Shown: positions 1 through 64,000 of the stretch, in pieces
Numbering within the stretch: position 1 is the first letter of the stretch
Layout of the letters: every line of letters begins with the position of its first letter
Source of the DNA: Agarivorans sp. TSD2052
Lineage (GTDB): Bacteria > Pseudomonadota > Gammaproteobacteria > Enterobacterales > Celerinatantimonadaceae
DNA length: 64,000 bases
NCBI RefSeq assembly: GCF_023238625.1
Contig: NZ_CP096670.1
Span: 2,469,501-2,533,500 of the forward strand
Direction: 5' to 3'
The notes under the pieces: model-generated
What the model saw: only the letters and a program-made list of their open reading frames with translations
Databases searched by the model: none
What the model was told of the DNA's origin: nothing
Program-made: the position numbers and the translations under genes

Positions 1-2
1 AT

Positions 3-170
3 TGCCTAAGTTATTTATTTCGACCGCTGCAACAACAACAGCAAAATTCTAGCGCCAGTGTACGAATGGCCCTACATCCAAGTAAGGCGCCTAATCATAT
101 CAACTATCACCTGCTAAAGCGGCGCGGCGGTGCTCCACTCTACGAGCAAAGCATTCCGCGACTTAACTAG
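3..170 (+). CDS. imuA: ImuA-like SOS mutagenesis protein, C-terminal part only
   Basis: The window opens inside an ORF that stays open in this frame and stops at 168-170. The visible 55 residues end in a Leu-Leu-Lys-Arg-Arg-Gly-Gly stretch followed by a short Pro/Leu-rich tail, which resembles the end of ImuA (RecA/SulA-like) proteins. ImuA is known as the accessory partner of ImuB and DnaE2 in error-prone translesion synthesis. The following gene order imuB-dnaE2 supports the call more than the short sequence does. The 5' part and any LexA box are outside the window. Confidence 0.7.
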   Translation, partial: CLSYLFRPLQQQQQNSSASVRMALHPSKAPNHINYHLLKRRGGAPLYEQSIPRLN

Positions 171-195
171 CCGGTACTTATTATGCAAGTGACAC

Positions 196-1578
196 ATGTA
201 TTGGATATATCTTGATTTTCCTCAACTCGCGTTGGACTTATTGCAACGCGAGTATCCTGCCAATCAGGCCTTGGCTATTCATCACAACAAACAAATCATT
301 CAACTGAACCACTTTGCCTACCAGCTCGGTGTTTATTTAGGTTGCTCACTTAACACCGCCTACCAACTTGCGCCACAATTACGTTTATATGAACAAACTG
401 ATTTATCGTGTGCTGCCTATTTCAACGATTTAGCCCAACAAGCCTTACGTTATTCAGCCCAAGTAGCCCTTCATCCTGAGCAGGGCTTATATATTAGCGG
501 GGCTGGCATGCTCAGCATTTATGAGAAGCCAGAGCGACACCTTAAGCAACTCGCTAAGCACTATCAGCAACAACAACTTAGCTTGCGCATTGCTCATGCA
601 GATACCGCCCTAGCAGCACGTTGGCTAGTACGTTCACAAGATTTAAAACAACGAGGCTCTGGTAGCCAACAATTGATGGATTTAGCGCTCACGGCCAGCG
701 ATCTTCCCGCTAACCAGGTCAGTAGTTTACAAGCCATGGGCTTATATACGGTAAAGCAACTAAACGCCCTACCTAGACCTGAGTTGCGCAAACGGCTTGG
801 TGAAGACAGCTTAGCCGCTTTAGATCAAGCCCTTGGTTTACAAGATACCCCGCTGACATTCATTCAGCAAAAAGCGCACTACCAGCAGCGTTTTCCCCTA
901 CTCAGTGAAACCCACACAACTCAAGGTCTCATGTTTCCGCTTAAACAAGCCTGCCTGCATCTACAACAGTGGTTAAGACAACGTCAACTGTGCAGTAACA
1001 GCCTTATTCTAGAATTACATTTCCGCGATAAACCTAACGAGCAAGTGCTTATAAAGAGTGCCCGTTTGTTACAAACTAGCCAAGACTGGTTAGCCCTGTT
1101 TAGTTTAAAGTTAGCAACCCTGCGTCTACCAGCAGCAGTGACTGAGTTCAGCCTTTATTGCAACGCGTTATACCCTCTTGGTAGTGAAGTAAGGGGCTTG
1201 TTTGAAAGCCAACAAGCAACATCCGATAGTTTACTGTTTGATCAACTGAGTGTCCGGCTAGGCGAACAGGCGATTAGCCGTTTAAGCTGCCAAGCCGATT
1301 ACCGACCAGAGCGCGCTAGTCAATATCGCTCGTTACACCAAGATGTAGTACTAAACGACCCGAGCCTGTTTGCTCGCCCCTGTTGGTTATTACCGCAATT
1401 AAAGCCAATTAATATTCAGCATTACACGCTACTCTCGCCGCCAGAGCGTATCGCCAGTGGCTGGTGGGATGACCAGAGCATTAATCGCGACTATTATATG
1501 GCGCAAAGCCCGCAACAAGGCGTGGCTTGGATCTGCCAAGAAAACCAACAATGGTACTTACATGGTTGGTTTGCTTAA
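196..1578 (+). CDS. imuB: ImuB, catalytically silent Y-family polymerase homologue
   Basis: The 460-residue product has the layout of ImuB, a Y-family DNA polymerase relative that bridges ImuA, the DnaE2 polymerase and the beta clamp during SOS mutagenesis. The N-terminus (YLDFPQLALD, residues 5-14) sits where active Pol IV enzymes carry the metal-binding D-x-D, and only one Asp remains. The second acidic cluster (S-x-D-E) is not visible around residues 95-110 either. Loss of catalytic residues is a family trait, so this is not a local mutation. The gene starts 25 bases after imuA and ends 2 bases before dnaE2, so the three form one operon. Upstream ATG 183 is out of frame. Confidence 0.88.
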   Translation: MYWIYLDFPQLALDLLQREYPANQALAIHHNKQIIQLNHFAYQLGVYLGCSLNTAYQLAPQLRLYEQTDLSCAAYFNDLAQQALRYSAQVALHPEQGLYISGAGMLSIYEKPERHLKQLAKHYQQQQLSLRIAHADTALAARWLVRSQDLKQRGSGSQQLMDLALTASDLPANQVSSLQAMGLYTVKQLNALPRPELRKRLGEDSLAALDQALGLQDTPLTFIQQKAHYQQRFPLLSETHTTQGLMFPLKQACLHLQQWLRQRQLCSNSLILELHFRDKPNEQVLIKSARLLQTSQDWLALFSLKLATLRLPAAVTEFSLYCNALYPLGSEVRGLFESQQATSDSLLFDQLSVRLGEQAISRLSCQADYRPERASQYRSLHQDVVLNDPSLFARPCWLLPQLKPINIQHYTLLSPPERIASGWWDDQSINRDYYMAQSPQQGVAWICQENQQWYLHGWFA

Positions 1579-1580
1579 AC

Positions 1581-4500
1581 ATGAATAACACTCTATTTGC
1601 CGAGCTGAATGCCCAAAGCAATTTTAGCTTTTTGTATGGGGCTTCGCATCCAGAAGAAATGGTTGAGCAAGCCCAAACTTATGGCTATCAGGCCATCGCT
1701 ATTACTGATGATTGCTCATTAAGCGGTGTTGTTCGTGCACATCAAGCTGCTGAACCACTAGCCATAAAACTGATTATAGGTAGCCAGTTCACCACTAATG
1801 AACAGTGCCAGCTGGTAGTATTAGCCAAGAACTTAGTTGCCTACCAACAGTTGTGTCAGTTTATCACTGAAGCTAGAAAAGACAGTAGCAAAGGCTGTTA
1901 CCAAGTCAATTTAGCGCAGTTTGACCAGCGCTTAGATCAGTGTTTAGTGTTGGTGAAAGCCAATCAAACACGACTAGCTGAGCACCTATCTCAGCTAAAA
2001 ACACAGCTCGTACAGCCCTTTTATTTGCTGTTACACAACCATTTATCGCAACCCAGCAGCTTATTGAATGGCTATCGCCAACTAGCCAAACAACACAATA
2101 TTGACTGTGTCGCCTCACTTAACCCCCGTATGCATATTGCCAGTAGGAAGAAACTCGCCGATATTCTAGATGCTATTCGCCAACATAGCACCGTTCAGCA
2201 AGCTGGTTTTTTACTCTCAAGTAATGCCGAACGCCGTTTATTACAATGGCCACATTTACAGCAGCGCTACCAGCCAGAAGAACTAAGCCGCAGCGCCAAA
2301 TTGGCAGAACAATGTACTTTTAGCCTCAATGAAATTCGCTACCAATACCCTAAAGATAATGTACCGCAAGGTTATAGCGCCCAGCAGTATTTACGTCAGT
2401 TAGTGGAAAACGGCGTAAAACAACGTTTTGGCGACAACCTTTCTGTAGCGTTGCGAACGCAAATTGAACATGAATTATCTCTGATTAGCGAGCTTAATTA
2501 TGAGCATTATTTTCTCACCATTTACGATATTGTAGCCTATGCTCGGCAACAAAAAATCTTGTGTCAGGGTCGAGGCTCGGCGGCTAACTCGGTAGTATGT
2601 TATTGCTTGAACATTACCGAAGTGAACCCCAGCCAAGTGGGTTTACTATTTGAGCGTTTTATCTCTAAAGAACGCGATGAGCCGCCAGATATCGACGTTG
2701 ATTTTGAGCACCAACGCCGCGAAGAAGTGATCCAATACATCTATAACAAATATGGCCGCCATCGTGCAGCCCTCGCTGCCAGTATTGTTACCTATCGCAC
2801 CCGAAGCGCGATTAACGAAATAGGCAAAGCATTAGCAATTCCAGCGCATATTCTGCATGGTTTAAATCACAACATTGATTGGCGAGATGGCAGTAGTAAT
2901 ACCAGCCAAAAAATTATCCAAGCCGGCTTATTGCCAGAGAAAAACGCCCGCAGCTTTGCCCAATTGGTGGAGCAACTTCGCGGCTTCCCTCGACATCTGT
3001 CTCAGCATGTTGGTGGTTTTGTGATTGCCCAAGATAAACTGTGTCATTTAGTCCCCATCGAAAACGCTGCCATGGCCGATCGTACAATTATTCAATGGGA
3101 TAAAAACGACTTAGAAGCCCTGCATTTAATGAAGGTGGATATATTGGCCTTGGGTATGCTTAGCGCTATTCGCCGCTGCTTGACCAGTTTAAGCGAGCGT
3201 GAGCAACGCACCATTAATCTTTGCGATATTCCACAAGACGATAGCGCCACTTACGATATGTTGTGCCAAGGCGATAGTGTGGGGATTTTTCAAGTGGAAT
3301 CACGAGCCCAGATGAGTATGTTGCCCCGCTTAAAACCGCGTAATTATTATGATTTGGTGATAGAGGTGGCCATCGTACGACCAGGGCCTATTCAAGGTGA
3401 TATGGTGCATCCCTATTTGCGGCGGCGTAACGGTGAAGAAGCTGTTGACTACCCTAGCCCTGAAGTTGAAGCGGTATTGGCTAGAACCTTGGGAGTGCCT
3501 ATTTTTCAAGAACAAGTGATAAAACTCGCCATGGTGGCAGCGGGTTTTAGTGGCGGAGAGGCAGATCAACTCCGCCGTGCGATGGCCGCTTGGAAGCGTA
3601 ACGGCAAGTTGTCTTATTTTCGCGATAAGTTGGTCAACGGTATGCAAGCGCGTGGTTACCCTGCCGCTTTTGCTGAACGCTTATTTTCACAAATACTCGG
3701 CTTTGGTGAATATGGTTTCCCTGAGTCACATTCTGCCAGCTTTGCCCTATTGGTATATATATCTTCATGGTTAAAGTGCCACGAGCCCGCCGCCTTTTGC
3801 TGTGCTCTACTAAATAGCCAACCCATGGGGTTTTATAGTCCAAGTCAGCTAATTCAAGATATTCAACGTCATGGGGTAAGCATATTACCAATTGATATTA
3901 ACCAGAGTGACTGGGAGCACAAACTCGATTACACCCACGAACCCAAAGGTGCTGTTCGTCTTGGCTTAAAGCAAATAAAAGGTTTAAACAAAAGTAAATT
4001 TTCCCAACTGTTAGCTAAACGCCCAAGCCAAGGGTTTAGCCACTTAGCTCAACTCACTGAACAGCTCGATAAAACCAGCTTAGAATCGCTAGCTAGCGCC
4101 GATGCCTTTGCCTGTTTGGCTGGACACCGCCATCAAACTCGTTGGCAAATGAGTGGCACCGAAGCGCCATTACCACTATTTCCGATGCCCGAAGAAGCTA
4201 CGGTAAACTTGGCAGCACCTAGTGAAGTAGAAGATATTAAGCAAGACTATCTAGCCACCCGCGTCAGCTTGCGTCGCCACCCGCTACATATACTGCGTGA
4301 ACACCAAGCGCTAAAAAATTGTTATTCGCAGGCGCAATTACATCAGTGTAAACACGGTCAGTTAGTTAAGGTCGCAGGACTCGTGGTAGGCCGACAGCGC
4401 CCAGGTTCTTCGGCCGATGTCACCTTCGTCACCTTAGAAGATGAAACAGGCAACAGCAATGTGATAGTCTGGTCAGCAACCGCTAAAGCACAACGCCAAG

Positions 4501-4640
4501 CCCTTGTTTCAGCTCGTCTACTCAAGGTTTCGGGACGACTAGAGCGCTGTGATCAGGTGATACATATTATTGCGGGGAAGTTAGAAGATTGCTCGTGGTT
4601 ACTGGCTGATCTATCGGTCCGTTCCCGCGATTTTCGCTAG
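1581..4640 (+). CDS. dnaE2: DnaE2 error-prone DNA polymerase III alpha subunit
   Basis: C-family replicative-type polymerase used for damage-induced mutagenesis together with ImuA and ImuB. The first 200 residues form a PHP domain (NFSFLYGASHPEEM and AITDDCSLSG are visible). The catalytic Asp motif PDIDVDF lies near residue 370. An OB-fold segment (VKVAGLVVGRQRPGS) sits near residue 930. The ORF is open from 1527, but ATG 1581 begins the typical family N-terminus directly after the imuB stop and gives 1019 residues, close to the usual DnaE2 length. Unlike housekeeping DnaE it ends soon after the OB fold. No terminator is evident before the next gene. Confidence 0.95.
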   Translation: MNNTLFAELNAQSNFSFLYGASHPEEMVEQAQTYGYQAIAITDDCSLSGVVRAHQAAEPLAIKLIIGSQFTTNEQCQLVVLAKNLVAYQQLCQFITEARKDSSKGCYQVNLAQFDQRLDQCLVLVKANQTRLAEHLSQLKTQLVQPFYLLLHNHLSQPSSLLNGYRQLAKQHNIDCVASLNPRMHIASRKKLADILDAIRQHSTVQQAGFLLSSNAERRLLQWPHLQQRYQPEELSRSAKLAEQCTFSLNEIRYQYPKDNVPQGYSAQQYLRQLVENGVKQRFGDNLSVALRTQIEHELSLISELNYEHYFLTIYDIVAYARQQKILCQGRGSAANSVVCYCLNITEVNPSQVGLLFERFISKERDEPPDIDVDFEHQRREEVIQYIYNKYGRHRAALAASIVTYRTRSAINEIGKALAIPAHILHGLNHNIDWRDGSSNTSQKIIQAGLLPEKNARSFAQLVEQLRGFPRHLSQHVGGFVIAQDKLCHLVPIENAAMADRTIIQWDKNDLEALHLMKVDILALGMLSAIRRCLTSLSEREQRTINLCDIPQDDSATYDMLCQGDSVGIFQVESRAQMSMLPRLKPRNYYDLVIEVAIVRPGPIQGDMVHPYLRRRNGEEAVDYPSPEVEAVLARTLGVPIFQEQVIKLAMVAAGFSGGEADQLRRAMAAWKRNGKLSYFRDKLVNGMQARGYPAAFAERLFSQILGFGEYGFPESHSASFALLVYISSWLKCHEPAAFCCALLNSQPMGFYSPSQLIQDIQRHGVSILPIDINQSDWEHKLDYTHEPKGAVRLGLKQIKGLNKSKFSQLLAKRPSQGFSHLAQLTEQLDKTSLESLASADAFACLAGHRHQTRWQMSGTEAPLPLFPMPEEATVNLAAPSEVEDIKQDYLATRVSLRRHPLHILREHQALKNCYSQAQLHQCKHGQLVKVAGLVVGRQRPGSSADVTFVTLEDETGNSNVIVWSATAKAQRQALVSARLLKVSGRLERCDQVIHIIAGKLEDCSWLLADLSVRSRDFR

Positions 4641-4688
4641 TATACCAGCGGCAAATTTACACAACATAGCAAAAGAAGTAGGACAAGA

Positions 4689-5297
4689 ATGTTAGACCGT
4701 TACGCCATAAAAGTCATAAAAGCCCCGTTAGATTACAGTGCCAAATTACTCGATAATGCAGGTTTTAGCGCTAATCAAATTACCTTAATCGGCTTTGCTA
4801 TTGGTTTAGCGGCTATCCCCTTCTTAGCATTTCAGCAATACACCATTGCACTTATACTCATCTTACTTAATCGCAGCTTTGATGGTCTTGATGGTGCATT
4901 AGCTCGACGCCAAGGCTGTAGTGATTTTGGTGGCTACTTAGACATTGTTTGTGACTTTATTTTTTACTCGGGCATTGTGTTGGGTTTTGCCTTGGCCGCG
5001 CCTGAGCAAAATGCCCTAGCGGCCAATCTACTGATCTGGACCTTCATGGGCACTGGTTCAAGCTTCTTAACCTTCGCTATTATGGCGGCCAAGCGCAATA
5101 TAGATAGCACGGTATATCCCCACAAATCTTTGTATTACCTGGGGGGATTAACCGAAGGCACCGAGACCATAGCCACCTTTGTACTATTTTGTTTATTCCC
5201 GCAATACTTCAGCGCAATAGCGTTTTGTTTTGCGGGCTTATGCGCGATTACAACGGTGACACGAATCATTGCAGCCAAAGCGACATTTACTGATTAA
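4689..5297 (+). CDS. CDP-alcohol phosphatidyltransferase family membrane protein
   Basis: A 202-residue integral membrane protein with several hydrophobic segments and the CDP-alcohol phosphotransferase signature around residues 65-86 (DGALARRQGCSDFGGYLD, then D four residues on). These enzymes move a phosphoalcohol from a CDP-linked donor onto an acceptor in the inner membrane. The substrate cannot be read from the sequence; it is smaller than and unlike PgsA or PssA elsewhere. The spacer after the A-R pair is seven residues rather than the eight of the textbook motif, which I believe also occurs in related unnamed family members. It lies 48 bases after dnaE2 with its own AGGA ribosome site and may be read from the same transcript. 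Confidence 0.8.
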   Translation: MLDRYAIKVIKAPLDYSAKLLDNAGFSANQITLIGFAIGLAAIPFLAFQQYTIALILILLNRSFDGLDGALARRQGCSDFGGYLDIVCDFIFYSGIVLGFALAAPEQNALAANLLIWTFMGTGSSFLTFAIMAAKRNIDSTVYPHKSLYYLGGLTEGTETIATFVLFCLFPQYFSAIAFCFAGLCAITTVTRIIAAKATFTD

Positions 5298-5365
5298 GAA
5301 TATAATTTAACCGCCATTTGACTCAATGAGCGACTAACATCATTCGTCGCCCACCGCGAAATAAC

Positions 5366-6292
5366 CTAAGCTAAATGCTGTTTAAAAAAGTTCAAGGTGC
5401 GGCTCCATGCTAACTCGGCATTATCTTTATCATAGCGACCGGTAGAGTCATTATGAAATCCATGGTTAGCTTGGGGATACATGTGCATCTCAAATATGGC
5501 ATCATTGGCCTTTAGGTCTTGCTCATAATCAGGCCAAGTTGCATTAACTCTTTTATCTAACTCTGCGAGTTGAATGAGCAAAGGCGCTTGAATATTTGCT
5601 CTCAACTCTTTTGCCGCAGGTGTACCATAAAAAGGAACACCTGCCGCTAATTGCTCACCCATTCTGGCTGCCAACATATTGACCACGTAGCCACCAAAAC
5701 AAAAACCAACAGCCCCTAATTTACCATTGCTGGCGGGGTGAGCCTTCAAAAAAGACGCTGCGGCGAGAAAGTCTTGTTCTATTTTAGCTTTGTCGAGGGA
5801 CTTCTGCATGCTTCGGCCTTCGTCATCGTTGCCGGGGTAACCACCTAAGGTATGCAATGCGTCTGGGGCAAAAGCGATAAAACCTGCTTTAGCCAAGCGC
5901 CGAGCGACATCTTTAATATAAGGATTTAATCCTCTATTCTCATGCACCACCAACACCACCGGGGCTTGACCACTTAAGCTCGCAGGAGTAACCAAATAAC
6001 CACGCCCCTCACCATAGCCATTGGGTGATGCAAACGTAGCGTATTCAGCTTTAATGTCCGCATCGTTAAACGACACCTGCTCAGCTAAAGCATAGTTAGG
6101 TAACAATGCCGCAGAGAGAACCGACATAGAAAAACCCAACGCGACCAATTTAGACAGCTTGGCTAAGAAAGTACGCCGGTCAATAAGTCCATGAGCATAT
6201 TCATCGTACCAGTCAAAGGCTTCTTGCGGAATCGAGTATTCGGGAGAATGAGTAGAGTACTGCTTGTATGTATTCTGAGTAGGGGATGTCAT
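5366..6292 (-). CDS. Exported dienelactone hydrolase family protein (Tat signal)
   Basis: Alpha/beta hydrolase of the dienelactone hydrolase family, 308 residues. The nucleophile is Cys198 in GFCFGGY; Asp246 (AELDKR) and His277 (NHGFH) complete the expected Cys-Asp-His triad. Residues 39-66 carry an Arg-Arg-x-Phe-Leu stretch (DRRTFLAKL) followed by a hydrophobic run ending in ALA, the pattern of a twin-arginine export signal, although it sits unusually far from the N-terminus behind a 35-residue polar leader. Start chosen at the second ATG, 6292, because GGAG lies nine bases before it; the first ATG at 6307 has no ribosome site. The natural substrate is unknown. It stands alone between convergent and divergent neighbours. 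Confidence 0.85.
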   Translation of the reverse strand: MTSPTQNTYKQYSTHSPEYSIPQEAFDWYDEYAHGLIDRRTFLAKLSKLVALGFSMSVLSAALLPNYALAEQVSFNDADIKAEYATFASPNGYGEGRGYLVTPASLSGQAPVVLVVHENRGLNPYIKDVARRLAKAGFIAFAPDALHTLGGYPGNDDEGRSMQKSLDKAKIEQDFLAAASFLKAHPASNGKLGAVGFCFGGYVVNMLAARMGEQLAAGVPFYGTPAAKELRANIQAPLLIQLAELDKRVNATWPDYEQDLKANDAIFEMHMYPQANHGFHNDSTGRYDKDNAELAWSRTLNFFKQHLA

Positions 6293-6528
6293 TGTCGTAA
6301 TCTCCATTTAATAAGCCAATCATCAAGCTTTAGCAAGAAAGCTGCTGATATCTAGTAAAGAGCTTAATGTTAAATAAATCCACCTTTTGTTGATTATTTG
6401 TATTTTTAAATGATGAATACCAAGAAGGCAGTTTGAGCCTCTAGCTAGCACCTCTGAGCGCGCTCTAAAATGATTTGTTCGCGCTATGTTACACTGCCTC
6501 CTATCAGATTTTGCTTTAGTAGTCGGCA

Positions 6529-7254
6529 ATGCGTTTAGACAAATTTATATGTAAAAGTACCCTCTTAAATCGCCTTCAAGCCCAAACCCTTATTCGCGAA
6601 GGGCAAGTAATGGTAAACCAAAAAGTGATAAAGGAAGCCAATGCTCAGGTGCATGCAAATAATTGCGTAACGATGAATAAACAAATACTAATAGCGAGGC
6701 CACCTCGCTATTTGATGATTCACAAACCGGCCAACACTGTTTGTTCCAATGTCGATGAAGTTTACCCATCAGTATTCTCTGCAGTAGGCTTATATAGCGA
6801 AGAGAACCATCGCCAATATGATGTAGCACTAATGCATATTGCAGGTCGTTTAGATGCTGATACCACAGGCTTAGTGCTCGCCACCGACGATGGACATTGG
6901 TCATTTAATATTACTCGGCCAGATCAGCACTGCCAGAAAGTCTATCGGGTAAATTTACGTAATCAGATAAGCCAACAATCAATAAGTGCTATACAACAGG
7001 GAATAAAACTTCAAGGTGAGGATAAGCTTACCCGCCCTGCAATTATTCAGCTCCTGTCTCCTAAACAAGTACTGCTAACCATCACAGAAGGAAAGTTTCA
7101 TCAAGTTAAGCGAATGTTTGCTGCTATCGGTAATAAAGTAGAGGCCTTACATCGGCAGCAAATTGGTAAAGTAAAACTAGATATCCCCCCTGGGGTTTGG
7201 CGAGAGTTGAATCAACAAGAAATAGATAGTTTTACCGAATCAAACACGCTTTGA
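6529..7254 (+). CDS. rsuA: RsuA-type 16S rRNA pseudouridine synthase
   Basis: The 241-residue protein has an N-terminal S4 RNA-binding domain (MRLDKFICKST to about residue 60) and a pseudouridine synthase domain with the RluA/RsuA-type catalytic motif AGRLDADTTGL, catalytic Asp109. The C-terminal GKFHQVKRMFAAIG motif is typical of RsuA, which makes pseudouridine 516 in 16S rRNA. The length agrees with E. coli RsuA (231). The closely related RluE/RluF enzymes cannot be fully excluded, but the N-terminal S4 domain argues against RluE. Monocistronic. Confidence 0.87.
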   Translation: MRLDKFICKSTLLNRLQAQTLIREGQVMVNQKVIKEANAQVHANNCVTMNKQILIARPPRYLMIHKPANTVCSNVDEVYPSVFSAVGLYSEENHRQYDVALMHIAGRLDADTTGLVLATDDGHWSFNITRPDQHCQKVYRVNLRNQISQQSISAIQQGIKLQGEDKLTRPAIIQLLSPKQVLLTITEGKFHQVKRMFAAIGNKVEALHRQQIGKVKLDIPPGVWRELNQQEIDSFTESNTL

Positions 7255-7465
7255 GGCAACGCGAAAAATAACATTCACCCTGGTAACGGTGTTCCAATAA
7301 GTGCTTAACCACAACCAACGTTATATGAGTCAGTACAACGCTATACCTTGGGTTTTCATCGTATAGCTGCCGACCGCGATAATGCTGAACGATAAACACT
7401 GAGGCGGCTTGCAAGCAAGGCTTAAGTTGCGCACAATACGACGACTATTGATGAGAGGTAAAATA

Positions 7466-7909
7466 ATGATTTCGAAGTGGGCAAAACGTTTCTTTCAAAT
7501 GGCTGAATTAGTTGGCTCATGGAGTAAAGATCCATCGACTCAAGTAGGTGCCGTCATTACCGAGCATAATCGTATTGTATCTCTCGGATTTAATGGATAC
7601 CCGCATGGTATTTCTGACAGTGCTGAAACTGACAATCGCGAAATGAAATTGCTTAAAACCTTACATGCCGAAGAAAACGCTATTTTATTTGCCAAGCGAG
7701 ACTTATCGGGTTGCGAAGTATGGGTTACTCACTTCCCCTGCCCTAATTGCGCAGCTAAAATCATTCAAACCGGTATCACTACTGTGCACTGCCCAGAACA
7801 AAGTGAAGACTTTCTTTCACGTTGGGGAGAGAAGATAAAAATCAGCCAAGATATGTTTGCTCAAGCGGATGTAGCTGTGGATTGGTTACCGTTAGAAGAG
7901 CTTCATTAA
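7466..7909 (+). CDS. Deoxycytidylate (dCMP) deaminase family protein
   Basis: Zinc-dependent deaminase fold, 147 residues. His67-Ala-Glu69 and the Pro-Cys92-x-x-Cys95 motif give the zinc ligands and the catalytic Glu. The sequence around SKDPSTQVGAVI and GFNGYP is characteristic of the dCMP deaminase/ComEB group, which converts dCMP to dUMP for thymidylate synthesis. The ORF is open from 7409, but the ATG at 7466 is preceded by GAGAGG with seven bases of spacing and starts the family N-terminus (MISKWAKRF). E. coli-type enteric bacteria use dCTP deaminase instead, so this is a useful metabolic marker. It is convergent with the next gene. Confidence 0.85.
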   Translation: MISKWAKRFFQMAELVGSWSKDPSTQVGAVITEHNRIVSLGFNGYPHGISDSAETDNREMKLLKTLHAEENAILFAKRDLSGCEVWVTHFPCPNCAAKIIQTGITTVHCPEQSEDFLSRWGEKIKISQDMFAQADVAVDWLPLEELH

Positions 7910-7953
7910 GCCACAATCAAAAACACTGACCTTCAGCGCCCTAATTCACTGGA

Positions 7954-7984
7954 CCATAGAACATTAAACGTTGCTGTTCTATGG
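7954..7984. repeat. 10-bp inverted repeat between convergent genes
   Basis: CCATAGAACA at 7954-7963 is exactly complementary to TGTTCTATGG at 7975-7984, with an 11-base loop. It sits between the convergent deaminase and SBF transporter genes where a shared terminator would be expected, but no T-run follows on either strand. It may act as a transcript-end stabiliser or weak terminator. Confidence 0.4.
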
Positions 7985-7992
7985 CTTAGTGT

Positions 7993-8973
7993 TTAATCGC
8001 TAGCTCGAGCGGCGTAGCGATTTGCTAATATTGCGCAATAAAATATTTGTATCGGGTGATAGAGCATGATTGGCAACAACAGCATGCCCAAATTAGGATC
8101 ACTGCCAAAAATCACTTTGGCCATCGGCACCCCCGCCGCTAAGGTTTTTTTAGAGCCACAAAATACTGCGGCTATTTCGTCTTCAACAGAAAAATGAAGT
8201 TTTCTAGCCACATAAACTAAGCCATTAATCACTGTCAGCAATACCAGAATACACATCAATAAGGCGAGTAATAATGTCGTTAAGCTGAAACCGCCCCAAA
8301 TATTCTCCACCACTGAGTCGCAAAACGCGTTGTATACGATCAGTAAAATTACCCACTTATCAATTTTATTGACCACATTTTTGTGTCGCTGAAACGAGTT
8401 AAGCAAAAACGGACGTAATAGTTGCCCTGTCACCATAGGCAATAACAACATTTTGCAAATAGCACTCACGGTGGCGCCAATATCCATGCTTACCCCATCA
8501 AAGCCCATAAACAACTGAACCAACAAGGGCGTAATTAATACCCCAAGCAAGCTAGATAAGGAGGCATTGAATACCGCACCAGCCACATTACCCTTAGCAA
8601 TGCTGGTCATTGCCACAGAAGATGAAATGGTGCTGGGTAGCGTAAATAAAAAGCAAAACCCAAAAGCCAAAGCACTGGGCATTAAGGCATGCAGAGCATC
8701 GCCAAGCAACAACCATAACAGCGGGTAAAATAAGAAGGTCGTGGATTGAACCAATAGGTGCAGACGCCAATTCTGGATGCCCTGTCTTATTTCTCGTGGA
8801 GAGAGACCTACACCATGTAGAAAAAAGATAATAGCTATGCCAACCCCAGTCACACTATCGAGCTGCAATCCCCCCCCAGAACGCCCTAAATTGGGTAGCA
8901 ATAATGCGGCAAATATGGCGAGCAGCATACCCAGTAAAAACCATTCTTTTTTCAGAACAGCTAACAGCTTCAT
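7993..8973 (-). CDS. SBF-like (bile acid:sodium symporter family) transporter, YfeH type
   Basis: A 326-residue polytopic membrane protein with about ten hydrophobic segments. The N-terminal region (VGIAIIFFLHGVGLSPREI) and the C-terminal GSKKTLAAGVPMAKVIF segment match the SBF_like family of YfeH and plant-type relatives of bile acid:sodium symporters. The transported solute is unknown; organic anions are likely from the family. A start at 8973 (MKLLAVLKKEW) is natural. No operon partner. Confidence 0.83.
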   Translation of the reverse strand: MKLLAVLKKEWFLLGMLLAIFAALLLPNLGRSGGGLQLDSVTGVGIAIIFFLHGVGLSPREIRQGIQNWRLHLLVQSTTFLFYPLLWLLLGDALHALMPSALAFGFCFLFTLPSTISSSVAMTSIAKGNVAGAVFNASLSSLLGVLITPLLVQLFMGFDGVSMDIGATVSAICKMLLLPMVTGQLLRPFLLNSFQRHKNVVNKIDKWVILLIVYNAFCDSVVENIWGGFSLTTLLLALLMCILVLLTVINGLVYVARKLHFSVEDEIAAVFCGSKKTLAAGVPMAKVIFGSDPNLGMLLLPIMLYHPIQIFYCAILANRYAARASD

Positions 8974-9180
8974 TATTTAGAAAACTCTTCTATTTGACGG
9001 AATAATGCCATGTTACCTGAATTTAAGTCTGTCGCTAAGTGCGATAAGAACGAGACAGGTCGATAAAGCCAAACTCACAAAGCCTGAGTATTTTTGCAAC
9101 CAAACATAGCGCATTTGGTCATCTCTGCTTAGTTGGAACCTGAACTTAATCAACGGTACCAGCCAAGCATAAATGACCGT

Positions 9181-10167
9181 TTATGCTCTAGTGACCAATT
9201 TACGAGGAATAACCTCCACCCCAGTTTGATACTTACCACTGGCAGCAGCCAAAGCTAGAGCTAACGATTTATCTGCAATGATATCCAGTTGTTGAGGTAG
9301 TGACTGCACCTTTATGGTTAGCATATTGAGTAAAGCATGGTCACCAAAGGTTGCTAAGCTTATTCGTTTTGACAATTCTGGGTATTCAACGAGAACATCC
9401 ATCACCCCTTCGAACAAAATATACGAGGTAGTGACGATGCCTTCTGGTAGGCAATCGTCTGCCAGCCATTGCCTAATTATTTTTGATGCTTGCTCTCGAG
9501 AAAAGCGCTCACCATAACTGATCCGGTTATCGAGTTTTCTTGGACTTTTATCAATGGCTGCTTGATACCCTTGCTCACGCTCCTTTGACACGATTAAATC
9601 GCGGGAGGCGGCGACCAAACCAACACTATTACAGCCCCGATCAATCAGAGACTGAGTTAAGCTAGCGGCACCATCAAAATCTTCACTAATGACGCTACAG
9701 AAATGCTCGTCGTTAAACATCCTATCCACCGCTATTACGGGGATCCCTTGTTGTTGAACGCCTAAATAAAAACCATCAGACGCAGGCAAGCAACTCGCAA
9801 CAATCAACACATCGATGTGACGACTGATTAAGCTATTCACTACCACTTGCTCATTAGCAGGGTCATCATCGCTACAACAAATAATGAAATGATAACCTTG
9901 CTTGCGCGCATCACGTTCCAGCAATTTGGCTAATTTGGCATAACTGCTATTCTCAAGATCGGGTATTACTAAGCCAAAGGTTTTACTGGCTCCACCTCTT
10001 AGTAGGCTGGCGGCATGGTTAGGCTGATAGTCATGTTTATTAACAACAGCAAGTACACGCTGCTGGGTTTTTTGGCTAATTCGATACTTCTCTGCTTTAC
10101 CGTTTATGACGTAACTTGCCGTGGTTTTTGATACCCCAGCGAGTAAGGCAATCTCATCCAATTTCAT
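9181..10167 (-). CDS. cra: Cra/FruR LacI-family fructose repressor
   Basis: LacI-family regulator of 328 residues whose N-terminus MKLDEIALLAGVSKTTASYV is almost identical to the helix-turn-helix of E. coli Cra. The periplasmic-binding-protein-like effector domain follows (GLVIPDLENSSY, IATFGDH-like segment near residue 270). Cra is released from DNA by fructose 1-phosphate (and, debatably, fructose 1,6-bisphosphate). It lies divergent from fruBKA, and two near-perfect Cra operators occupy the intergenic region, so direct local control of fruBKA is very likely and autoregulation is possible. Whether it is a global carbon regulator as in enterics or a local FruR cannot be told from one locus. 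Confidence 0.92.
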   Translation of the reverse strand: MKLDEIALLAGVSKTTASYVINGKAEKYRISQKTQQRVLAVVNKHDYQPNHAASLLRGGASKTFGLVIPDLENSSYAKLAKLLERDARKQGYHFIICCSDDDPANEQVVVNSLISRHIDVLIVASCLPASDGFYLGVQQQGIPVIAVDRMFNDEHFCSVISEDFDGAASLTQSLIDRGCNSVGLVAASRDLIVSKEREQGYQAAIDKSPRKLDNRISYGERFSREQASKIIRQWLADDCLPEGIVTTSYILFEGVMDVLVEYPELSKRISLATFGDHALLNMLTIKVQSLPQQLDIIADKSLALALAAASGKYQTGVEVIPRKLVTRA

Positions 10168-10206
10168 TTTTTCACCTATCCGATAACACCACTAAAAAGG
10201 ATCACT

Positions 10207-10222
10207 CGTGATCGCGATCACT
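10207..10222. promoter_or_regulatory. CRP-type binding site in the cra-fruB intergenic region
   Basis: CGTGA-TCGCGA-TCACT matches the CRP core TGTGA-N6-TCACA in eight of ten positions with the correct six-base spacer, and it is a perfect palindrome from 10208 to 10221. It is 40 bases before the cra start and about 180 bases before fruB, so it could serve either direction. Confidence 0.6.
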
Positions 10223-10261
10223 TTTTGTTTACAACTTTCATAAGAACATTTGCAATATTAG

Positions 10262-10275
10262 CTGAATCGATTCAG
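10262..10275. promoter_or_regulatory. Cra operator, distal to fruB
   Basis: CTGAATCGATTCAG is a perfect 14-base palindrome that fits the Cra consensus (TGAAWCG-N-TTCA). It lies 130 bases before fruB and 95 bases before cra. Confidence 0.82.
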
Positions 10276-10338
10276 TATGTCATTAATAGTTTGATAAAGC
10301 CCATATTAAGGCCCTCAAACTTTTTTTAAAGACAATTT

Positions 10339-10354
10339 GCTGAATCGTTTCAGC
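10339..10354. promoter_or_regulatory. Cra operator, proximal to fruB
   Basis: GCTGAATCGTTTCAGC, read on the minus strand, contains TGAAACGATTCA, an excellent Cra site. It is 50 bases before the fruB start codon, where a repressor would block the fruBKA promoter. Centre-to-centre distance from the distal operator is about 78 bases, near seven helical turns, which would permit looping. Confidence 0.85.
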
Positions 10355-10404
10355 AATAGTCACCTCCGGTAGACAGGTGGCGTAATTTAACAGGAACCTT
10401 AAAT

Positions 10405-11541
10405 ATGTTAACGCTAGTACCTAAAGATATACATCTCGACCAGAGCGCCGAAAACAAACAATCAGCCATTACGTTTTTGGCTAAAGCCTTATTTGAGAAC
10501 GGTCTGGTTACTGCCGATTATGTAAACGGTATGCTTGAAAGAGAACAAGTAAATTCAACTTACCTAGGTAATGGTATCGCAATACCACACGGAACAACCG
10601 AAACCAGAAGCCTAGTAAAATCTACCGGTGTATCTGTACACCACTACCCTTTAGGTGTGGATTGGGGCGATGGTAATACTGTCTATTTAGCGATTGGCAT
10701 CGCCGCGAAATCTGCTGAACACCTAGTCATTTTAAAACAACTCACCAAAGTATTGTCTATGGATGGTGCAGATGAACTGATTAGAAATGCGACTAACATT
10801 GACACTTTAATCAATTTACTAAACGGCGATACTCAACTAGAAGTTGAGTTCGACAGCCAGTTAGTTTTGGATAACTTTCCAGTAAATAGTTTAATACAAC
10901 TTAAAGCTGTAGCCGCTGGCACATTAAAAAATAGACAACTGATCAACCAACAGGCGATTGCTGCAGCTCTTGAGATAAACCCTGGTTACTTAGCCAACGG
11001 TTATTGGCTAAGTTGTTTAACTGAAGGGGCTCTGCGCAGCGGTGCTTGTGTAGTTAAAGTGGCTGAAGAATTTGAACACGAGAACCTTCCGGTCAAAGGG
11101 CTATTGATGGTAAGCGCAGCTAACCCCTGTTACGCATCGATTTTAGAAGCCCTTAGCCTGCAGTTATTCGAGGACGGGTTAGTTAGTTTCGCTCAATTAA
11201 CCACTACAGACTTAGTCAACTGCCTTACTCAGCAACAAACACCCAGCGCAACGCCAAGCAGCGGAGACAATGTAGCAGTATTCGAAATCACCAACCTGCA
11301 TGGTTTACATGCTCGCCCCGGCGCTTTGCTCGTCGCAGAAGCGAAGAAGTTTTCATCCTCCATTAACGTCACGAATATCAGTAGCGAATCGGCAACTGTG
11401 AACGCTAAAAGCTTAATGAAGGTAATGACTTTAGGCGTGAAATACAAAGACAAACTGCAATTTGTTGCCGACGGAGACGACGCCCCCCACGCCCTAGAAG
11501 CGCTAGGCAACGCCATCGCCGCCGGTTTAGGAGAAGACTAA
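10405..11541 (+). CDS. fruB: FruB, fructose PTS EIIA-HPr diphosphoryl transfer protein
   Basis: The 378-residue fusion has an EIIA(Fru) domain at residues 1-145 with phosphorylated His62 (AIPHGT), a central linking domain, and a C-terminal FPr/HPr domain from about 285 with active His302 (GLHARPG). It passes phosphate from enzyme I to the fructose permease FruA. Size and order match E. coli FruB (376). First gene of fruBKA; AGGA lies before the ATG. Expression should rise with fructose when Cra leaves the two upstream operators. Confidence 0.95.
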   Translation: MLTLVPKDIHLDQSAENKQSAITFLAKALFENGLVTADYVNGMLEREQVNSTYLGNGIAIPHGTTETRSLVKSTGVSVHHYPLGVDWGDGNTVYLAIGIAAKSAEHLVILKQLTKVLSMDGADELIRNATNIDTLINLLNGDTQLEVEFDSQLVLDNFPVNSLIQLKAVAAGTLKNRQLINQQAIAAALEINPGYLANGYWLSCLTEGALRSGACVVKVAEEFEHENLPVKGLLMVSAANPCYASILEALSLQLFEDGLVSFAQLTTTDLVNCLTQQQTPSATPSSGDNVAVFEITNLHGLHARPGALLVAEAKKFSSSINVTNISSESATVNAKSLMKVMTLGVKYKDKLQFVADGDDAPHALEALGNAIAAGLGED

Positions 11542-11542
11542 A

Positions 11543-12484
11543 ATGAACAAAAACAACGCGGTACTTTGTATTACGCTAAATCCAGCTTTAGATCTTACCG
11601 GCAACTTACAGAATATACGGTTAGGTAAAGTCAATGCCATCACTGATGCCAACTTACACCCTGCCGGTAAAGGCGTAAACGTGGCCAAAGTACTGGCAGA
11701 GCTAGGCGCAAATGTCTGTGTATCTGGTTTTCTTGGTATCGAGAACGCCTCGGCCTTTGAAGCCCTGTTTGACCAACACAATATTACAGACGAATTTGTA
11801 AGAGTTGCAGGAGCCACTCGCACCAATGTGAAAGTGGTGGCATGCAGTGGCGCAGTGACAGATCTCAATTTCCCTGGTTTTTCTATAACCGAGCAAACGA
11901 TTACTGCGTTTAACAACAAACTAGAACAACTGTGTCAGCATTATGCGTATGTCGTGTTTGCAGGAAGCCTGCCTAAAGGCTTACCAGCGAGTCAATTAGC
12001 CGGATGGATTAAATTGGCCAAAAATAAAGGCTGTAAAGTACTTGTGGATACCTCAGGAGAGGCGCTTATAGCAGCAATTGAGGCCGCACCTCACATGATA
12101 AAACCCAATCAAGATGAGCTAGAAGAGCTTTGCCAACAAGCTTTAAATAGCATCGATGACATCAAACTACCTAGCGCTAACTTAGCACTCAAGGGCATTG
12201 AGCACGTTGTCATTTCTCGCGGGGAAAAAGGGGCATTATGGTTACACCGAGAACGATGGATGCAAGCCCAGCCGCCGAGCATGAAAGTGGTAAGCACCGT
12301 GGGGGCTGGCGATACTTTTGTCGCAAGTTTCTGCTGGGGACTGATACAGCAATTTGACCCCATCCAACAACTAAATTTTGCCAGTGCGATGTCTGCATTG
12401 GCTGTCGCTCAAACCAATGTTGGTTTACCTGCCTTAGACGCCTTAGCAAAGGTTCAGCAGCAAACTATCATTACGCAACTTTAA
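11543..12484 (+). CDS. fruK: FruK, 1-phosphofructokinase
   Basis: PfkB/ribokinase-family kinase of 313 residues that phosphorylates fructose 1-phosphate to fructose 1,6-bisphosphate. Visible motifs are the N-terminal substrate region (LNPALDLT, HPAGKGVNVAKVLAELG) and the ATP/catalytic GAGDTF motif near residue 254. It starts one base after the fruB stop, so the two are translationally coupled, and is followed by fruA. FruK removes the Cra inducer fructose 1-phosphate. Confidence 0.95.
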   Translation: MNKNNAVLCITLNPALDLTGNLQNIRLGKVNAITDANLHPAGKGVNVAKVLAELGANVCVSGFLGIENASAFEALFDQHNITDEFVRVAGATRTNVKVVACSGAVTDLNFPGFSITEQTITAFNNKLEQLCQHYAYVVFAGSLPKGLPASQLAGWIKLAKNKGCKVLVDTSGEALIAAIEAAPHMIKPNQDELEELCQQALNSIDDIKLPSANLALKGIEHVVISRGEKGALWLHRERWMQAQPPSMKVVSTVGAGDTFVASFCWGLIQQFDPIQQLNFASAMSALAVAQTNVGLPALDALAKVQQQTIITQL

Positions 12485-12503
12485 ACAGACCAAGGAATTG
12501 CAT

Positions 12504-14258
12504 ATGAATACGGTAATTGTTACAGCTTGCCCTAGCGGTATTGCCAACAGCATAATTACAGCAGGTCTACTAGAACAGGCCACTAAAGAACAAGCATGGC
12601 CCAGTGTCATTGAATGTCATTCTACGATTAAAGAAAACACGCCCTTAAAGCAAACAGCTATTGATGGCGCCGAACTGGTTATCATTGTGGCTGATCCACA
12701 GTGTTATCAGCACCTAAGGCTATCGCGCTTTAACGATAAGCTTGTTTACCAAGCATTACCGAGTGAAGTTATCTCGGATCCAAAAAACTTTTTGAATTTG
12801 GCCAAAGAAAAGGCAGTTACGTTCTCTGCCCCACAACATTCTACAGCAACACCTACTACCACCAATTCGTCGCTAAATATTGTTGGTATTACTGCTTGCC
12901 CCACTGGCGTAGCTCATACTTTTATGGCCGCTGAAGCCCTTGAAGATATAGGGAAAAGCCTAGGTCATAGAGTGAAAATTGAAACCCGCGGCTCTGTTGG
13001 AGCAAAGAACCAACTAACTGAAGCTGAAATAGCGGCTGCCGACTTAGTGATTATTGCCGCCGATATCGAAGTTGATTTGGCCAGATTTCAAGGTAAGAAA
13101 CTGTATAAAACATCAACCGGTATCGCACTTAAAAAAACGAAAGCTTGTTACCAGTCTGCTATTAGCGATGCCACCATTTATCAGCACTTAGCCAATAATA
13201 ACTCATCGGCGGCAAACAACGAAAAAACCGGGGCTTATAAACACCTGATGACCGGCGTTTCTCATATGCTACCTATCGTCGTAGCGGGTGGCCTATGCAT
13301 TGCGTTGTCTTTCATATTCGGAATCGAAGCCTTTAAAGAAGAAGGTACGCTAGCTGCAGCCTTAATGACCATAGGTGGGGGGTCTGCATTTGCACTAATG
13401 ATCCCCGTATTAGCCGGTTATATAGCCTATTCAATCGCCGATAGGCCGGGGCTTGCTCCTGGCTTGGTTGGTGGCATGTTAGCCAGCTCAACAGGTGCTG
13501 GATTCTTAGGGGGTATATTGGCTGGTTTTATTGCCGGTTACTTAGCCAAGTGGTTATTAGATAACATTAAACTACCTAGCTCAATGGAAGCCCTTAAGCC
13601 TATCCTCATTGTGCCATTTTTAGGAACCTTGGCAGTGGGTCTAATAATGATTTATGTGGTAGGTAGCCCTGTAGCGGCAGCCATGAGTGGCTTAACAGAT
13701 TTCCTAAATAACATGGGCTCTACTAATGCCGTACTACTAGGCATTATTCTTGGTTGCATGATGTGTTTCGACCTTGGTGGGCCGGTAAACAAAGCCGCAT
13801 ACACGTTTGGTGTTGGCTTATTGTCTACTCAAACTTATGGCCCAATGGCAGCAGTAATGGCTGCTGGTATGGTACCCGCTTTAGGTATGGGCTTGGCAAC
13901 CTTCCTTGCGCGCAACAAGTTTATAGAAAGTGAGAGAGAGGCTGGTAAAGCATCATTTGTGCTGGGCTTATGCTTCATTTCTGAAGGTGCGATCCCCTTT
14001 GCCGCCAAAGACCCAATGCGGGTGATTCCAGCGTGTATGGCCGGCGGTGCGGTTACCGGTGCGTTATCCATGTTGTTTGGAGCAGAGTTATTGGCACCGC
14101 ACGGTGGGCTGTTTGTACTATTTATACCTAATGCGATTTCCCCGGTGTTTTTATACCTAGCAGCCATCGCAGCAGGGACAGCAATAACCGGTTTTGCCTA
14201 TGCATTGACCAAAAAGTCTGATAAGGCTGTTGATAAAGCCGTGCCTGTGACCAATTAG
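12504..14258 (+). CDS. fruA: FruA, fructose-specific PTS EIIB'BC permease
   Basis: Membrane permease that imports fructose and releases fructose 1-phosphate. Order: IIB' domain (residues 1-100), IIB domain with phospho-accepting Cys132 (ITACPTGVAHTF), then a polytopic IIC domain from about 245 (ALMIPVLAGYIAYSIADRPG). The first domain keeps a Cys9 in the same setting (TACPSGIANS); the E. coli IIB' domain, as I recall it, lacks this Cys. The ORF is open from a TTG at 12498, but ATG 12504 has AAGGA seven bases upstream and gives 584 residues. A strong terminator follows. Confidence 0.94.
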   Translation: MNTVIVTACPSGIANSIITAGLLEQATKEQAWPSVIECHSTIKENTPLKQTAIDGAELVIIVADPQCYQHLRLSRFNDKLVYQALPSEVISDPKNFLNLAKEKAVTFSAPQHSTATPTTTNSSLNIVGITACPTGVAHTFMAAEALEDIGKSLGHRVKIETRGSVGAKNQLTEAEIAAADLVIIAADIEVDLARFQGKKLYKTSTGIALKKTKACYQSAISDATIYQHLANNNSSAANNEKTGAYKHLMTGVSHMLPIVVAGGLCIALSFIFGIEAFKEEGTLAAALMTIGGGSAFALMIPVLAGYIAYSIADRPGLAPGLVGGMLASSTGAGFLGGILAGFIAGYLAKWLLDNIKLPSSMEALKPILIVPFLGTLAVGLIMIYVVGSPVAAAMSGLTDFLNNMGSTNAVLLGIILGCMMCFDLGGPVNKAAYTFGVGLLSTQTYGPMAAVMAAGMVPALGMGLATFLARNKFIESEREAGKASFVLGLCFISEGAIPFAAKDPMRVIPACMAGGAVTGALSMLFGAELLAPHGGLFVLFIPNAISPVFLYLAAIAAGTAITGFAYALTKKSDKAVDKAVPVTN

Positions 14259-14278
14259 TTATACATTTATTTGCAACA

Positions 14279-14304
14279 AGCCAACTCAAGGAGTTGGCTT
14301 TTTT
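14279..14304 (+). terminator. Rho-independent terminator of fruBKA
   Basis: AGCCAACTC (14279-14287) pairs with GAGTTGGCT (14291-14299) around a three-base loop and runs into six T residues. It begins 21 bases after the fruA stop. Confidence 0.92.
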
Positions 14305-14680
14305 ATATGTGAAATAGCTACGAATATCATATAGTTGACTCGCCATACAATTCATTTGGCTTAGACCCGCAACCCGAGGTGTTTTAAAAGAGAAGGTAAA
14401 GTCAACAGCATGAAATTATTTGGCAAGTTTCACTGTCTTAATAATAGACTTTATGCATAACATCAGCGGTAAACTAAGCAGGAGTGAGAGGATCACGAGG
14501 CGCGAAATAAAACACTCAAGGGCTGAGAATCTGACTATCGATGTAAACTAAGAGATGCACTTAAAATAGCCGCGAAGTGAATATAACGAGCTTACCATTG
14601 ATGATTTTTTAACATCGATAAATAGAGACTTAAAAGGGTTATCTTAAGGTAGATAATTTAAGAGTATTAAAAGGAACAAC
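14305..14680. other. Intergenic region without a recognisable gene
   Basis: About 375 AT-rich bases between the fruA terminator and the SRP RNA region. I see no convincing ORF, tRNA or operator. An AAGGA motif precedes ATG 14681, but that ORF runs antisense through the SRP RNA gene (see the DUF547 entry). Confidence 0.6.
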
Positions 14681-14716
14681 ATGAAAAGTATGGGTAATTT
14701 AATATCTTATAAGATT

Positions 14717-14830
14717 GGGTGGCAACCCTACCAGCCACATCCCGGCACTCGAGTCGTCTGCTGCGGTTGCTCCCTTCCGGGCCTGGCCGAGTTCACAGAG
14801 TATCAATGCGGGAGGACCAATAGGGCCACC
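14717..14830 (-). ncRNA. ffs: 4.5S RNA, signal recognition particle RNA (bacterial small type)
   Basis: Read on the minus strand, 14830 down to 14717 gives a 114-nt RNA, the same length as E. coli 4.5S RNA. The ends pair (5' GGTGGCCCTA with 3' TAGGGTTGCCACC, a small bulge). The centre carries the universally conserved SRP domain IV hairpin with a GGAA tetraloop and the asymmetric loop (GGCCCGGAAGGGAGCAACC). The segments CCTCCCGCA and TGCCGGGATGTGGCTGG also match the E. coli molecule. It binds Ffh to target membrane proteins co-translationally. A leader of about 22 bases between promoter and mature 5' end agrees with RNase P processing as in E. coli. Confidence 0.95.
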
Positions 14831-14858
14831 ATAGATGAGCTTCCGAAGAAGCGAGGCC

Positions 14859-14887
14859 ATTCTCGCCTAAGCTTTCATGTTTTGCAA
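14859..14887 (-). promoter_or_regulatory. Predicted promoter of the SRP RNA gene
   Basis: On the minus strand TTGCAA (14887-14882) and GAGAAT (14864-14859) are 17 bases apart, followed by a GC-rich stretch (GGCCTCGC) of the kind found in stringently controlled stable-RNA promoters. Start would be near 14852, leaving a 22-base leader before the mature RNA end at 14830. Confidence 0.5.
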
Positions 14888-15673
14888 TCGCTAAAAAGCT
14901 TTTTTCGACCTGCATCAGGTTTGTTTGCTCAAGTTTTAATCCTTATGAGTTTAATTTCTTCTCCGGTTGCGATTGCTGAAACGTTTGACCACTCAAACTG
15001 GGACAATTTACTGAACGAGTATGTCCATTGGCCAGTAGCCAACCAAGAAAGCCGAGTTGATTACGCGAACTTTGACCAAGCCAAGCTAGAACAATACTTA
15101 GATACAGTCGCAGCGATTCGCCAGCAACAATTTAATGCTTGGGGTGATGATGAACAATTGGCTTTTTTAATAAATGCTTATAACGCCTATACAGTACAAT
15201 TCATTTTAACCGCCTACCCTAACATCAACTCAATACGTGACTTGGGTAACTTATTTCAGTCTCCATGGAAGAAAAAACGTTTTTCCTTGTTTGGTGAACA
15301 AGTCAGCCTAGACCATATTGAGCACCAGCTGATCCGACCGGTATATAACAATCCGCTAATTCATGCAGCGGTAGTATGTGCGGCTATTAGCTGCCCGCCT
15401 TTACAAAGCGTTGCCTACACCGGTGAACAACTTCAACAGCAACTCAGCCAAGCGTTTAGGGCATTTTTGCGCAGCAACAAGAACTATTACGATCCGACGA
15501 GCAAAAAGCTTAAGTTATCGTCGATATTTAAATGGTACAAGGATGACTTTGGCAATGACTTAAATCTTTATTTAAGCCAATATGCCGAAGACTTGAGAGC
15601 TGAAGCCAACATCATCGAGCAGGCTTCTGTCAGCTACTTAGATTACGATTGGTCTCTCAACGCTTACCCATAG
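14882..15673 (+). CDS. DUF547 domain protein, probably exported
   Basis: Conserved uncharacterised family. The DUF547 core includes LAFLINAYNAYTVQFIL, then GNLFQSPWKKKRFSLFG and the Cys-containing HAAVVCAAISCPPL, and ends with YLDYDWSLN. A signal-peptide-like segment (hydrophobic LFAQVLILMSLISSPVAIA) precedes the mature part. The start is uncertain. The ORF is open from ATG 14681 with a good AAGGA site, but codons 13-50 from there are the exact antisense of the SRP RNA, so that N-terminus is very probably spurious. TTG 14882 gives 263 residues with a normal basic-then-hydrophobic signal peptide, though no clear ribosome site. ATG 14945 is a shorter alternative. The DUF547 call is firm, the start is not. 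Confidence 0.75.
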   Translation: MQSLKSFFRPASGLFAQVLILMSLISSPVAIAETFDHSNWDNLLNEYVHWPVANQESRVDYANFDQAKLEQYLDTVAAIRQQQFNAWGDDEQLAFLINAYNAYTVQFILTAYPNINSIRDLGNLFQSPWKKKRFSLFGEQVSLDHIEHQLIRPVYNNPLIHAAVVCAAISCPPLQSVAYTGEQLQQQLSQAFRAFLRSNKNYYDPTSKKLKLSSIFKWYKDDFGNDLNLYLSQYAEDLRAEANIIEQASVSYLDYDWSLNAYP

Positions 15674-15691
15674 AAGCTAAAAGCAGAAACA

Positions 15692-15717
15692 AAAAAGCCC
15701 GGCATGCCGGGCTTTTT
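15692..15717. terminator. Bidirectional terminator between DUF547 gene and pfkA
   Basis: GCCCGGCATGCCGGGC (15697-15712) is a perfect 16-base palindrome flanked by an A-run on the left and a T-run on the right, so it works on both strands for the convergent genes. Confidence 0.93.
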
Positions 15718-15737
15718 ACCTGAGAGTTGTTTAGTTA

Positions 15738-16700
15738 TTAAAACAAGCACTTAGATAGGTTATATAACTCTTCGTTAAATGGACGTTTCATGTTTTCGAT
15801 ACAATCAATAATATCGTGATGAACCATGGTGTTATTTTGTATACCAATACAACGCCCACCCTCACCTTGCATTAACAACTCAACGGCATAAGCACCCATT
15901 CTACTCGCCATAACACGGTCACGACCAGTTGGCGTGCCGCCACGTTGAATATGACCAAGAATGGTTGCTCTGGTTTCACGACCAGTGGCCATTTCAATAC
16001 CAGCAGCCAACTCGTTCACGTTAGTGATGTGTTCGGTAATAGCAATAATTGCGTGTTTTTTACCTTTTTTCTGGCCATCTTGTAAGCTGTTAAGCAGCTC
16101 TTCGCGATTAAAACCTTTCTCTGGAATAATCACATATTCTGCACCGCCAGCAATACTAGCTTGCATGGCTAGATCACCACAGTAACGCCCCATAATTTCA
16201 ATAACAGAAATTCGGTTATGCGAAGATGACGTATCACGAATACGGTCAATGGCATCAATCACTACATTTAGCGCAGTATCAAAACCGATGGTGTAATCGG
16301 TGCCAGCAATATCATTATCAATAGTGCCTGGAAGGCCAATGCAGGGGAAGCCCATTTCAGTTAGCTTTTTAGCGCCCATGTATGAACCATCACCACCTAC
16401 CACCACTAAGGCTTCAATACCGTGTTTTTCTAGGTTTTTAACTGCGACTTCACGTACCGCAGGATCTTTAAATTCAGGGAAGCGTGCAGACCCCAGAAAA
16501 GTACCGCCACGATTTATCACATCAGACACACTGTAACGATCTAACTTCTTAATATTATCGTCATGTAACCCCATGTATCCATCGTATACACCGTATACTT
16601 CAATGCCTTGAGACAAAGCACTACGTACTACAGCGCGTACCGCTGCATTCATACCAGGAGCGTCGCCACCACTAGTTAAAACACCAATTTTCTTAACCAT
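15738..16700 (-). CDS. pfkA: PfkA, ATP-dependent 6-phosphofructokinase
   Basis: Glycolytic enzyme making fructose 1,6-bisphosphate from fructose 6-phosphate and ATP. Visible motifs: nucleotide-binding [17 protein letters not shown] at the N-terminus, GGDGSYMGA near residue 102, catalytic TIDND near 125, and [10 protein letters not shown] near 168. Of the two adjacent ATGs the second (16700) is preferred because GAGG lies five bases before it; that gives 320 residues, exactly the E. coli length. I found no convincing Cra operator upstream, unlike E. coli pfkA. Confidence 0.96.
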
Positions 16701-16703
16701 CAT

Positions 16704-17117
16704 TCCCTCACAAAGCTGAACTGACCAAAACTTACAAAATAATTTAAGCGATTACTTTGAAAAACCATTTGAACCATTACAAATAAAATGGCTAAACAAT
16801 CCATTCAAAATAAAAAATTTAATATTATAAACAGACCGCCTGTTGGATAGCGGTATATACACTGACAATTTATGCGCGCATTGTGGCACGCGCAAGATAA
16901 CTGTTTTATGACCCTAATCAGATAACCCACACATTCTGAAACAAATTATCACCCTTGTCCAAAGTTAATCAAAACAGTTGCTTTGGAATACCTAGAGAAA
17001 TGAGCTAACTGTTAGAATCGTCTACTAAAACATCAATCACCGCGAATAAGCATAGCAAATACTTCACTTTGCATTCACATTAATGTAACATCCCCCTTCC
17101 AAACTTGAGCCGGTATT
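16704..17117. other. Intergenic region upstream of pfkA
   Basis: About 410 AT-rich bases between the divergent pfkA and the small ORF at 17158. It must contain the pfkA promoter, but I cannot assign one with confidence. No ORF, tRNA or clear operator is visible. Confidence 0.5.
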
Positions 17118-17118
17118 T

Positions 17119-17127
17119 TGGTATAAC
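17119..17127 (+). promoter_or_regulatory. Extended -10 promoter candidate for the small ORF
   Basis: TGGTATAAC is a TG-N-TATAAC extended -10 element, 31 bases before the start codon at 17158. No good -35 is seen, which extended -10 promoters tolerate. Confidence 0.4.
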
Positions 17128-17157
17128 AGTTTGCTCATCGAATTTTAAGGGAACTCA

Positions 17158-17277
17158 ATGAAGTCTGACCTTCAATATGCAATCGAACGTAACATTAAAA
17201 CTAACCGCCAAGCGGTGATCAACTATAACTTGTTACGCCAGCAAGAGCGTAATCTTTCCGATGAGGCTCAGCCCTAA
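17158..17277 (+). CDS. Small hypothetical protein of 39 residues
   Basis: Too short for most ORF callers but has all gene signals: a possible extended -10 promoter, an AAGGGA ribosome site six bases before ATG, and a strong terminator 31 bases after the stop. The product begins MKSDLQYAIERN and continues with a polar, basic, probably helical middle (NRQAVINYNLLRQQERN) and an acidic tail. There is no membrane segment or signal peptide and no Cys. I do not recognise a family. It could be a small regulatory or protein-binding peptide. Confidence 0.6.
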   Translation: MKSDLQYAIERNIKTNRQAVINYNLLRQQERNLSDEAQP

Positions 17278-17308
17278 GCAATGGCTTAGTGTTTAAGTGT
17301 ACTCATCA

Positions 17309-17332
17309 AAAAAGGGGCTGAAGCCCCTTTTT
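17309..17332. terminator. Bidirectional terminator after the small ORF
   Basis: GGGGCT (17314-17319) pairs with AGCCCC (17322-17327), flanked by A-run and T-run, so it can end both the small ORF transcript and the decayed gene on the opposite strand, whose stop lies two bases away at 17335. Confidence 0.88.
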
Positions 17333-18487
17333 AGTTATTTGGCATCGTCCACCGGTTCGTTAGCATGCAACGATGTAGACAAGCTAATCACCCCATTAAC
17401 GTTATTATCTAAAGACAAAATATTAGTTTTGCTGATCCGATGACGATAGATTTCACGTAAATGCTAAATCGCATTCTTAACGCTTTTAACGTGTAAGCGG
17501 ATATCGTTAATCGAAAAAATTTGTTCGGCTCACCAATCAACTCACGATATTTCTTCTCATACATCGGCTTAATTGCATACCAATTGGTATCCAATATTTT
17601 CGCTGGATTTTCAAACTCCAACAAAAACTTTTGTAGCTCTTCAGGGTCAAACTCATCTTAGGTAATAAAGCGCAAAATAGCTTGGTCTATATCATCGTTG
17701 TAGCGATATTCTTCTTTGGCGAAAGCGCTTAATGTAAGCCACTACCAGCGTTAAAAAGTCGTCACTTAAGCAAGGGCTTTTAGCCACTAGAGTAGTTAAC
17801 GACAAGTTAGCTGAGGCACCAATAACTAAGGCATAACGTTTTAGCGTTGTATTAGGGAACAACGTATTGATATGAATTTTTAGTTTATTCAGATCCATAA
17901 ATGACAGTTTATAGTCTTTAGGTAACGAAATAATTGAAATAACCGACGAGCGGTGCTTAAAGAAGTGTAGTTCGTTGAGTTCCTCTGCATCATAATTGCT
18001 TTCTTGATACTTATTTAATGACTGCTTATAACGTTGAGATTCAATAGGTAGAATGCTGATACCTTCAATAGCTTGGGTATCACGGGTGAAGTGCGGAAAA
18101 TCAATCGTTCTAAAGAACAACTCATCGATGTTTACATCATCATTGACTGATTTATTTACGACACTTTCTGCGTAGGCTACAGGCCCAGCCATGCTCATGA
18201 ATAAGTCGTTAGCACCCAAGCGGACTGTTTCAGAAATATCTATACCCGCGCGGCGGGAATAGTTTTCATCGTAGTCTGTGGTCACTGCTTTTGCGGTCAA
18301 GATATTAAAAATTTGCTGAGAGATATATTGGTTGGCATATTTCTCAATGGTATTGACGTTTATGTCTTTGCCATTCTCACTTTCTTCTTGCTTTACATAA
18401 CGCATGATATCGTTATGTAGAGCATCATAGAGTTCCAAGGGAGGATCCGCCTCATGACATCTTCAGGAGAGTCGTTGCTTTCGCGTT

Positions 18488-19120
18488 CTACATTACTATT
18501 TTATGAAGAATTTTTAGCCATTCTTTGGCAATGAGCATATGTCCCGTATAGGATGGATGTACACCATCACCAGCCCAAAAGCTTGGTTCTCTATAGACTG
18601 ATGCCTGATTCATAATACCGTCCAATGGTAGTAAGTGAGCATCAAATTCTCGTGCTAATTCTCTTATGACATTAATCTTTGGATCTAAGTCTTCTCTCCA
18701 CTTAATTCTATCCTCTGGATAAGGTAAAACAAATGGTTCTACTATTATAATTTTAGCGTTTGTTTTGTCTTTAACCTGTAATAGTATATCTTTATAATGA
18801 TTTCTGAATGTTTCAATACTGATTGGATCATTATCATCATACCTTCTCCAACAATCATTTATACCGACAAATATTGAAACCACTGATGGGTAAAGAGCCG
18901 TACAGTCTTCTTCCCAACGATTTTTTAAATCAATAACTCTATTACCACTAATCCCTCTGTTTAGAAATTGTATATTTCGCTCTGGCTGTTCTGAAATAAA
19001 CATTGACGCCGCCATCATTGCATATCCATGACCTAAATCAAATCCATCTTCTTTATTTCTATCTGCATCTGTAATACTATCCCCTTGAAACAATATAGTT
19101 ATTTTATCTTCTGGGTTCAT
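18488..19120 (-). CDS. SGNH/GDSL-family hydrolase (probable esterase), recently acquired
   Basis: An intact 210-residue protein with the SGNH blocks in order: block I FQGDSITDADRN (catalytic Ser near residue 15), block II Gly in NRGISGNRV, block III GINDCW (Asn), block V DGVHPSYTGH (Asp-x-x-His). No signal peptide, so cytoplasmic. Relatives that I recall are common in Firmicutes and often deacetylate carbohydrates, but the substrate is inference. A strong GGAGG site precedes ATG 19120 by eight bases. It lies inside the broken tubulin-like gene, in AT-rich DNA unlike its neighbours, and is the only undamaged gene there, which suggests transfer and possibly selection. Confidence 0.83.
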   Translation of the reverse strand: MNPEDKITILFQGDSITDADRNKEDGFDLGHGYAMMAASMFISEQPERNIQFLNRGISGNRVIDLKNRWEEDCTALYPSVVSIFVGINDCWRRYDDNDPISIETFRNHYKDILLQVKDKTNAKIIIVEPFVLPYPEDRIKWREDLDPKINVIRELAREFDAHLLPLDGIMNQASVYREPSFWAGDGVHPSYTGHMLIAKEWLKILHKIVM

Positions 19121-19154
19121 AAGTTACGCCTCCATTATTTTTTATCACCTATTC

Positions 19155-19430
19155 TTACTTCTTAAAAACTTCATCAAATTTGTCCGTTATATGTTTTGGA
19201 ACAATTTTAGAGTAAGAGTAAGAATAATATAACCGAACAAAATACTTAGAATCCATTGACTTAAGCATACCAAGCTCTTCAATGGAACCAACACCTTCTA
19301 CAACTACTGCTTTTCCCAATGAGATTAACATATTTATAAATTCACGAAGCATTAACTTTGAATATTCGCTAATTTTAACAGGATCCATTGTTTGTTTTCA
19401 CAGTCGAATAATATCAATATTTTCAAAAAA
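19155..19430 (-). pseudogene. Remnant of an EAL-domain (c-di-GMP phosphodiesterase type) protein
   Basis: Minus-strand reading gives FFENIDIIRL, then a TGA, then KQTMDPVKISEYSKLM, followed by GKAVVVEGVGSIEELGMLKSM and a final YYSYSYSKIVPKH. This is the last third of an EAL domain: the DIIKLDK-like strand with the key Asp replaced by the stop, the AEGVE loop and the QGYYYSKP-like end. The EAL signature and most of the domain are missing. Further fragments up to about 19540 may belong to it in other frames. No function is expected. It precedes the SGNH gene by 34 bases on the same strand and probably travelled with it. Confidence 0.55.
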
Positions 19431-20226
19431 CTCGCTTCTTTAAAATAAATATTGATAGTGAAATTTTCAATATAAGAAAAACCCCACTCTTCATAAAGGT
19501 ACTTACACAACAATCTACCGGCATTAATATGCAAGGCTTCTTATACTTCAATGCAGTTACCTGAGATGTTGGGCAAGATAAAAATACCCGAAGTGAAGAT
19601 AGGTTCAAACACAAAAGAGTCGCGTTTATCAGACTAGATAGACTGAGAAACTTGGTAGTCGAAAGTTTTACTTAAGTATGAAAATTGTTGAGCTAATCCA
19701 AATTCTGAAGCCATACCAGAACCTGTTCCACCGCCCGCACTAAAGATATAGAAATACAAGCGCGATCGGTTAGCTTTAATCCCACAAGAGTCTACTAAGT
19801 AAGAATGAATATGACGCCAATCTTCGTTTATAAAGCTTCTGGTGTGTTTATTCAAAATGGTTTTGGCAAGGTATTGTCCCAAAATTGGCGCGTTACCAGC
19901 ACCACCTGCATGCACTTCAGACAAGTCCATCAACTGAAGCTTTTTGTATTCATCTAAGAACTTTTGACGACCCGCTTGCGAGGAGTATTTGATTCGACCA
20001 GCGATATCTTTGTCCAAGTCACCAACCAACACCACCGGTTCAATTAAAAACGCAGGGTTGTCAGCGTTGCCACGATCTAATGGTAAATGGTTTTTGATCC
20101 AACGCATCGGTTTAAATTCACGCTCTGCGCAAACTGGTCTTGATACTCAATTTCATTGAGATAGTGAGTGCGCGAGTTATAAAGCAGAGTGGCGACATCT
20201 AGAGCAATGTTTGAGCCGCAGCGACC

Positions 20227-20252
20227 AAAAAAAAGGCGCCTGTTGGCGCCTT
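20227..20252 (-). terminator. Rho-independent terminator of the suc operon
   Basis: On the minus strand AAGGCGCC-AACA-GGCGCCTT is followed by an eight-T run. It lies 18 bases after the sucD stop. The tubulin-like remnant begins at its last T, so the deletion that removed that gene's 5' end stopped at this terminator. Confidence 0.93.
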
Positions 20253-20269
20253 CATAAAGAGTTTAATGC

Positions 20270-21142
20270 TTACCAGCCGGTAATTTCACGGAGTGCTTTG
20301 CCTATATCGGCTAAGCTACGAACCGTTTTCACACCCGCATCTTCTAAGGCAGCAAACTTATCTGCTGCAGTACCTTTACCGCCAGCGATAATGGCACCAG
20401 CGTGGCCCATGCGCTTGCCAGGAGGAGCTGTAACACCCGCGATGTAAGATACAACAGGTTTAGTTACATTGGCTTTAATATATGCCGCAGCTTCTTCTTC
20501 CGCACTACCACCAATTTCGCCAATCATTACGATGGCTTCGGTTTTAGGGTCGTTTTGGAACATTTCTAGAATGTCGATGAAGTTTGAACCAGGAATGGGG
20601 TCCCCACCAATACCAACACAGGTAGATTGGCCGAAACCTTCATCTGTAGTCTGCTTAACCGCTTCATAAGTGAGTGTACCAGAACGTGATACGATACCCA
20701 CTTTACCTGCTTGATGAATGTGACCAGGCATGATGCCAATTTTACACTGATCAGGCGTGATAACACCTGGGCAGTTAGGGCCAATCATACGTGCACCGGC
20801 TTCATCTAGCTTCACTTTCACGTCAAGCATATCTAAAGTTGGGATGCCTTCAGTAATAGTGATGATGATTTTAATGCCTGCAGCAATGGCTTCTAAGATA
20901 GCGTCTTTACAAAATGGCGCGGGTACATAGATTACTGTAGCATCAGCGCCAGTAGCTTGTACTGCTTCACTTACGGTATTAAATACAGGCAGACCTAAAT
21001 GCGTTTGACCACCTTTACCAGGTGATACACCACCCACCATTTGGGTTCCGTACTCAATCGCTTGTTCTGAGTGAAAAGTACCCTGTCCACCCGTGAAACC
21101 CTGACAGATCACCTTGGTATTTTTGTCGATTAAAATGCTCAT
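20270..21142 (-). CDS. sucD: SucD, succinyl-CoA ligase alpha subunit
   Basis: The 290-residue alpha subunit of the TCA-cycle enzyme that turns succinyl-CoA into succinate with nucleotide triphosphate formation. CoA-binding Rossmann motif [14 protein letters not shown] is near residue 14, and the phospho-His loop [14 protein letters not shown] near residue 246 carries the catalytic His. E. coli SucD has 289 residues. Its ATG overlaps the sucC stop by one base (TAATG), so the subunits are coupled. Confidence 0.97.
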
Positions 21143-22308
21143 TATTTGGCCTCCGCTGCTTTAACTACTTGCTCTGCAGCGTCAGTTAAGCTGGTTGCTG
21201 CAATAATGTTAAGGCCTGACTCAGCCAAACGTTGGGTACCTAATTCTGCATTGTTACCTTCAAGGCGAACAACAACGGGTACACTCACACCAACTTCTTC
21301 TACGGCGCCAATAATACCGTCAGCGATTAAATCACAACGAACAATACCGCCAAAAATGTTTACCAGTACAGCTTTCACTTTGTCGTCTGACAAGATGATC
21401 TTGAATGCTTCTGTAACACGTTCTTTAGTTGCACCGCCACCAACATCAAGGAAGTTGGCTGGAGAACCGCCATGTAATTGCACGATATCCATGGTACCCA
21501 TCGCAAGGCCAGCACCATTTACCATACAACCAATGCTTCCATCTAGCGCTACGTAGTTTAGCTCCCATTGTGCAGCATGCGCTTCACGCTCATCTTCTTG
21601 CGAAGGATCGTGCATCTCGCGCAGTTTAGGCTGGCGATACATCGCATTTGAATCGATGTTAATTTTGCCGTCTAGACAGATTAAATCGCCACTACCAGTC
21701 ACGACCAGTGGGTTAATTTCTAGCAAGGCTAAATCATGATCAGTGAACATTTCAGCTAAACCGATAAAGATTTTAGTAAATTGGCGAATTTGGTTACCTT
21801 CTAGGCCCAACTTAAATGCCAATTCACGCGCTTGATAGGCTTGAGGACCTACTAATGGGTCAATCGCCATTTGATGAATCAACTCAGGCGTTTCTTCAGC
21901 AACTTTTTCGATTTCCATGCCACCTTCAGTTGATGCCATAAACACCACCCGACGTGAAGCACGGTCAACAACAGCGCCTAAATACAGCTCATTAGCAATA
22001 TCTGAAGCTTCTTCTACTAAGATTTTTGATACTGGCTGGCCATTAGCATCAGTTTGATAAGTCACTAAGTTTTTGCCTAACCATTGCTGGGCAAATGCTT
22101 TAATTTCTTCTTTATCAGACGTTACTTTTACGCCGCCGGCTTTACCGCGTCCACCTGCGTGAACTTGAGTTTTAACTACCCATGTAGTGCCAGGGATTTT
22201 GCCCGCAGCTTCAGCTGCTTCTTGTGGGGTATCACAGGCGTAACCTTCTGGCACTGGCAAGCCATAGTCGGCAAATAATTGCTTGGCCTGATATTCATGC
22301 AAATTCAT
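21142..22308 (-). CDS. sucC: SucC, succinyl-CoA ligase beta subunit
   Basis: ATP-grasp subunit of succinyl-CoA ligase, 388 residues, exactly the E. coli length. N-terminus [20 protein letters not shown], nucleotide-binding [13 protein letters not shown] near residue 54, and [11 protein letters not shown] near 320 are all standard. Follows sucB after 92 bases containing a hairpin. Confidence 0.97.
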
Positions 22309-22367
22309 GATGTTCTATCCATAGTGTTAGGGGATACATGTTAGGTGCTGCACACCTTTCCGAATAA

Positions 22368-22386
22368 GGGCCTGAAATTCAGGCCC
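22368..22386 (-). repeat. Hairpin between sucB and sucC
   Basis: GGGCCTGAAATTCAGGCCC is a near-perfect inverted repeat 15 bases after the sucB stop. On the minus strand only TTATT follows, so it is a weak terminator at best; it may instead stabilise the upstream message or trim sucCD expression. Confidence 0.5.
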
Positions 22387-22400
22387 AAAACAAACTTTTA

Positions 22401-23579
22401 TTACACGTCGAGCAACAAACGTGTTGGATCTTCAAGTAACTCTTTAATGGTTACCAAGAAACCAACAGACTCTTTTCCATCTACCAAACGGTGGTCATAG
22501 GACAACGCTAAGTACATCATTGGTAGAATTTCCACTTGGCCATTCACAGCCATTGGTCGGTCTTGAATTTTGTGCATGCCTAAAATGGCACTTTGCGGCG
22601 GATTAATAATTGGCGTTGACATTAGAGAGCCAAATACACCACCGTTAGTAATGGTGAAGTTACCGCCGGTTAACTCATCTACGGTGAGTTTGCCATCACG
22701 GCCCTTAATTGCTAGTTCGCGAATACCTTTTTCGATATCGGCAACACTGAGCAAATCGCAATCACGCAGCACAGGTGTCACTAAACCACGCGGCGTTGAG
22801 ACAGCAATGCTGACATCGAAATAGTTGTGGTAAACAATTTCATCGCCATCAATAGAGGCGTTAACTTCAGGGAAACGTTTTAGCGCTTCTACCACCGCTT
22901 TAACGTAGAACGACATAAAGCCTAAACGAATGTCGTGACGCTTCTCAAACACTTCTTGATATTGCTTACGCAACGTCATGATGGGTTTCATGTTAACTTC
23001 ATTAAAGGTAGTTAACATCGCTGTGGTATTTTTTGCTTCTAATAAGCGCTCTGCAACACGCTTACGTAACCGTGTCATTGCTACACGTTTTTGGCTACGT
23101 GAAGATAGAGGCGCTTGTGGAGCGGCGTCTACTTTAGCTTTAGTTTCTGAGGCGGCTGGTTTAGCAATATGTGCTTCAACATCTTCTTTAGTAACACGAC
23201 CACTTGGGCCAGTGCCTTTGATTGCAGAAGCGTCGATGCCCTTCTCTGCCACCAACCGACGAACAGAAGGAGACAATTCGTCGCCGCTGTCTGCCGCGCT
23301 AGTGTCTGCTGTCTTGCTAGTCACTTCTTCGCCTGCAACTGCGCCTGCTTTCATTTTGCCGATCACTTGTTGTCCAAGAACCGTAGCGCCTTCTGCTTCG
23401 ATAATTTCTTCTAAAACACCGGCTTCCATTGCTGGCACTTCAAGCACCACTTTATCGGTTTCGATATCAACAATAACTTCGTCACGCTCTACTGTATCGC
23501 CTGGCTGTTTATGCCACGTGGCAATCGACGCATCCGCTACTGATTCAGGTAGGTCTGGCACTTTTATTTCAATGCTCAT
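22401..23579 (-). CDS. sucB: SucB, dihydrolipoyl succinyltransferase (E2 of 2-oxoglutarate dehydrogenase)
   Basis: The 392-residue E2 core enzyme has an N-terminal lipoyl domain with lipoyl-Lys in [10 protein letters not shown] (near residue 43), a peripheral subunit-binding domain ([20 protein letters not shown], residues 104-123), and a catalytic acyltransferase domain with [10 protein letters not shown] near residue 365, whose His is catalytic. It transfers succinyl groups to CoA. It begins 21 bases after sucA ends. Confidence 0.97.
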
Positions 23580-23600
23580 TAAAGCTTCCTTTATTCTTTT

Positions 23601-26405
23601 TTATTCAACTGTCAACGCATCAGTAACTAGCGCGCGTTGTTGTTTCAAGTGAAGGGACATATACCCAACCGCAGGTGACGCAGATGCTGGTCGACCAGCA
23701 TAACGTAAGTTTGCTCCGGCAGGGATTACCGATTTAAAATGATGCTGGCTACTATACCAAGCACCTTGGTTTAGTGGTTCTTCCTGACACCACACAAATC
23801 GTTCAACATGTTGGTACTGCTCAAAGATTTCTTTAACATCTTGGTCTGGGAATGGGTAAAGTTGCTCGATACGTATCAATGCTACGTCTGTTTGCTCATT
23901 CTTACGGCGCTGTTCTAGCAGGTCGTAATAAACTTTCCCCGAACACATGACTACTTGGCGAACTTGCGCAGGGTCTAACTCGTCAACTTCACCAATAGCA
24001 TTGTAAAACTTACCGTCGGCTAACTCCTCAAGACTAGACACCGCTAGTGGATGACGTAGCAAAGACTTAGGTGACATAACTACCAGCGGACGACGCATAG
24101 GGCGAACCTGTTGACGGCGTAACATGTGGTAAACCTGAGAAGGGGTCGAGGGCACACATACTTGCATATTGTGCTCGGCACAAAGTTGTAAGTAACGCTC
24201 TAAACGCGCAGATGAGTGCTCTGGCCCCTGCCCTTCATAACCATGAGGAAGCAACATAACCAAGCCACACATACGGCCCCATTTTTGCTCACCAGATGAT
24301 AAGAATTGATCGATAACCACTTGGGCACCATTGGCAAAATCGCCAAACTGTGCTTCCCAGATGACTAAGGTTGAAGGCTCAGCAGTCGTGTAACCATATT
24401 CAAAAGCGAGCACTGCTTCTTCAGATAACACCGAATCAAACAGAGCTAAATGGCCTTGCTCTTCAGATAAATTCTTCAACGGCACATAGGTAGAAGCATC
24501 AGTTTGATTATGTAATACCGCATGGCGGTGGAAAAAAGTTCCCCGACCTGAATCCTGGCCTGTAATACGAATATTTTGCTTTTCATCAAGCAAGCTCGCA
24601 TACGCTAAGTTTTCGGCAAAACCCCAATCGACCGGCTTTTCGCCGCGAGTCATTAGGCCTCGGTCATCATTGATTTTGCGAACTCGCGGATGTAAAACGT
24701 GTTCTTCAGGTAATGTAGTCAGACGCTCGCCTAAGTCCTGAACAGCTTGAATAGACAGCGACGTATCGTAGTCCATATCCCATTCGTGCCCTAAGTATGG
24801 TCGCCAGTCAACACTGTGCTCAGTCATTGGACGCCATTCTTCAACGACGCAATCACCATTATCAAGCTGATCGCGATAGCCATTAACCAATGCGGTAGCG
24901 TCAGCACTTTCCAACTGACCGCGCTCGATCATAATGTCGGCATACACTTTACGCGGCGTAGGATGTTTCTTAATTTTTTGATACATCAAAGGCTGCGTTG
25001 CATTAGGCTCATCGGCTTCATTGTGACCATGACGTCGGTAACATACTAAGTCGATAACTACATCACGTTTAAAGGTATTGCGGTAATCAAGGGCCATTTG
25101 GCTAACAAATGCTACCGCTTCAGGGTCATCACCATTTACATGGAAAATAGGCGCCTGAACCATTTTGGCAATATCAGTACAATATTGAGTAGAGCGCGTA
25201 TCTCTTGGATTAGACGTAGTGAAACCAACCTGGTTGTTGACCACGATTCGAACCGTACCACCAACTTTAAAGCCACGAGCTTGTGACATATTAAAAGTTT
25301 CTTGTACTACACCTTGACCCGCGATAGCCGAGTCACCATGGATAGTAATCGGTAAGCAGTTTTCACCCGCGCGGCGATCTTGACGAGCACGAACTGACCC
25401 CATAACCACCGGATTAACGATCTCTAAGTGAGATGGGTTAAACGCCAATGACATGTGTACGTTACCGCCGGGGGTCGCAAAATCTGAACTAAACCCTTGG
25501 TGGTACTTAACATCACCAGTGCCCCAAGTTTCATCGTGCTTTTTACCGGCAAACTCATCAAATAGCTCTGATGGATTTTTACCTAATACGTTAACCAGTA
25601 CATTGAGACGCCCGCGGTGAGCCATGCCCACCACCACTTCTTTGGTTCCCTGAATACCAGCAGAACGAACAATTTCTTTGAGCATCACCAAAAGGCTATC
25701 ACCGCCTTCTAAAGAAAAGCGTTTTGCCCCTGGAAATTTTGCGCCTAAGTATTTTTCAAGGCCTTCAGCAGCGGTTAAGCTTTTCAAAAAGCGTACTCGA
25801 TCTTCTTGAGTAAATTCACCTTGACCTTCTACCGACTCTAAACGGCTTTGGATCCAGCGTTTTTCGTCAGTATCGGTAATGTGCATATACTCGGCACCGA
25901 TAGAGCCACAATAAGTTTTCAGTAAAGACTTATGAATGTCTTTAAGCGCCATGGTGTCTTTACCAATAGCATAAGAACCTACGTTGAAGGTTTCTTCGAA
26001 ATCTGCACTATCTAAGGCGTGAAACTCGGGAGACAAATCAGCAACACGTTCTTGCTGCCAAAGACCTAGAGGGTCTAGTTGAGCATGTTGATGGCCACGG
26101 AAGCGATAAGCATTAATCAACTGCAATACTTTAACTTGCTTAGCGCCGTGTTGTGGATCTTCTACCGGAGAACTAAATCGTGATGTGTCTTTCGCTAAAC
26201 GACGAAAATAATCACGGATAGGAGCGTGAGGGGTGTCTTCTACTGCACCATCTACAGCGGGTAAATCAGAGAATACCTGCTGCCATTCTTCTGATACAGA
26301 CGAAGGGTCTTCTAAAAATGCCTCATAGAGGTCTTCAATATAGGTCGAATTAGCACCAGCTAAATGCGAGGACTCTAGCCAGGCCTTCATTACGCCATTT
26401 TGCAT
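23601..26405 (-). CDS. sucA: SucA, 2-oxoglutarate dehydrogenase E1
   Basis: Thiamine diphosphate-dependent E1 component, 934 residues (E. coli 933), which decarboxylates 2-oxoglutarate and reductively succinylates SucB. The N-terminal LEDPSSVSEEWQQVF helix region, the catalytic GMAHRGRLNVLVNVLGK segment near residue 262 and the ThDP-type GDSAIAGQGVVQE near 356 are visible. It follows sdhB after a 123-base gap with a terminator-like hairpin, so part of its expression may come from its own promoter. Confidence 0.97.
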   Translation of the reverse strand: MQNGVMKAWLESSHLAGANSTYIEDLYEAFLEDPSSVSEEWQQVFSDLPAVDGAVEDTPHAPIRDYFRRLAKDTSRFSSPVEDPQHGAKQVKVLQLINAYRFRGHQHAQLDPLGLWQQERVADLSPEFHALDSADFEETFNVGSYAIGKDTMALKDIHKSLLKTYCGSIGAEYMHITDTDEKRWIQSRLESVEGQGEFTQEDRVRFLKSLTAAEGLEKYLGAKFPGAKRFSLEGGDSLLVMLKEIVRSAGIQGTKEVVVGMAHRGRLNVLVNVLGKNPSELFDEFAGKKHDETWGTGDVKYHQGFSSDFATPGGNVHMSLAFNPSHLEIVNPVVMGSVRARQDRRAGENCLPITIHGDSAIAGQGVVQETFNMSQARGFKVGGTVRIVVNNQVGFTTSNPRDTRSTQYCTDIAKMVQAPIFHVNGDDPEAVAFVSQMALDYRNTFKRDVVIDLVCYRRHGHNEADEPNATQPLMYQKIKKHPTPRKVYADIMIERGQLESADATALVNGYRDQLDNGDCVVEEWRPMTEHSVDWRPYLGHEWDMDYDTSLSIQAVQDLGERLTTLPEEHVLHPRVRKINDDRGLMTRGEKPVDWGFAENLAYASLLDEKQNIRITGQDSGRGTFFHRHAVLHNQTDASTYVPLKNLSEEQGHLALFDSVLSEEAVLAFEYGYTTAEPSTLVIWEAQFGDFANGAQVVIDQFLSSGEQKWGRMCGLVMLLPHGYEGQGPEHSSARLERYLQLCAEHNMQVCVPSTPSQVYHMLRRQQVRPMRRPLVVMSPKSLLRHPLAVSSLEELADGKFYNAIGEVDELDPAQVRQVVMCSGKVYYDLLEQRRKNEQTDVALIRIEQLYPFPDQDVKEIFEQYQHVERFVWCQEEPLNQGAWYSSQHHFKSVIPAGANLRYAGRPASASPAVGYMSLHLKQQRALVTDALTVE

Positions 26406-26458
26406 TTAAACGCTATCCCTTTCTTTTCTACGTCACTATTTGACTTAATAGGGTTTGA

Positions 26459-26497
26459 TAAAAAAATAGCCATTCTACCGAGGTAAAATGGCTATTT
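26459..26497 (-). terminator. Terminator-like hairpin between sdhB and sucA
   Basis: On the minus strand AAATAGCCATTTTACC pairs with a TAGAATGGCTATTT arm (one mismatch region) around a short loop, followed by a run of seven T. It lies between sdhB (ends 26529) and sucA (starts 26405), so it should reduce read-through from the sdh into the suc genes. Confidence 0.72.
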
Positions 26498-26528
26498 AGA
26501 AGCAGTTAATAAAAAAATTAACTATTTG

Positions 26529-27242
26529 CTAAACAGCCCGTTTTATCAGCATCGATTTAATGTGACCGATAGCTTTTGTCGGGTTTAATCCTTTAGGACA
26601 AACACTTACACAATTCATGATGCCATGGCAACGAAAAACGCTAAATGCATCATCTAATTCTGCTAGGCGTTCATCTGTTGCTGTATCACGACTATCTGCC
26701 AACCAACGATAAGCGGCTAACAAGCCAGCTGGGCCAACAAATTTGTCGGGATTCCACCAAAAAGATGGGCAAGAAGTAGAACAACATGCACAAAGGATAC
26801 ATTCGTACATACCATCTATCTTTTCGCGCTCTTCTGGGCTCTGTAAATGCTCACGAGCCGGTGGAATTTGCTCATCATTAATCAAAAACGGCTTAATGCG
26901 AGCATAGTTATCATAAAATTGCCCCATATCCACAACTAGGTCGCGGACTACAGGTAGACCAGGAAGGGGGCGGATCACAATATCCCCTTTTCCTAAGAGA
27001 TCTGACAGCGGTGTAATGCATGCCAAACCATTTTTGCCATTCATGTTGATACCATCTGAACCACAAACCCCTTCGCGGCAAGAGCGACGAAAAGCTATGC
27101 TAGGGTCTTGTTCTTTAAGTAAAATCAAAGCATCTAGTACCATCATATCAGAGCCCTCAGGGACCTCAAGCTGATATGACTTCATCTTTGGCTTTGCATC
27201 AGTATCTGGGTTGTAGCGGTACAAAGAAAAATTAACGTTCAT
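26529..27242 (-). CDS. sdhB: SdhB, succinate dehydrogenase iron-sulfur subunit
   Basis: The 237-residue subunit carries three FeS clusters between FAD and quinone. The [2Fe-2S] Cys set is in SCREGVCGSDG near residue 55, and the [4Fe-4S] and [3Fe-4S] sets are in CILCACCSTSCP near 148 and RCHGIMNCVSVCPKG near 205. E. coli SdhB has 238 residues. It is 11 bases after sdhA, the last gene of sdhCDAB. Confidence 0.97.
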   Translation of the reverse strand: MNVNFSLYRYNPDTDAKPKMKSYQLEVPEGSDMMVLDALILLKEQDPSIAFRRSCREGVCGSDGINMNGKNGLACITPLSDLLGKGDIVIRPLPGLPVVRDLVVDMGQFYDNYARIKPFLINDEQIPPAREHLQSPEEREKIDGMYECILCACCSTSCPSFWWNPDKFVGPAGLLAAYRWLADSRDTATDERLAELDDAFSVFRCHGIMNCVSVCPKGLNPTKAIGHIKSMLIKRAV

Positions 27243-27253
27243 TTGCCGCCTCC

Positions 27254-29023
27254 TTAATATGTGCGAATTTTAGGTTCAAATGCTTCACGTAGATTAGGTG
27301 ACATATTCACCTCACGACGCCCCATGGACTCAGTATCTGGACTAAACAACGAGTGGCATAGCCAATTTGCATCATCACGTTCAGGGTAATCGAAACGACT
27401 ATGTGCGCCACGGCTCTCAGTACGGAAATTAGCAGCATGGGCAGTTGCGATAGCCGTTGCCATAAGATTATCTAATTCCAAACACTCTACTCGCTGAGTA
27501 TTAAAGTCTGTTGATTTATCATCAAGACGCGCGTTTTCGAGACGTTTACGAATTGCTTGAAGCTCTTCAAGGCCCTGAGCCATCGACTCACCTTCTCGGA
27601 ATACCGAAAAGTTAAGTTGCATACATTGCTGTAAGTCTTTACGAATTTGCACCGGGTCTTCACCGTCGGCCGTAGAGTTTTCCCAACGATTATAACGCGC
27701 CATAGCAGCCTCTAACTCTGCGTCTGTTGCGTCAACCATATTGATGTCATCATTAAGATACTCACCAAGGAACTTACCCGCAGCGCGACCAAATACCACT
27801 AAATCAAGTAGAGAATTACCACCAAGTCGGTTAGCTCCATGTACCGATACACAAGCAATTTCACCTACCGCAAATAAGCCCGTAATAATTTCGTCTTCAC
27901 CCTTGTCATTTTGGGTTATGGCTTGACCATTAACATTACACGGCACTCCCCCCATTTGATAATGACAAGTCGGAATAACAGGGATAGGTTCTTTAACTGG
28001 ATCAACGTGAGCAAAGGTACGAGATAGTTCACAAATACCGGGTAAACGACTCTCTAAAACTTCTTCACCTAAATGGTCAAGTTTGAGTTTAATGTGCGGA
28101 CCCCATGGGCCTTCACAACCACGACCTTCTCGGATTTCAGTCATCATAGAGCGAGCGACAACATCACGACCGGCTAAATCTTTAGCATTTGGTGCGTAAC
28201 GCTCCATAAAGCGTTCGCCGTCTTTGTTGAGTAGATAACCGCCTTCGCCACGACAACCTTCTGTCACCAATACACCCGCTCCAGCGATACCCGTTGGGTG
28301 GAACTGCCACATTTCCATATCTTGAATCGGTACACCAGCACGCAAGGCCATGCCTACGCCGTCGCCGGTGTTAATGTGGGCATTAGTGGTAGAAGCAAAA
28401 ATTCGTCCTGCTCCGCCAGTCGCCAACACAGTGGCTTTGGCTTTAAAGTACACCACTTCACCGCTGTCGATATCCATTGCGGTACAACCGACAACATCGC
28501 CGTCAGCATTTTTCACTAAATCTAGTGCATACCATTCTGAAAAGATGGTGGTCTTTTTCTTAACATTTTGTTGATACAGCGTATGCAACAAAGCATGACC
28601 GGTGCGGTCTGCTGCAGCCGCTGTGCGCGCAGCTTGTTCGCCACCAAACTCTTTAGATTGACCACCAAATGGTCGTTGGTAGATAGAACCGTCTTCGAAT
28701 CGAGAAAAGGGTAATCCCATTTTTTCTAATTCAATGATGACTTCTGGGCCCACATTACACATATACTCAATAGCGTCTTGGTCACCAATGTAGTCTGAAC
28801 CTTTGACAGTATCGTACATGTGCCATTGCCAATTATCTTTATGTGAATTGCCTAAGGCCACCGTAATACCGCCTTGGGCTGATACGGTGTGAGAGCGCGT
28901 AGGAAATACTTTAGATATAAGAGCGCAAGATTTGCCCTCTTCTGAAATTTGTAAAGCGGCACGCATACCTGCGCCGCCAGCGCCAATAACTACGGCATCG
29001 AATTCTCGAATAGTAATAGCCAC
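27254..29023 (-). CDS. sdhA: SdhA, succinate dehydrogenase flavoprotein
   Basis: FAD-containing catalytic subunit of complex II. Dinucleotide-binding [16 protein letters not shown] is near residue 10, the covalent-FAD His is in [12 protein letters not shown] near 45, and active-site HPTG lies near 240. The frame is open to a TTG at 29038, but GTG 29023 starts the family N-terminus ([11 protein letters not shown]), follows a GGGGGTAGG ribosome site, lies five bases after the sdhD stop and gives 589 residues (E. coli 588). Confidence 0.96.
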
Positions 29024-29028
29024 TCGAC

Positions 29029-29370
29029 CTACCCCCAAATAATAAACAAGCCACTAGCTACGTAAACAAGCGCTAGAACTGTTAAAGAAAACTGTAAACC
29101 CATTCGCAATGCCGCACATTTCACATAATCAGTGAGTACTTGCCATAAGCCAATCCAAGCATGGATGAGCATAGATAGCAGTGCTAGCAGTGTGAAAACT
29201 TTGGTTGGAAGCCAAGCGAAAAAACCACTCCAAGATTGGTAAGTCACGTCAGTACACGCAATAAAGCCAATAATATAAAGGGTGTATAAAGTTAAAATTA
29301 TGGCTGTTGCGCGGATGAGCAAAAAGTCATGCACTCCACTTCGGCCAAATGTTGCAGCGTTAGTTACCAT
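29029..29370 (-). CDS. sdhD: SdhD, succinate dehydrogenase membrane anchor
   Basis: A 113-residue protein with three membrane helices (residues about 17-37, 55-75, 90-112). [15 protein letters not shown] near residue 66 contains the heme/quinone-region His and Asp-Tyr of SdhD. With SdhC it anchors SdhAB in the inner membrane. Its ATG overlaps the sdhC end by seven bases. Confidence 0.94.
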
Positions 29371-29741
29371 ACGATTACTCCCATTATTAACGCTAATACA
29401 GCGGTGACAATGAATGAGATTTTAGCGCTAGACGAGGCACTGTCTAACTCTTCCCAATAGCCCATATCCATGATCAAGTGGCGTATTCCACCCACAATGT
29501 GATACATCAGCGCCGTTAAGCTTGCCCACAAGATTAACTTTACAAAGAAGTTATCCATTATAGACAGCACATTTGCAAAACCCTCTGCAGAGTGAAGGGA
29601 CTCTGCGAGTAGGCCTAACAAAATAGCTAAGGCGAAGAAAGTAATCACACCGGAAACACGATGCAAGATGGATGCAATAGCAGTAATGGGAAATCTGATG
29701 GTTTGTAGGTCGAGGTTTACTGGTCTTTGTTTTATTTTCAC
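29364..29741 (-). CDS. sdhC: SdhC, succinate dehydrogenase cytochrome b556 subunit
   Basis: Quinone- and heme-binding anchor with three membrane helices. The N-terminus [20 protein letters not shown] is nearly identical to E. coli SdhC, and [13 protein letters not shown] near residue 81 carries the heme ligand His. The ORF extends to 29807, but GTG 29741 is chosen because it puts KIKQRPVNL at the protein start, giving 125 residues (E. coli 129). First gene of sdhCDAB, divergent from gltA. Confidence 0.93.
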
Positions 29742-29921
29742 GATTCTCTGCCCACTCAGGTCCTTGAGTATTATTATGATTATAAAGTCAGGCTCTGGAC
29801 AGTGCATTGAGTTGCGATAATGTTAATTTTGTGAACTTAAGGCCTAAAACTAGACTAAAGTCTAAAAACCAACATTTCCATTGTGCAAAAAATGCTCGGA
29901 CTAGCGCCACGCTTCGAATAA

Positions 29922-29950
29922 AGTATAACTCTCGCATAATACAAATACAA
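29922..29950 (-). promoter_or_regulatory. Candidate promoter of the sdh operon
   Basis: On the minus strand TTGTAT (29950-29945) and TATACT (29927-29922) are 17 bases apart. The start would leave an untranslated leader of about 175 bases before sdhC, which contains the palindrome TAGACT-AA-AGTCTA (29851-29864). The -10 is good, the -35 weak. Confidence 0.45.
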
Positions 29951-30055
29951 TTAACATTTCCTTCATTTGGCTACTTTAACGCTACGAAACAGCCAACTTA
30001 AATCGTATTTTTAACATTTTCGATATAAGTACCCACAAATCACAACCAAGGCTAA

Positions 30056-30085
30056 TTGACAATAGACCTAGTTCTGGGTCAGAAT
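30056..30085 (+). promoter_or_regulatory. Candidate promoter of gltA
   Basis: A perfect -35 box TTGACA at 30056-30061 is followed after 18 bases by CAGAAT at 30080-30085, placing the start about 50 bases before the gltA ATG. Spacing is one longer than ideal and the -10 is only a four-of-six match. The rest of the 400-base sdhC-gltA gap holds no gene I can see. Confidence 0.4.
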
Positions 30086-30143
30086 GTGCTGCGCTTTGTA
30101 TCCAAAAAAACAATACAATTAGAATAAGCAAGGGAGACGTGCT

Positions 30144-31415
30144 ATGGCTGACAATAAAGCCACCCTAACGCTACCAGGCCAAGAGGCATATGATTTGCCT
30201 ATTATGTCTGGTACAGCAGGACATGACGTAATTGATGTTCGAACACTAGGTAAGAAAGGGTATTTTACCTTTGACCCAGGTTTCTTAGCGACCGCTTCAT
30301 GTGAATCAAAAATCACCTACATCGATGGTGAGCAAGGCATTTTGTTGCATAGAGGTTACTCTATCGAAGACCTAGCAAAACATGCTGATTACCTTGAAGT
30401 TTGTTACATTCTATTATTCGGCGAGCGACCAAACGTCGAGCAATACGAAAAATTCAAAACCACCGTCACTCGCCATACTATGGTGCATGAACAGCTGATT
30501 CACTTTTTCCAAGGCTTCCGTCGTGATTCACACCCAATGGCTATTATGGTTGGTGTGGTTGGCGCATTATCTGCGTTTTATCATGACTCAATGGATATCA
30601 CCAACGAACGCCACCGTGAAATCGCGGCTTACCGCTTGATTTCAAAAATGCCGACTCTTGCTGCAATGAGCTACAAGTATTCAGCAGGACAACCCTTCGT
30701 TTATCCTCGCAACGATTTAAGCTACGCAGCAAACTTCCTTAATATGATGTTTTCAGTACCTACTGAAGAATATAAGGTGAGTGCTGTTGTAGAAAAAGCC
30801 ATGGACCGCATTTTTACCCTACATGCAGACCATGAACAAAATGCTTCAACTTCTACGGTTCGTTTAGCGGGCTCTTCTGGTGCAAACCCATTTGCTTGTA
30901 TCGCTGCTGGCATAGCCTGTCTATGGGGTCCTGCTCACGGTGGAGCTAATGAAGCTTGTTTGAACATGCTCGAAGAAATTGGTTCGGTAGATCGCATACC
31001 AGAATTTATTCAACGTGCTAAAGACAAGAATGACCCGTTCCGTTTAATGGGCTTTGGTCATCGGGTTTACAAAAACTACGATCCACGCGCTACCGTTATG
31101 CGTGAAAGTTGTCATGAAGTACTCAACGAACTAAACATTGATGATCCATTATTGGATGTAGCAATGGAATTAGAACGTATCGCGTTGTCTGACCCCTACT
31201 TCAAAGAGAAGAAGTTATTCCCTAATGTTGACTTCTACTCAGGCATCGTTTTAAAAGCGATCGGCATTCCAGTCAGTATGTTTACTGTGATTTTTGCTCT
31301 TTCTCGTACCGTGGGCTGGATTGCACACTGGAAAGAAATGATGGAAGAGTCTACGCAACGCATTGGTCGACCAAGACAGTTATATACTGGCGAACCTCAA
31401 CGACCATTTAAGTAG
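30144..31415 (+). CDS. gltA: GltA, citrate synthase
   Basis: Type II (hexameric, NADH-sensitive type) citrate synthase of 423 residues that condenses acetyl-CoA and oxaloacetate. The N-terminal beta domain [21 protein letters not shown] and the catalytic [24 protein letters not shown] and PNVDFYSG (Asp) segments are visible. GGGAG lies eight bases before ATG. Divergent from sdhCDAB, the same arrangement as in E. coli. Confidence 0.97.
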
Positions 31416-31443
31416 AAAAACTACTTTACTAAGCGCTTAATAC

Positions 31444-31475
31444 AAAAAATCCGAAACATTTGTTTCGGATTTTTT
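31444..31475. terminator. Bidirectional terminator between gltA and the DUF2947 gene
   Basis: AAAAATCCGAAACA pairs with TGTTTCGGATTTTT around a two-base tip, with A-run and T-run at either side, serving both convergent genes. Confidence 0.92.
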
Positions 31476-31505
31476 ATACGTTCAAATAGTTAAACAATGC
31501 TATGA

Positions 31506-31982
31506 CTACTTAGGTTTATGACCTAACTGGTAACTGCCATTAGACAAAAACTGAGCCACTTCGCTGCGTTTTTTTGCAATAAGTAAAGCCCCATCATCCA
31601 TGAACAAAAAGTTTTTCCAACACCGCTTAAATACATCCCAAGTGGTTTCAATCACTGAGCGCTGATCATTACAATAATAAACCACTGTGTTATCTTGCCA
31701 CTGTAAATGCTCAAGTAACTCATCGGGAAGTGACTTTTGCTGGCTATCCCAGACATCTTCCCAATTACCCTGTTCACTCCATGTGTCTAGGCTAAAAGCC
31801 CAATCACCTTTTTTAAAAAAGTCGGGGTGGTCTACCTGCTTACTCACCAGATCTTTCCATAGAACAGCCGCTCGTTCTTCGGTCATAGGTTTAATCGCTG
31901 TGGTATCGTCTTCGCTGATAGGTAGGTCGGTTCGGCGAAATATCCACGCTTTTTTGTGTTCACTTAAGGCAATATAATTCAT
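31506..31982 (-). CDS. DUF2947 family protein
   Basis: The 158-residue soluble protein is recognised from its N-terminus (MNYIALSEHKKAWIFRRTD) and the IKPMTEERAAVLW segment, which resemble the DUF2947 family of marine gammaproteobacteria. It is rich in Trp (KGDWAFSLDTW, GNWEDVW, TTWDVFKRCWKNF) and acidic residues. Function unknown. ATG 31982 is chosen over the open 32015 because it starts the conserved part and follows AGAG. Convergent with gltA and downstream of kdsB, separated by 61 bases. Confidence 0.65.
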   Translation of the reverse strand: MNYIALSEHKKAWIFRRTDLPISEDDTTAIKPMTEERAAVLWKDLVSKQVDHPDFFKKGDWAFSLDTWSEQGNWEDVWDSQQKSLPDELLEHLQWQDNTVVYYCNDQRSVIETTWDVFKRCWKNFLFMDDGALLIAKKRSEVAQFLSNGSYQLGHKPK

Positions 31983-32043
31983 TCGTTCTCTAATATTGGT
32001 GACAGAAAAAACCAAAGATCAGCTCAATAGCGTTTGCCGATAT

Positions 32044-32778
32044 TTAGCTTAGTAAGGCACGTACTTTTTCTAAATCTTCCGGGGTGTCAACGCCATGAGC
32101 GGGTGTTTCAATGGCGGTTGCCATCTTTATTTTATAACCATGCCACAACACCCGTAACTGCTCTAACTTTTCCATCTTTTCTAATGGTGAAGGAGTGAGT
32201 TTCAAATACTCGCCGACGAAATGGGCGCGATAGGCATAAATACCGATATGGCGAAAATGCGAACCTATTTGCCAGTCGCCATCACGTTCATGCGGCACTG
32301 CTGCTCGACTGAAATATAAAGCATGCTCTTGTTTATCACAAACAACCTTCACCACATTGGGGTCGTGAATATCAGTATCATGAGTGATGGGTACCGATAA
32401 ACTTGCCATCTTCACATCCGGAGCAGCGTCTAATAAACCTGCAACCTGACTAATAACAGCCGGTGGAATGAGAGGCTCATCGCCTTGTACATTAACGACA
32501 ATTGTATCGGCATCAAATGCTAGCTTGTCACACACCTCAGCTAAGCGCTCTGTACCAGACTCATGAGTTGCTGCGGTCAATACCACTTCAGCACCAAAAC
32601 GTTGCGCTTCAGTAACGATACGTTGGTCATCGGTGGCAATGACCACCCGTTCAGCCCCTGATTGACAAGCTTGAAGATAGACCCGCTCAATCATGGTTTT
32701 TCCGGCAATGTCTTGCAAAGGCTTAGCAGGTAAACGGGTAGACTGGTAACGAGCAGGAATAACCACTACAAACTTCAT
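32044..32778 (-). CDS. kdsB: KdsB, CMP-KDO synthetase
   Basis: 3-deoxy-manno-octulosonate cytidylyltransferase, 244 residues, activates KDO with CTP for the LPS core. [20 protein letters not shown] at the N-terminus is the nucleotide-binding loop, and [12 protein letters not shown] near residue 95 binds the metal. Its ATG overlaps the ycaR stop by four bases (ATGA). Confidence 0.96.
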
Positions 32779-32963
32779 TGAGGCAACTCACTGGCAGACA
32801 TTTCTCGCGCTTCATCAGCCAGTAACACCGGGATTGAATCCTTGATAGGGTAAGCCAAGCGGTCAAATTTACAGACTAATTCATTATTCACTTTGTCGTA
32901 ATGCAATTTACCTTTACACAGCGGACAAGCAACAATTTCTAACAAATTATGATCGACGGACAT
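32775..32963 (-). CDS. ycaR: YcaR, Trm112-family small zinc-ribbon-like protein
   Basis: A 62-residue protein with an ACPLCKGKL Cys pair near residue 12, a lone Cys in [12 protein letters not shown] and the IPVLL end of the Trm112/UPF0434 family. ATG 32963 has AGGA eight bases before it and matches E. coli YcaR in length; the frame continues upstream inside lpxK. It overlaps lpxK by 17 bases and kdsB by 4, so translation is coupled. Exact role is unknown; in the cluster it sits between LPS genes as in E. coli. Confidence 0.9.
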
Positions 32964-33933
32964 CAGTTTTTTCCTGTAATAAACTAAAGAATCGTTGATA
33001 AAAGCTCTCTGGCAACTTGCTATCAACTGGCAAATAATACCAATTTTCACCTGCGGATTGACGATATTTTATCGCATCTTTTTCAGTCATAATCAGTGTT
33101 TTATTGAAAAACTCTCGCTGCTGCTCAGGCTCCAGTCGTCGATGATCACTCAAGGCTAACTGTTCCGAGACCTCAATACCTAACTGTTTAAGCGATTCGA
33201 AAAAGCGCTTCGGATTGCCTATACCAGCGAACGCAAGATCTGCGAACGTTAAGTTGTCGGCCAAGGTATTATCGTTCACTCGTCTAATGGGGCAAGCTTG
33301 CAGTGTTAACTCAAAGCTGTCACTGGAAAAAGCCGGTTGTCCATTCGTCACTATCATATCTACCGAGCGAAGCCGAACTGGTGGCTCTCTTAAAGGTCCA
33401 GCCGGTAGACACAAACGATTACCTAAGCGTCGTTCAGCATCAATAACAGCAATTTCAAGGTCACGACCTAAGGCGTAATGCTGCATACCATCATCACAAA
33501 TAATTAGGTTTACGTCATGCTCAATTATAGCTTGGCAGGCTTGCGAGCGATTGGGGTCGACCACCACTGGACATTCTGTGCGTAGGTGGATGAGTAGAGG
33601 CTCATCCCCACAGTGCGCAGGCAAGCTATTTCTACCCACATTATAAGGATAACTGGGCGCTTTAGCTCCATAGCCTCTGCTGACGACTCCGGGGCGAAAG
33701 CCCTGCTGCTTTGCCGCCTCAACTAGCGCTAGCACTACCGGTGTTTTTCCGTTACCACCAACACTAATATTGCCTACAACGACTACAGGCACCTTGGCTT
33801 GGTAAACCTTTAGAATGCCGCATCGAAATGCTAAGCGACGAAGAGCGGTAACCAATCGGAACAAGTAACTCAGTGGCAGCAACAAGCCAGTTTTCACTGG
33901 GTGCTGCCTACATGCTTGGTACCAAAACTTCAC
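32947..33933 (-). CDS. lpxK: LpxK, tetraacyldisaccharide 4'-kinase
   Basis: Lipid A kinase of 328 residues that phosphorylates the 4' position. The N-terminal membrane-associated helix precedes a P-loop ([15 protein letters not shown], near residue 55). The catalytic-region [15 protein letters not shown] lies near residue 147. The start is a GTG at 33933 that overlaps the msbA stop (TAGTG). Confidence 0.95.
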
Positions 33934-35681
33934 TACTTCTCACCAAACTGAATTTGATGAAGCTGGTAATAAGTTCCTTTTATGTCCATCAACTCAGCAT
34001 GGCTACCTTGCTCTACAATTACCCCTTCGTCTAGTACAACAATCATATCTGCGCTTTCAATAGTAGATAAACGGTGAGCAATGACGATAGCAGTGCGATC
34101 TGAACACACTCTATCGATAGCTTGTTGGATTTTACGCTCTGACTCGGTATCGAGTGCTGATGTCGCTTCGTCAAGAATCAATATTGGTGAATCCTTAAGT
34201 AAAGCACGAGCAATAGCGATACGTTGTCTTTGACCGCCAGACAACATGACGCCTTTTTCTCCAATCATCGTGTCATAACCATCTTCAAATTTTTCAACAA
34301 AACTTGAAACGTTGGCCATTTCAGCCACTCTTTCTATCTCTTCTCGGCTTGCACCGTCTTTGGCGTAACCGATATTTTCAGCAATAGTGCCACTAAACAA
34401 ATGTACTGTTTGAGAAACTTGAGCAAATTGATTTCGTAGACTTTTTAAGCGGTAATCTTGAACAGGGAGGCCATCGATTAATACCGCTCCACTGGTTACT
34501 TCGTATAATTTAGGTAGTAGGCTTGCAATAGTGGTTTTACCGCTACCTGATCGACCCACTAGCGCCACCGTTTGACCAGCTTCAATATTTAAGTTTATTC
34601 CTTTTAATACCAATTCATTCTTAGTGGGGTATTTAAAAGAAACATCTTTGAAACAAATATCACCGTTAACCGCAGACACTTCATGCCTACCAGTATCTGT
34701 TTCGGTATCCATATCTAACACGGTAAATAGGCTAGTACAGGCAGCCATAGCCCGTTGTACATCATTATTTAGCTGGGTAATCACACGCAGAGGTTTGAGC
34801 AACATCATCATCGACGTGACGATAATAGTGAAAGTACCAGGAGACAGTTCGGCAACTAACTCAGGTGACGAAGCGGCAAATAATACAATAGATAAACCAA
34901 TCGACGCGATAAACTGAACCGCAGGGTTGGCAATCGCGCCTACCGTTGCCATTTTCATTTGTTGGCGACGAATCATATTGCTCGCTTCGTTAAAGCGTTG
35001 TTCTTCTTTGGGTTGCCCGCCAAAGGACAATATTTCACGATGGCCATTTAACATTTGTTCAGTAGTGGTGGTGACATTACCCACCGCATGTTGCAAATGC
35101 GTACTAATTTTACGAAAACGTCGACTGACCATGCTAATGGCAAAACCTACCGGAGGACCAATGACAAAAAAGATTAGAGATAGTTGCCAGCTGTTATAAA
35201 ACATTAAGCATAACAAGCCAATTATGGTGGCGCTTTCTCGCACTAAGTTAACCAAGCTAGCGGTTGCAGCCGTGCTTACTTGGTTTGAGTCATAGGTAAT
35301 TTTGGACAAAAGAGTTCCGGTCGGGTTTTTGTCAAAAAATGAAACGGGCATCAACATTAAGTGATTAAATATCTGTCGCTGGATCTTCATCACAAGGTGA
35401 CCACCCACCCAAGACATGCCATAACTACTGGCAAAGCCACATAGCCCACGTAGTAGTACAATGCCTAAAACAAAAATCGGCATATAAGTGAGTATTGCCG
35501 GGTTATTGCCCGTCAGTCCTTCGTCTATAAGCGGCTTAATCGAATAGACAAATAAGGTATCTACGGCGCCATAACCAATCATGCCAATAATGGCAACTAT
35601 CAAGCCAATCTTGCGATCTTTAACGTAGCTCAGTAGGCGCAGATAATTTGCTTTTGTATCGGTAGCTGTTTCTGGAATCAT
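33933..35681 (-). CDS. msbA: MsbA, lipid A-core flippase (ABC transporter)
   Basis: Half-transporter of 582 residues (E. coli 582). Six membrane helices fill residues 20-310, and the nucleotide-binding domain has Walker A GRSGSGKTT near residue 377, signature LSGGQRQR near 482 and Walker B ILILDEATSALD near 502. It flips lipid A-core across the inner membrane for LPS export. Head of msbA-lpxK-ycaR-kdsB. Confidence 0.96.
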   Translation of the reverse strand: MIPETATDTKANYLRLLSYVKDRKIGLIVAIIGMIGYGAVDTLFVYSIKPLIDEGLTGNNPAILTYMPIFVLGIVLLRGLCGFASSYGMSWVGGHLVMKIQRQIFNHLMLMPVSFFDKNPTGTLLSKITYDSNQVSTAATASLVNLVRESATIIGLLCLMFYNSWQLSLIFFVIGPPVGFAISMVSRRFRKISTHLQHAVGNVTTTTEQMLNGHREILSFGGQPKEEQRFNEASNMIRRQQMKMATVGAIANPAVQFIASIGLSIVLFAASSPELVAELSPGTFTIIVTSMMMLLKPLRVITQLNNDVQRAMAACTSLFTVLDMDTETDTGRHEVSAVNGDICFKDVSFKYPTKNELVLKGINLNIEAGQTVALVGRSGSGKTTIASLLPKLYEVTSGAVLIDGLPVQDYRLKSLRNQFAQVSQTVHLFSGTIAENIGYAKDGASREEIERVAEMANVSSFVEKFEDGYDTMIGEKGVMLSGGQRQRIAIARALLKDSPILILDEATSALDTESERKIQQAIDRVCSDRTAIVIAHRLSTIESADMIVVLDEGVIVEQGSHAELMDIKGTYYQLHQIQFGEK

Positions 35682-35737
35682 AAGGACAAAGTTATTCCAT
35701 CGGAAAAATTGCCTTAGTTTAGCGTTTTATAGGTAAA

Positions 35738-37957
35738 TCACCAACTGATGATTTGTTGATACCATGGGCTAGTTAGCCGATAGCGTTGATTTTCTATTTG
35801 ATATGAACGGTCATAAATTTTAATTGTTATCGCCCCCTCCTTTCCGGTGATATGTTGCTGGCTGCCAGCATAGCGCTGTAGAACTCGATCACTGGGAAAA
35901 CCAAAACGATTAAAGGCTCCACTACTATGTATTACGACTGCTGGTTTTAGCTGTCGGATAAAGGGAGTAGAGGAAGAGCTATTACTTCCGTGATGTGGGC
36001 TAACTAAAAATGTACTGGACGCTAATCCCTGTGCCAATAGCATTTGCTCTGCTTGCTTCTCAATATCCCCAGTAAGCAACAAACTAAAGTGTCCATCCTC
36101 GATAAAAACGACACATGACCCTTGATTCCCATGCCCGCTATCGGCAATCGTAAAACTCAAGGTTAATTCAGCCCATTGCACTCGTTCAGAACAGCGCTCT
36201 TTGGGAAGGCGCTTGTCTCGTCCATAGTACTTTTCAGCAAATGTAAAACGTTGCTCAAGAATCTCTCTTCCTCCAGCATGGTCATTATCACCATGGCTAG
36301 TAATGATATACTTCACTGTCTTAATTTGTCGGTCTCGTAATACCGGTATAATGACACTCTCTGCATAATTGAAACCGCTGCGAAAACGCGCCCCGCTATC
36401 GTAAATGAGGGCTTCGTCATTGTGCAATATAAGTACCGACAAGCCTTGACCAACATCAAGAACCAAAATCTGCCATTTCGGTTGGTTCAGCCAAATAGCC
36501 GAAATAGCCGGAATACTGATAGCTAAACTAAGAAACACCACCGCCAGCCAGCGCCGATATAACAGTAAGGCCACTCCGCAACCGCCCATCACTATGAGCA
36601 AAGCGAGTGACACTTTCGGTAGAGTCAAGCTAAGGGCCTGATAGTTACTTATCATCACTAAGGCTTGATGAAGCCAAGCAAAAAGTTGATCAACAACCCC
36701 AGCCCATGGCTGGGAAATATCCCATTCGCTCACCAATAAAGCCATCAGCAGCATGACCATGGGTACCATCAATACAGTAAATATGGGCACGGCGACCAAA
36801 TTGATCAACACTGCGGCACTTGGTAATACACCAAACAGCAAAACTTGAATTGGAATCAATAAAATACTGATTGAAGCTTGAATAAACACCAGCATAAGTA
36901 AACGATTATTGGGGCCTATCCACAGGCACAATAGTACAATCGATACTGCAGAAAATGATAACCAAAGACTATTGCTATATATGCTAAACGGCCACAGCAG
37001 TAAAATAATAAAGGCACTGACTAAGATACCCTGCCACAAGGGTCGACGACTGAGCAATAAACCAGTAGATAAAGCACCGCCGTACATGATCAACGCTCGA
37101 ATCATCGGCAATTGCCAGCCCGCTAACCAGCAATAAATAAGACAACAAATGAAGCTAAACGCGGCCAAAACTGGCCTAGGCTGCTTGCCCGCTAACAGAC
37201 AGATAAAGGCTGCTAGATACCAAGACCAAAGCCCGATGATCCCTAAATGTAAACCTGATAATACGAATAGGTGGCTGAGCCCCGCTTCCCGATATAAGCG
37301 CATGTGCTGGTCACTCAGCAAGCGCTTGTCCCCCACCATTAAGGCAAGCATTTCACCGCCGTATGGGTAAGCCTGTAGCTGATTCGCTAATGTCGAAATC
37401 AAATCACTACGTAATGAAGCTTGGCTCTGTTCCGCAGTCAATGATATAACGCTGCCTTTAGCGATAACGGATTGTGACACTAACCAGCGCGCATAATTAA
37501 AACCTGCGGGGTTTAAACTGGCGACAGCAGGTTTTAAACGGGCAACCGCGTGTATCGATTGACCCACTCTAAGCTGAAGCGACCCTTGTTTAGATTTCTT
37601 AGTCTGATATAAGATAACTTTAGGCCGCCACAACGGTAAACTACGTTTAGCATTGAGTTGGCTTATACTTACCGTTATTTTTTGCCAATATTGATTATTA
37701 TCAACTGCCAACACGCTGCCATGTATGCTAAAGTTGCTGGCCTTTTGTTGTACGCTATCAACCCAAGATTGGTAATGAATGGCGTGGCTGGCGATCCAGC
37801 AAAGTCCAAATAAGAAACCAGCAATAAAGTAGTGACGTTTCCAGAGCAACACTACCAATGCAATATAGTTCACATATAAGGCTGTTAGGCTGAGAACACT
37901 CGGCCACATGAGTGATGATGTCATTGCTAGCAAACTTGCTAAAAGAAATGCATTCAT
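35738..37957 (-). CDS. comEC: ComEC/Rec2 family DNA uptake channel protein
   Basis: Large polytopic membrane protein, about 739 residues, in three parts: N-terminal OB-like DUF4131 region with membrane helices (1-190), the competence transmembrane domain (from LFVLSGLHLGIIGL near 235), and a C-terminal metallo-beta-lactamase-like domain (LDVGQGLSVLI near 510, SHGDNDHAGG near 554, VSPHHGSNSSS near 645). It would carry incoming single-stranded DNA into the cytoplasm in natural transformation. The ORF runs to a TTG at 37999, inside the divergent gene; ATG 37957 starts a normal membrane helix. Ribosome site weak. Confidence 0.9.
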   Translation of the reverse strand: MNAFLLASLLAMTSSLMWPSVLSLTALYVNYIALVVLLWKRHYFIAGFLFGLCWIASHAIHYQSWVDSVQQKASNFSIHGSVLAVDNNQYWQKITVSISQLNAKRSLPLWRPKVILYQTKKSKQGSLQLRVGQSIHAVARLKPAVASLNPAGFNYARWLVSQSVIAKGSVISLTAEQSQASLRSDLISTLANQLQAYPYGGEMLALMVGDKRLLSDQHMRLYREAGLSHLFVLSGLHLGIIGLWSWYLAAFICLLAGKQPRPVLAAFSFICCLIYCWLAGWQLPMIRALIMYGGALSTGLLLSRRPLWQGILVSAFIILLLWPFSIYSNSLWLSFSAVSIVLLCLWIGPNNRLLMLVFIQASISILLIPIQVLLFGVLPSAAVLINLVAVPIFTVLMVPMVMLLMALLVSEWDISQPWAGVVDQLFAWLHQALVMISNYQALSLTLPKVSLALLIVMGGCGVALLLYRRWLAVVFLSLAISIPAISAIWLNQPKWQILVLDVGQGLSVLILHNDEALIYDSGARFRSGFNYAESVIIPVLRDRQIKTVKYIITSHGDNDHAGGREILEQRFTFAEKYYGRDKRLPKERCSERVQWAELTLSFTIADSGHGNQGSCVVFIEDGHFSLLLTGDIEKQAEQMLLAQGLASSTFLVSPHHGSNSSSSTPFIRQLKPAVVIHSSGAFNRFGFPSDRVLQRYAGSQQHITGKEGAITIKIYDRSYQIENQRYRLTSPWYQQIISW

Positions 37958-37992
37958 AATTATTAAGAAGTTTATTATCAATAACAAACTAT

Positions 37993-38496
37993 ATGCCAAA
38001 AAAGACCATACAACGATTTATTCCCAAAACTGAAGACTTAAAGGCTCATAAGCATTTAAAGTTTTTTGGTGATTGGTTGCACAATCCTAACCTGTGGCAT
38101 CTTAACCGACGCTCAGCTGCGGGTGCCTTTGCTATAGGTTTATTTGTTGCCTTTATCCCCTTGCCTTCACAAATGATCATTGCCGCCGCATTGGCCATTC
38201 TGTTTCGCGTTAATTTACCTTTATCTGTCGCGCTAGTATGGATCTCGAATCCATTTACGATCCCACCAATATTCTATTTTTGTTACTTTGTGGGAACCAA
38301 GTTATTAAGCCAACCTTTGGCGGATTATCACTTAGAGTTATCTTGGGAGGGGTTAGAGCATTTAATCGCAACGATTGGCCCAGCCTTTTTGCTAGGCAGC
38401 CTTGTGTGTGGGGTATTCTTTTCAGCAGTAGGATATTTTGCCATTAATGCTTTATGGCGTTACTCGGTTAGACGCCGTTACAGAAAACGTCGCTAA
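37993..38496 (+). CDS. DUF2062 family membrane protein
   Basis: The 167-residue protein has a basic N-terminus, the conserved LNRRSAAGAFAIGLFVAFIPLPSQ segment (residues 38-61) and ISNPFTIPPIFYFCYFVG near 88, and three to four membrane helices, which identify DUF2062. The tail is strongly basic (RRRYRKRR). Function unknown. It starts only 35 bases from the comEC start on the opposite strand. Confidence 0.85.
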   Translation: MPKKTIQRFIPKTEDLKAHKHLKFFGDWLHNPNLWHLNRRSAAGAFAIGLFVAFIPLPSQMIIAAALAILFRVNLPLSVALVWISNPFTIPPIFYFCYFVGTKLLSQPLADYHLELSWEGLEHLIATIGPAFLLGSLVCGVFFSAVGYFAINALWRYSVRRRYRKRR

Positions 38497-38546
38497 GCAA
38501 CAATAGCGGCTTACTCGGCATTTTACTTTGACTTGGCTAGTTCTGA

Positions 38547-38581
38547 TTAAGCTTGATGGTCATCCTTTCCACCAAGCTTAA
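38547..38581. repeat. Inverted repeat between convergent DUF2062 and lolE genes
   Basis: TTAAGCTTG (38547-38555) and CAAGCTTAA (38573-38581) are exact complements, extended inward by TGG/CCA after one mismatch. It is probably a shared transcript end, but lacks a long T-run. Confidence 0.5.
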
Positions 38582-38606
38582 ACTTCACTTCCATAAATCA
38601 ATTAGA

Positions 38607-39845
38607 TCAACCTAATTCTTGAGCAGGTTTAACTCGAGTGGCTTGCCACGCTGGCCAAATCGTTGCTAGCATACTTAACGCAAACGCCGCAGATACCACC
38701 ACAGCAACATCTGTCCACAATAATCTAACCGGTAGAAAATCGATGAAATATATGTCAGCCGAAAGTATGGTATGGCCAAGCATTGTTTCTACCAAGGCCA
38801 CCAATTTAGGTAAGCCAAAGCACCCTAATACACCAATTACCGCTCCCCAAAAACAGCCCAAAACACCGTTGTAAGAACCATACACAATAAATGTTCTTAG
38901 CAAGCTACTATCAGTAGCGCCCATGGTTTTAAGAATAGCCAAATCGCCACGTTTCTCGCTGACGGCGAGGATTAGCGTAGACACAATGTTAAAACTAGCA
39001 ACCGCGACTATTAGTAGCATAATGGCATACATGATGGTGCGGACTAACTGAATATCTTGATACAAATAACCATGCTGGCGGATCCAGCTTTTTATGTATA
39101 CCAGTTGGGGGAACGATTTAGCTACAGACCGAACCACTTTGTCTGCATCTAAAGGGTCGGAGACTCTCAAGCTAATACCCGAGACACCATCTTGCCACTG
39201 CATCAGGTTTTGAGCATAGCGCAAATTAATAAAGGCGAGCTGGTTATCTAATTGCCCGCCAGCTTTCATTAATCCCACTACTTTTACCCGGATCCGCTGT
39301 GGCGAACTAAGCTTACTGTGCTGACCTGGTTTAGGCAGCAATAAGGTCACTTGTTCACCCACTTCAACATCTAATAACGCCGCAATGCCCGCCCCTAAGA
39401 TAAGTTGTGGCTTAACATCGCTCAACGCCTGCCAAGCATCATCCCCCACATACTGATGTAAATGGGTGACAGACTTTTCAAGACTCGGATCAATACCCTT
39501 CAGGGAGAGTGCTTTCATCACTTTGCCTTTTTGAACTAAGGCACTAAAGCTTATATAGGGGGCTGCTCCTAATACTTGCGTGTGTTCACGCGCATTGCCG
39601 AGTAATTGCTCATGGTTCGCTAAAGGAGGGTTTACAGCTTCCAGTTCACCGTGACTAACAATCGCTAAAAAACGGTCACGTAACTCTCGCTCAAAGCCAT
39701 TCATCACTGATAAACCAATAATGAGTACGGCGACTCCCAGCACAATGCCAATGGTGGAAGACGCAGAGATGAACGAGATGAAGCCATTGCTATTTTTAGC
39801 GCGGTGGTAGCGTAAACCGATAAAAACAGATAAAGGCAAGCGCAT
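38607..39845 (-). CDS. lolE: LolE, lipoprotein-releasing system permease
   Basis: The 412-residue inner-membrane subunit of the LolCDE ATPase extracts outer-membrane lipoproteins for LolA. One N-terminal helix, a periplasmic domain (about 45-270) and three C-terminal helices (FtsX domain) are visible. The N-terminal FIGLRYHRAKNSNGFISFIS and the KRGDLAILKTMGA motif near 305 are typical. It starts one base before the end of lolD, and is the last gene in lolCDE. Confidence 0.93.
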   Translation of the reverse strand: MRLPLSVFIGLRYHRAKNSNGFISFISASSTIGIVLGVAVLIIGLSVMNGFERELRDRFLAIVSHGELEAVNPPLANHEQLLGNAREHTQVLGAAPYISFSALVQKGKVMKALSLKGIDPSLEKSVTHLHQYVGDDAWQALSDVKPQLILGAGIAALLDVEVGEQVTLLLPKPGQHSKLSSPQRIRVKVVGLMKAGGQLDNQLAFINLRYAQNLMQWQDGVSGISLRVSDPLDADKVVRSVAKSFPQLVYIKSWIRQHGYLYQDIQLVRTIMYAIMLLIVAVASFNIVSTLILAVSEKRGDLAILKTMGATDSSLLRTFIVYGSYNGVLGCFWGAVIGVLGCFGLPKLVALVETMLGHTILSADIYFIDFLPVRLLWTDVAVVVSAAFALSMLATIWPAWQATRVKPAQELG

Positions 39846-39846
39846 T

Positions 39847-40545
39847 TTATTGGCCCTTCGTTACAAAATTACCGTCTTGCATATAAGCTTGGCGACCAAA
39901 CTTGGCGGCTAACGCCAAATCGTGAGTAACGACCACGAAAGCAGTATTTAAATCACGGTTCAATTCCAAAATCAGTTGATAAATCGACTCCGTACTATGG
40001 CTATCTAAGTTTCCGGTCGGTTCGTCTGCCAATACCAAACTAGGCTGATTAACCAAGGCGCGTGCAATCGCTGTGCGTTGGCGCTCTCCACCTGATAGCT
40101 CTGCCGGACGATGTTTTAAACGATGCCCCAAACCTACTCGCTCTAATAAACGTTGCGCTTTCGCCATTGCATTTTTTTTAGACTCACCGGCAATAAGCAG
40201 CGGCATAGCAACATTCTCAATCGCTGAGAATTCACCGAGTAAATGATGAAACTGATAGATAAAACCTAATTTTTGGTTACGTAGCTGAGCCAACTCTTTA
40301 CTGCTTAAACCATCAATTCGCTGGTCCTCAATGGTCACCTCACCTTGGTTGGCTTCATCTAATCCACCAAGAATGTGCAATAAAGTACTTTTACCTGAAC
40401 CAGAGCTACCAACAATGGCAACGGCCTCCCCGGGATAGACAGCAAAATCTACGCCATGCAGTACTTCTGTAAATTGATTTCCATCTTGATAGGTTTTACA
40501 AATATTTTTTGCCACTAAAACAGGCTGAGCATTTAACTCACTCAT
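39847..40545 (-). CDS. lolD: LolD, lipoprotein-releasing system ATPase
   Basis: ABC ATPase of 232 residues (E. coli 233). Walker [10 protein letters not shown] near residue 43, [13 protein letters not shown]-loop near 95, signature LSGGERQR near 149, Walker [13 protein letters not shown] near 168. The frame is open to 40608, but ATG 40545 starts the family N-terminus and overlaps the lolC stop by eight bases (ATGAGTGA). Confidence 0.96.
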
Positions 40546-41722
40546 AACGAAGTGCCTCTGCGGGATGAATTTTGCTGGCTTGCCAAGCGGGATAAATAGT
40601 AGCAACAATGCTTAACAACATGGCTGCTACCGTGATAAAAACAATCTGATCGCTTCGCTGTAAAACCGGTAAGCCAGAGCCACCCAGATTAGCCGCGAAG
40701 TTCAAGCCTAAGCCCGACATTACCATGTTGATATTATTGCTAAGCCACCAACCACTTAAGGCCCCGACGGCGGCGCCAATACAGCCGCTCCAAGCACCTT
40801 GCATTACAAACACCATGACCACTTTGTCTCGCGATAAACCCAAGGTTTGTAAAATTGCCACATCGGCGCGCTTTTCACCTACCATCATTACAAGGCTACT
40901 GAGAATATTGAAGGCCGCTACCGCTATAATGAGGCAAAATAACATGCCCATCATATTCTTTTCCATTTTTACTGCGGCAAATAATTCACCATAAAAACTA
41001 CGCCAATCTTGAAATTCAAAAGCTTGTTGCTCTAACTGCTCAGCGATGGTTTCTATTTGAAATGGGTCATCGAGAAAAATACGTTGCTGGCTAATATCTT
41101 TAAGTGAAGTGCGTAACAAACGGGCACTATCGTCAATGTTCACTAAGATAAACTGCTTATCAACTTCTGCTGCAAACTCAAAAATGCCTGATACAACAAA
41201 GTTTCGTTGTGAGGGCATTTCACCAATAGGTGTATATACCAAGCGCTCAGTGGCTAATAAGCGGATCGTGTCCCCTAGCCTTACGCCAAGCGCATTAGCG
41301 ACTCCAATGCCAATAACCACATTATATGAACCAGAAGTTAGGCTATCTAAATCGCCTATTAACATTTTCTTGCGTAATAGCTCGGCATCGACTTGCAGCT
41401 TCACATCGATACCTTGCATCATCGCTGCGTGTAAGTTGTTAGGGCTCTGTAATACGACTTCACTGAGCACCAGAGGGGATTGCTCAAAACCGGATAGCGA
41501 CGACGGTAATAATTGCTGTTCCGAAAAGGTAAGGTGGGGCACCAAATTCAAAATTCGTTGTTTTAATTGATTCTCGAAACCATTCATTACCGAGATAACA
41601 GTAATTAACGACGCCACCCCCAGAGTGATCCCTAACGTAGAGAACCAACTTACAAAAGAAGCAAAGCGCTGCTGTTTGGCTCCTCGAGAGAACCGCCATG
41701 CTATAAAGCCAATCAATTTCAT
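40538..41722 (-). CDS. lolC: LolC, lipoprotein-releasing system permease
   Basis: The 394-residue partner of LolE has the same topology: a helix near 22-45, a periplasmic domain and three C-terminal helices. The starting segment [20 protein letters not shown] and [18 protein letters not shown] near 290 match LolC/E family members. First gene of lolCDE; the assignment as LolC rather than LolE rests on position and on the ALRYE end. Confidence 0.9.
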
Positions 41723-41934
41723 CTAGGCTAAGTTCATCCATAGGCATAAAAATCGGGCTAATCATACCGTGCGTACCATCACCCAACAAGAGAGAGACCA
41801 GTGTTAATCACATAAAAAACAAAGATATTCAGTTTATTTGCAATCCTCTACACAACTTGTTGTAATTTCGCCTTCAACTACGCTTAACAGCATGGTCTAT
41901 TTGATTACTCGCCGCGCGGCGCTTGTAGGGAAGT

Positions 41935-42516
41935 ATGCAAGAACAACAGTATTTTAGTGTCACCCATAAGTTAAATGTCAATTTGGAATTAGTTACAGAA
42001 ACTGCTCTGCCTCAATCAGTCGCACAATTTGAAGCCACCATTCCTGAGCCATTTATCTTAGCGAACCCAGGGCAACACCAATCTTTATTAAGCCTACGCG
42101 CCATCAAGCAACTGGGCGAGGCAGGAGAACAATTACTGGCTTACCTGCAAGCACAAGAGCAGAAGCTTAATCGAGTATTAAGTTATGTATTGGTGCAACA
42201 AGATAGCCATGAACATCGTACCTTGAGCCACCAATTCGGCGGCTCAGAAATTCACTGTTTCTGGAAACAGGCCTTACCTCAAGGTCAGCTGGTAAAACTA
42301 AAAATATTTATCCCTGAAGAATCAACAGCCGTGTTTTGTTATGGTGAAGTAAAACAAAGTACGCCGATTGCCCATCGCAGTGAGCACTTGCTAGAAATAA
42401 GCTATAAATGGATCCGTGATGAAGATGTCGAAGCCCTTGTTAGGGCAAGCTTGCACGTACAAAGCCAACAATTAAAAGCACGAGCCGATGCTCGCCAGCA
42501 AGCCGAACAGGATTAA
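41935..42516 (+). CDS. PilZ domain-containing protein upstream of mfd
   Basis: A 193-residue cytoplasmic protein. The region SHQFGGSEIHCFWKQALPQGQLVKLKIFIP (residues 100-128) and the following beta strands fit a PilZ-like fold, but the c-di-GMP binding R-x-x-x-R and D/N-x-S-x-x-G motifs are not intact, so binding is doubtful. AGGGA precedes ATG by two bases. It ends seven bases before the mfd start and is likely co-transcribed. Homologues upstream of mfd are, as I recall, common in Vibrio and Shewanella; function not established. Confidence 0.65.
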   Translation: MQEQQYFSVTHKLNVNLELVTETALPQSVAQFEATIPEPFILANPGQHQSLLSLRAIKQLGEAGEQLLAYLQAQEQKLNRVLSYVLVQQDSHEHRTLSHQFGGSEIHCFWKQALPQGQLVKLKIFIPEESTAVFCYGEVKQSTPIAHRSEHLLEISYKWIRDEDVEALVRASLHVQSQQLKARADARQQAEQD

Positions 42517-42523
42517 GACCACA

Positions 42524-45500
42524 GTGTTACTAAATTTACCTCTTCCTGACGTTACAGGCGATAAAAAACAAGTTAGCAACTTGCCCGGCAGTGCCTTGGC
42601 GTTTGTGATACTCGAATACATTAACCGTATTAACGGCCCGTTAGTCATTCTCACCGAAGATACTCGCAGCGCGTTACAGATTGAAAGGGAAGTCAACGGT
42701 TTAAAACCGACTCGTACACTGCACTTACTCCCCGATTGGGAGACCCTGCCCTACGATACCTTTTCACCACACCAAGACATTGTTTCGCAGCGAATCTTAA
42801 GCCTCAACCAACTAAGCCAAGATCAGCAAAGTGTCGTAATAGCCCCTATTGCTACTTGGCTACAACGCTGTGCTCCGGCTGAGTACATTGCCAAACATAG
42901 TTTGCAATTGAAGGTCGGTCAGTCGTTAAAACTCAATGCTTTTAAAGAGCGACTTGTGAGCGCCGGATATCAACATGTAGACCAAGTCATGGAGCATGGA
43001 GAGTTTGCACTGCGCGGCAGTTTATTAGATCTTTTTCCCATGGGAAGTTTGCAGCCGTTTCGCTTAGACTTTTTCGACGATGAGCTAGACAGTATTCGCG
43101 AGTTTGATCCCGATACTCAGCGTAGCGCTGAGCAACGAACAAGTATCACTTTACTGCCTGCTCATGAATTTCCAAGCGATCCAAACGGTATCGAAACTTT
43201 TCGCCAACAATGGCGCGACCGCTTTGAACCAAGCCGTGAAGCAGAGTCTATTTACCAGCAGGTGTCTAAAGGTATTATGCCGGCAGGCATCGAATACTAC
43301 CTGCCGTTGTTTCATCACCATACCGAAAGCCTGACTGACCAACTAGCAGCTGAAACGGTGGTGCTAAAAATTGGCGATTTGGAACAAGCGGGCAAACAAT
43401 TCTGGCATGAACTCGGCGAGCGTTATGAAAACCGCCGTTACGATCGAGCTCGCCCCATTTTACCACCTGATGAACTTTATCTGAGCGTTGAACAATGCTT
43501 TAAAGAACTCAAACCCTACTCTGCTATAAAGCTGAACAAAGGCCCAGACCGGAACGGTAAAGGTAAGTTGAATTTAGCCGCTCATGCGCTACCCGATTTA
43601 AGTGTAAACCATCGTTTGAACCTGCCCTTACAAGCGTTAAGCCATTATCTCGAGCACCACCCAAAACCCAAAACATGTTTTATCGCCGAAACAGAAGGTA
43701 GACGAGAAGCGCTAAAAAACTTACTTAGCCCTCTCAAATTAACGCTTAAAAATCATGACAGTGTGTTCCACTTTGTAGCAAGTAAAGACACCTTAGCTAT
43801 CGTCGTTGCGCCGGTCGAAAACGGCTTCGAACTTAACGACCCAGACGTACAATTAATTACCGAAACGGATTTGTTAGGCGATAAGGTACGCGCCAAACAA
43901 CGCAAAGCGTCCAATAAAACGCTTAATCCAGATGTATTAATTCGCAATCTAGCAGAATTGAGCATAGGTCAACCGGTTGTGCATATTGAGCACGGTGTCG
44001 GCCGCTACCAAGGTTTAACCAGTTTTGAAAATGGCGGCATAAAAACTGAATTTCTCAGCCTCGAATATGCCAATCAAGCCAAGTTATACGTGCCGGTAAA
44101 CGCGTTACATTTTATTAGTCGCTATTCTGGTAGCAACGATGATACAGCCCCATTACATAAGCTGGGTAATGATCAATGGCAGAAAGCTAAACAGAAAGCA
44201 GCAGAAAAGATTCGAGACGTTGCCGCCGAATTATTAGAAGTTTATGCCAAACGAGCAGCCAAACCCGGTTTTGGTTATGACATAGACGAAGCGGCCTATC
44301 AGCAGTTTTCTGCCGATTTCCCATTTGAAGAAACCGACGATCAAGAACAAGCCATTACGGCTATGTTGAGCGATATGCAAACACCTAACGCCATGGACCG
44401 CCTAGTATGTGGTGACGTAGGCTTTGGTAAAACTGAAGTCGCTATGCGGGCTGCCTTTGTGGCGGTGAATAGCGGTAAGCAAGTCGCGGTATTAGTGCCC
44501 ACAACCCTACTTGCACAACAGCATTTAGATAACTTTAGCGATCGCTTCGCTAATTGGCCGATTGAAGTCGCCTCACTATCCCGCTTTAAAACCACTAAAG
44601 AACAAAACCAAGTCCTTAAAAATCTTGCCGAAGGTAAGGTGGATATAGTGATAGGTACTCATAAGTTGCTGAGTAAAGACGTTAAATTTGCAGATTTAGG
44701 CTTACTGGTCATCGACGAAGAACACCGTTTTGGGGTGAGGCAAAAAGAACAAATTAAAGCAATGCGCGCCAACGTCGATATTCTAACCTTGACCGCTACG
44801 CCCATACCTAGAACCTTAAATATGGCGATGAGTGGCATGCGCGACTTATCAATAATCGCCACCCCGCCAGCCAAGCGCTTAGCGGTAAAAACCTTCGTAC
44901 GTCAGCATGATCCAGCTTTAATTAAAGAAGCCATTAGCCGTGAAGTAATGCGCGGTGGCCAAGTCTACTTCCTCCACAATAAAGTCGATACCATCGACCG
45001 AGTCGCTCAAGAACTGCGAGAATGGTTACCTCAAGCGCGCATTACCGTTGCCCATGGTCAAATGCGAGAGCGCGAGCTTGAACGCATCATGGGAGACTTT
45101 CACCACCAACGTTTCAATGTTTTAGTCTGTACCACGATCATTGAAACAGGGATTGATATCCCTAGCGCCAATACCATTATCATTAACCGCGCTGATAACT
45201 TTGGCTTAGCCCAACTACACCAACTGCGTGGCCGTGTAGGCCGTTCGCACCACCAAGCTTATGCCTACTTATTAACTCCTCCACCTAAATTGATCACTAA
45301 AGACGCGGTAAAGCGTTTAGATGCGATTGCGCAACTGGAAGACTTAGGTGCTGGCTTTACTTTAGCCACTCACGACTTGGAAATTCGTGGCGCTGGTGAG
45401 TTGCTTGGTGACGATCAAAGTGGCCAAATTGAGGCGGTAGGCTTCACTCTCTACATGGAAATGCTCGATCGCGCTGTCACAGCATTAAAAAATGGCCAAG

Positions 45501-45979
45501 ACCTAAACTGGGATCTGAGCCAAAGCGAGCAATGTGAAATTGAGCTTAGAGTGCCAGCACTGCTGCCCGACGACTACATTTTCGATGTTACCACGCGCCT
45601 AACCATGTACAAACGAATCGCTAACTGCAACGACGAACCAGAAATGCGTGAGTTACAAGTAGAGTTAATCGACCGCTTTGGGTTGTTACCCGAGCCCGCC
45701 AAAAACCTCTTTAATGTCCAAAAGCTGAGAATAATGGCAGATAATATTGGAATTAAGCGAGTGGAGGCAGGGCCCAAAGGCGGTGTAGTAGAATTTGCTG
45801 AATCAACAAAAGTTAATGCCGCTTTTTTAGTAAGCCTGTTACAATCCCAACCAGCCATTTATAGAATGGAAGGCGCTAATAAGCTGAAATTTGCTGTACC
45901 CAGCGAAGGACCAGAATCACGCCTATCTTTAATTCAATCATTATTGGAGCAATTTACTGCCAATGCGACTGACTCTTAA
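42524..45979 (+). CDS. mfd: Mfd, transcription-repair coupling factor
   Basis: The 1151-residue SF2 translocase removes RNA polymerase stalled at lesions and recruits UvrA. UvrB-like region (DWETLPYDTFSPHQDI near 80), RNA polymerase-interaction domain (VHIEHGVGRYQG near 490), helicase Walker A GDVGFGKTEVAMR near 630, DEEH box near 730, and RecG-like TRG motif region (TTIIETGIDIPSANT near 870) appear in order. The frame is open from ATG 42488, inside the previous gene; GTG 42524 follows its stop and gives a length close to E. coli (1148). Confidence 0.95.
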   Translation: MLLNLPLPDVTGDKKQVSNLPGSALAFVILEYINRINGPLVILTEDTRSALQIEREVNGLKPTRTLHLLPDWETLPYDTFSPHQDIVSQRILSLNQLSQDQQSVVIAPIATWLQRCAPAEYIAKHSLQLKVGQSLKLNAFKERLVSAGYQHVDQVMEHGEFALRGSLLDLFPMGSLQPFRLDFFDDELDSIREFDPDTQRSAEQRTSITLLPAHEFPSDPNGIETFRQQWRDRFEPSREAESIYQQVSKGIMPAGIEYYLPLFHHHTESLTDQLAAETVVLKIGDLEQAGKQFWHELGERYENRRYDRARPILPPDELYLSVEQCFKELKPYSAIKLNKGPDRNGKGKLNLAAHALPDLSVNHRLNLPLQALSHYLEHHPKPKTCFIAETEGRREALKNLLSPLKLTLKNHDSVFHFVASKDTLAIVVAPVENGFELNDPDVQLITETDLLGDKVRAKQRKASNKTLNPDVLIRNLAELSIGQPVVHIEHGVGRYQGLTSFENGGIKTEFLSLEYANQAKLYVPVNALHFISRYSGSNDDTAPLHKLGNDQWQKAKQKAAEKIRDVAAELLEVYAKRAAKPGFGYDIDEAAYQQFSADFPFEETDDQEQAITAMLSDMQTPNAMDRLVCGDVGFGKTEVAMRAAFVAVNSGKQVAVLVPTTLLAQQHLDNFSDRFANWPIEVASLSRFKTTKEQNQVLKNLAEGKVDIVIGTHKLLSKDVKFADLGLLVIDEEHRFGVRQKEQIKAMRANVDILTLTATPIPRTLNMAMSGMRDLSIIATPPAKRLAVKTFVRQHDPALIKEAISREVMRGGQVYFLHNKVDTIDRVAQELREWLPQARITVAHGQMRERELERIMGDFHHQRFNVLVCTTIIETGIDIPSANTIIINRADNFGLAQLHQLRGRVGRSHHQAYAYLLTPPPKLITKDAVKRLDAIAQLEDLGAGFTLATHDLEIRGAGELLGDDQSGQIEAVGFTLYMEMLDRAVTALKNGQDLNWDLSQSEQCEIELRVPALLPDDYIFDVTTRLTMYKRIANCNDEPEMRELQVELIDRFGLLPEPAKNLFNVQKLRIMADNIGIKRVEAGPKGGVVEFAESTKVNAAFLVSLLQSQPAIYRMEGANKLKFAVPSEGPESRLSLIQSLLEQFTANATDS

Positions 45980-47105
45980 AAACGCACTACGCTTAATCAG
46001 CTTAACCGCAATAGGTCTTACTAGTGTGCCATCTATGGCCGAACAACCTCGCTGGTTCGACATTGAAGTTATCTTCTTTAAACGCAATGTCACGGTTGAG
46101 AGTAGCCAAGAATTTTGGCCACAACCACAGCAGCTAAACGTGGCGACCAGCGCCCCCTTGTTAGCACCGCTATTTGGTTGCAACGAAGAACCATGTATCG
46201 CTCCTCGGTTTGATAAATTGCCCGTAAGCATTGATGGCCGTGGTTGGCCAATCACAGGCGCGACTCAGCGAACGATGTTAAGTGCTGCTCAATTAGAATT
46301 GAATCAAGAATTTAGCAAGCTTCAACAACATGCGGCTTTCAGCCCCTTGCTACATATCGGCTGGAGAGAAATAGTCGCGCCACGCAACCGTGCAAAACAC
46401 TATCAAGTTCAAGCGGGACAAGACTTTTCACAACGTTTTAACGAGCAAGGTCGACTCCTTGGTTCAATCAATTTTTCTGAACAAGGCATCGCCAATGACA
46501 GTGGTGACTTGGATTTGACAGCCGAGAACATTTCCTTATTTGATGAGGCTGATAGTTCCGCCAATAATTTTGGCCAAGCACCAGAACCAGCCCCTGCTAT
46601 TTGGGAGCTTGACGGTGGTATACGCGTCTATTTACAGCACTATTTGTATATAGAAACTGAATTGCTGCTAAAGCGTCCGGTGGAAATTGAAGTATTAAGC
46701 GAACATATTGAGGCTGAATCTAGCCTACCAGAAGAATTGGCACTATCACCAACAGAACAAACTGACAATGCCATAGAAGAGCCTCAAGTGGTGGTATTAG
46801 CCGCCGAACAATCGGTGACTAATGAAGGCAGCTTAATTGCCGATATAGAGACTGAAGAGCAATTGCATAGCTTTAAATTTGATCAAAAACGCCGAGTACG
46901 CTCCGGTGAAATACACTATTTTGATCATCCTTTAATGGGAATGCTAATTCAAATCCGTAAGAGCCCTGAAGCACAAACCCAACTAAATCAGTCGGCTGAT
47001 GATTTGCCGATAGCAGAGAGCGCAGAAACCACTCTTGATGCTGATGTTGCGACACAAACAAGCATCACAGAGCCGACAACCACGGTTGAAACTCCAGCAT
47101 CATAA
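45963..47105 (+). CDS. csiV: CsiV-family peptidoglycan-binding protein
   Basis: A 380-residue periplasmic protein with a signal peptide (hydrophobic LRLISLTAIGLTSVPSMA, residues 9-26). The opening of the mature part, QPRWFDIEVIFFKRN, and the later HYFDHPLMGMLIQIR segment (near 317) are the hallmarks of the CsiV family. In Vibrio cholerae CsiV binds peptidoglycan and supports LpoA/PBP1A cell-wall synthesis. The C-terminal 60 residues are a low-complexity Thr/Ala/Glu-rich tail. It overlaps the end of mfd by 17 bases, a coupling also known from Vibrio. Confidence 0.85.
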   Translation: MRLTLKNALRLISLTAIGLTSVPSMAEQPRWFDIEVIFFKRNVTVESSQEFWPQPQQLNVATSAPLLAPLFGCNEEPCIAPRFDKLPVSIDGRGWPITGATQRTMLSAAQLELNQEFSKLQQHAAFSPLLHIGWREIVAPRNRAKHYQVQAGQDFSQRFNEQGRLLGSINFSEQGIANDSGDLDLTAENISLFDEADSSANNFGQAPEPAPAIWELDGGIRVYLQHYLYIETELLLKRPVEIEVLSEHIEAESSLPEELALSPTEQTDNAIEEPQVVVLAAEQSVTNEGSLIADIETEEQLHSFKFDQKRRVRSGEIHYFDHPLMGMLIQIRKSPEAQTQLNQSADDLPIAESAETTLDADVATQTSITEPTTTVETPAS

Positions 47106-47118
47106 GCCCTTACACTTT

Positions 47119-47502
47119 ATGTTATTAGCCAACCAACCCAGCGTACTATTTGCTTGTGCGCTGTTAAGCCGCACTTGGTTATTGCTGGCGATTGCGGCAA
47201 GCTCTCGCCAGGTAGGAGACAAGATATTAGCGCTACTCTACCCCGACCACCATTGGTTTTACCTTGGTTTAGCCATGGGCGCATTGCCGCTCACTCGTCT
47301 GGTGTTCCCCAAACTCTGGCAAAAACTCTCTATAAGAGCTCAATTATGGGGTATTTTTGCTTTATTGCTGGTTGATATAGCCAGCCAAGTACAAACTCTA
47401 AACCTGAACCATTGGCGTTTCGAAGCCCTTAATGCGGTCACCCTATGGCTTAGTCTAATGATCAGTTTTATCGTATTTAAATCAGCACTAGAAAAACCAT
47501 AA
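47119..47502 (+). CDS. DUF2919-like membrane protein
   Basis: The 127-residue protein has four hydrophobic segments. The features LSRTWLLLAIAASSRQ near residue 16, LALLYPDHHWFYLGLAMGALP and the C-terminal DIASQVQTLNLNHWRFEA agree with the DUF2919 (YfeZ-like) family, though the N-terminus is shorter than E. coli YfeZ. ATG 47119 is the start that removes the csiV overlap; the frame is open to 47035. No strong ribosome site is seen, so translation may depend on csiV read-through. Role unknown. Confidence 0.6.
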   Translation: MLLANQPSVLFACALLSRTWLLLAIAASSRQVGDKILALLYPDHHWFYLGLAMGALPLTRLVFPKLWQKLSIRAQLWGIFALLLVDIASQVQTLNLNHWRFEALNAVTLWLSLMISFIVFKSALEKP

Positions 47503-47625
47503 ACGGTCTTTAGACTGCTTCGATTTAAACAGCCAACGGCGTGTATTGCTATAAGCTTAAACGCTATCTAAAACAGCTCAACCTTAACTAACGCTTAATA
47601 AGAGCAAGGCCACAAGCATATAGCA

Positions 47626-49158
47626 CTAGGCAAACATATCCGAAAGCGAGGCAATGTTGTCAGACTTTTTAGCTAATTCTCTGCTGTTTAATTGCAATTC
47701 ATTCGCGTGCAGTTTGGTCTCTTGGCTCAATTGACTGATTTTAGAAACATTTTCAGCAATGTTAGCGCTAACAACAGATTGCTGCTCAGCCGCCACCGAT
47801 ATCGTCGTTGAAACATCATAAACATCATTCATCATCTTAGATATGTCACTGACTAACTGAGAGCTAAGATTAGCGGTCACTAAACAATCATCCGCTTTTT
47901 TCCTGCTCTCCCGCATTCGTTCAGCCCACCGGGTCAAACTTAGTTGCATTTTACCTACTGACTCTTCAATTTGATGGGTTGCTTGGTGGGTGCGGTTTGA
48001 GAGTGCTCTGACTTCGTCGGCGACCACCGAAAAACCACGGCCTTTTTCTCCCGCTCTGGCAGCTTCAATTGCAGCGTTTAACGCTAACAGATTAGTTTGA
48101 TTGGCGATACCTTGAATTTCAGCCATCTGTTGGGCAATACCCTCTGCGTCTTTGGCTAATTCATTAACTAAGCTTTCAGCTTGATTCACCTCAGCCGATA
48201 GCGCTTTAACTTGCTGACTTGTTTCGATCATGTTCTGTTGGGTTTGGCTACAATGCTGCTGGGTTTCACTCACCTTATCCGTCGCTATCACGGTAGAATT
48301 GCTGATTTCTTGGGCTGTCATAGACATTTCATGAATAGCTGCTGATAACTGCTCGAGCTCGATGGTTTCTATATCCACACTATTACTGGTTGTCACTGAA
48401 ATCAATGCTAACTCTTTAGATAAAATTTGTAAGCGCTTGGTAGAGTCAGCGGTTCTACCAAGAATGGTTTTTATTCGCGCCTCAAGCAAACCTATGTGGA
48501 AACGGGCTATATCAAAAGACTGGGTTCCTTCGTAAATATATCTACTAGGGCTATCAAAGGCTTGCTTGAGCTTTTTCAACTTGAACGGCGTCCTAACCAA
48601 CTCGTTATAGTTTAGCAAAAACAAACTAGTCACAAACAACAGCGTATATAAAAAATAGCTAGTGTCCGTATTAAGCATTACCCATAGCAAGCTGAACAGT
48701 AACACCATTGCTGAGCTTGCGATCCTAACAAAACGCCCTGTCCATAACGGCTCAATGAGTTTTCCGTTGTTTAACTTGTTATAAATTTTTTCAGCGCGTT
48801 GCTTAAATTCAGGCTTTGGCGAAACCCTCACTGACTGGTAACCAACATGCAGCCCTTCTTCATACAAGGGCGTAACATATGCATCAACCCAGTAATAACG
48901 GCCATCTTTACAGCGGTTTTTAACCATTCCTCGCCAGGCTTTACCCGCTTTTAGCTTAAGCCATAAGTCTGCAAAAGCCGCTTTGGGCATATCTGGGTGT
49001 CGAACAATATTATGATGCTGCCCGAGTAATTCTTCGACAGAATAGCCTGCCACTTGGCAAAAATGTTCATTGGCGTACGTGATGTCTCCCTCTAGGTCTG
49101 TGGTTGACACCAATTGCAGTGAATCATCAAATAGTATTTCTTGGTCTACGTTTGCCAT
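47626..49158 (-). CDS. PAS-domain methyl-accepting chemotaxis protein (Aer-like)
   Basis: A 510-residue sensor. An N-terminal PAS domain ([20 protein letters not shown] through [13 protein letters not shown], residues 13-115) of the Aer type senses redox or oxygen through bound FAD in characterised relatives. Two adjacent membrane helices (about 140-175) with almost no periplasmic loop anchor it, then a signalling domain whose hairpin tip [22 protein letters not shown] is at about residue 353. No NWETF-type pentapeptide at the C-terminus. ATG 49158 is preferred to TTG 49197; the site before it is weak. The ligand cannot be read from the sequence. Confidence 0.88.
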
Positions 49159-49197
49159 CGCTCTGTTACCAAAATCATTTATAGACAATACAAACAA

Positions 49198-49793
49198 TAG
49201 TGCATAAACGCCGTCCTGAACAATTAAACGCTCGGTAAACAGAAACCTCAGTAGAAGCTAAACATAACGCAAAAAGAAGCGCTGCTTACTCTCTTCTCTT
49301 ATTTAGAAGCGACATAAACCTAAATCTCGTCTCCACTGCTTAATAAGAGAAACGAGTACAGCTAAAGATGAGTCCAATGTCCAAAATAGGCGCTTGGATT
49401 GATTAATAGTAACTTACGCTATTTCAACGAAACATGACGTCTTTTCAGATTTTACACGCAATAAAGTGATAAAGTAGAACCTAGCGATAAATACTCCCTA
49501 CACTATCCCTATTACGGGCTCTGCACGCTATTTTTTGGTGAATCCCGATGAAGATAATCCGTTTCTTGATACAGCATAGGTAAACCGCTTACGCTGTATT
49601 TGGATCTGCTTAACAAACTCTTAATAAAACGATCTATAGGCTTTATGCAACGCTTGCGCAAACCTTCGAGTAAAACGAATTCCCTTTATGGTGGTAGTTA
49701 AATACCGAGCGCATATATTGGCTTACCACCTCGTTATCTCATTTAGCCGCGATATAAACCATCGCCGTTACCTAAATTAAGCAGGTAAATAGT
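49198..49793. other. Intergenic region of about 600 bases
   Basis: Lies between the divergent chemoreceptor and oxygenase genes. I see no ORF, RNA gene or strong operator. An arm pair GGTGGTA/TACCACC at about 49690-49731 could fold, but the loop is large and the evidence weak. Confidence 0.4.
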
Positions 49794-50468
49794 TTGGTTG
49801 CCCTAAACAACACCTCATCCGTACGCGGCTTGAGCCCGATTGACCAGTCTCTTTTTGCTCTTATCGCACAAGATATTGAAAAGCGAGGTTTCAGCATAAG
49901 ACCTGCAGCGTTGCCTGAAGTCTTAACAAGCTCTCTATTTGAACATCAACAATTAATAGAAGCTGATAAGTTTAAACATGCTGGCATCGGTCGAGGCGAT
50001 ACCTACCTTAAGAATGAATTTGTCAGAACCGATGAAATTTGTTGGGTAACCAACGACAGTCAAGCGGGAAGAGACTGGCTAGATTGGATATCCCATTTAC
50101 AACGTTTTTTAAACCGGCGTTTATATCTCGGTCTATTTTCATTCGAAAGCCATTTTTCGCATTATGGGCCGGGGGATTATTATAAGCGGCATTATGATGC
50201 TTTTCGTGGTGAAGCCAATCGTGTTATATCAATTGTCGCCTATTTTAATTCTGGCTGGACTCAGGCTGATGGCGGTGAACTGGTTATCTATAAAGATGAT
50301 GATGACAAAGACGGGATTAACGTTGTGCCTCTTTTAGGCACTTTGGTTGCCTTTCTCAGTGAAGAGTTTCCTCATGAAGTGCTCAGTACTAAGCGAGACC
50401 GGTATTCTATCGCAGGTTGGTTTCGGGTTAATACATCTGTAACGGTCAAAGCCGACCCGCCATTGTAA
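49794..50468 (+). CDS. 2OG-Fe(II) oxygenase family protein
   Basis: A 224-residue cytoplasmic enzyme with a prolyl-4-hydroxylase-like fold. The iron ligands His-x-Asp are in RHYDAF near residue 137, the distal His is in PHEVLS near 197 and the 2-oxoglutarate-binding Arg is in RYSIAGWFR near 205. Relatives hydroxylate proteins or small molecules; the substrate is unknown. It probably starts at a TTG: GCAGG is about nine bases before 49794, and no ATG occurs until well into the fold. Alone; the next gene is convergent. Confidence 0.8.
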   Translation: MVALNNTSSVRGLSPIDQSLFALIAQDIEKRGFSIRPAALPEVLTSSLFEHQQLIEADKFKHAGIGRGDTYLKNEFVRTDEICWVTNDSQAGRDWLDWISHLQRFLNRRLYLGLFSFESHFSHYGPGDYYKRHYDAFRGEANRVISIVAYFNSGWTQADGGELVIYKDDDDKDGINVVPLLGTLVAFLSEEFPHEVLSTKRDRYSIAGWFRVNTSVTVKADPPL

Positions 50469-50531
50469 AAGACAACAAGGCACAGCATTGGCAAATAACG
50501 CACTAGACCTGCCACCTTAAATGGCTGTCCA

Positions 50532-50556
50532 CAAAAAAGCAGCCCTAAGGCTGCTT
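50532..50556 (-). terminator. Rho-independent terminator of ndh
   Basis: On the minus strand AGCAGCC-TTAG-GGCTGCT is followed by six T residues, 20 bases after the ndh stop. On the plus strand only TTAC follows, so it mainly serves ndh. Confidence 0.88.
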
Positions 50557-50575
50557 ACAGTCGTAAGATCACAAT

Positions 50576-51871
50576 CTAATGCAGTTTTAGCTTTGGTCTT
50601 AATACTTGGTTTATACGTCCAACTAGCATCATTAAGCCCGTTTTCATGTAACCATGTAGCGCGATTTGATGCATCCGATATAAAGATATATATACCATGC
50701 GGGCAATTCGCCCTTCAATCATCATAGAGCCTTGCATTAAATTCCCCATTAGCGAGCCAACAGTAGAGTAATTACTTAGCGATACTAAAGAGCCGTGATC
50801 TTTATATTCAAACTCTAACAATGGTTTTTCTTCCATTTGGCGAACAATATTTTTATATACTAAGGTCGCCATTTGATGAGCCGATTGAGCACGAGGAGGG
50901 ACAAAGCCTTTCTCGCCAAGGGCACAACTGGCGCAATCGCCAATCGCATATATATTGCTGTCACGCGATGTTTGCAAGGTAGGTCGTACTACCAATTGAT
51001 TAATTCGGTTGGTTTCTAGACCACCGACTTCTTTCATAAAATCTGGACACTTAATACCTGCTGCCCACACCATTAAATCGGCCTTGATCAATTCGCCATC
51101 TTTGGTGGTTAAACCTTGCTCTGTAGCTTCGGTAACCATGGTATTTGTGCGAACATCAACGCCCATTTTTTGTAATTCTGCATGTGCTGAACCAGAAATT
51201 CTCACCGGTAAAGCAGGTAGGATTTTTTCACCGGCTTCCACCAGTGTTACCGCTAGGCTTGAGTGACTAAGATTCGGTACTCCATAGGCACGCAATTGGT
51301 CAAGCGCGTTATGTAGCTCGGCTGAGAGTTCAACCCCGGTAGCCCCAGCACCAACAATCGCCACACGCACTTTCTCGCCTTGCTGAGCTTCGTCACCCTG
51401 AGAGTATTGCAAGAAACGGTTTAGCATACGGCGATGAAATAGATCAGCACGGCTTGGGTTATCTAAAAAGATACAGTTTTCTTTAACGCCTTTAGTATTA
51501 AAGTCATTAGACACAGAGCCAATAGCCATTATCAAATAGTCATAATTTAGCTGGCGTGCAGGCAAAACTTCTTTGCCTTCTTCAACCATCGGTTTAAGTG
51601 TGACGAGTTGATCTTCACGGCTTAGGTCAGCCACTTCTCCCAATTGAAATTCAAAGCCATGATTAGCAGCATGTGAGCGGTAACTTAAGGCGTCTATGCC
51701 TGCATCCAATGAGCCGGTTGCCACTTCATGTAATAGTGGTTTCCATAAATGAGTGCGATTTTTATCTACCAGTACCACGCTTGCCTTGCCGCTTTTCCCG
51801 AGCTTACGACCCAAGCGCGTCGCCAGTTCTAAGCCACCGGCACCGCCACCAACTACAACGATTCTAGTCAT
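50576..51871 (-). CDS. ndh: Ndh, type II NADH dehydrogenase
   Basis: The 431-residue membrane-associated FAD enzyme passes electrons from NADH to quinone without pumping protons. FAD-binding [17 protein letters not shown] at residue 4, NADH-binding [17 protein letters not shown] near 168 and the second FAD motif YAIGDCAS near 310 are clear. The C-terminal 40 residues are amphipathic and probably hold it on the membrane. The order ndh-ycfP-nagZ-lpoB-ycfL is the same as in E. coli. Confidence 0.95.
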
Positions 51872-52011
51872 GCTTGATTATTTCCTTGTAACAACTTGAA
51901 GTGTTTAGCTTTACTACAAAGGCAATATTTTTAGAATTTGGTCGCCTTCGACACCCAGCTAATATGCGCTTATTATACGTAACTTGATTGAGATCACAAA
52001 AAGCACCCAAT

Positions 52012-52037
52012 AAAAAAGAGGGATTTAATCCCTCTTT
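52012..52037 (-). terminator. Terminator after ycfP
   Basis: AGAGGGATTTAATCCCTCT is a strong palindrome, on the minus strand followed by six T residues and 18 bases after the ycfP stop. It separates the lpoB cluster from ndh. Confidence 0.9.
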
Positions 52038-52054
52038 GATTAAAAAATGACTTT

Positions 52055-52603
52055 CTATAGACTGGGTAGACGTTTTAAAGACTTTATTAGCTGCAGATGA
52101 TGGCTAATGTCTTTGAACTTATGACTTTGCTCTTTATCCCAAATCACCTGATAATAATCAGCTAGCTCTTGCTCAGATACCTTGTTATCAAGTACTTCAT
52201 CATTTTCAGATAATACAACCGTGCAATTACCTTTATTTTTACTGCGAAACTCAGATACGCATTTAGTTGCAATATCTAAGTATTCTTCAGGGCGTTCTAT
52301 TTTCCCTTGCATATTTTGCTCTGGATGCAAATTAGGATTAAAAATAACGGCTGGAATTCCGCATAAGTACCCTATGCGTTCACTCCAATATCCCCCTAAA
52401 CCTACCCCACAAATAACCACTTCTTCTTCAGCACTTAACATTAACTGTTTATGAACTTCTTTAAGTAAATGGCTCATGTCGTGTCGAGGGTGAACGGTGC
52501 TGTAGCTAATAGGGCGCACATCAGAATCGACAAACTGAAGCTGAAGCACTTTTTCGTGGTTACCCGGACTTGTAGAATCAAAGCCGTGTAGATAAATAAT
52601 CAT
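52055..52603 (-). CDS. ycfP: YcfP, UPF0227 alpha/beta-hydrolase-like protein
   Basis: The 182-residue protein is very close to E. coli Ycf[21 protein letters not shown] at the N-terminus, [19 protein letters not shown] near 62 and [13 protein letters not shown] near 103. The G-x-G-x-G nucleophile elbow has Gly-Val-Gly-Leu-Gly in place of the usual Ser, as in the family, so hydrolase activity is doubtful. Function unknown. 47 bases after nagZ. Confidence 0.92.
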
Positions 52604-52650
52604 CCTGCCATTCCTTCCTTACAATCACGCATTAATACTAAGTGTATTGA

Positions 52651-53679
52651 CTAAATTTCCCATTCACTACTCATTTGCGCTATTTGTGTAGCACGAGTGG
52701 CAATTTCTCGATACTGAGCTTGCGCTTCAAGCTCTGACCAATTATGAGGATAAGACTTACCAATGAGACCTTCTGCCTGCGGCACACGCTGATGCTGTAA
52801 TCCATCTAATAATCGAATGCTTGCTTGGCGATCATTACATGCAAGTAATAAATTGCAACCGGCAGCAAGAGCTTGCTCGGCACGATCTACATGGTCACCT
52901 GCAATGGCAGCACCTTTCATACTAAGGTCATCACTAAAAATTAAGCCTTTGAAAGCGAGCTCTTTACGCAATATTTGTTGTAACCATATCTTTGAAAATC
53001 CAGCGGGACGCTCGTCTACGTCACTATATATAACATGCGCAGGCATCACTGCGTCCAATTTATTTTGCGCGATAAGGGCTTCAAAAACTTGCATATCTTG
53101 CTGTTTAATCTCAGCATATGGACGCTCGTCACGCGCTTCAAAATGATGAGTATCAGCTTTGACATTTCCGTGCCCTGGAAAGTGTTTACCCGTGGCTTTC
53201 ATTCCCGCCAACGCCATTCCATCGATAAATGCGCTAGCGCTAAGAATAATCTCACTGGGCTGGGCACTAAATGCGCGTAAGCCAATGACATCGCTCACCC
53301 CATTTATATCTAACACTGGAGCAAAACTAATATCAATATCACACGCTCGTAACTCGGCGGCCATTAACCAACCTAATTGCTTCGCCCACGCTGTCGTTGA
53401 GAGTTTAAGTATTTCAGCCCCTTTTGCCATTAAGCCCATAGCAGGGATAGCCGAAAACTGTTCTCTGAAACGCTGTACTCGACCGCCTTCGTGATCAACC
53501 GCAATAAGTAATTTTCGTTGACTAGCGGCGCGAATACTACGAGTAAGGGCGATCAACTGCGCCCTATCTTGGTAGTTTCGGCTAAACAGAATTACCCCTG
53601 CAACAAGTGGGTGTTGCAACATTTCGCGCTCTTCCGCGCTAAGTTCAGTACCAAGTAAATCTATAAATAATGGGCCCAT
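52651..53679 (-). CDS. nagZ: NagZ, beta-N-acetylhexosaminidase
   Basis: Family 3 glycoside hydrolase of 342 residues that removes GlcNAc from cell-wall muropeptides in the cytoplasm during recycling. GVILFSRNYQDRAQL near 28, DHEGGRVQRF near 62 and the catalytic-loop KHFPGHGNVKADTHH near 165 (Asp-x-His) identify it. Seven bases after lpoB. Its products feed the AmpC-inducing recycling pathway where that is present. Confidence 0.95.
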   Translation of the reverse strand: MGPLFIDLLGTELSAEEREMLQHPLVAGVILFSRNYQDRAQLIALTRSIRAASQRKLLIAVDHEGGRVQRFREQFSAIPAMGLMAKGAEILKLSTTAWAKQLGWLMAAELRACDIDISFAPVLDINGVSDVIGLRAFSAQPSEIILSASAFIDGMALAGMKATGKHFPGHGNVKADTHHFEARDERPYAEIKQQDMQVFEALIAQNKLDAVMPAHVIYSDVDERPAGFSKIWLQQILRKELAFKGLIFSDDLSMKGAAIAGDHVDRAEQALAAGCNLLLACNDRQASIRLLDGLQHQRVPQAEGLIGKSYPHNWSELEAQAQYREIATRATQIAQMSSEWEI

Positions 53680-53686
53680 CTAATAC

Positions 53687-54277
53687 TTACCAACCAAAGG
53701 TAGATTTAGTTTCGGCTTTGCGGATCTCTGTTTCATCAGCCCATTCAACGATGCCGGTTTGTAAGTCCATTAAACGCATTGTCATCTTGTAGTAAACATC
53801 TTTAGTTTTCTTATTAGTTTTAACGATGCTGGCTAAATTGCCATATAGCATGTATTCAGCACCGACCTGCTGTCCAAAAGCGATAGCTTTAGACGGATCG
53901 ACTAAACCTCCGTCATTTTGATAATCAAGCTGGTCACGAACTTCATTGACTCGGCTCATATCCACAAAGCGAAATTTGCCGGATTGTAGAAGCTTGGTAC
54001 TAATAGAATCAGTCACTGACTCTGTATCAATGTGCTCAGTGGTTTTGTTTTTAATCCGTTCAACAAACACAATAGGTCGATTATTAGACGTAATATCAAT
54101 TAACAAAGGCGAAGAAATCATTGATTCAGTCATTTCTCCAGCAATCTTTTGTAGATCACTTGAACCAAAATCGACGTTCACCGTTTCTACTTCTTGTGGG
54201 TCGCCGTAAGACACTTGGCTAGAACAGCCACTTAGCACAAGCGCTAATACCGATGCGGCTAATACGCGTTTTTTCAT
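53687..54277 (-). CDS. lpoB: LpoB, outer-membrane lipoprotein activator of PBP1B
   Basis: The 196-residue lipoprotein has a lipobox LSGC (Cys18) and the LpoB fold: RPIVFVERIKNKTTEHIDTESV near 66, KFRFVDMSRVNEV near 100 and LMDLQTGIVEWADETEI near 170. It reaches through the peptidoglycan to stimulate PBP1B. The residue after Cys18 is Ser, consistent with outer-membrane sorting by LolCDE, also encoded in this window. Between ycfL and nagZ; the thiK gene found here in E. coli is absent. Confidence 0.92.
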   Translation of the reverse strand: MKKRVLAASVLALVLSGCSSQVSYGDPQEVETVNVDFGSSDLQKIAGEMTESMISSPLLIDITSNNRPIVFVERIKNKTTEHIDTESVTDSISTKLLQSGKFRFVDMSRVNEVRDQLDYQNDGGLVDPSKAIAFGQQVGAEYMLYGNLASIVKTNKKTKDVYYKMTMRLMDLQTGIVEWADETEIRKAETKSTFGW

Positions 54278-54291
54278 GGGATATCTCTCTG

Positions 54292-54681
54292 TTAATGGAC
54301 TTCTCTAACATAAATTTTGAAGTGACTTGCAGTATTAACCAAAGCCACAGACTGAACTTGAACTTGTTGCTTTCCATGCAAACTTAGCGGCGTCCATGCG
54401 CTGGTAGCATTATCAATTTGAACATTATTGCTGTCATACCAATAGAAACGATACTGCAGATCTAAATCACCTTTGAACAAAGACTGTATCGTGGCAACCC
54501 CTCGTAAACGGTCCATGCCTTGGTGCGTGGCAGCATCAAGTACTGTTAGCTTTCGGCCTAAAGTGAGGTTATCAACAATTAACCATTGTTTGCCGTCAGG
54601 TTTTTGAGAGTCGGCAGCAATACCTGAGGTATCGGTGGTACAACCCACCAACAACATAAACAGCAGCATAAAGTATTTCAT
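54292..54681 (-). CDS. ycfL: YcfL-like lipoprotein (DUF1425)
   Basis: A 129-residue lipoprotein with lipobox LLVGC (Cys14). The mature part is a single beta-sandwich-like domain: LTLGRKLTVLDAATHQGMDRLRG is not contiguous with conserved blocks I can prove, but the LQYRFYWYDSNNVQI segment near 75 and the ATSAWTPLSLHGKQ segment agree with YcfL. Function unknown. It lies between COG3014 and lpoB, 14 bases from lpoB, in one operon. Confidence 0.8.
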   Translation of the reverse strand: MKYFMLLFMLLVGCTTDTSGIAADSQKPDGKQWLIVDNLTLGRKLTVLDAATHQGMDRLRGVATIQSLFKGDLDLQYRFYWYDSNNVQIDNATSAWTPLSLHGKQQVQVQSVALVNTASHFKIYVREVH

Positions 54682-54693
54682 AAGAACCCTCTT

Positions 54694-56163
54694 TTATAAA
54701 TTAAACACTTGAGCGGGTGAACCTAAGTCGTTAGTTAACATTAAGGTTACCCGCCCGGCTTTAATATCAATCGGTAGTTCAGACTGAACCAAGCCATCTA
54801 AATGCAAAGTATGGCTGCCCTGAGTTAAAGGCTTAACCGCAATTTGTGCTAACGCTGGCAGGGTCTGCCAACTTCGAGTATCTGCTCGTTCCGACATTAT
54901 ATTGTAAACGTTGATTAAAGCATTAGCCCAATTCTCATCATCAGCTGATTTCCCCTTATTCACTTCTTGTCTAAATTGATCTTTAGTGATGACACGAAGG
55001 ATCTGTCGCAACAATATACCGGGAAGGTCTTGTTGCAATTGCTTAGCCGCTAAACTATCGATTTGAATTAACCGCTCGGTTGAAAAAACTTGACCCTCTA
55101 CATCTATCGTTAATGGAATGGTCACCTGAGCATTACCACTAATAACAGGAAGAGCAACCGTGTATGTTTCCCAGCGATTATGATTGTACAAGGGTAAAGT
55201 AAAACGCGCTTCTCGCCGAGCAGCCACAATTGATTGTTCATGAAGTACCACTAACAACCCCTGTTCACCACTTAAGGGCTTGCCGGTTAATGGGGTATAT
55301 TCTTGATAATCAGACATGGATAATTTTTTACCCAAACGTGCGACCTCAGCTTGTAGGTAACTATTATGTGGCGCTAGAGCTAATGCTTTGCGAAAATCAA
55401 TGTAAGCGTCATCTTCTTGATTTGCAGCCAGATAAAGTGTCGCTGACAGTGCAAAACTGAGCCCATTTTGATAAGCATTATCTAAGGCTTTGTCTTGAGA
55501 ATTTAATTGTGGGTATTGGTCCATTAACTGCTGGTATTGCGCTTGGTAGTCATGCAATTGCTCTTCTAAACTCAAGGGCGCTTCTTGCATTGCCTGTTGT
55601 TGGATCATCGCTGCACGACGGACTTCTATCAGCGCAGACTCTAGGCTTTGATTATTAAGATAATTGATAGCCTGATAGTGATGCAGCATGACTTGCTCAT
55701 ATACCGGAATATGATAATCGATAAAATTATCGTTAGTGGCAAGCGCCGAGGCCTGTTGCAAACCCGTGGATAATCGATACTCGGCTTGCCTAGACAAATA
55801 CTTGAGTTGCTCATCTACCTTGGTGAAATGTTGTTGGCTGGCAGCATAATCACCAGCGAGGTAGAGCATTCTGCCTTTCTCTAATTGTTTTAAATAATAG
55901 CTATTATCTGAGGTTCTTCCCTCTGCCAATAAATCAGCCGCCAGCTCAAACTCACCTGACCCAAGCTGATAACGACTTGCTCTTAACTGCTCTTCATAAC
56001 TCACAAACAAATCGCTGAATACCGCAGTAGAACACCCTGCTAAACAGATTGAAAAGAACAAAGCAGCTAGCCAAGCGCGACAAAAAGACCGATAATTTGA
56101 ACAAGCAAAACGTCGTTGGGTAACAAGGCCCCACTGGCGAAAAAACCTATGCATCAATATCAT
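54694..56163 (-). CDS. COG3014-type TPR-like lipoprotein
   Basis: A 489-residue exported protein with a long basic N-terminus (residues 1-28) before a hydrophobic run and lipobox LAGC (Cys43). Residues 50-260 are alpha-helical repeats resembling TPRs (GEFELAADLLAEG, YAASQQHFTKVDEQL, DAYIDFRKALALAPHN). The second half is beta-rich. It matches the COG3014 proteins located upstream of ycfL-lpoB in several marine gammaproteobacteria. A role in envelope maintenance is inferred from its partners. Two close ATGs (56163 and 56154) compete; neither has a good ribosome site. Confidence 0.7.
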   Translation of the reverse strand: MILMHRFFRQWGLVTQRRFACSNYRSFCRAWLAALFFSICLAGCSTAVFSDLFVSYEEQLRASRYQLGSGEFELAADLLAEGRTSDNSYYLKQLEKGRMLYLAGDYAASQQHFTKVDEQLKYLSRQAEYRLSTGLQQASALATNDNFIDYHIPVYEQVMLHHYQAINYLNNQSLESALIEVRRAAMIQQQAMQEAPLSLEEQLHDYQAQYQQLMDQYPQLNSQDKALDNAYQNGLSFALSATLYLAANQEDDAYIDFRKALALAPHNSYLQAEVARLGKKLSMSDYQEYTPLTGKPLSGEQGLLVVLHEQSIVAARREARFTLPLYNHNRWETYTVALPVISGNAQVTIPLTIDVEGQVFSTERLIQIDSLAAKQLQQDLPGILLRQILRVITKDQFRQEVNKGKSADDENWANALINVYNIMSERADTRSWQTLPALAQIAVKPLTQGSHTLHLDGLVQSELPIDIKAGRVTLMLTNDLGSPAQVFNL

Positions 56164-56299
56164 CCAAAACTACACGCTGTTAATCGCTAGTTATAAACTA
56201 TTTTCCTATGAAGGCATAATCCCCTCGTTTTATTTATCCTGAAAATTGATGTGATTGCTGCAATTATGAGCAATCAACCACCCTTTTATTTTTTATTGA

Positions 56300-56326
56300 T
56301 AAAGTTTGAGTAATATTCACCGTTAA
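56300..56326 (+). promoter_or_regulatory. Sigma-28 (FliA) promoter of the chemoreceptor gene
   Basis: TAAAGTTT at 56300-56307 is a perfect sigma-28 -35 box. Exactly 11 bases later ACCGTTAA (56319-56326) matches the -10 consensus GCCGATAA in six of eight positions. The start would be about 130 bases before the ATG at 56465. This places the receptor in the late flagellar/chemotaxis regulon. Confidence 0.7.
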
Positions 56327-56464
56327 CTATAGTAGAAATGCAGGCCTCCACGATAGAGTTGTGATCTCTCAGGTAGTAAGCAACAACAACTCAAGGCATA
56401 CTTTTAACAAATAATAATAATATAAAAACTAAAAACAGCTAATAGATCGGTTGGTAGAGGAATT

Positions 56465-58501
56465 ATGAAGAAAAAGTCACTAAACGTAGCCGCATCGCTC
56501 ACATTTTTTAAAAACATCTCAATTGTTCATCGCGTTAACATAGGATTTGGCGTTTTGGTGCTGATGATGGTGTTAACCAATATTCTGTCATTACAGACAG
56601 GTAGTAAATTCAATCAACAACTAAGCCTCATTACTGAAGAAGCCACACCGTTGGTACTGCAAAGTAGTAAATTTGCCGTCGATTTGCTTAGTGCTGATAA
56701 GTACTTCAAAGATGCATTAACTTCAATTGACCCTGAAACCATCAAAGCCAGCAGTGCCTCTTTCGAACAAAGTGAATTAGATTTTGTGTCGTCGTTAGGT
56801 ACTTTGCGTTCTATGGCAGAAGGTAATGCAGAATTACAGTCGCAATTAGATACGCTAAACACCTTGGATCAAGGCTATTTTCAAGTTGCTAAGTTAGTCA
56901 TGGCTGACAACATAAAATACCTAGACGATCTACAAGCGGTAAAACGCAGCACTAACCAATTGTCGGTCATGCTACCTCAATTGAAAAAGAACCTGTCTGA
57001 TACCGTAGCGGCTCTAAATGATGATTACATTCGCTGGGCTGCCGAAAGCTTCTTAAATGCCATGGCCGTCATTGAATTAAACACCTTAGAAGGTATCAAT
57101 ACTAACGACTCTAAAAAAGTCGCGGTCATTCTCAAGCGCAACCAAAAACTACTTAAAAACTTTTTAGATGCCACCTCTAATTTGGAAGAAGAGATCCCAG
57201 AGTTACGTAACGACATGGGACACCAAATTGATCAATTTGTAAAAGACGCAACCAAAGAAGATGGCGTACTCAGCAAGCACCTTGAAGTAGTAAAAGTGAA
57301 AGAAGGTATTACCCAGCGTACCGAAGACACCGCAACGCTTATTACTAATGCTATCGACCAATTATCGGGTGTTAACGATATTGCTAACGCTCAAGTTGAC
57401 CAAGCCTCAACAAATGCGACTCGCATGTTAGAGGCCAGTAGAATTCAGTTGATCATTGCCATGGCAATCGTTATTCCACTCGCCATCTTTATCGCGTGGA
57501 ATGTTGCAAACTCGATTAAACAACCGCTAAGGCAACTGCTTAAAACGCTTAAAGCAGCGGCGGCTGGCGATATGACAGAAACCGTTGATTACCAAAGTAC
57601 CAACGAATTTGGCCAGTTGGCAGACTCGGCGAATAGCATGATGGAACAAATGCGTTCAGTACTGAATGATATTAGCCAAGCGGCAGAAAGTTTATCAAAT
57701 GTATCACAAGGTAATTCAACGACCTTAAACACAGCCAAAGATGAACTTAACAATCAACGTCAAGAAACGGCATCTGTAGCCGCTGCCATGACCGAAATGG
57801 AGCAATCAGTCCGTGAAGTAGCGAAAAGCGCTAACATTACCTTAGAGAAAGTAATGGAAGTAGAAGAAGCGGCAAACTCTGGTCGCCAAGTAATGAGTAA
57901 CAACATCACCACCACTCATCAATTATCCGAAAAGCTTGGACACAGCAGCTCGGTTATTGGTGAAGTCGATAGCATGAGTAATAGCATTGGTTCTATTTTG
58001 GACGTTATTCGCGGTATTGCAGACCAAACCAATTTGCTGGCATTAAACGCAGCGATTGAAGCAGCTCGAGCTGGCGAGCAAGGCCGTGGCTTTGCCGTAG
58101 TAGCCGATGAAGTAAGAGTGCTAGCCCAAAAAACCACCAACTCTACAACAGAAATTCAATCGATGATTGAAAATCTACAAAAAAGCGCACAGCGCGCAGT
58201 ATCAGTGATGTCAGAATGTTCATCCGAGATGCAGGCGAGTATTTCGCAAACCTCAGATGCCAACGGCGCCATGGAAGAAATCCAGGGCATCATCACTCAG
58301 ATTTCAGATATGAGTAGCCAGATTGCTGCGGCCGCCGAGGAACAACAAGCCACGGGTGCCGAAATATCAAGCAACCTAAATAGGATCTCTGATATCAGTG
58401 ACGAAAACTACGAGAGCATCGAAATCGTAACCAGCACCAGTGAAGAATTAGGCGAGCTAGCGCAACAGCAGGACTCACTGGTTAAACGCTTCACGCTATA
58501 G
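56465..58501 (+). CDS. Methyl-accepting chemotaxis protein with periplasmic sensor domain
   Basis: The 678-residue receptor has a first membrane helix at residues 25-44, a helical periplasmic domain at 45-327, a second helix at about 329-350, a HAMP domain at 350-402 and a long signalling domain. The hairpin tip [21 protein letters not shown] is at about residue 517. The periplasmic part looks like a long helical-bundle (HBM-like) sensor; the ligand is unknown. No CheR-docking pentapeptide at the end (LVKRFTL). An AGAGGAA site precedes ATG. A sigma-28 promoter lies upstream and a terminator downstream. Confidence 0.93.
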
Positions 58502-58537
58502 GCCTTAGCCATCAGCTTGTCTAAACAACAGGCGGCA

Positions 58538-58574
58538 TAAAAAAAACCGATGATAGCTTATCATCGGTTTTTTT
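58538..58574. terminator. Bidirectional terminator after the chemoreceptor gene
   Basis: AAAACCGATGATA pairs with TATCATCGGTTTT around a three-base loop, A-run on one side and seven T on the other. It can also end the convergent ycgN transcript. Confidence 0.93.
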
Positions 58575-58633
58575 ATGTCTGTTTGTTTTCGCCGCTTGAG
58601 CTGTTTAGCTCACAACCTACTCATTCAGATGGC

Positions 58634-59089
58634 TTATTCACATTCATCCAATGGCCAACGCACAATGTAATTTTGCGAAGGGCCATTAAGCTGAGTTTCA
58701 CAAACAATCTTGCCACGTACTGAAGCGCCTCGTTTATGCATTTCTGAGCCTTTGCCTTTATTCAGCAAGGGATGCCACTCAGGCAAAGGTTTACCTTCAA
58801 TTAAGCGCTTGTACGCACAACTTGGCGGCAGCCAATGGAAGGCGTCAATATCATCCAAAGTGATTTTTACGCAATCTGGCACCTTGGCAAAGCGGTTACT
58901 GTAATCACTGCACTGGCAGGTTTTACTATTTAATAGTACACAGGCGATGTTGGTGTAATACAGTTCTTCGGTATCTTCATCTATCAGTTTAGACAAACAA
59001 CACTTACCACATCCATCACACAATGACTCCCACTCTTGGGCAGTCATTTGCGCCAAGGTTTTGGTTTCCCAAAATCTTACTTCACTCAC
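58634..59089 (-). CDS. ycgN: YcgN, UPF0260 Cys-cluster protein
   Basis: The 151-residue protein has eight conserved cysteines, including CDGCGKCC near residue 24 and C-x-C in KTCQCSDY near 57, of the YkgJ-type zinc- or iron-chelating superfamily. [24 protein letters not shown] is a YcgN hallmark spread over residues 85-108. Exact function unknown. Its ATG overlaps the end of the preceding hydrolase gene by eight bases. Last of ycgL-mltB-ycgM-ycgN. Confidence 0.9.
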
Positions 59090-59747
59090 TCAATACAACC
59101 TCAGTTTCAACCGCTATATCGGCCACGTTCAATAGTAATTTATCATTAGCCGATAAGGGGCCAACCCCTGCGGGTGTGCCTGTTAATAACACATCCCCCG
59201 GCTCTAAAGTGAAACATGCCGACGCCTCACATAACAACTTGGTCATATTTCGAATCATTTGCCCCGTTGAACCTTGCTGCTTAACTATGCCATTTTGTTT
59301 AAAACTCAATGGAACTTCAGCCAACTCTGCCAAGCTATTGATGGGCTTGAAATGGCTAAGCACACAGCTCTTGTCAAACGCTTTGGCTCGTTCCCAAGGG
59401 TGGCCACGCTGTTTTAGCTCTAACTGAACATCTCGCAAGGTTAAATCGAGCGCCGCGGCATACCCCCAAACCGCATCATCAAGCTGCTCTGGCGTGGCAT
59501 TTTTTAGCGGTTTGCTAATTAATAAAGCAAGCTCAAGCTCGTAGTGAACGTCGCCAAACTGGTGCGGGATCTCAATAACGTCTTGTACAGCAATAAACGC
59601 AGTTTTAGGCTTAATGAAAAACACCGCTTGTTTGGCGGGTGCTCCTCCCATTTCTTGCATATGAGCAAGATAGTTTTGCCCTACACATACCGCTTTGTGA
59701 GCTACAAATGGTAAAACTGTGCCACTCTCATCAATATGTTGATACAT
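59082..59747 (-). CDS. ycgM: YcgM-like fumarylacetoacetate hydrolase family protein
   Basis: FAH-fold enzyme of 221 residues. Metal-binding acidic residues are in [14 protein letters not shown] near 70 and in [10 protein letters not shown] near 100. [12 protein letters not shown] near 128 and [12 protein letters not shown] near 187 are family motifs. Relatives act on oxaloacetate (decarboxylase or tautomerase), acylpyruvates or catechol breakdown products; substrate here unknown. It starts two bases before the transglycosylase ends. Confidence 0.87.
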
Positions 59748-59749
59748 AA

Positions 59750-60715
59750 TTAAAACACCGGGGGATAAGAAATGCGGTCAGCTAATGTACCCACTGCAGC
59801 TACAAAATAGTGAGAGCGATTCCACTTCATCAATACTTGGTAATTATCGTAAGCCAGGTAGGCTCTGCCTTGTGCATCATCTGGTTGCACAATAGAGGCC
59901 GCAATATCACGAATCGGTAAATCACTGCCATCATAGCGACGAACACCAAGCGCTTGCCACTCACTTAAACTCTTTTTAATTTTAAGACCTGAATGGCTAG
60001 CGTCATACCCTTCAGGTAGTTTAACTTGGCGCCCCCAAGTTAGGTCATCATTCCAACCACTTTTGGCTAAATAGTTGGCTGCTGACGCCAACGCGTCAGC
60101 GGTGTTATTCCAAATATCTTTATGGCCATCACCATCAAAATCTTGAGCAAAACTTAAAAATGAACTAGGCATAAACTGTACCTGCCCCATTGCCCCTGCC
60201 CATGACCCTTTCATCTTTGCTGGACTGATATGGCCTTGTTCTAAGATATTAAGCGCGTGCATCAGTTCCTTTTTGAAAAACGCTTCACGGCGCCCCTCAT
60301 ATGACATTGTTGCCAATGCCGATATCACACTGTAATTACCGGTAAACTTACCAAAATTAGATTCAACACCCCATAAGGCGATAATAAAGCGAGGTTGAAC
60401 CTTATACTTCTTTTCAATCTCTTTAAGTAGCGGGTAGTGTTTTTTATACAAAGCCCTAGCTTGTTGAACCTTCCACTCAGGTACCGCTCTGGGTAAATAG
60501 GTATCTAAGGTTAACTTAAACTCCGGTTGTTGTTTGTCGGCCTTTACCGCTCGCGGGTAAAACTTAGCGTTGTTAAAAGCCGCATCAATTGTTGCTTGAG
60601 AAATACCTTGCTCCGCCGCATCAACCTTAAGCTGCTCTACATAGTTATCAAAGCCCGGCTCAGCGTGTGACGCGAAGGCAGCCGAAAATAGCAGCGCACT
60701 GATAATTTTATTCAC
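59750..60715 (-). CDS. MltB-family lytic murein transglycosylase
   Basis: The 321-residue periplasmic enzyme has a signal peptide (residues 1-18, ending SHA). The catalytic Glu lies in LWGVESNFGKF near residue 116; GAMGQVQFMPSSFLSFAQDFDGDGHKDIW is a hallmark spread over residues 172-200. It cuts peptidoglycan between MurNAc and GlcNAc, forming 1,6-anhydroMurNAc ends, substrates for the recycling NagZ also belongs to. No lipobox, so soluble. Embedded between ycgL and ycgM, where E. coli has no such gene. Confidence 0.9.
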   Translation of the reverse strand: MNKIISALLFSAAFASHAEPGFDNYVEQLKVDAAEQGISQATIDAAFNNAKFYPRAVKADKQQPEFKLTLDTYLPRAVPEWKVQQARALYKKHYPLLKEIEKKYKVQPRFIIALWGVESNFGKFTGNYSVISALATMSYEGRREAFFKKELMHALNILEQGHISPAKMKGSWAGAMGQVQFMPSSFLSFAQDFDGDGHKDIWNNTADALASAANYLAKSGWNDDLTWGRQVKLPEGYDASHSGLKIKKSLSEWQALGVRRYDGSDLPIRDIAASIVQPDDAQGRAYLAYDNYQVLMKWNRSHYFVAAVGTLADRISYPPVF

Positions 60716-60724
60716 TCACTTCCC

Positions 60725-61009
60725 CTATTTATTTTTAGCTTTGGCTTGCGCAGCCAAGTGCTGTTTAAGATAATTCTCTGGTGGTGGAGGCAATTGTAAA
60801 TAGTAACCTTGCTCCTTAAAGGCTTTTTCTAAAGCATCAATACTGACAATCGCGAAGTCTTTGTTAGGCCTTTTAGGGACAATCATGACAAGCTCTTTCG
60901 CGCCCATAAGATCAATTAAAGATTCGGGAACTTGGGAAAAATCGTCTTTCTTCTCAATATAGAGATAAGTTTGCTGTTTTTTGAGACTTTTATAGACTGC
61001 ACAGAACAT
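60725..61009 (-). CDS. ycgL: YcgL-domain protein (UPF0745)
   Basis: A small 94-residue protein with the compact YcgL fold: CAVYKSLKKQQTYLYIEKK at the N-terminus, the VPESLIDLMGAKELVMIV middle and LPPPPENYLKQHL near the end. The C-terminus is Lys/Ala-rich. Function unknown. It is divergent from minC with about 110 bases between the starts, and the first gene of the group with the transglycosylase, as in the E. coli min region. Confidence 0.92.
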   Translation of the reverse strand: MFCAVYKSLKKQQTYLYIEKKDDFSQVPESLIDLMGAKELVMIVPKRPNKDFAIVSIDALEKAFKEQGYYLQLPPPPENYLKQHLAAQAKAKNK

Positions 61010-61121
61010 GAAAATGTTAGTATCCTAAAGGCTGATCGGGTTATGCTGAAATGCAAACTATATCAGAATAAATCACCAAGCGTCATTGCTCGAATACAAA
61101 AGTAAAAGGAATCAGCTGTTC

Positions 61122-61829
61122 ATGTCCGGACAGGAAATAGAATTTAAAGGGACTAACTTCACTCTTTCAGTGGTTTACCTAGGAAATAATGATTTAAAGT
61201 CATTAAATGACAAGTTAATGGAAAAGGTAGCGCAAGCTCCGCAGTTCTTTAATTGTGCACCTATTGTCGTGAATGTTAGTGAAGTGGATAGTGACTTTGA
61301 CTTTGACCAACTCAAAGAAGTAGTCGAAGCGCAAGACTTTGTATTAGTCGGCGTGACTGGCTGTAAAACCACAGAACAAAAAACAGCAGCCAGATCAGCG
61401 GGTTTGGCAGTCATGACCAGTGGTTCTCAGCAAGCAAAAGCCAAGCCTATTGAGCCATCCACAGAGAAAGCGCCAACGCCCGCCCCCGTTCAACCAGAAG
61501 CCGTACCCACTAAAGTGGTCCGCGGTCAAATTCGTTCAGGCCAACAGATATATGCGCAAAACTCAGATTTAATCATTATTGGTTCTGTGGGTAACGGTGC
61601 TGAAGTCATTGCTGATGGTAACGTACACATCTACGGCGCTCTGCGCGGCAGAGCGGTAGCCGGCGCGAGTGGGCGAAAAGACAGTAAAATATTTTGCCAA
61701 AATTTGCAGGCAGAACTCATTTCTATTGCTGGTGTTTATATGTTGCATGAACAAATTGGCAGCCACGCCGATTTACCCCAATGCATCCATGTAGAAGACC
61801 AGCAAATCGTATTTAGTAATTTAAGTTAA
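61122..61829 (+). CDS. minC: MinC, septum site-determining inhibitor
   Basis: The 235-residue protein blocks FtsZ assembly away from mid-cell. N-terminal FtsZ-binding domain (IEFKGTNFTLSVVYL, residues 5-105), a Pro/Ala-rich linker (PTPAPVQPEAVPTK), then a C-terminal beta-helix domain that binds MinD (RSGQQIYAQNSDLIIIG, GNVHIYGALRGRAVAG). The frame is open from TTG 61086, but ATG 61122 begins the family N-terminus with AAGGA upstream. First of minCDE. Confidence 0.95.
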   Translation: MSGQEIEFKGTNFTLSVVYLGNNDLKSLNDKLMEKVAQAPQFFNCAPIVVNVSEVDSDFDFDQLKEVVEAQDFVLVGVTGCKTTEQKTAARSAGLAVMTSGSQQAKAKPIEPSTEKAPTPAPVQPEAVPTKVVRGQIRSGQQIYAQNSDLIIIGSVGNGAEVIADGNVHIYGALRGRAVAGASGRKDSKIFCQNLQAELISIAGVYMLHEQIGSHADLPQCIHVEDQQIVFSNLS

Positions 61830-61859
61830 CCTAGTTAACGAATATATAAAGGAAAGATA

Positions 61860-62672
61860 ATGGCTAAGATTATCGTTGTTACCTCCGGCAAAGGTGGTGT
61901 GGGTAAAACCACATCAAGTGCCGCCATAGGTACAGGCCTCGCGATCAAGGGGTTTAAAACCGTAATTATCGACTTTGATATTGGTTTACGAAACCTTGAT
62001 TTAATTATGGGTTGTGAACGTCGCGTTGTGTACGATTTTGTTAACGTGATTAAAGGTGAATCAAACCTAAGCCAGTCGTTAATCAAAGATAAGCGTACTG
62101 AAAACTTGTTCATTTTGCCTGCTTCGCAAACACGTGATAAAGATGCCTTGACTAAAGAAGGCGTCCAGAAGGTTCTAGATGACCTCGCCGAACAAGGTTT
62201 TGATTATATTGTGTGTGATTCACCAGCGGGGATTGAAACAGGCGCAATTATGGCCTTATATTTCGCTGATGAGGCCATTGTGACCACCAACCCAGAAGTA
62301 TCATCGGTGCGTGATTCAGACCGAATTTTGGGTATGTTAGCCAGCAAGTCTCAGCGTGCAGAACAAGGTAAAGAACCGGTAAAAGAACATTTGTTGTTAA
62401 CCCGTTATAACCCAGAACGCGTTAACCGAGGTGATATGCTTAGTGTAGAAGACGTACAAGATATCTTAGCTATTCCACTACTAGGTGTTATCCCTGAATC
62501 ACCGGCGGTACTCAAAGCCTCTAACTCAGGCGAACCAGTGATTTTAGATACTGAAAGTGATGCTGGCCTTGCGTACGATGATGCGGTTAGCAGATTGATT
62601 GGCGAAAATGTAGATTTCCGCTTTCTTGAAGAACAGAAAAAAGGCTTATTTAGCCGTTTATTTGGAGGATAA
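61860..62672 (+). CDS. minD: MinD, division site ATPase
   Basis: ParA/MinD-family ATPase of 270 residues, exactly the E. coli length. Deviant Walker [14 protein letters not shown] at residue 9, [10 protein letters not shown] near 117 and the C-terminal amphipathic membrane-targeting helix GLFSRLFGG are present. With MinE it oscillates on the membrane and carries MinC to the poles. It begins 30 bases after minC with an AAAGGA ribosome site. Confidence 0.97.
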
Positions 62673-62674
62673 AA

Positions 62675-62938
62675 ATGTCTCTTTTAGACTACTTTCGCAC
62701 AACAAAACAGTCTAAAACGGCGCAAACCGCCAAAGAACGACTGCAAATTATTGTTGCTCACGAACGTGGCCAACGCAGTGGTCCTGACTACTTACCCGCA
62801 ATGAAGCAAGACATCATTGAGGTGATTAAAAAGTATGTTGATATCAACTCAGAACATGTCAATGTCAGCCTTGATAACAAGACTGACGACATAAGCGTAT
62901 TAGAATTAAATATTACGCTTCCTGAGCAACGTGATTAG
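62675..62938 (+). CDS. minE: MinE, topological specificity factor
   Basis: The 87-residue protein has an N-terminal membrane and MinD-binding segment ([30 protein letters not shown]) and a C-terminal dimerisation beta/alpha domain. It stimulates MinD ATPase. Starts two bases after minD. Its last 26 bases overlap the 3' end of rnd on the opposite strand. Confidence 0.96.
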
Positions 62939-64000
62939 CAAATAAAGGCTGACGCCAACCAGTAAGCAGTAGAGGTAACTCTGTCGCTTGCTGGTTACTT
63001 TTCCATGTCCAAGACAAATATTGATTGAGTACCTTTTTGCTCGCTAATACATCCTCTGGCAAACCTGACTCCTCTGAAACCTTCGTCACTACCACCTTCA
63101 GCTCTTGTATACATTTCTTGTAATCAGGGTAATCCACAATACGCTTGATTGGCTTAGGATAATCGGCTGCAGGTACTTTTTGCCCTTGTTGCACCAATTT
63201 CAGTAAACGATGGCCATGGATCCTTAGTTCCTGAGCAGGTAATTCAAGTCGTTGTAATTGTTCCATGCTTTGGGGCTGATAGCGGGCAATGGTCCATAAA
63301 CTGTCACCGTGAACCACATTGTTAATGGCTAAATCACGGCTAATTGCTTGCTGAATACGCCAGCTGCCCAGTGTTTTTAGCACCGCCAATTGTTGTGGGT
63401 TAAGTTTCCAGGCGTTCTTTATATCTCTATATGACTCATCCAAATTAGGCTCGCGCTGCTTAAAGGCCGCTAAACGTGCACTTTCTTCCAAGGCAGCTTG
63501 ATAACGCCCCTGCTCTTCTAGCTGTTGCTTAATTTTGAGATAGGCAGGTAACAGGTGAATAACGTCTAAGGCTGCGTAATCAAGCTGAGAGGCTCGCAAA
63601 GGCCGCGCTAACCAATCAGTGCGTGATTCACCTTTATCTATTTGAATACCTAATTCAGTATCAATAAAGCGCTGATACCCCAAGCTAATACCATGGCCTA
63701 AGAAAGCGGCTCCAACCTGTGTATCAAACACAGAAAGCCCAAACTGGCCGCTCACACGCTGGATGATTTCTAAGTCTTCACTAAAAGCATGTAGTACCCA
63801 GTGATGTTTGCTTAAAGCATGCCATAGTGGGGGCATATCTACCGCTAAGGGGTCGACCAAATAACACCGAATGCCATCATAAATTTGCAGCAAGCCCAAA
63901 TGCGCGTAGTAGGTTCTAGTGCGCACAAATTCAGTATCAAGAGCAAGAACTAACGGGGATTGTTCATTTAAATAACGCAACAGAGGCGCAAGTTGCGCCT
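62913..64000 (-). CDS. rnd: RNase D, 5' end cut off by the window edge
   Basis: 3'-5' exoribonuclease that trims tRNA 3' ends. The DEDD exonuclease domain is visible: Exo I in [13 protein letters not shown], Exo II in [13 protein letters not shown], and Exo III in [17 protein letters not shown], followed by HRDC domains ([15 protein letters not shown], from about 210; a second one near 290-330). The frame stays open to base 64000 with [13 protein letters not shown] preceding the motif, so the TTG at 63980 is internal and the true start lies beyond the edge. E. coli RNase D is 375 residues. Convergent with minE. Confidence 0.94.

Follow-up and report, generated by a model that had tools for sequence, protein, structure and literature searches.

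A decayed tubulin-superfamily gene, most probably of the FtsZl2 family, between sucD and pfkA of an Agarivorans genome

The interval between sucD and pfkA on the minus strand (approximately positions 17338-20228) of the 64,000-nucleotide stretch of Agarivorans sp. TSD2052 DNA analysed here, hereafter the window, is virtually certain to be a decayed gene of the tubulin superfamily. The whole set of observations is best explained, in our judgement with good confidence, by a pseudogene of FtsZl2, a stand-alone protein of the tubulin/FtsZ superfamily. The flanking genes, which we take to be sucD and pfkA, were named from their sequences and from the preliminary description, which had placed the ruin between pfkA and the suc operon. 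A pseudogene by itself represents ordinary gene loss; the interest lies in the family behind it.

Upon blastn comparison with the intact gene of a congener (genome G003, locus L003), two collinear blocks were identified, each of about 79% DNA identity, the first aligning window positions 20228-19471 with nt 161-919 of the congener gene and the second aligning 18495-17404 with nt 918-2019. The tail of the remnant below 17404, down to about 17338, was detected by tblastn only. The remnant is 90% identical in amino acid sequence to the congener protein across 221 residues, and both GGGTGSG and GRCGSN, the two motifs previously noticed on the minus strand, are present in the window copy (Table 1). 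Together with the lesions described below, the collinear blocks bear out the preliminary description of this interval as a ruined tubulin/FtsZ-superfamily gene between pfkA and the suc operon.

Table 1. Features of the decayed locus in the window
Feature	Position	Strand	Basis or remark
FtsZl2 5' remnant, codons ~54-306 of the 695-codon congener gene	19471-20228	-	Alignment to G003
FtsZl2 3' remnant, codons ~306-695	17338-18495	-	blastn; below 17404 tblastn only
GRCGSN, end of presumed T1 nucleotide-binding loop	20209-20226	-	Sequence motif
GGGTGSG, superfamily T4 phosphate-binding signature	19715-19735	-	Sequence motif
Presumed T7 loop (RLDANDL in intact relatives)	18202-18222	-	Assigned by eye
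Insert, 975 bp, 32% GC, 2-bp (TA) overlap at ends	18496-19470	-	blastn block junctions
GDSL/SGNH hydrolase ORF, open; last codons within host gene	18488-19120	-	Lipase_GDSL_2, 77.9 bits (cut-off 32.9)
Fragment like EAL-domain C-terminus	19155-19388	-	PF00563, 18.2 bits (below cut-off 31.3)
sucD (presumed), upstream neighbour, frame open	20270-21142	-	ORF
pfkA (presumed), downstream neighbour, frame open	15738-16703	-	ORF

The 5' end had been reported as lost, and indeed the first 53 or so codons are missing together with most of the upstream sequence; the interval between sucD and the remnant is 41 bp, versus about 215 bp in the four congeners compared, and the terminator-like hairpin of sucD now abuts the remnant. 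The reading frame is disrupted by four frameshifting indels of 1-2 bp, in agreement with the earlier estimate of at least four, and a 6-bp in-frame deletion was also identified. In-frame stops are present as described, but four were counted instead of three. A total of 347 positions are invariant across 37 intact relatives (37 of the 77 available), and 18 of the 329 covered by the remnant differ, one being a stop, versus none in each of three congeners outside the alignment. The changed residues include the Asp of the presumed T7 loop, invariant in the 37 intact relatives and replaced by Gly in the window copy. The open pieces surviving in the region encode 157 and 248 aa.

The frameshifting indels, being of 1-2 bp, are of the kind produced in long-read assemblies, and sequencing or assembly errors can make an intact gene look broken. 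As a control, 59 ORFs of at least 150 aa were taken from 80 kb of the congener genome G001, and 28 of them had a counterpart in the window at more than 60% identity. By script, 23 of these counterparts were scored intact and five broken, and in four of the five broken ones the only stop falls among the first 9-16 aligned residues; we attribute these to starts called too far upstream in the congener. By that reading, 27 of the 28 comparable window genes are sound and FtsZl2 alone is broken. Since the remaining 27 read through, an assembly fault is extremely unlikely; moreover, the low-GC insert, the 5' deletion, the four stops and the 18 changes at invariant sites are not errors of the indel type.

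The insertion noticed at the outset was confirmed as a clean insert between the two blocks, with a GC content well below that of the gene remnants (38-41%) and of the window (44%). No second copy of the insert was found in the source genome and no relative of its GDSL ORF in 98 other genomes searched. The GDSL ORF matched 17 plasmid records, the best with 48-50% identity and from Listeria, while the EAL-like piece gave no match among plasmids. The TA ends would fit a transposon, but neither terminal inverted repeats, sought by eye, nor a transposase was found, and this origin was rejected. The insert looks like a stray fragment of foreign DNA that was acquired while the gene decayed or later.

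The strength of selection on the intact gene was estimated from the congeners. The dN/dS ratio of FtsZl2 is 0.006-0.014 (13 of 15 pairs with computable dS, several of them near saturation), and that of the control genes pfkA, sucA, sucC and sucD is 0.005-0.032; the ratio of about 0.01 shows very strong purifying selection on the intact, stand-alone gene FtsZl2. Three-point arithmetic with the window, G003 and G006 gives the window branch a dN of about 0.040 for the FtsZl2 remnant, 0.028 for pfkA, 0.023 for sucA, 0.014 for sucD and 0.006 for sucC. Relative to the distance between G003 and G006, these values correspond to 0.040/0.037 for FtsZl2, 0.028/0.020 for pfkA and 0.014/0.008 for sucD, so that FtsZl2 is not clearly faster than the flanking genes on this branch. 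Relaxed constraint is thus concluded from the lesions together with the changes at invariant positions, the rate not being among the grounds. Most of the window branch was probably spent under constraint, with a recent loss; dS is too saturated to date it.

The lack of clear acceleration would also agree with a locus reworked for use, in which the GDSL enzyme, or the pieces of 157 and 248 aa, would serve functions of their own; both pieces retain open frames, as does the GDSL ORF, which matches its Pfam family well. This reading is nevertheless improbable, because the start and most of the upstream sequence are gone, both remnants contain frameshifts and stops, the presumed catalytic Asp is changed, and the slow rate fits recent decay equally well.

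A whole copy in relatives had been suggested, with the pfkA-suc interval as the place to look, and intact FtsZl2 is indeed located between pfkA and sucD in all six congeners as well as in both genomes of genus g4. The 157-aa piece matched 13 other genomes among 60 searched (its own included), with E-values of 8e-98 to 2e-67, all 13 with open frames of 687-746 aa. Among 12 genomes of the family, 10 carry an intact gene, one a broken gene (the window) and one no gene (G007); the 10 intact frames, out of 11 family genomes besides the window, are 687-697 aa long and include those of all six congeners. The identity to the G003 protein is 96% in Agarivorans sp. Toyoura001 and 84% in Aliagarivorans marinus. 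An extra ORF separates FtsZl2 from sucD in G003 and the two g4 genomes. In genus g3, FtsZl2 adjoins pfkA in both genomes, with a topoisomerase-like ORF (named by eye) on the other side, and in G007, from another genus of the family, sucD adjoins pfkA with 608 bp between and no FtsZl2 (L162, 8277-10732). Given the adjacency to pfkA across genera and the losses in G007 and the window, the ancestor of the family probably had FtsZl2 beside pfkA, with two or more losses since. A search of the source genome for a second FtsZl2 locus found none, and thus no intact replacement copy.

Two other ORFs near the locus were observed. One of 39 aa (17158-17277, plus strand) points towards the FtsZl2 remnant and is followed by a stable terminator-like hairpin (17309-17332, z -3.2). 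It is present in all six congeners with 74-79% identity over 35-38 residues, was not found in the other loci searched and has no Pfam match; it is possibly an undescribed small-protein gene. The other, of 330 aa, is located beyond pfkA (14681-15673, plus strand) and shows 65-77% identity in six congeners, in which pfkA and sucD are 93-98% identical; it is therefore a fast-evolving neighbour.

The patchy distribution attributed to such proteins was also observed. At the level of the order, 31 of 394 genomes gave a match, and 29 of these contain open frames of 687-792 aa, the exceptions being the window and G862. Matches were found in two of 369 genomes of a class sample and eight of 398 of a phylum sample, the window included in both. 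In a collection of named species, 509 stretches encode a relative, of which the best 80 were kept; an ORF was obtained by filter from 77 of these 80 loci, and the other three (L062, L075 and L076) were dropped from later counts. The gene of G862, which belongs to another genus, is a second ruin (L170, 6622-7099), consisting of C-terminal fragments with stops and a frame change; FtsZl2 is intact in G434 and G871 of the same genus. FtsZl2 was lost more than once, in the window and in that genus. Upstream of the G862 ruin is an ORF that by eye resembles pyruvate kinase.

In a quick tree of the 77 proteins, with SH-aLRT support only and with a program warning that long branches meet where the two sides join, Agarivorans, Aliagarivorans and Marinomonas were placed on one side of a split with support of 100, and Colwellia, Rheinheimera, Pseudomonas and the three other Paraglaciecola on the other. 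Paraglaciecola marina nests in Marinomonas within a clade of 12 rows (support 99). This arrangement suggests that FtsZl2 may have moved between lineages.

The preliminary description had also raised the possibility of a multi-gene system with partner genes. A total of 1124 ORFs, up to 8 kb on each side of the 80 loci, were clustered and counted over 17 genus groups (labels taken from record titles). FtsZl2 itself aside, no neighbour family occurs in more than seven of the 17 groups, and since none is widely common, the idea of partner genes is unsupported. The two widest clusters (seven and six groups) are loosely chained with varying offsets, and 7 of the 11 families found in at least three groups are confined to Rheinheimera, Alkalimonas and Arsukibacterium. 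A link to c-di-GMP genes was considered from one loose cluster, at differing offsets in six of the 17 groups, in which such proteins were recognized by eye; it was judged to be no more than chance would yield for genes so abundant. One intact FtsZl2 protein (L016) was tested against PADLOC and PHROGs and fell into no family of either. By tblastn this protein matched nothing in plasmid and phage collections, blastn of the window stretch gave nothing in plasmids, and a scan of IMG/VR gave no relative, none of its 70 pattern matches being confirmed. A mobile or defence role is not favoured. Consensus patterns for sigma-54, sigma-28, LexA, Fur and CRP gave no hit in the 300 bp before the 77 ORFs, the starts being those of the longest ORF and some of them misplaced.

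The assignment to a family was approached through profiles, signature and published description. All six intact proteins tested match Tubulin_2 (PF13809) and Tubulin (PF00091) weakly, with best E-values of 0.0012 and 0.0016, respectively; the first congener protein scores 16.1 bits against the Tubulin_2 cut-off of 27 and 13.4 bits against the Tubulin cut-off of 33. Similarity to Tubulin_2, for which the preliminary description had proposed a search, was thus detected, but below the cut-off, and FtsZl2 is favoured over Tubulin_2/FtsZl1. DUF6562 matched three of the six proteins (best E 0.00076, 19.5 bits, below the cut-off of 25); its E-value for the first protein is better than those of Tubulin and Tubulin_2, all three being below cut-off, and it was taken for chance. 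NCBIfam gave a single weak match in one of the six proteins (E 0.052). The source genome encodes one canonical FtsZ elsewhere (PF00091, 171.8 bits), and the decayed gene is therefore not the division FtsZ.

The signature GGGTG(S/T)G of loop T4 is present in the window copy and in 77 of the 80 loci. An exact DNA pattern for it was scanned in two Pseudomonas, one Marinomonas and one Agarivorans genome, and the 12 matches comprise four FtsZ genes (one per genome), four FtsZl2 candidates (one per genome) and four unrelated frames. The unrelated frames are all in Pseudomonas, where a reversed control pattern is equally frequent (9 and 3 matches). Since there is one non-FtsZ gene with the signature per genome, it is the sole FtsZl2 candidate in these four genomes, although a diverged signature would escape the scan. 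A canonical FtsZ thus stands beside this protein in the source genome and in the four genomes scanned.

FtsZl2 was described with PFL_1302 of Pseudomonas fluorescens Pf-5 as the type (Makarova & Koonin 2010, PMC2875224). In the legend to Figure 1 of that paper, Marinomonas and Chromobacterium are, by our reading, given beside FtsZl2, the text being silent on this point. The protein is described there as containing T1, T4, T6, T7 and helix H7, as having no consistently associated genes, and as predicted to form filaments. Passages of a 2023 survey (PMC9871819) set aside the divergent Tubulin_2 group and do not contain the name FtsZl2. As whole words, FtsZl2 and PFL_1302 were found only in the 2010 paper within the literature searched, work under other names being possible. 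From the signature and the published description, the family is highly probably FtsZl2. The pseudogene is an addition to a known family that, judging from this search, is uncharacterised.

An intact FtsZl2 of about 695 aa would bind GTP through T1 and T4 and assemble into a head-to-tail polymer, in which each T7 loop would complete the GTPase site of the adjoining subunit; the C-terminal 290 or so residues might form the contact of the filament with cargo, partner or membrane. In the lineage of the window, the protein would have become dispensable, the start been deleted and the 975-bp piece taken in. The candidate T1, T6, H7 and T7 stretches, assigned by eye, are highly conserved in the relatives, and RLDANDL, the candidate for T7 at residues 398-404, is invariant; for T7, only the presence of the loop is given in the 2010 paper. 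That the ancestral protein worked as a GTP-dependent filament apart from cell division appears somewhat the better reading. As an alternative, intact FtsZl2 could be a GTP-binding switch or scaffold that forms no filaments. No evidence of filaments was found, similarity to FtsZ beyond the G-box was not recovered with the profiles used, and the stretch beyond the presumed T7 loop is some 290 residues long. With hhalign at default settings, 30 proteobacterial FtsZ proteins could be aligned over nine G-box residues only (E 0.0068, probability 5.6%), and a profile search of solved structures gave no real match, only one chance ribosomal match (E 0.9). AlphaFold models of the full intact protein (37 sequences, mean pLDDT 39.9) and of residues 40-430 (38 sequences, mean pLDDT 35.2) were unusable, probably because the input sequences are about 70% identical or more. 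The switch or scaffold is nonetheless rather unlikely, as the T1, T4, T6, T7 and H7 elements and the filaments predicted for FtsZl2 (PMC2875224) speak for polymerization, and the extreme conservation of long stretches is compatible with a polymer, but also with other multi-surface proteins.

The family might tentatively be regarded as a self-sufficient, partnerless and horizontally moving cytoskeletal gene of the tubulin type, near-invariant where kept and repeatedly gained and discarded as a whole, a view that we consider possible but doubtful. FtsZl2 would then be a conditional cytoskeleton, tied to some particular mode of life that the natural intact/null pair in Agarivorans could help to identify. 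The source species is a natural "knock-out" of FtsZl2, whole copies being retained at the same place in close marine relatives. Strongly conserved and related to tubulin, yet dispensable in some species, FtsZl2 is a good target for study.

Among the known systems, the gene resembles FtsZl2 in the superfamily signature, the long C-terminal part, the stand-alone organization, the presence beside a canonical FtsZ and the occurrence in Pseudomonas. In the 695-aa congener protein the part beyond the presumed T7 loop is about 290 residues long, compared with about 300 aa, of mixed alpha/beta nature, in the FtsZl2 criteria, which also specify the lack of a coiled-coil domain; the likeness of this part is one of length only. 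It differs from the typed FtsZl2 in that the window copy is decayed, with no intact reading frame, and Agarivorans is absent from the main text of the FtsZl2 paper (PMC2875224). With FtsZl1/Tubulin_2 it shares the superfamily and a weak Pfam match, but that match stays below the cut-off, and the gene, alone between pfkA and sucD in Agarivorans and with no widely shared neighbour, appears unlike the vWA/GTPase operon of FtsZl1 (PMC2875224). The G-box motif and the presumed GTPase activity are as in canonical FtsZ, from which the protein differs in its length (695 aa versus less than 400 aa) and in its PF00091 score below the cut-off.
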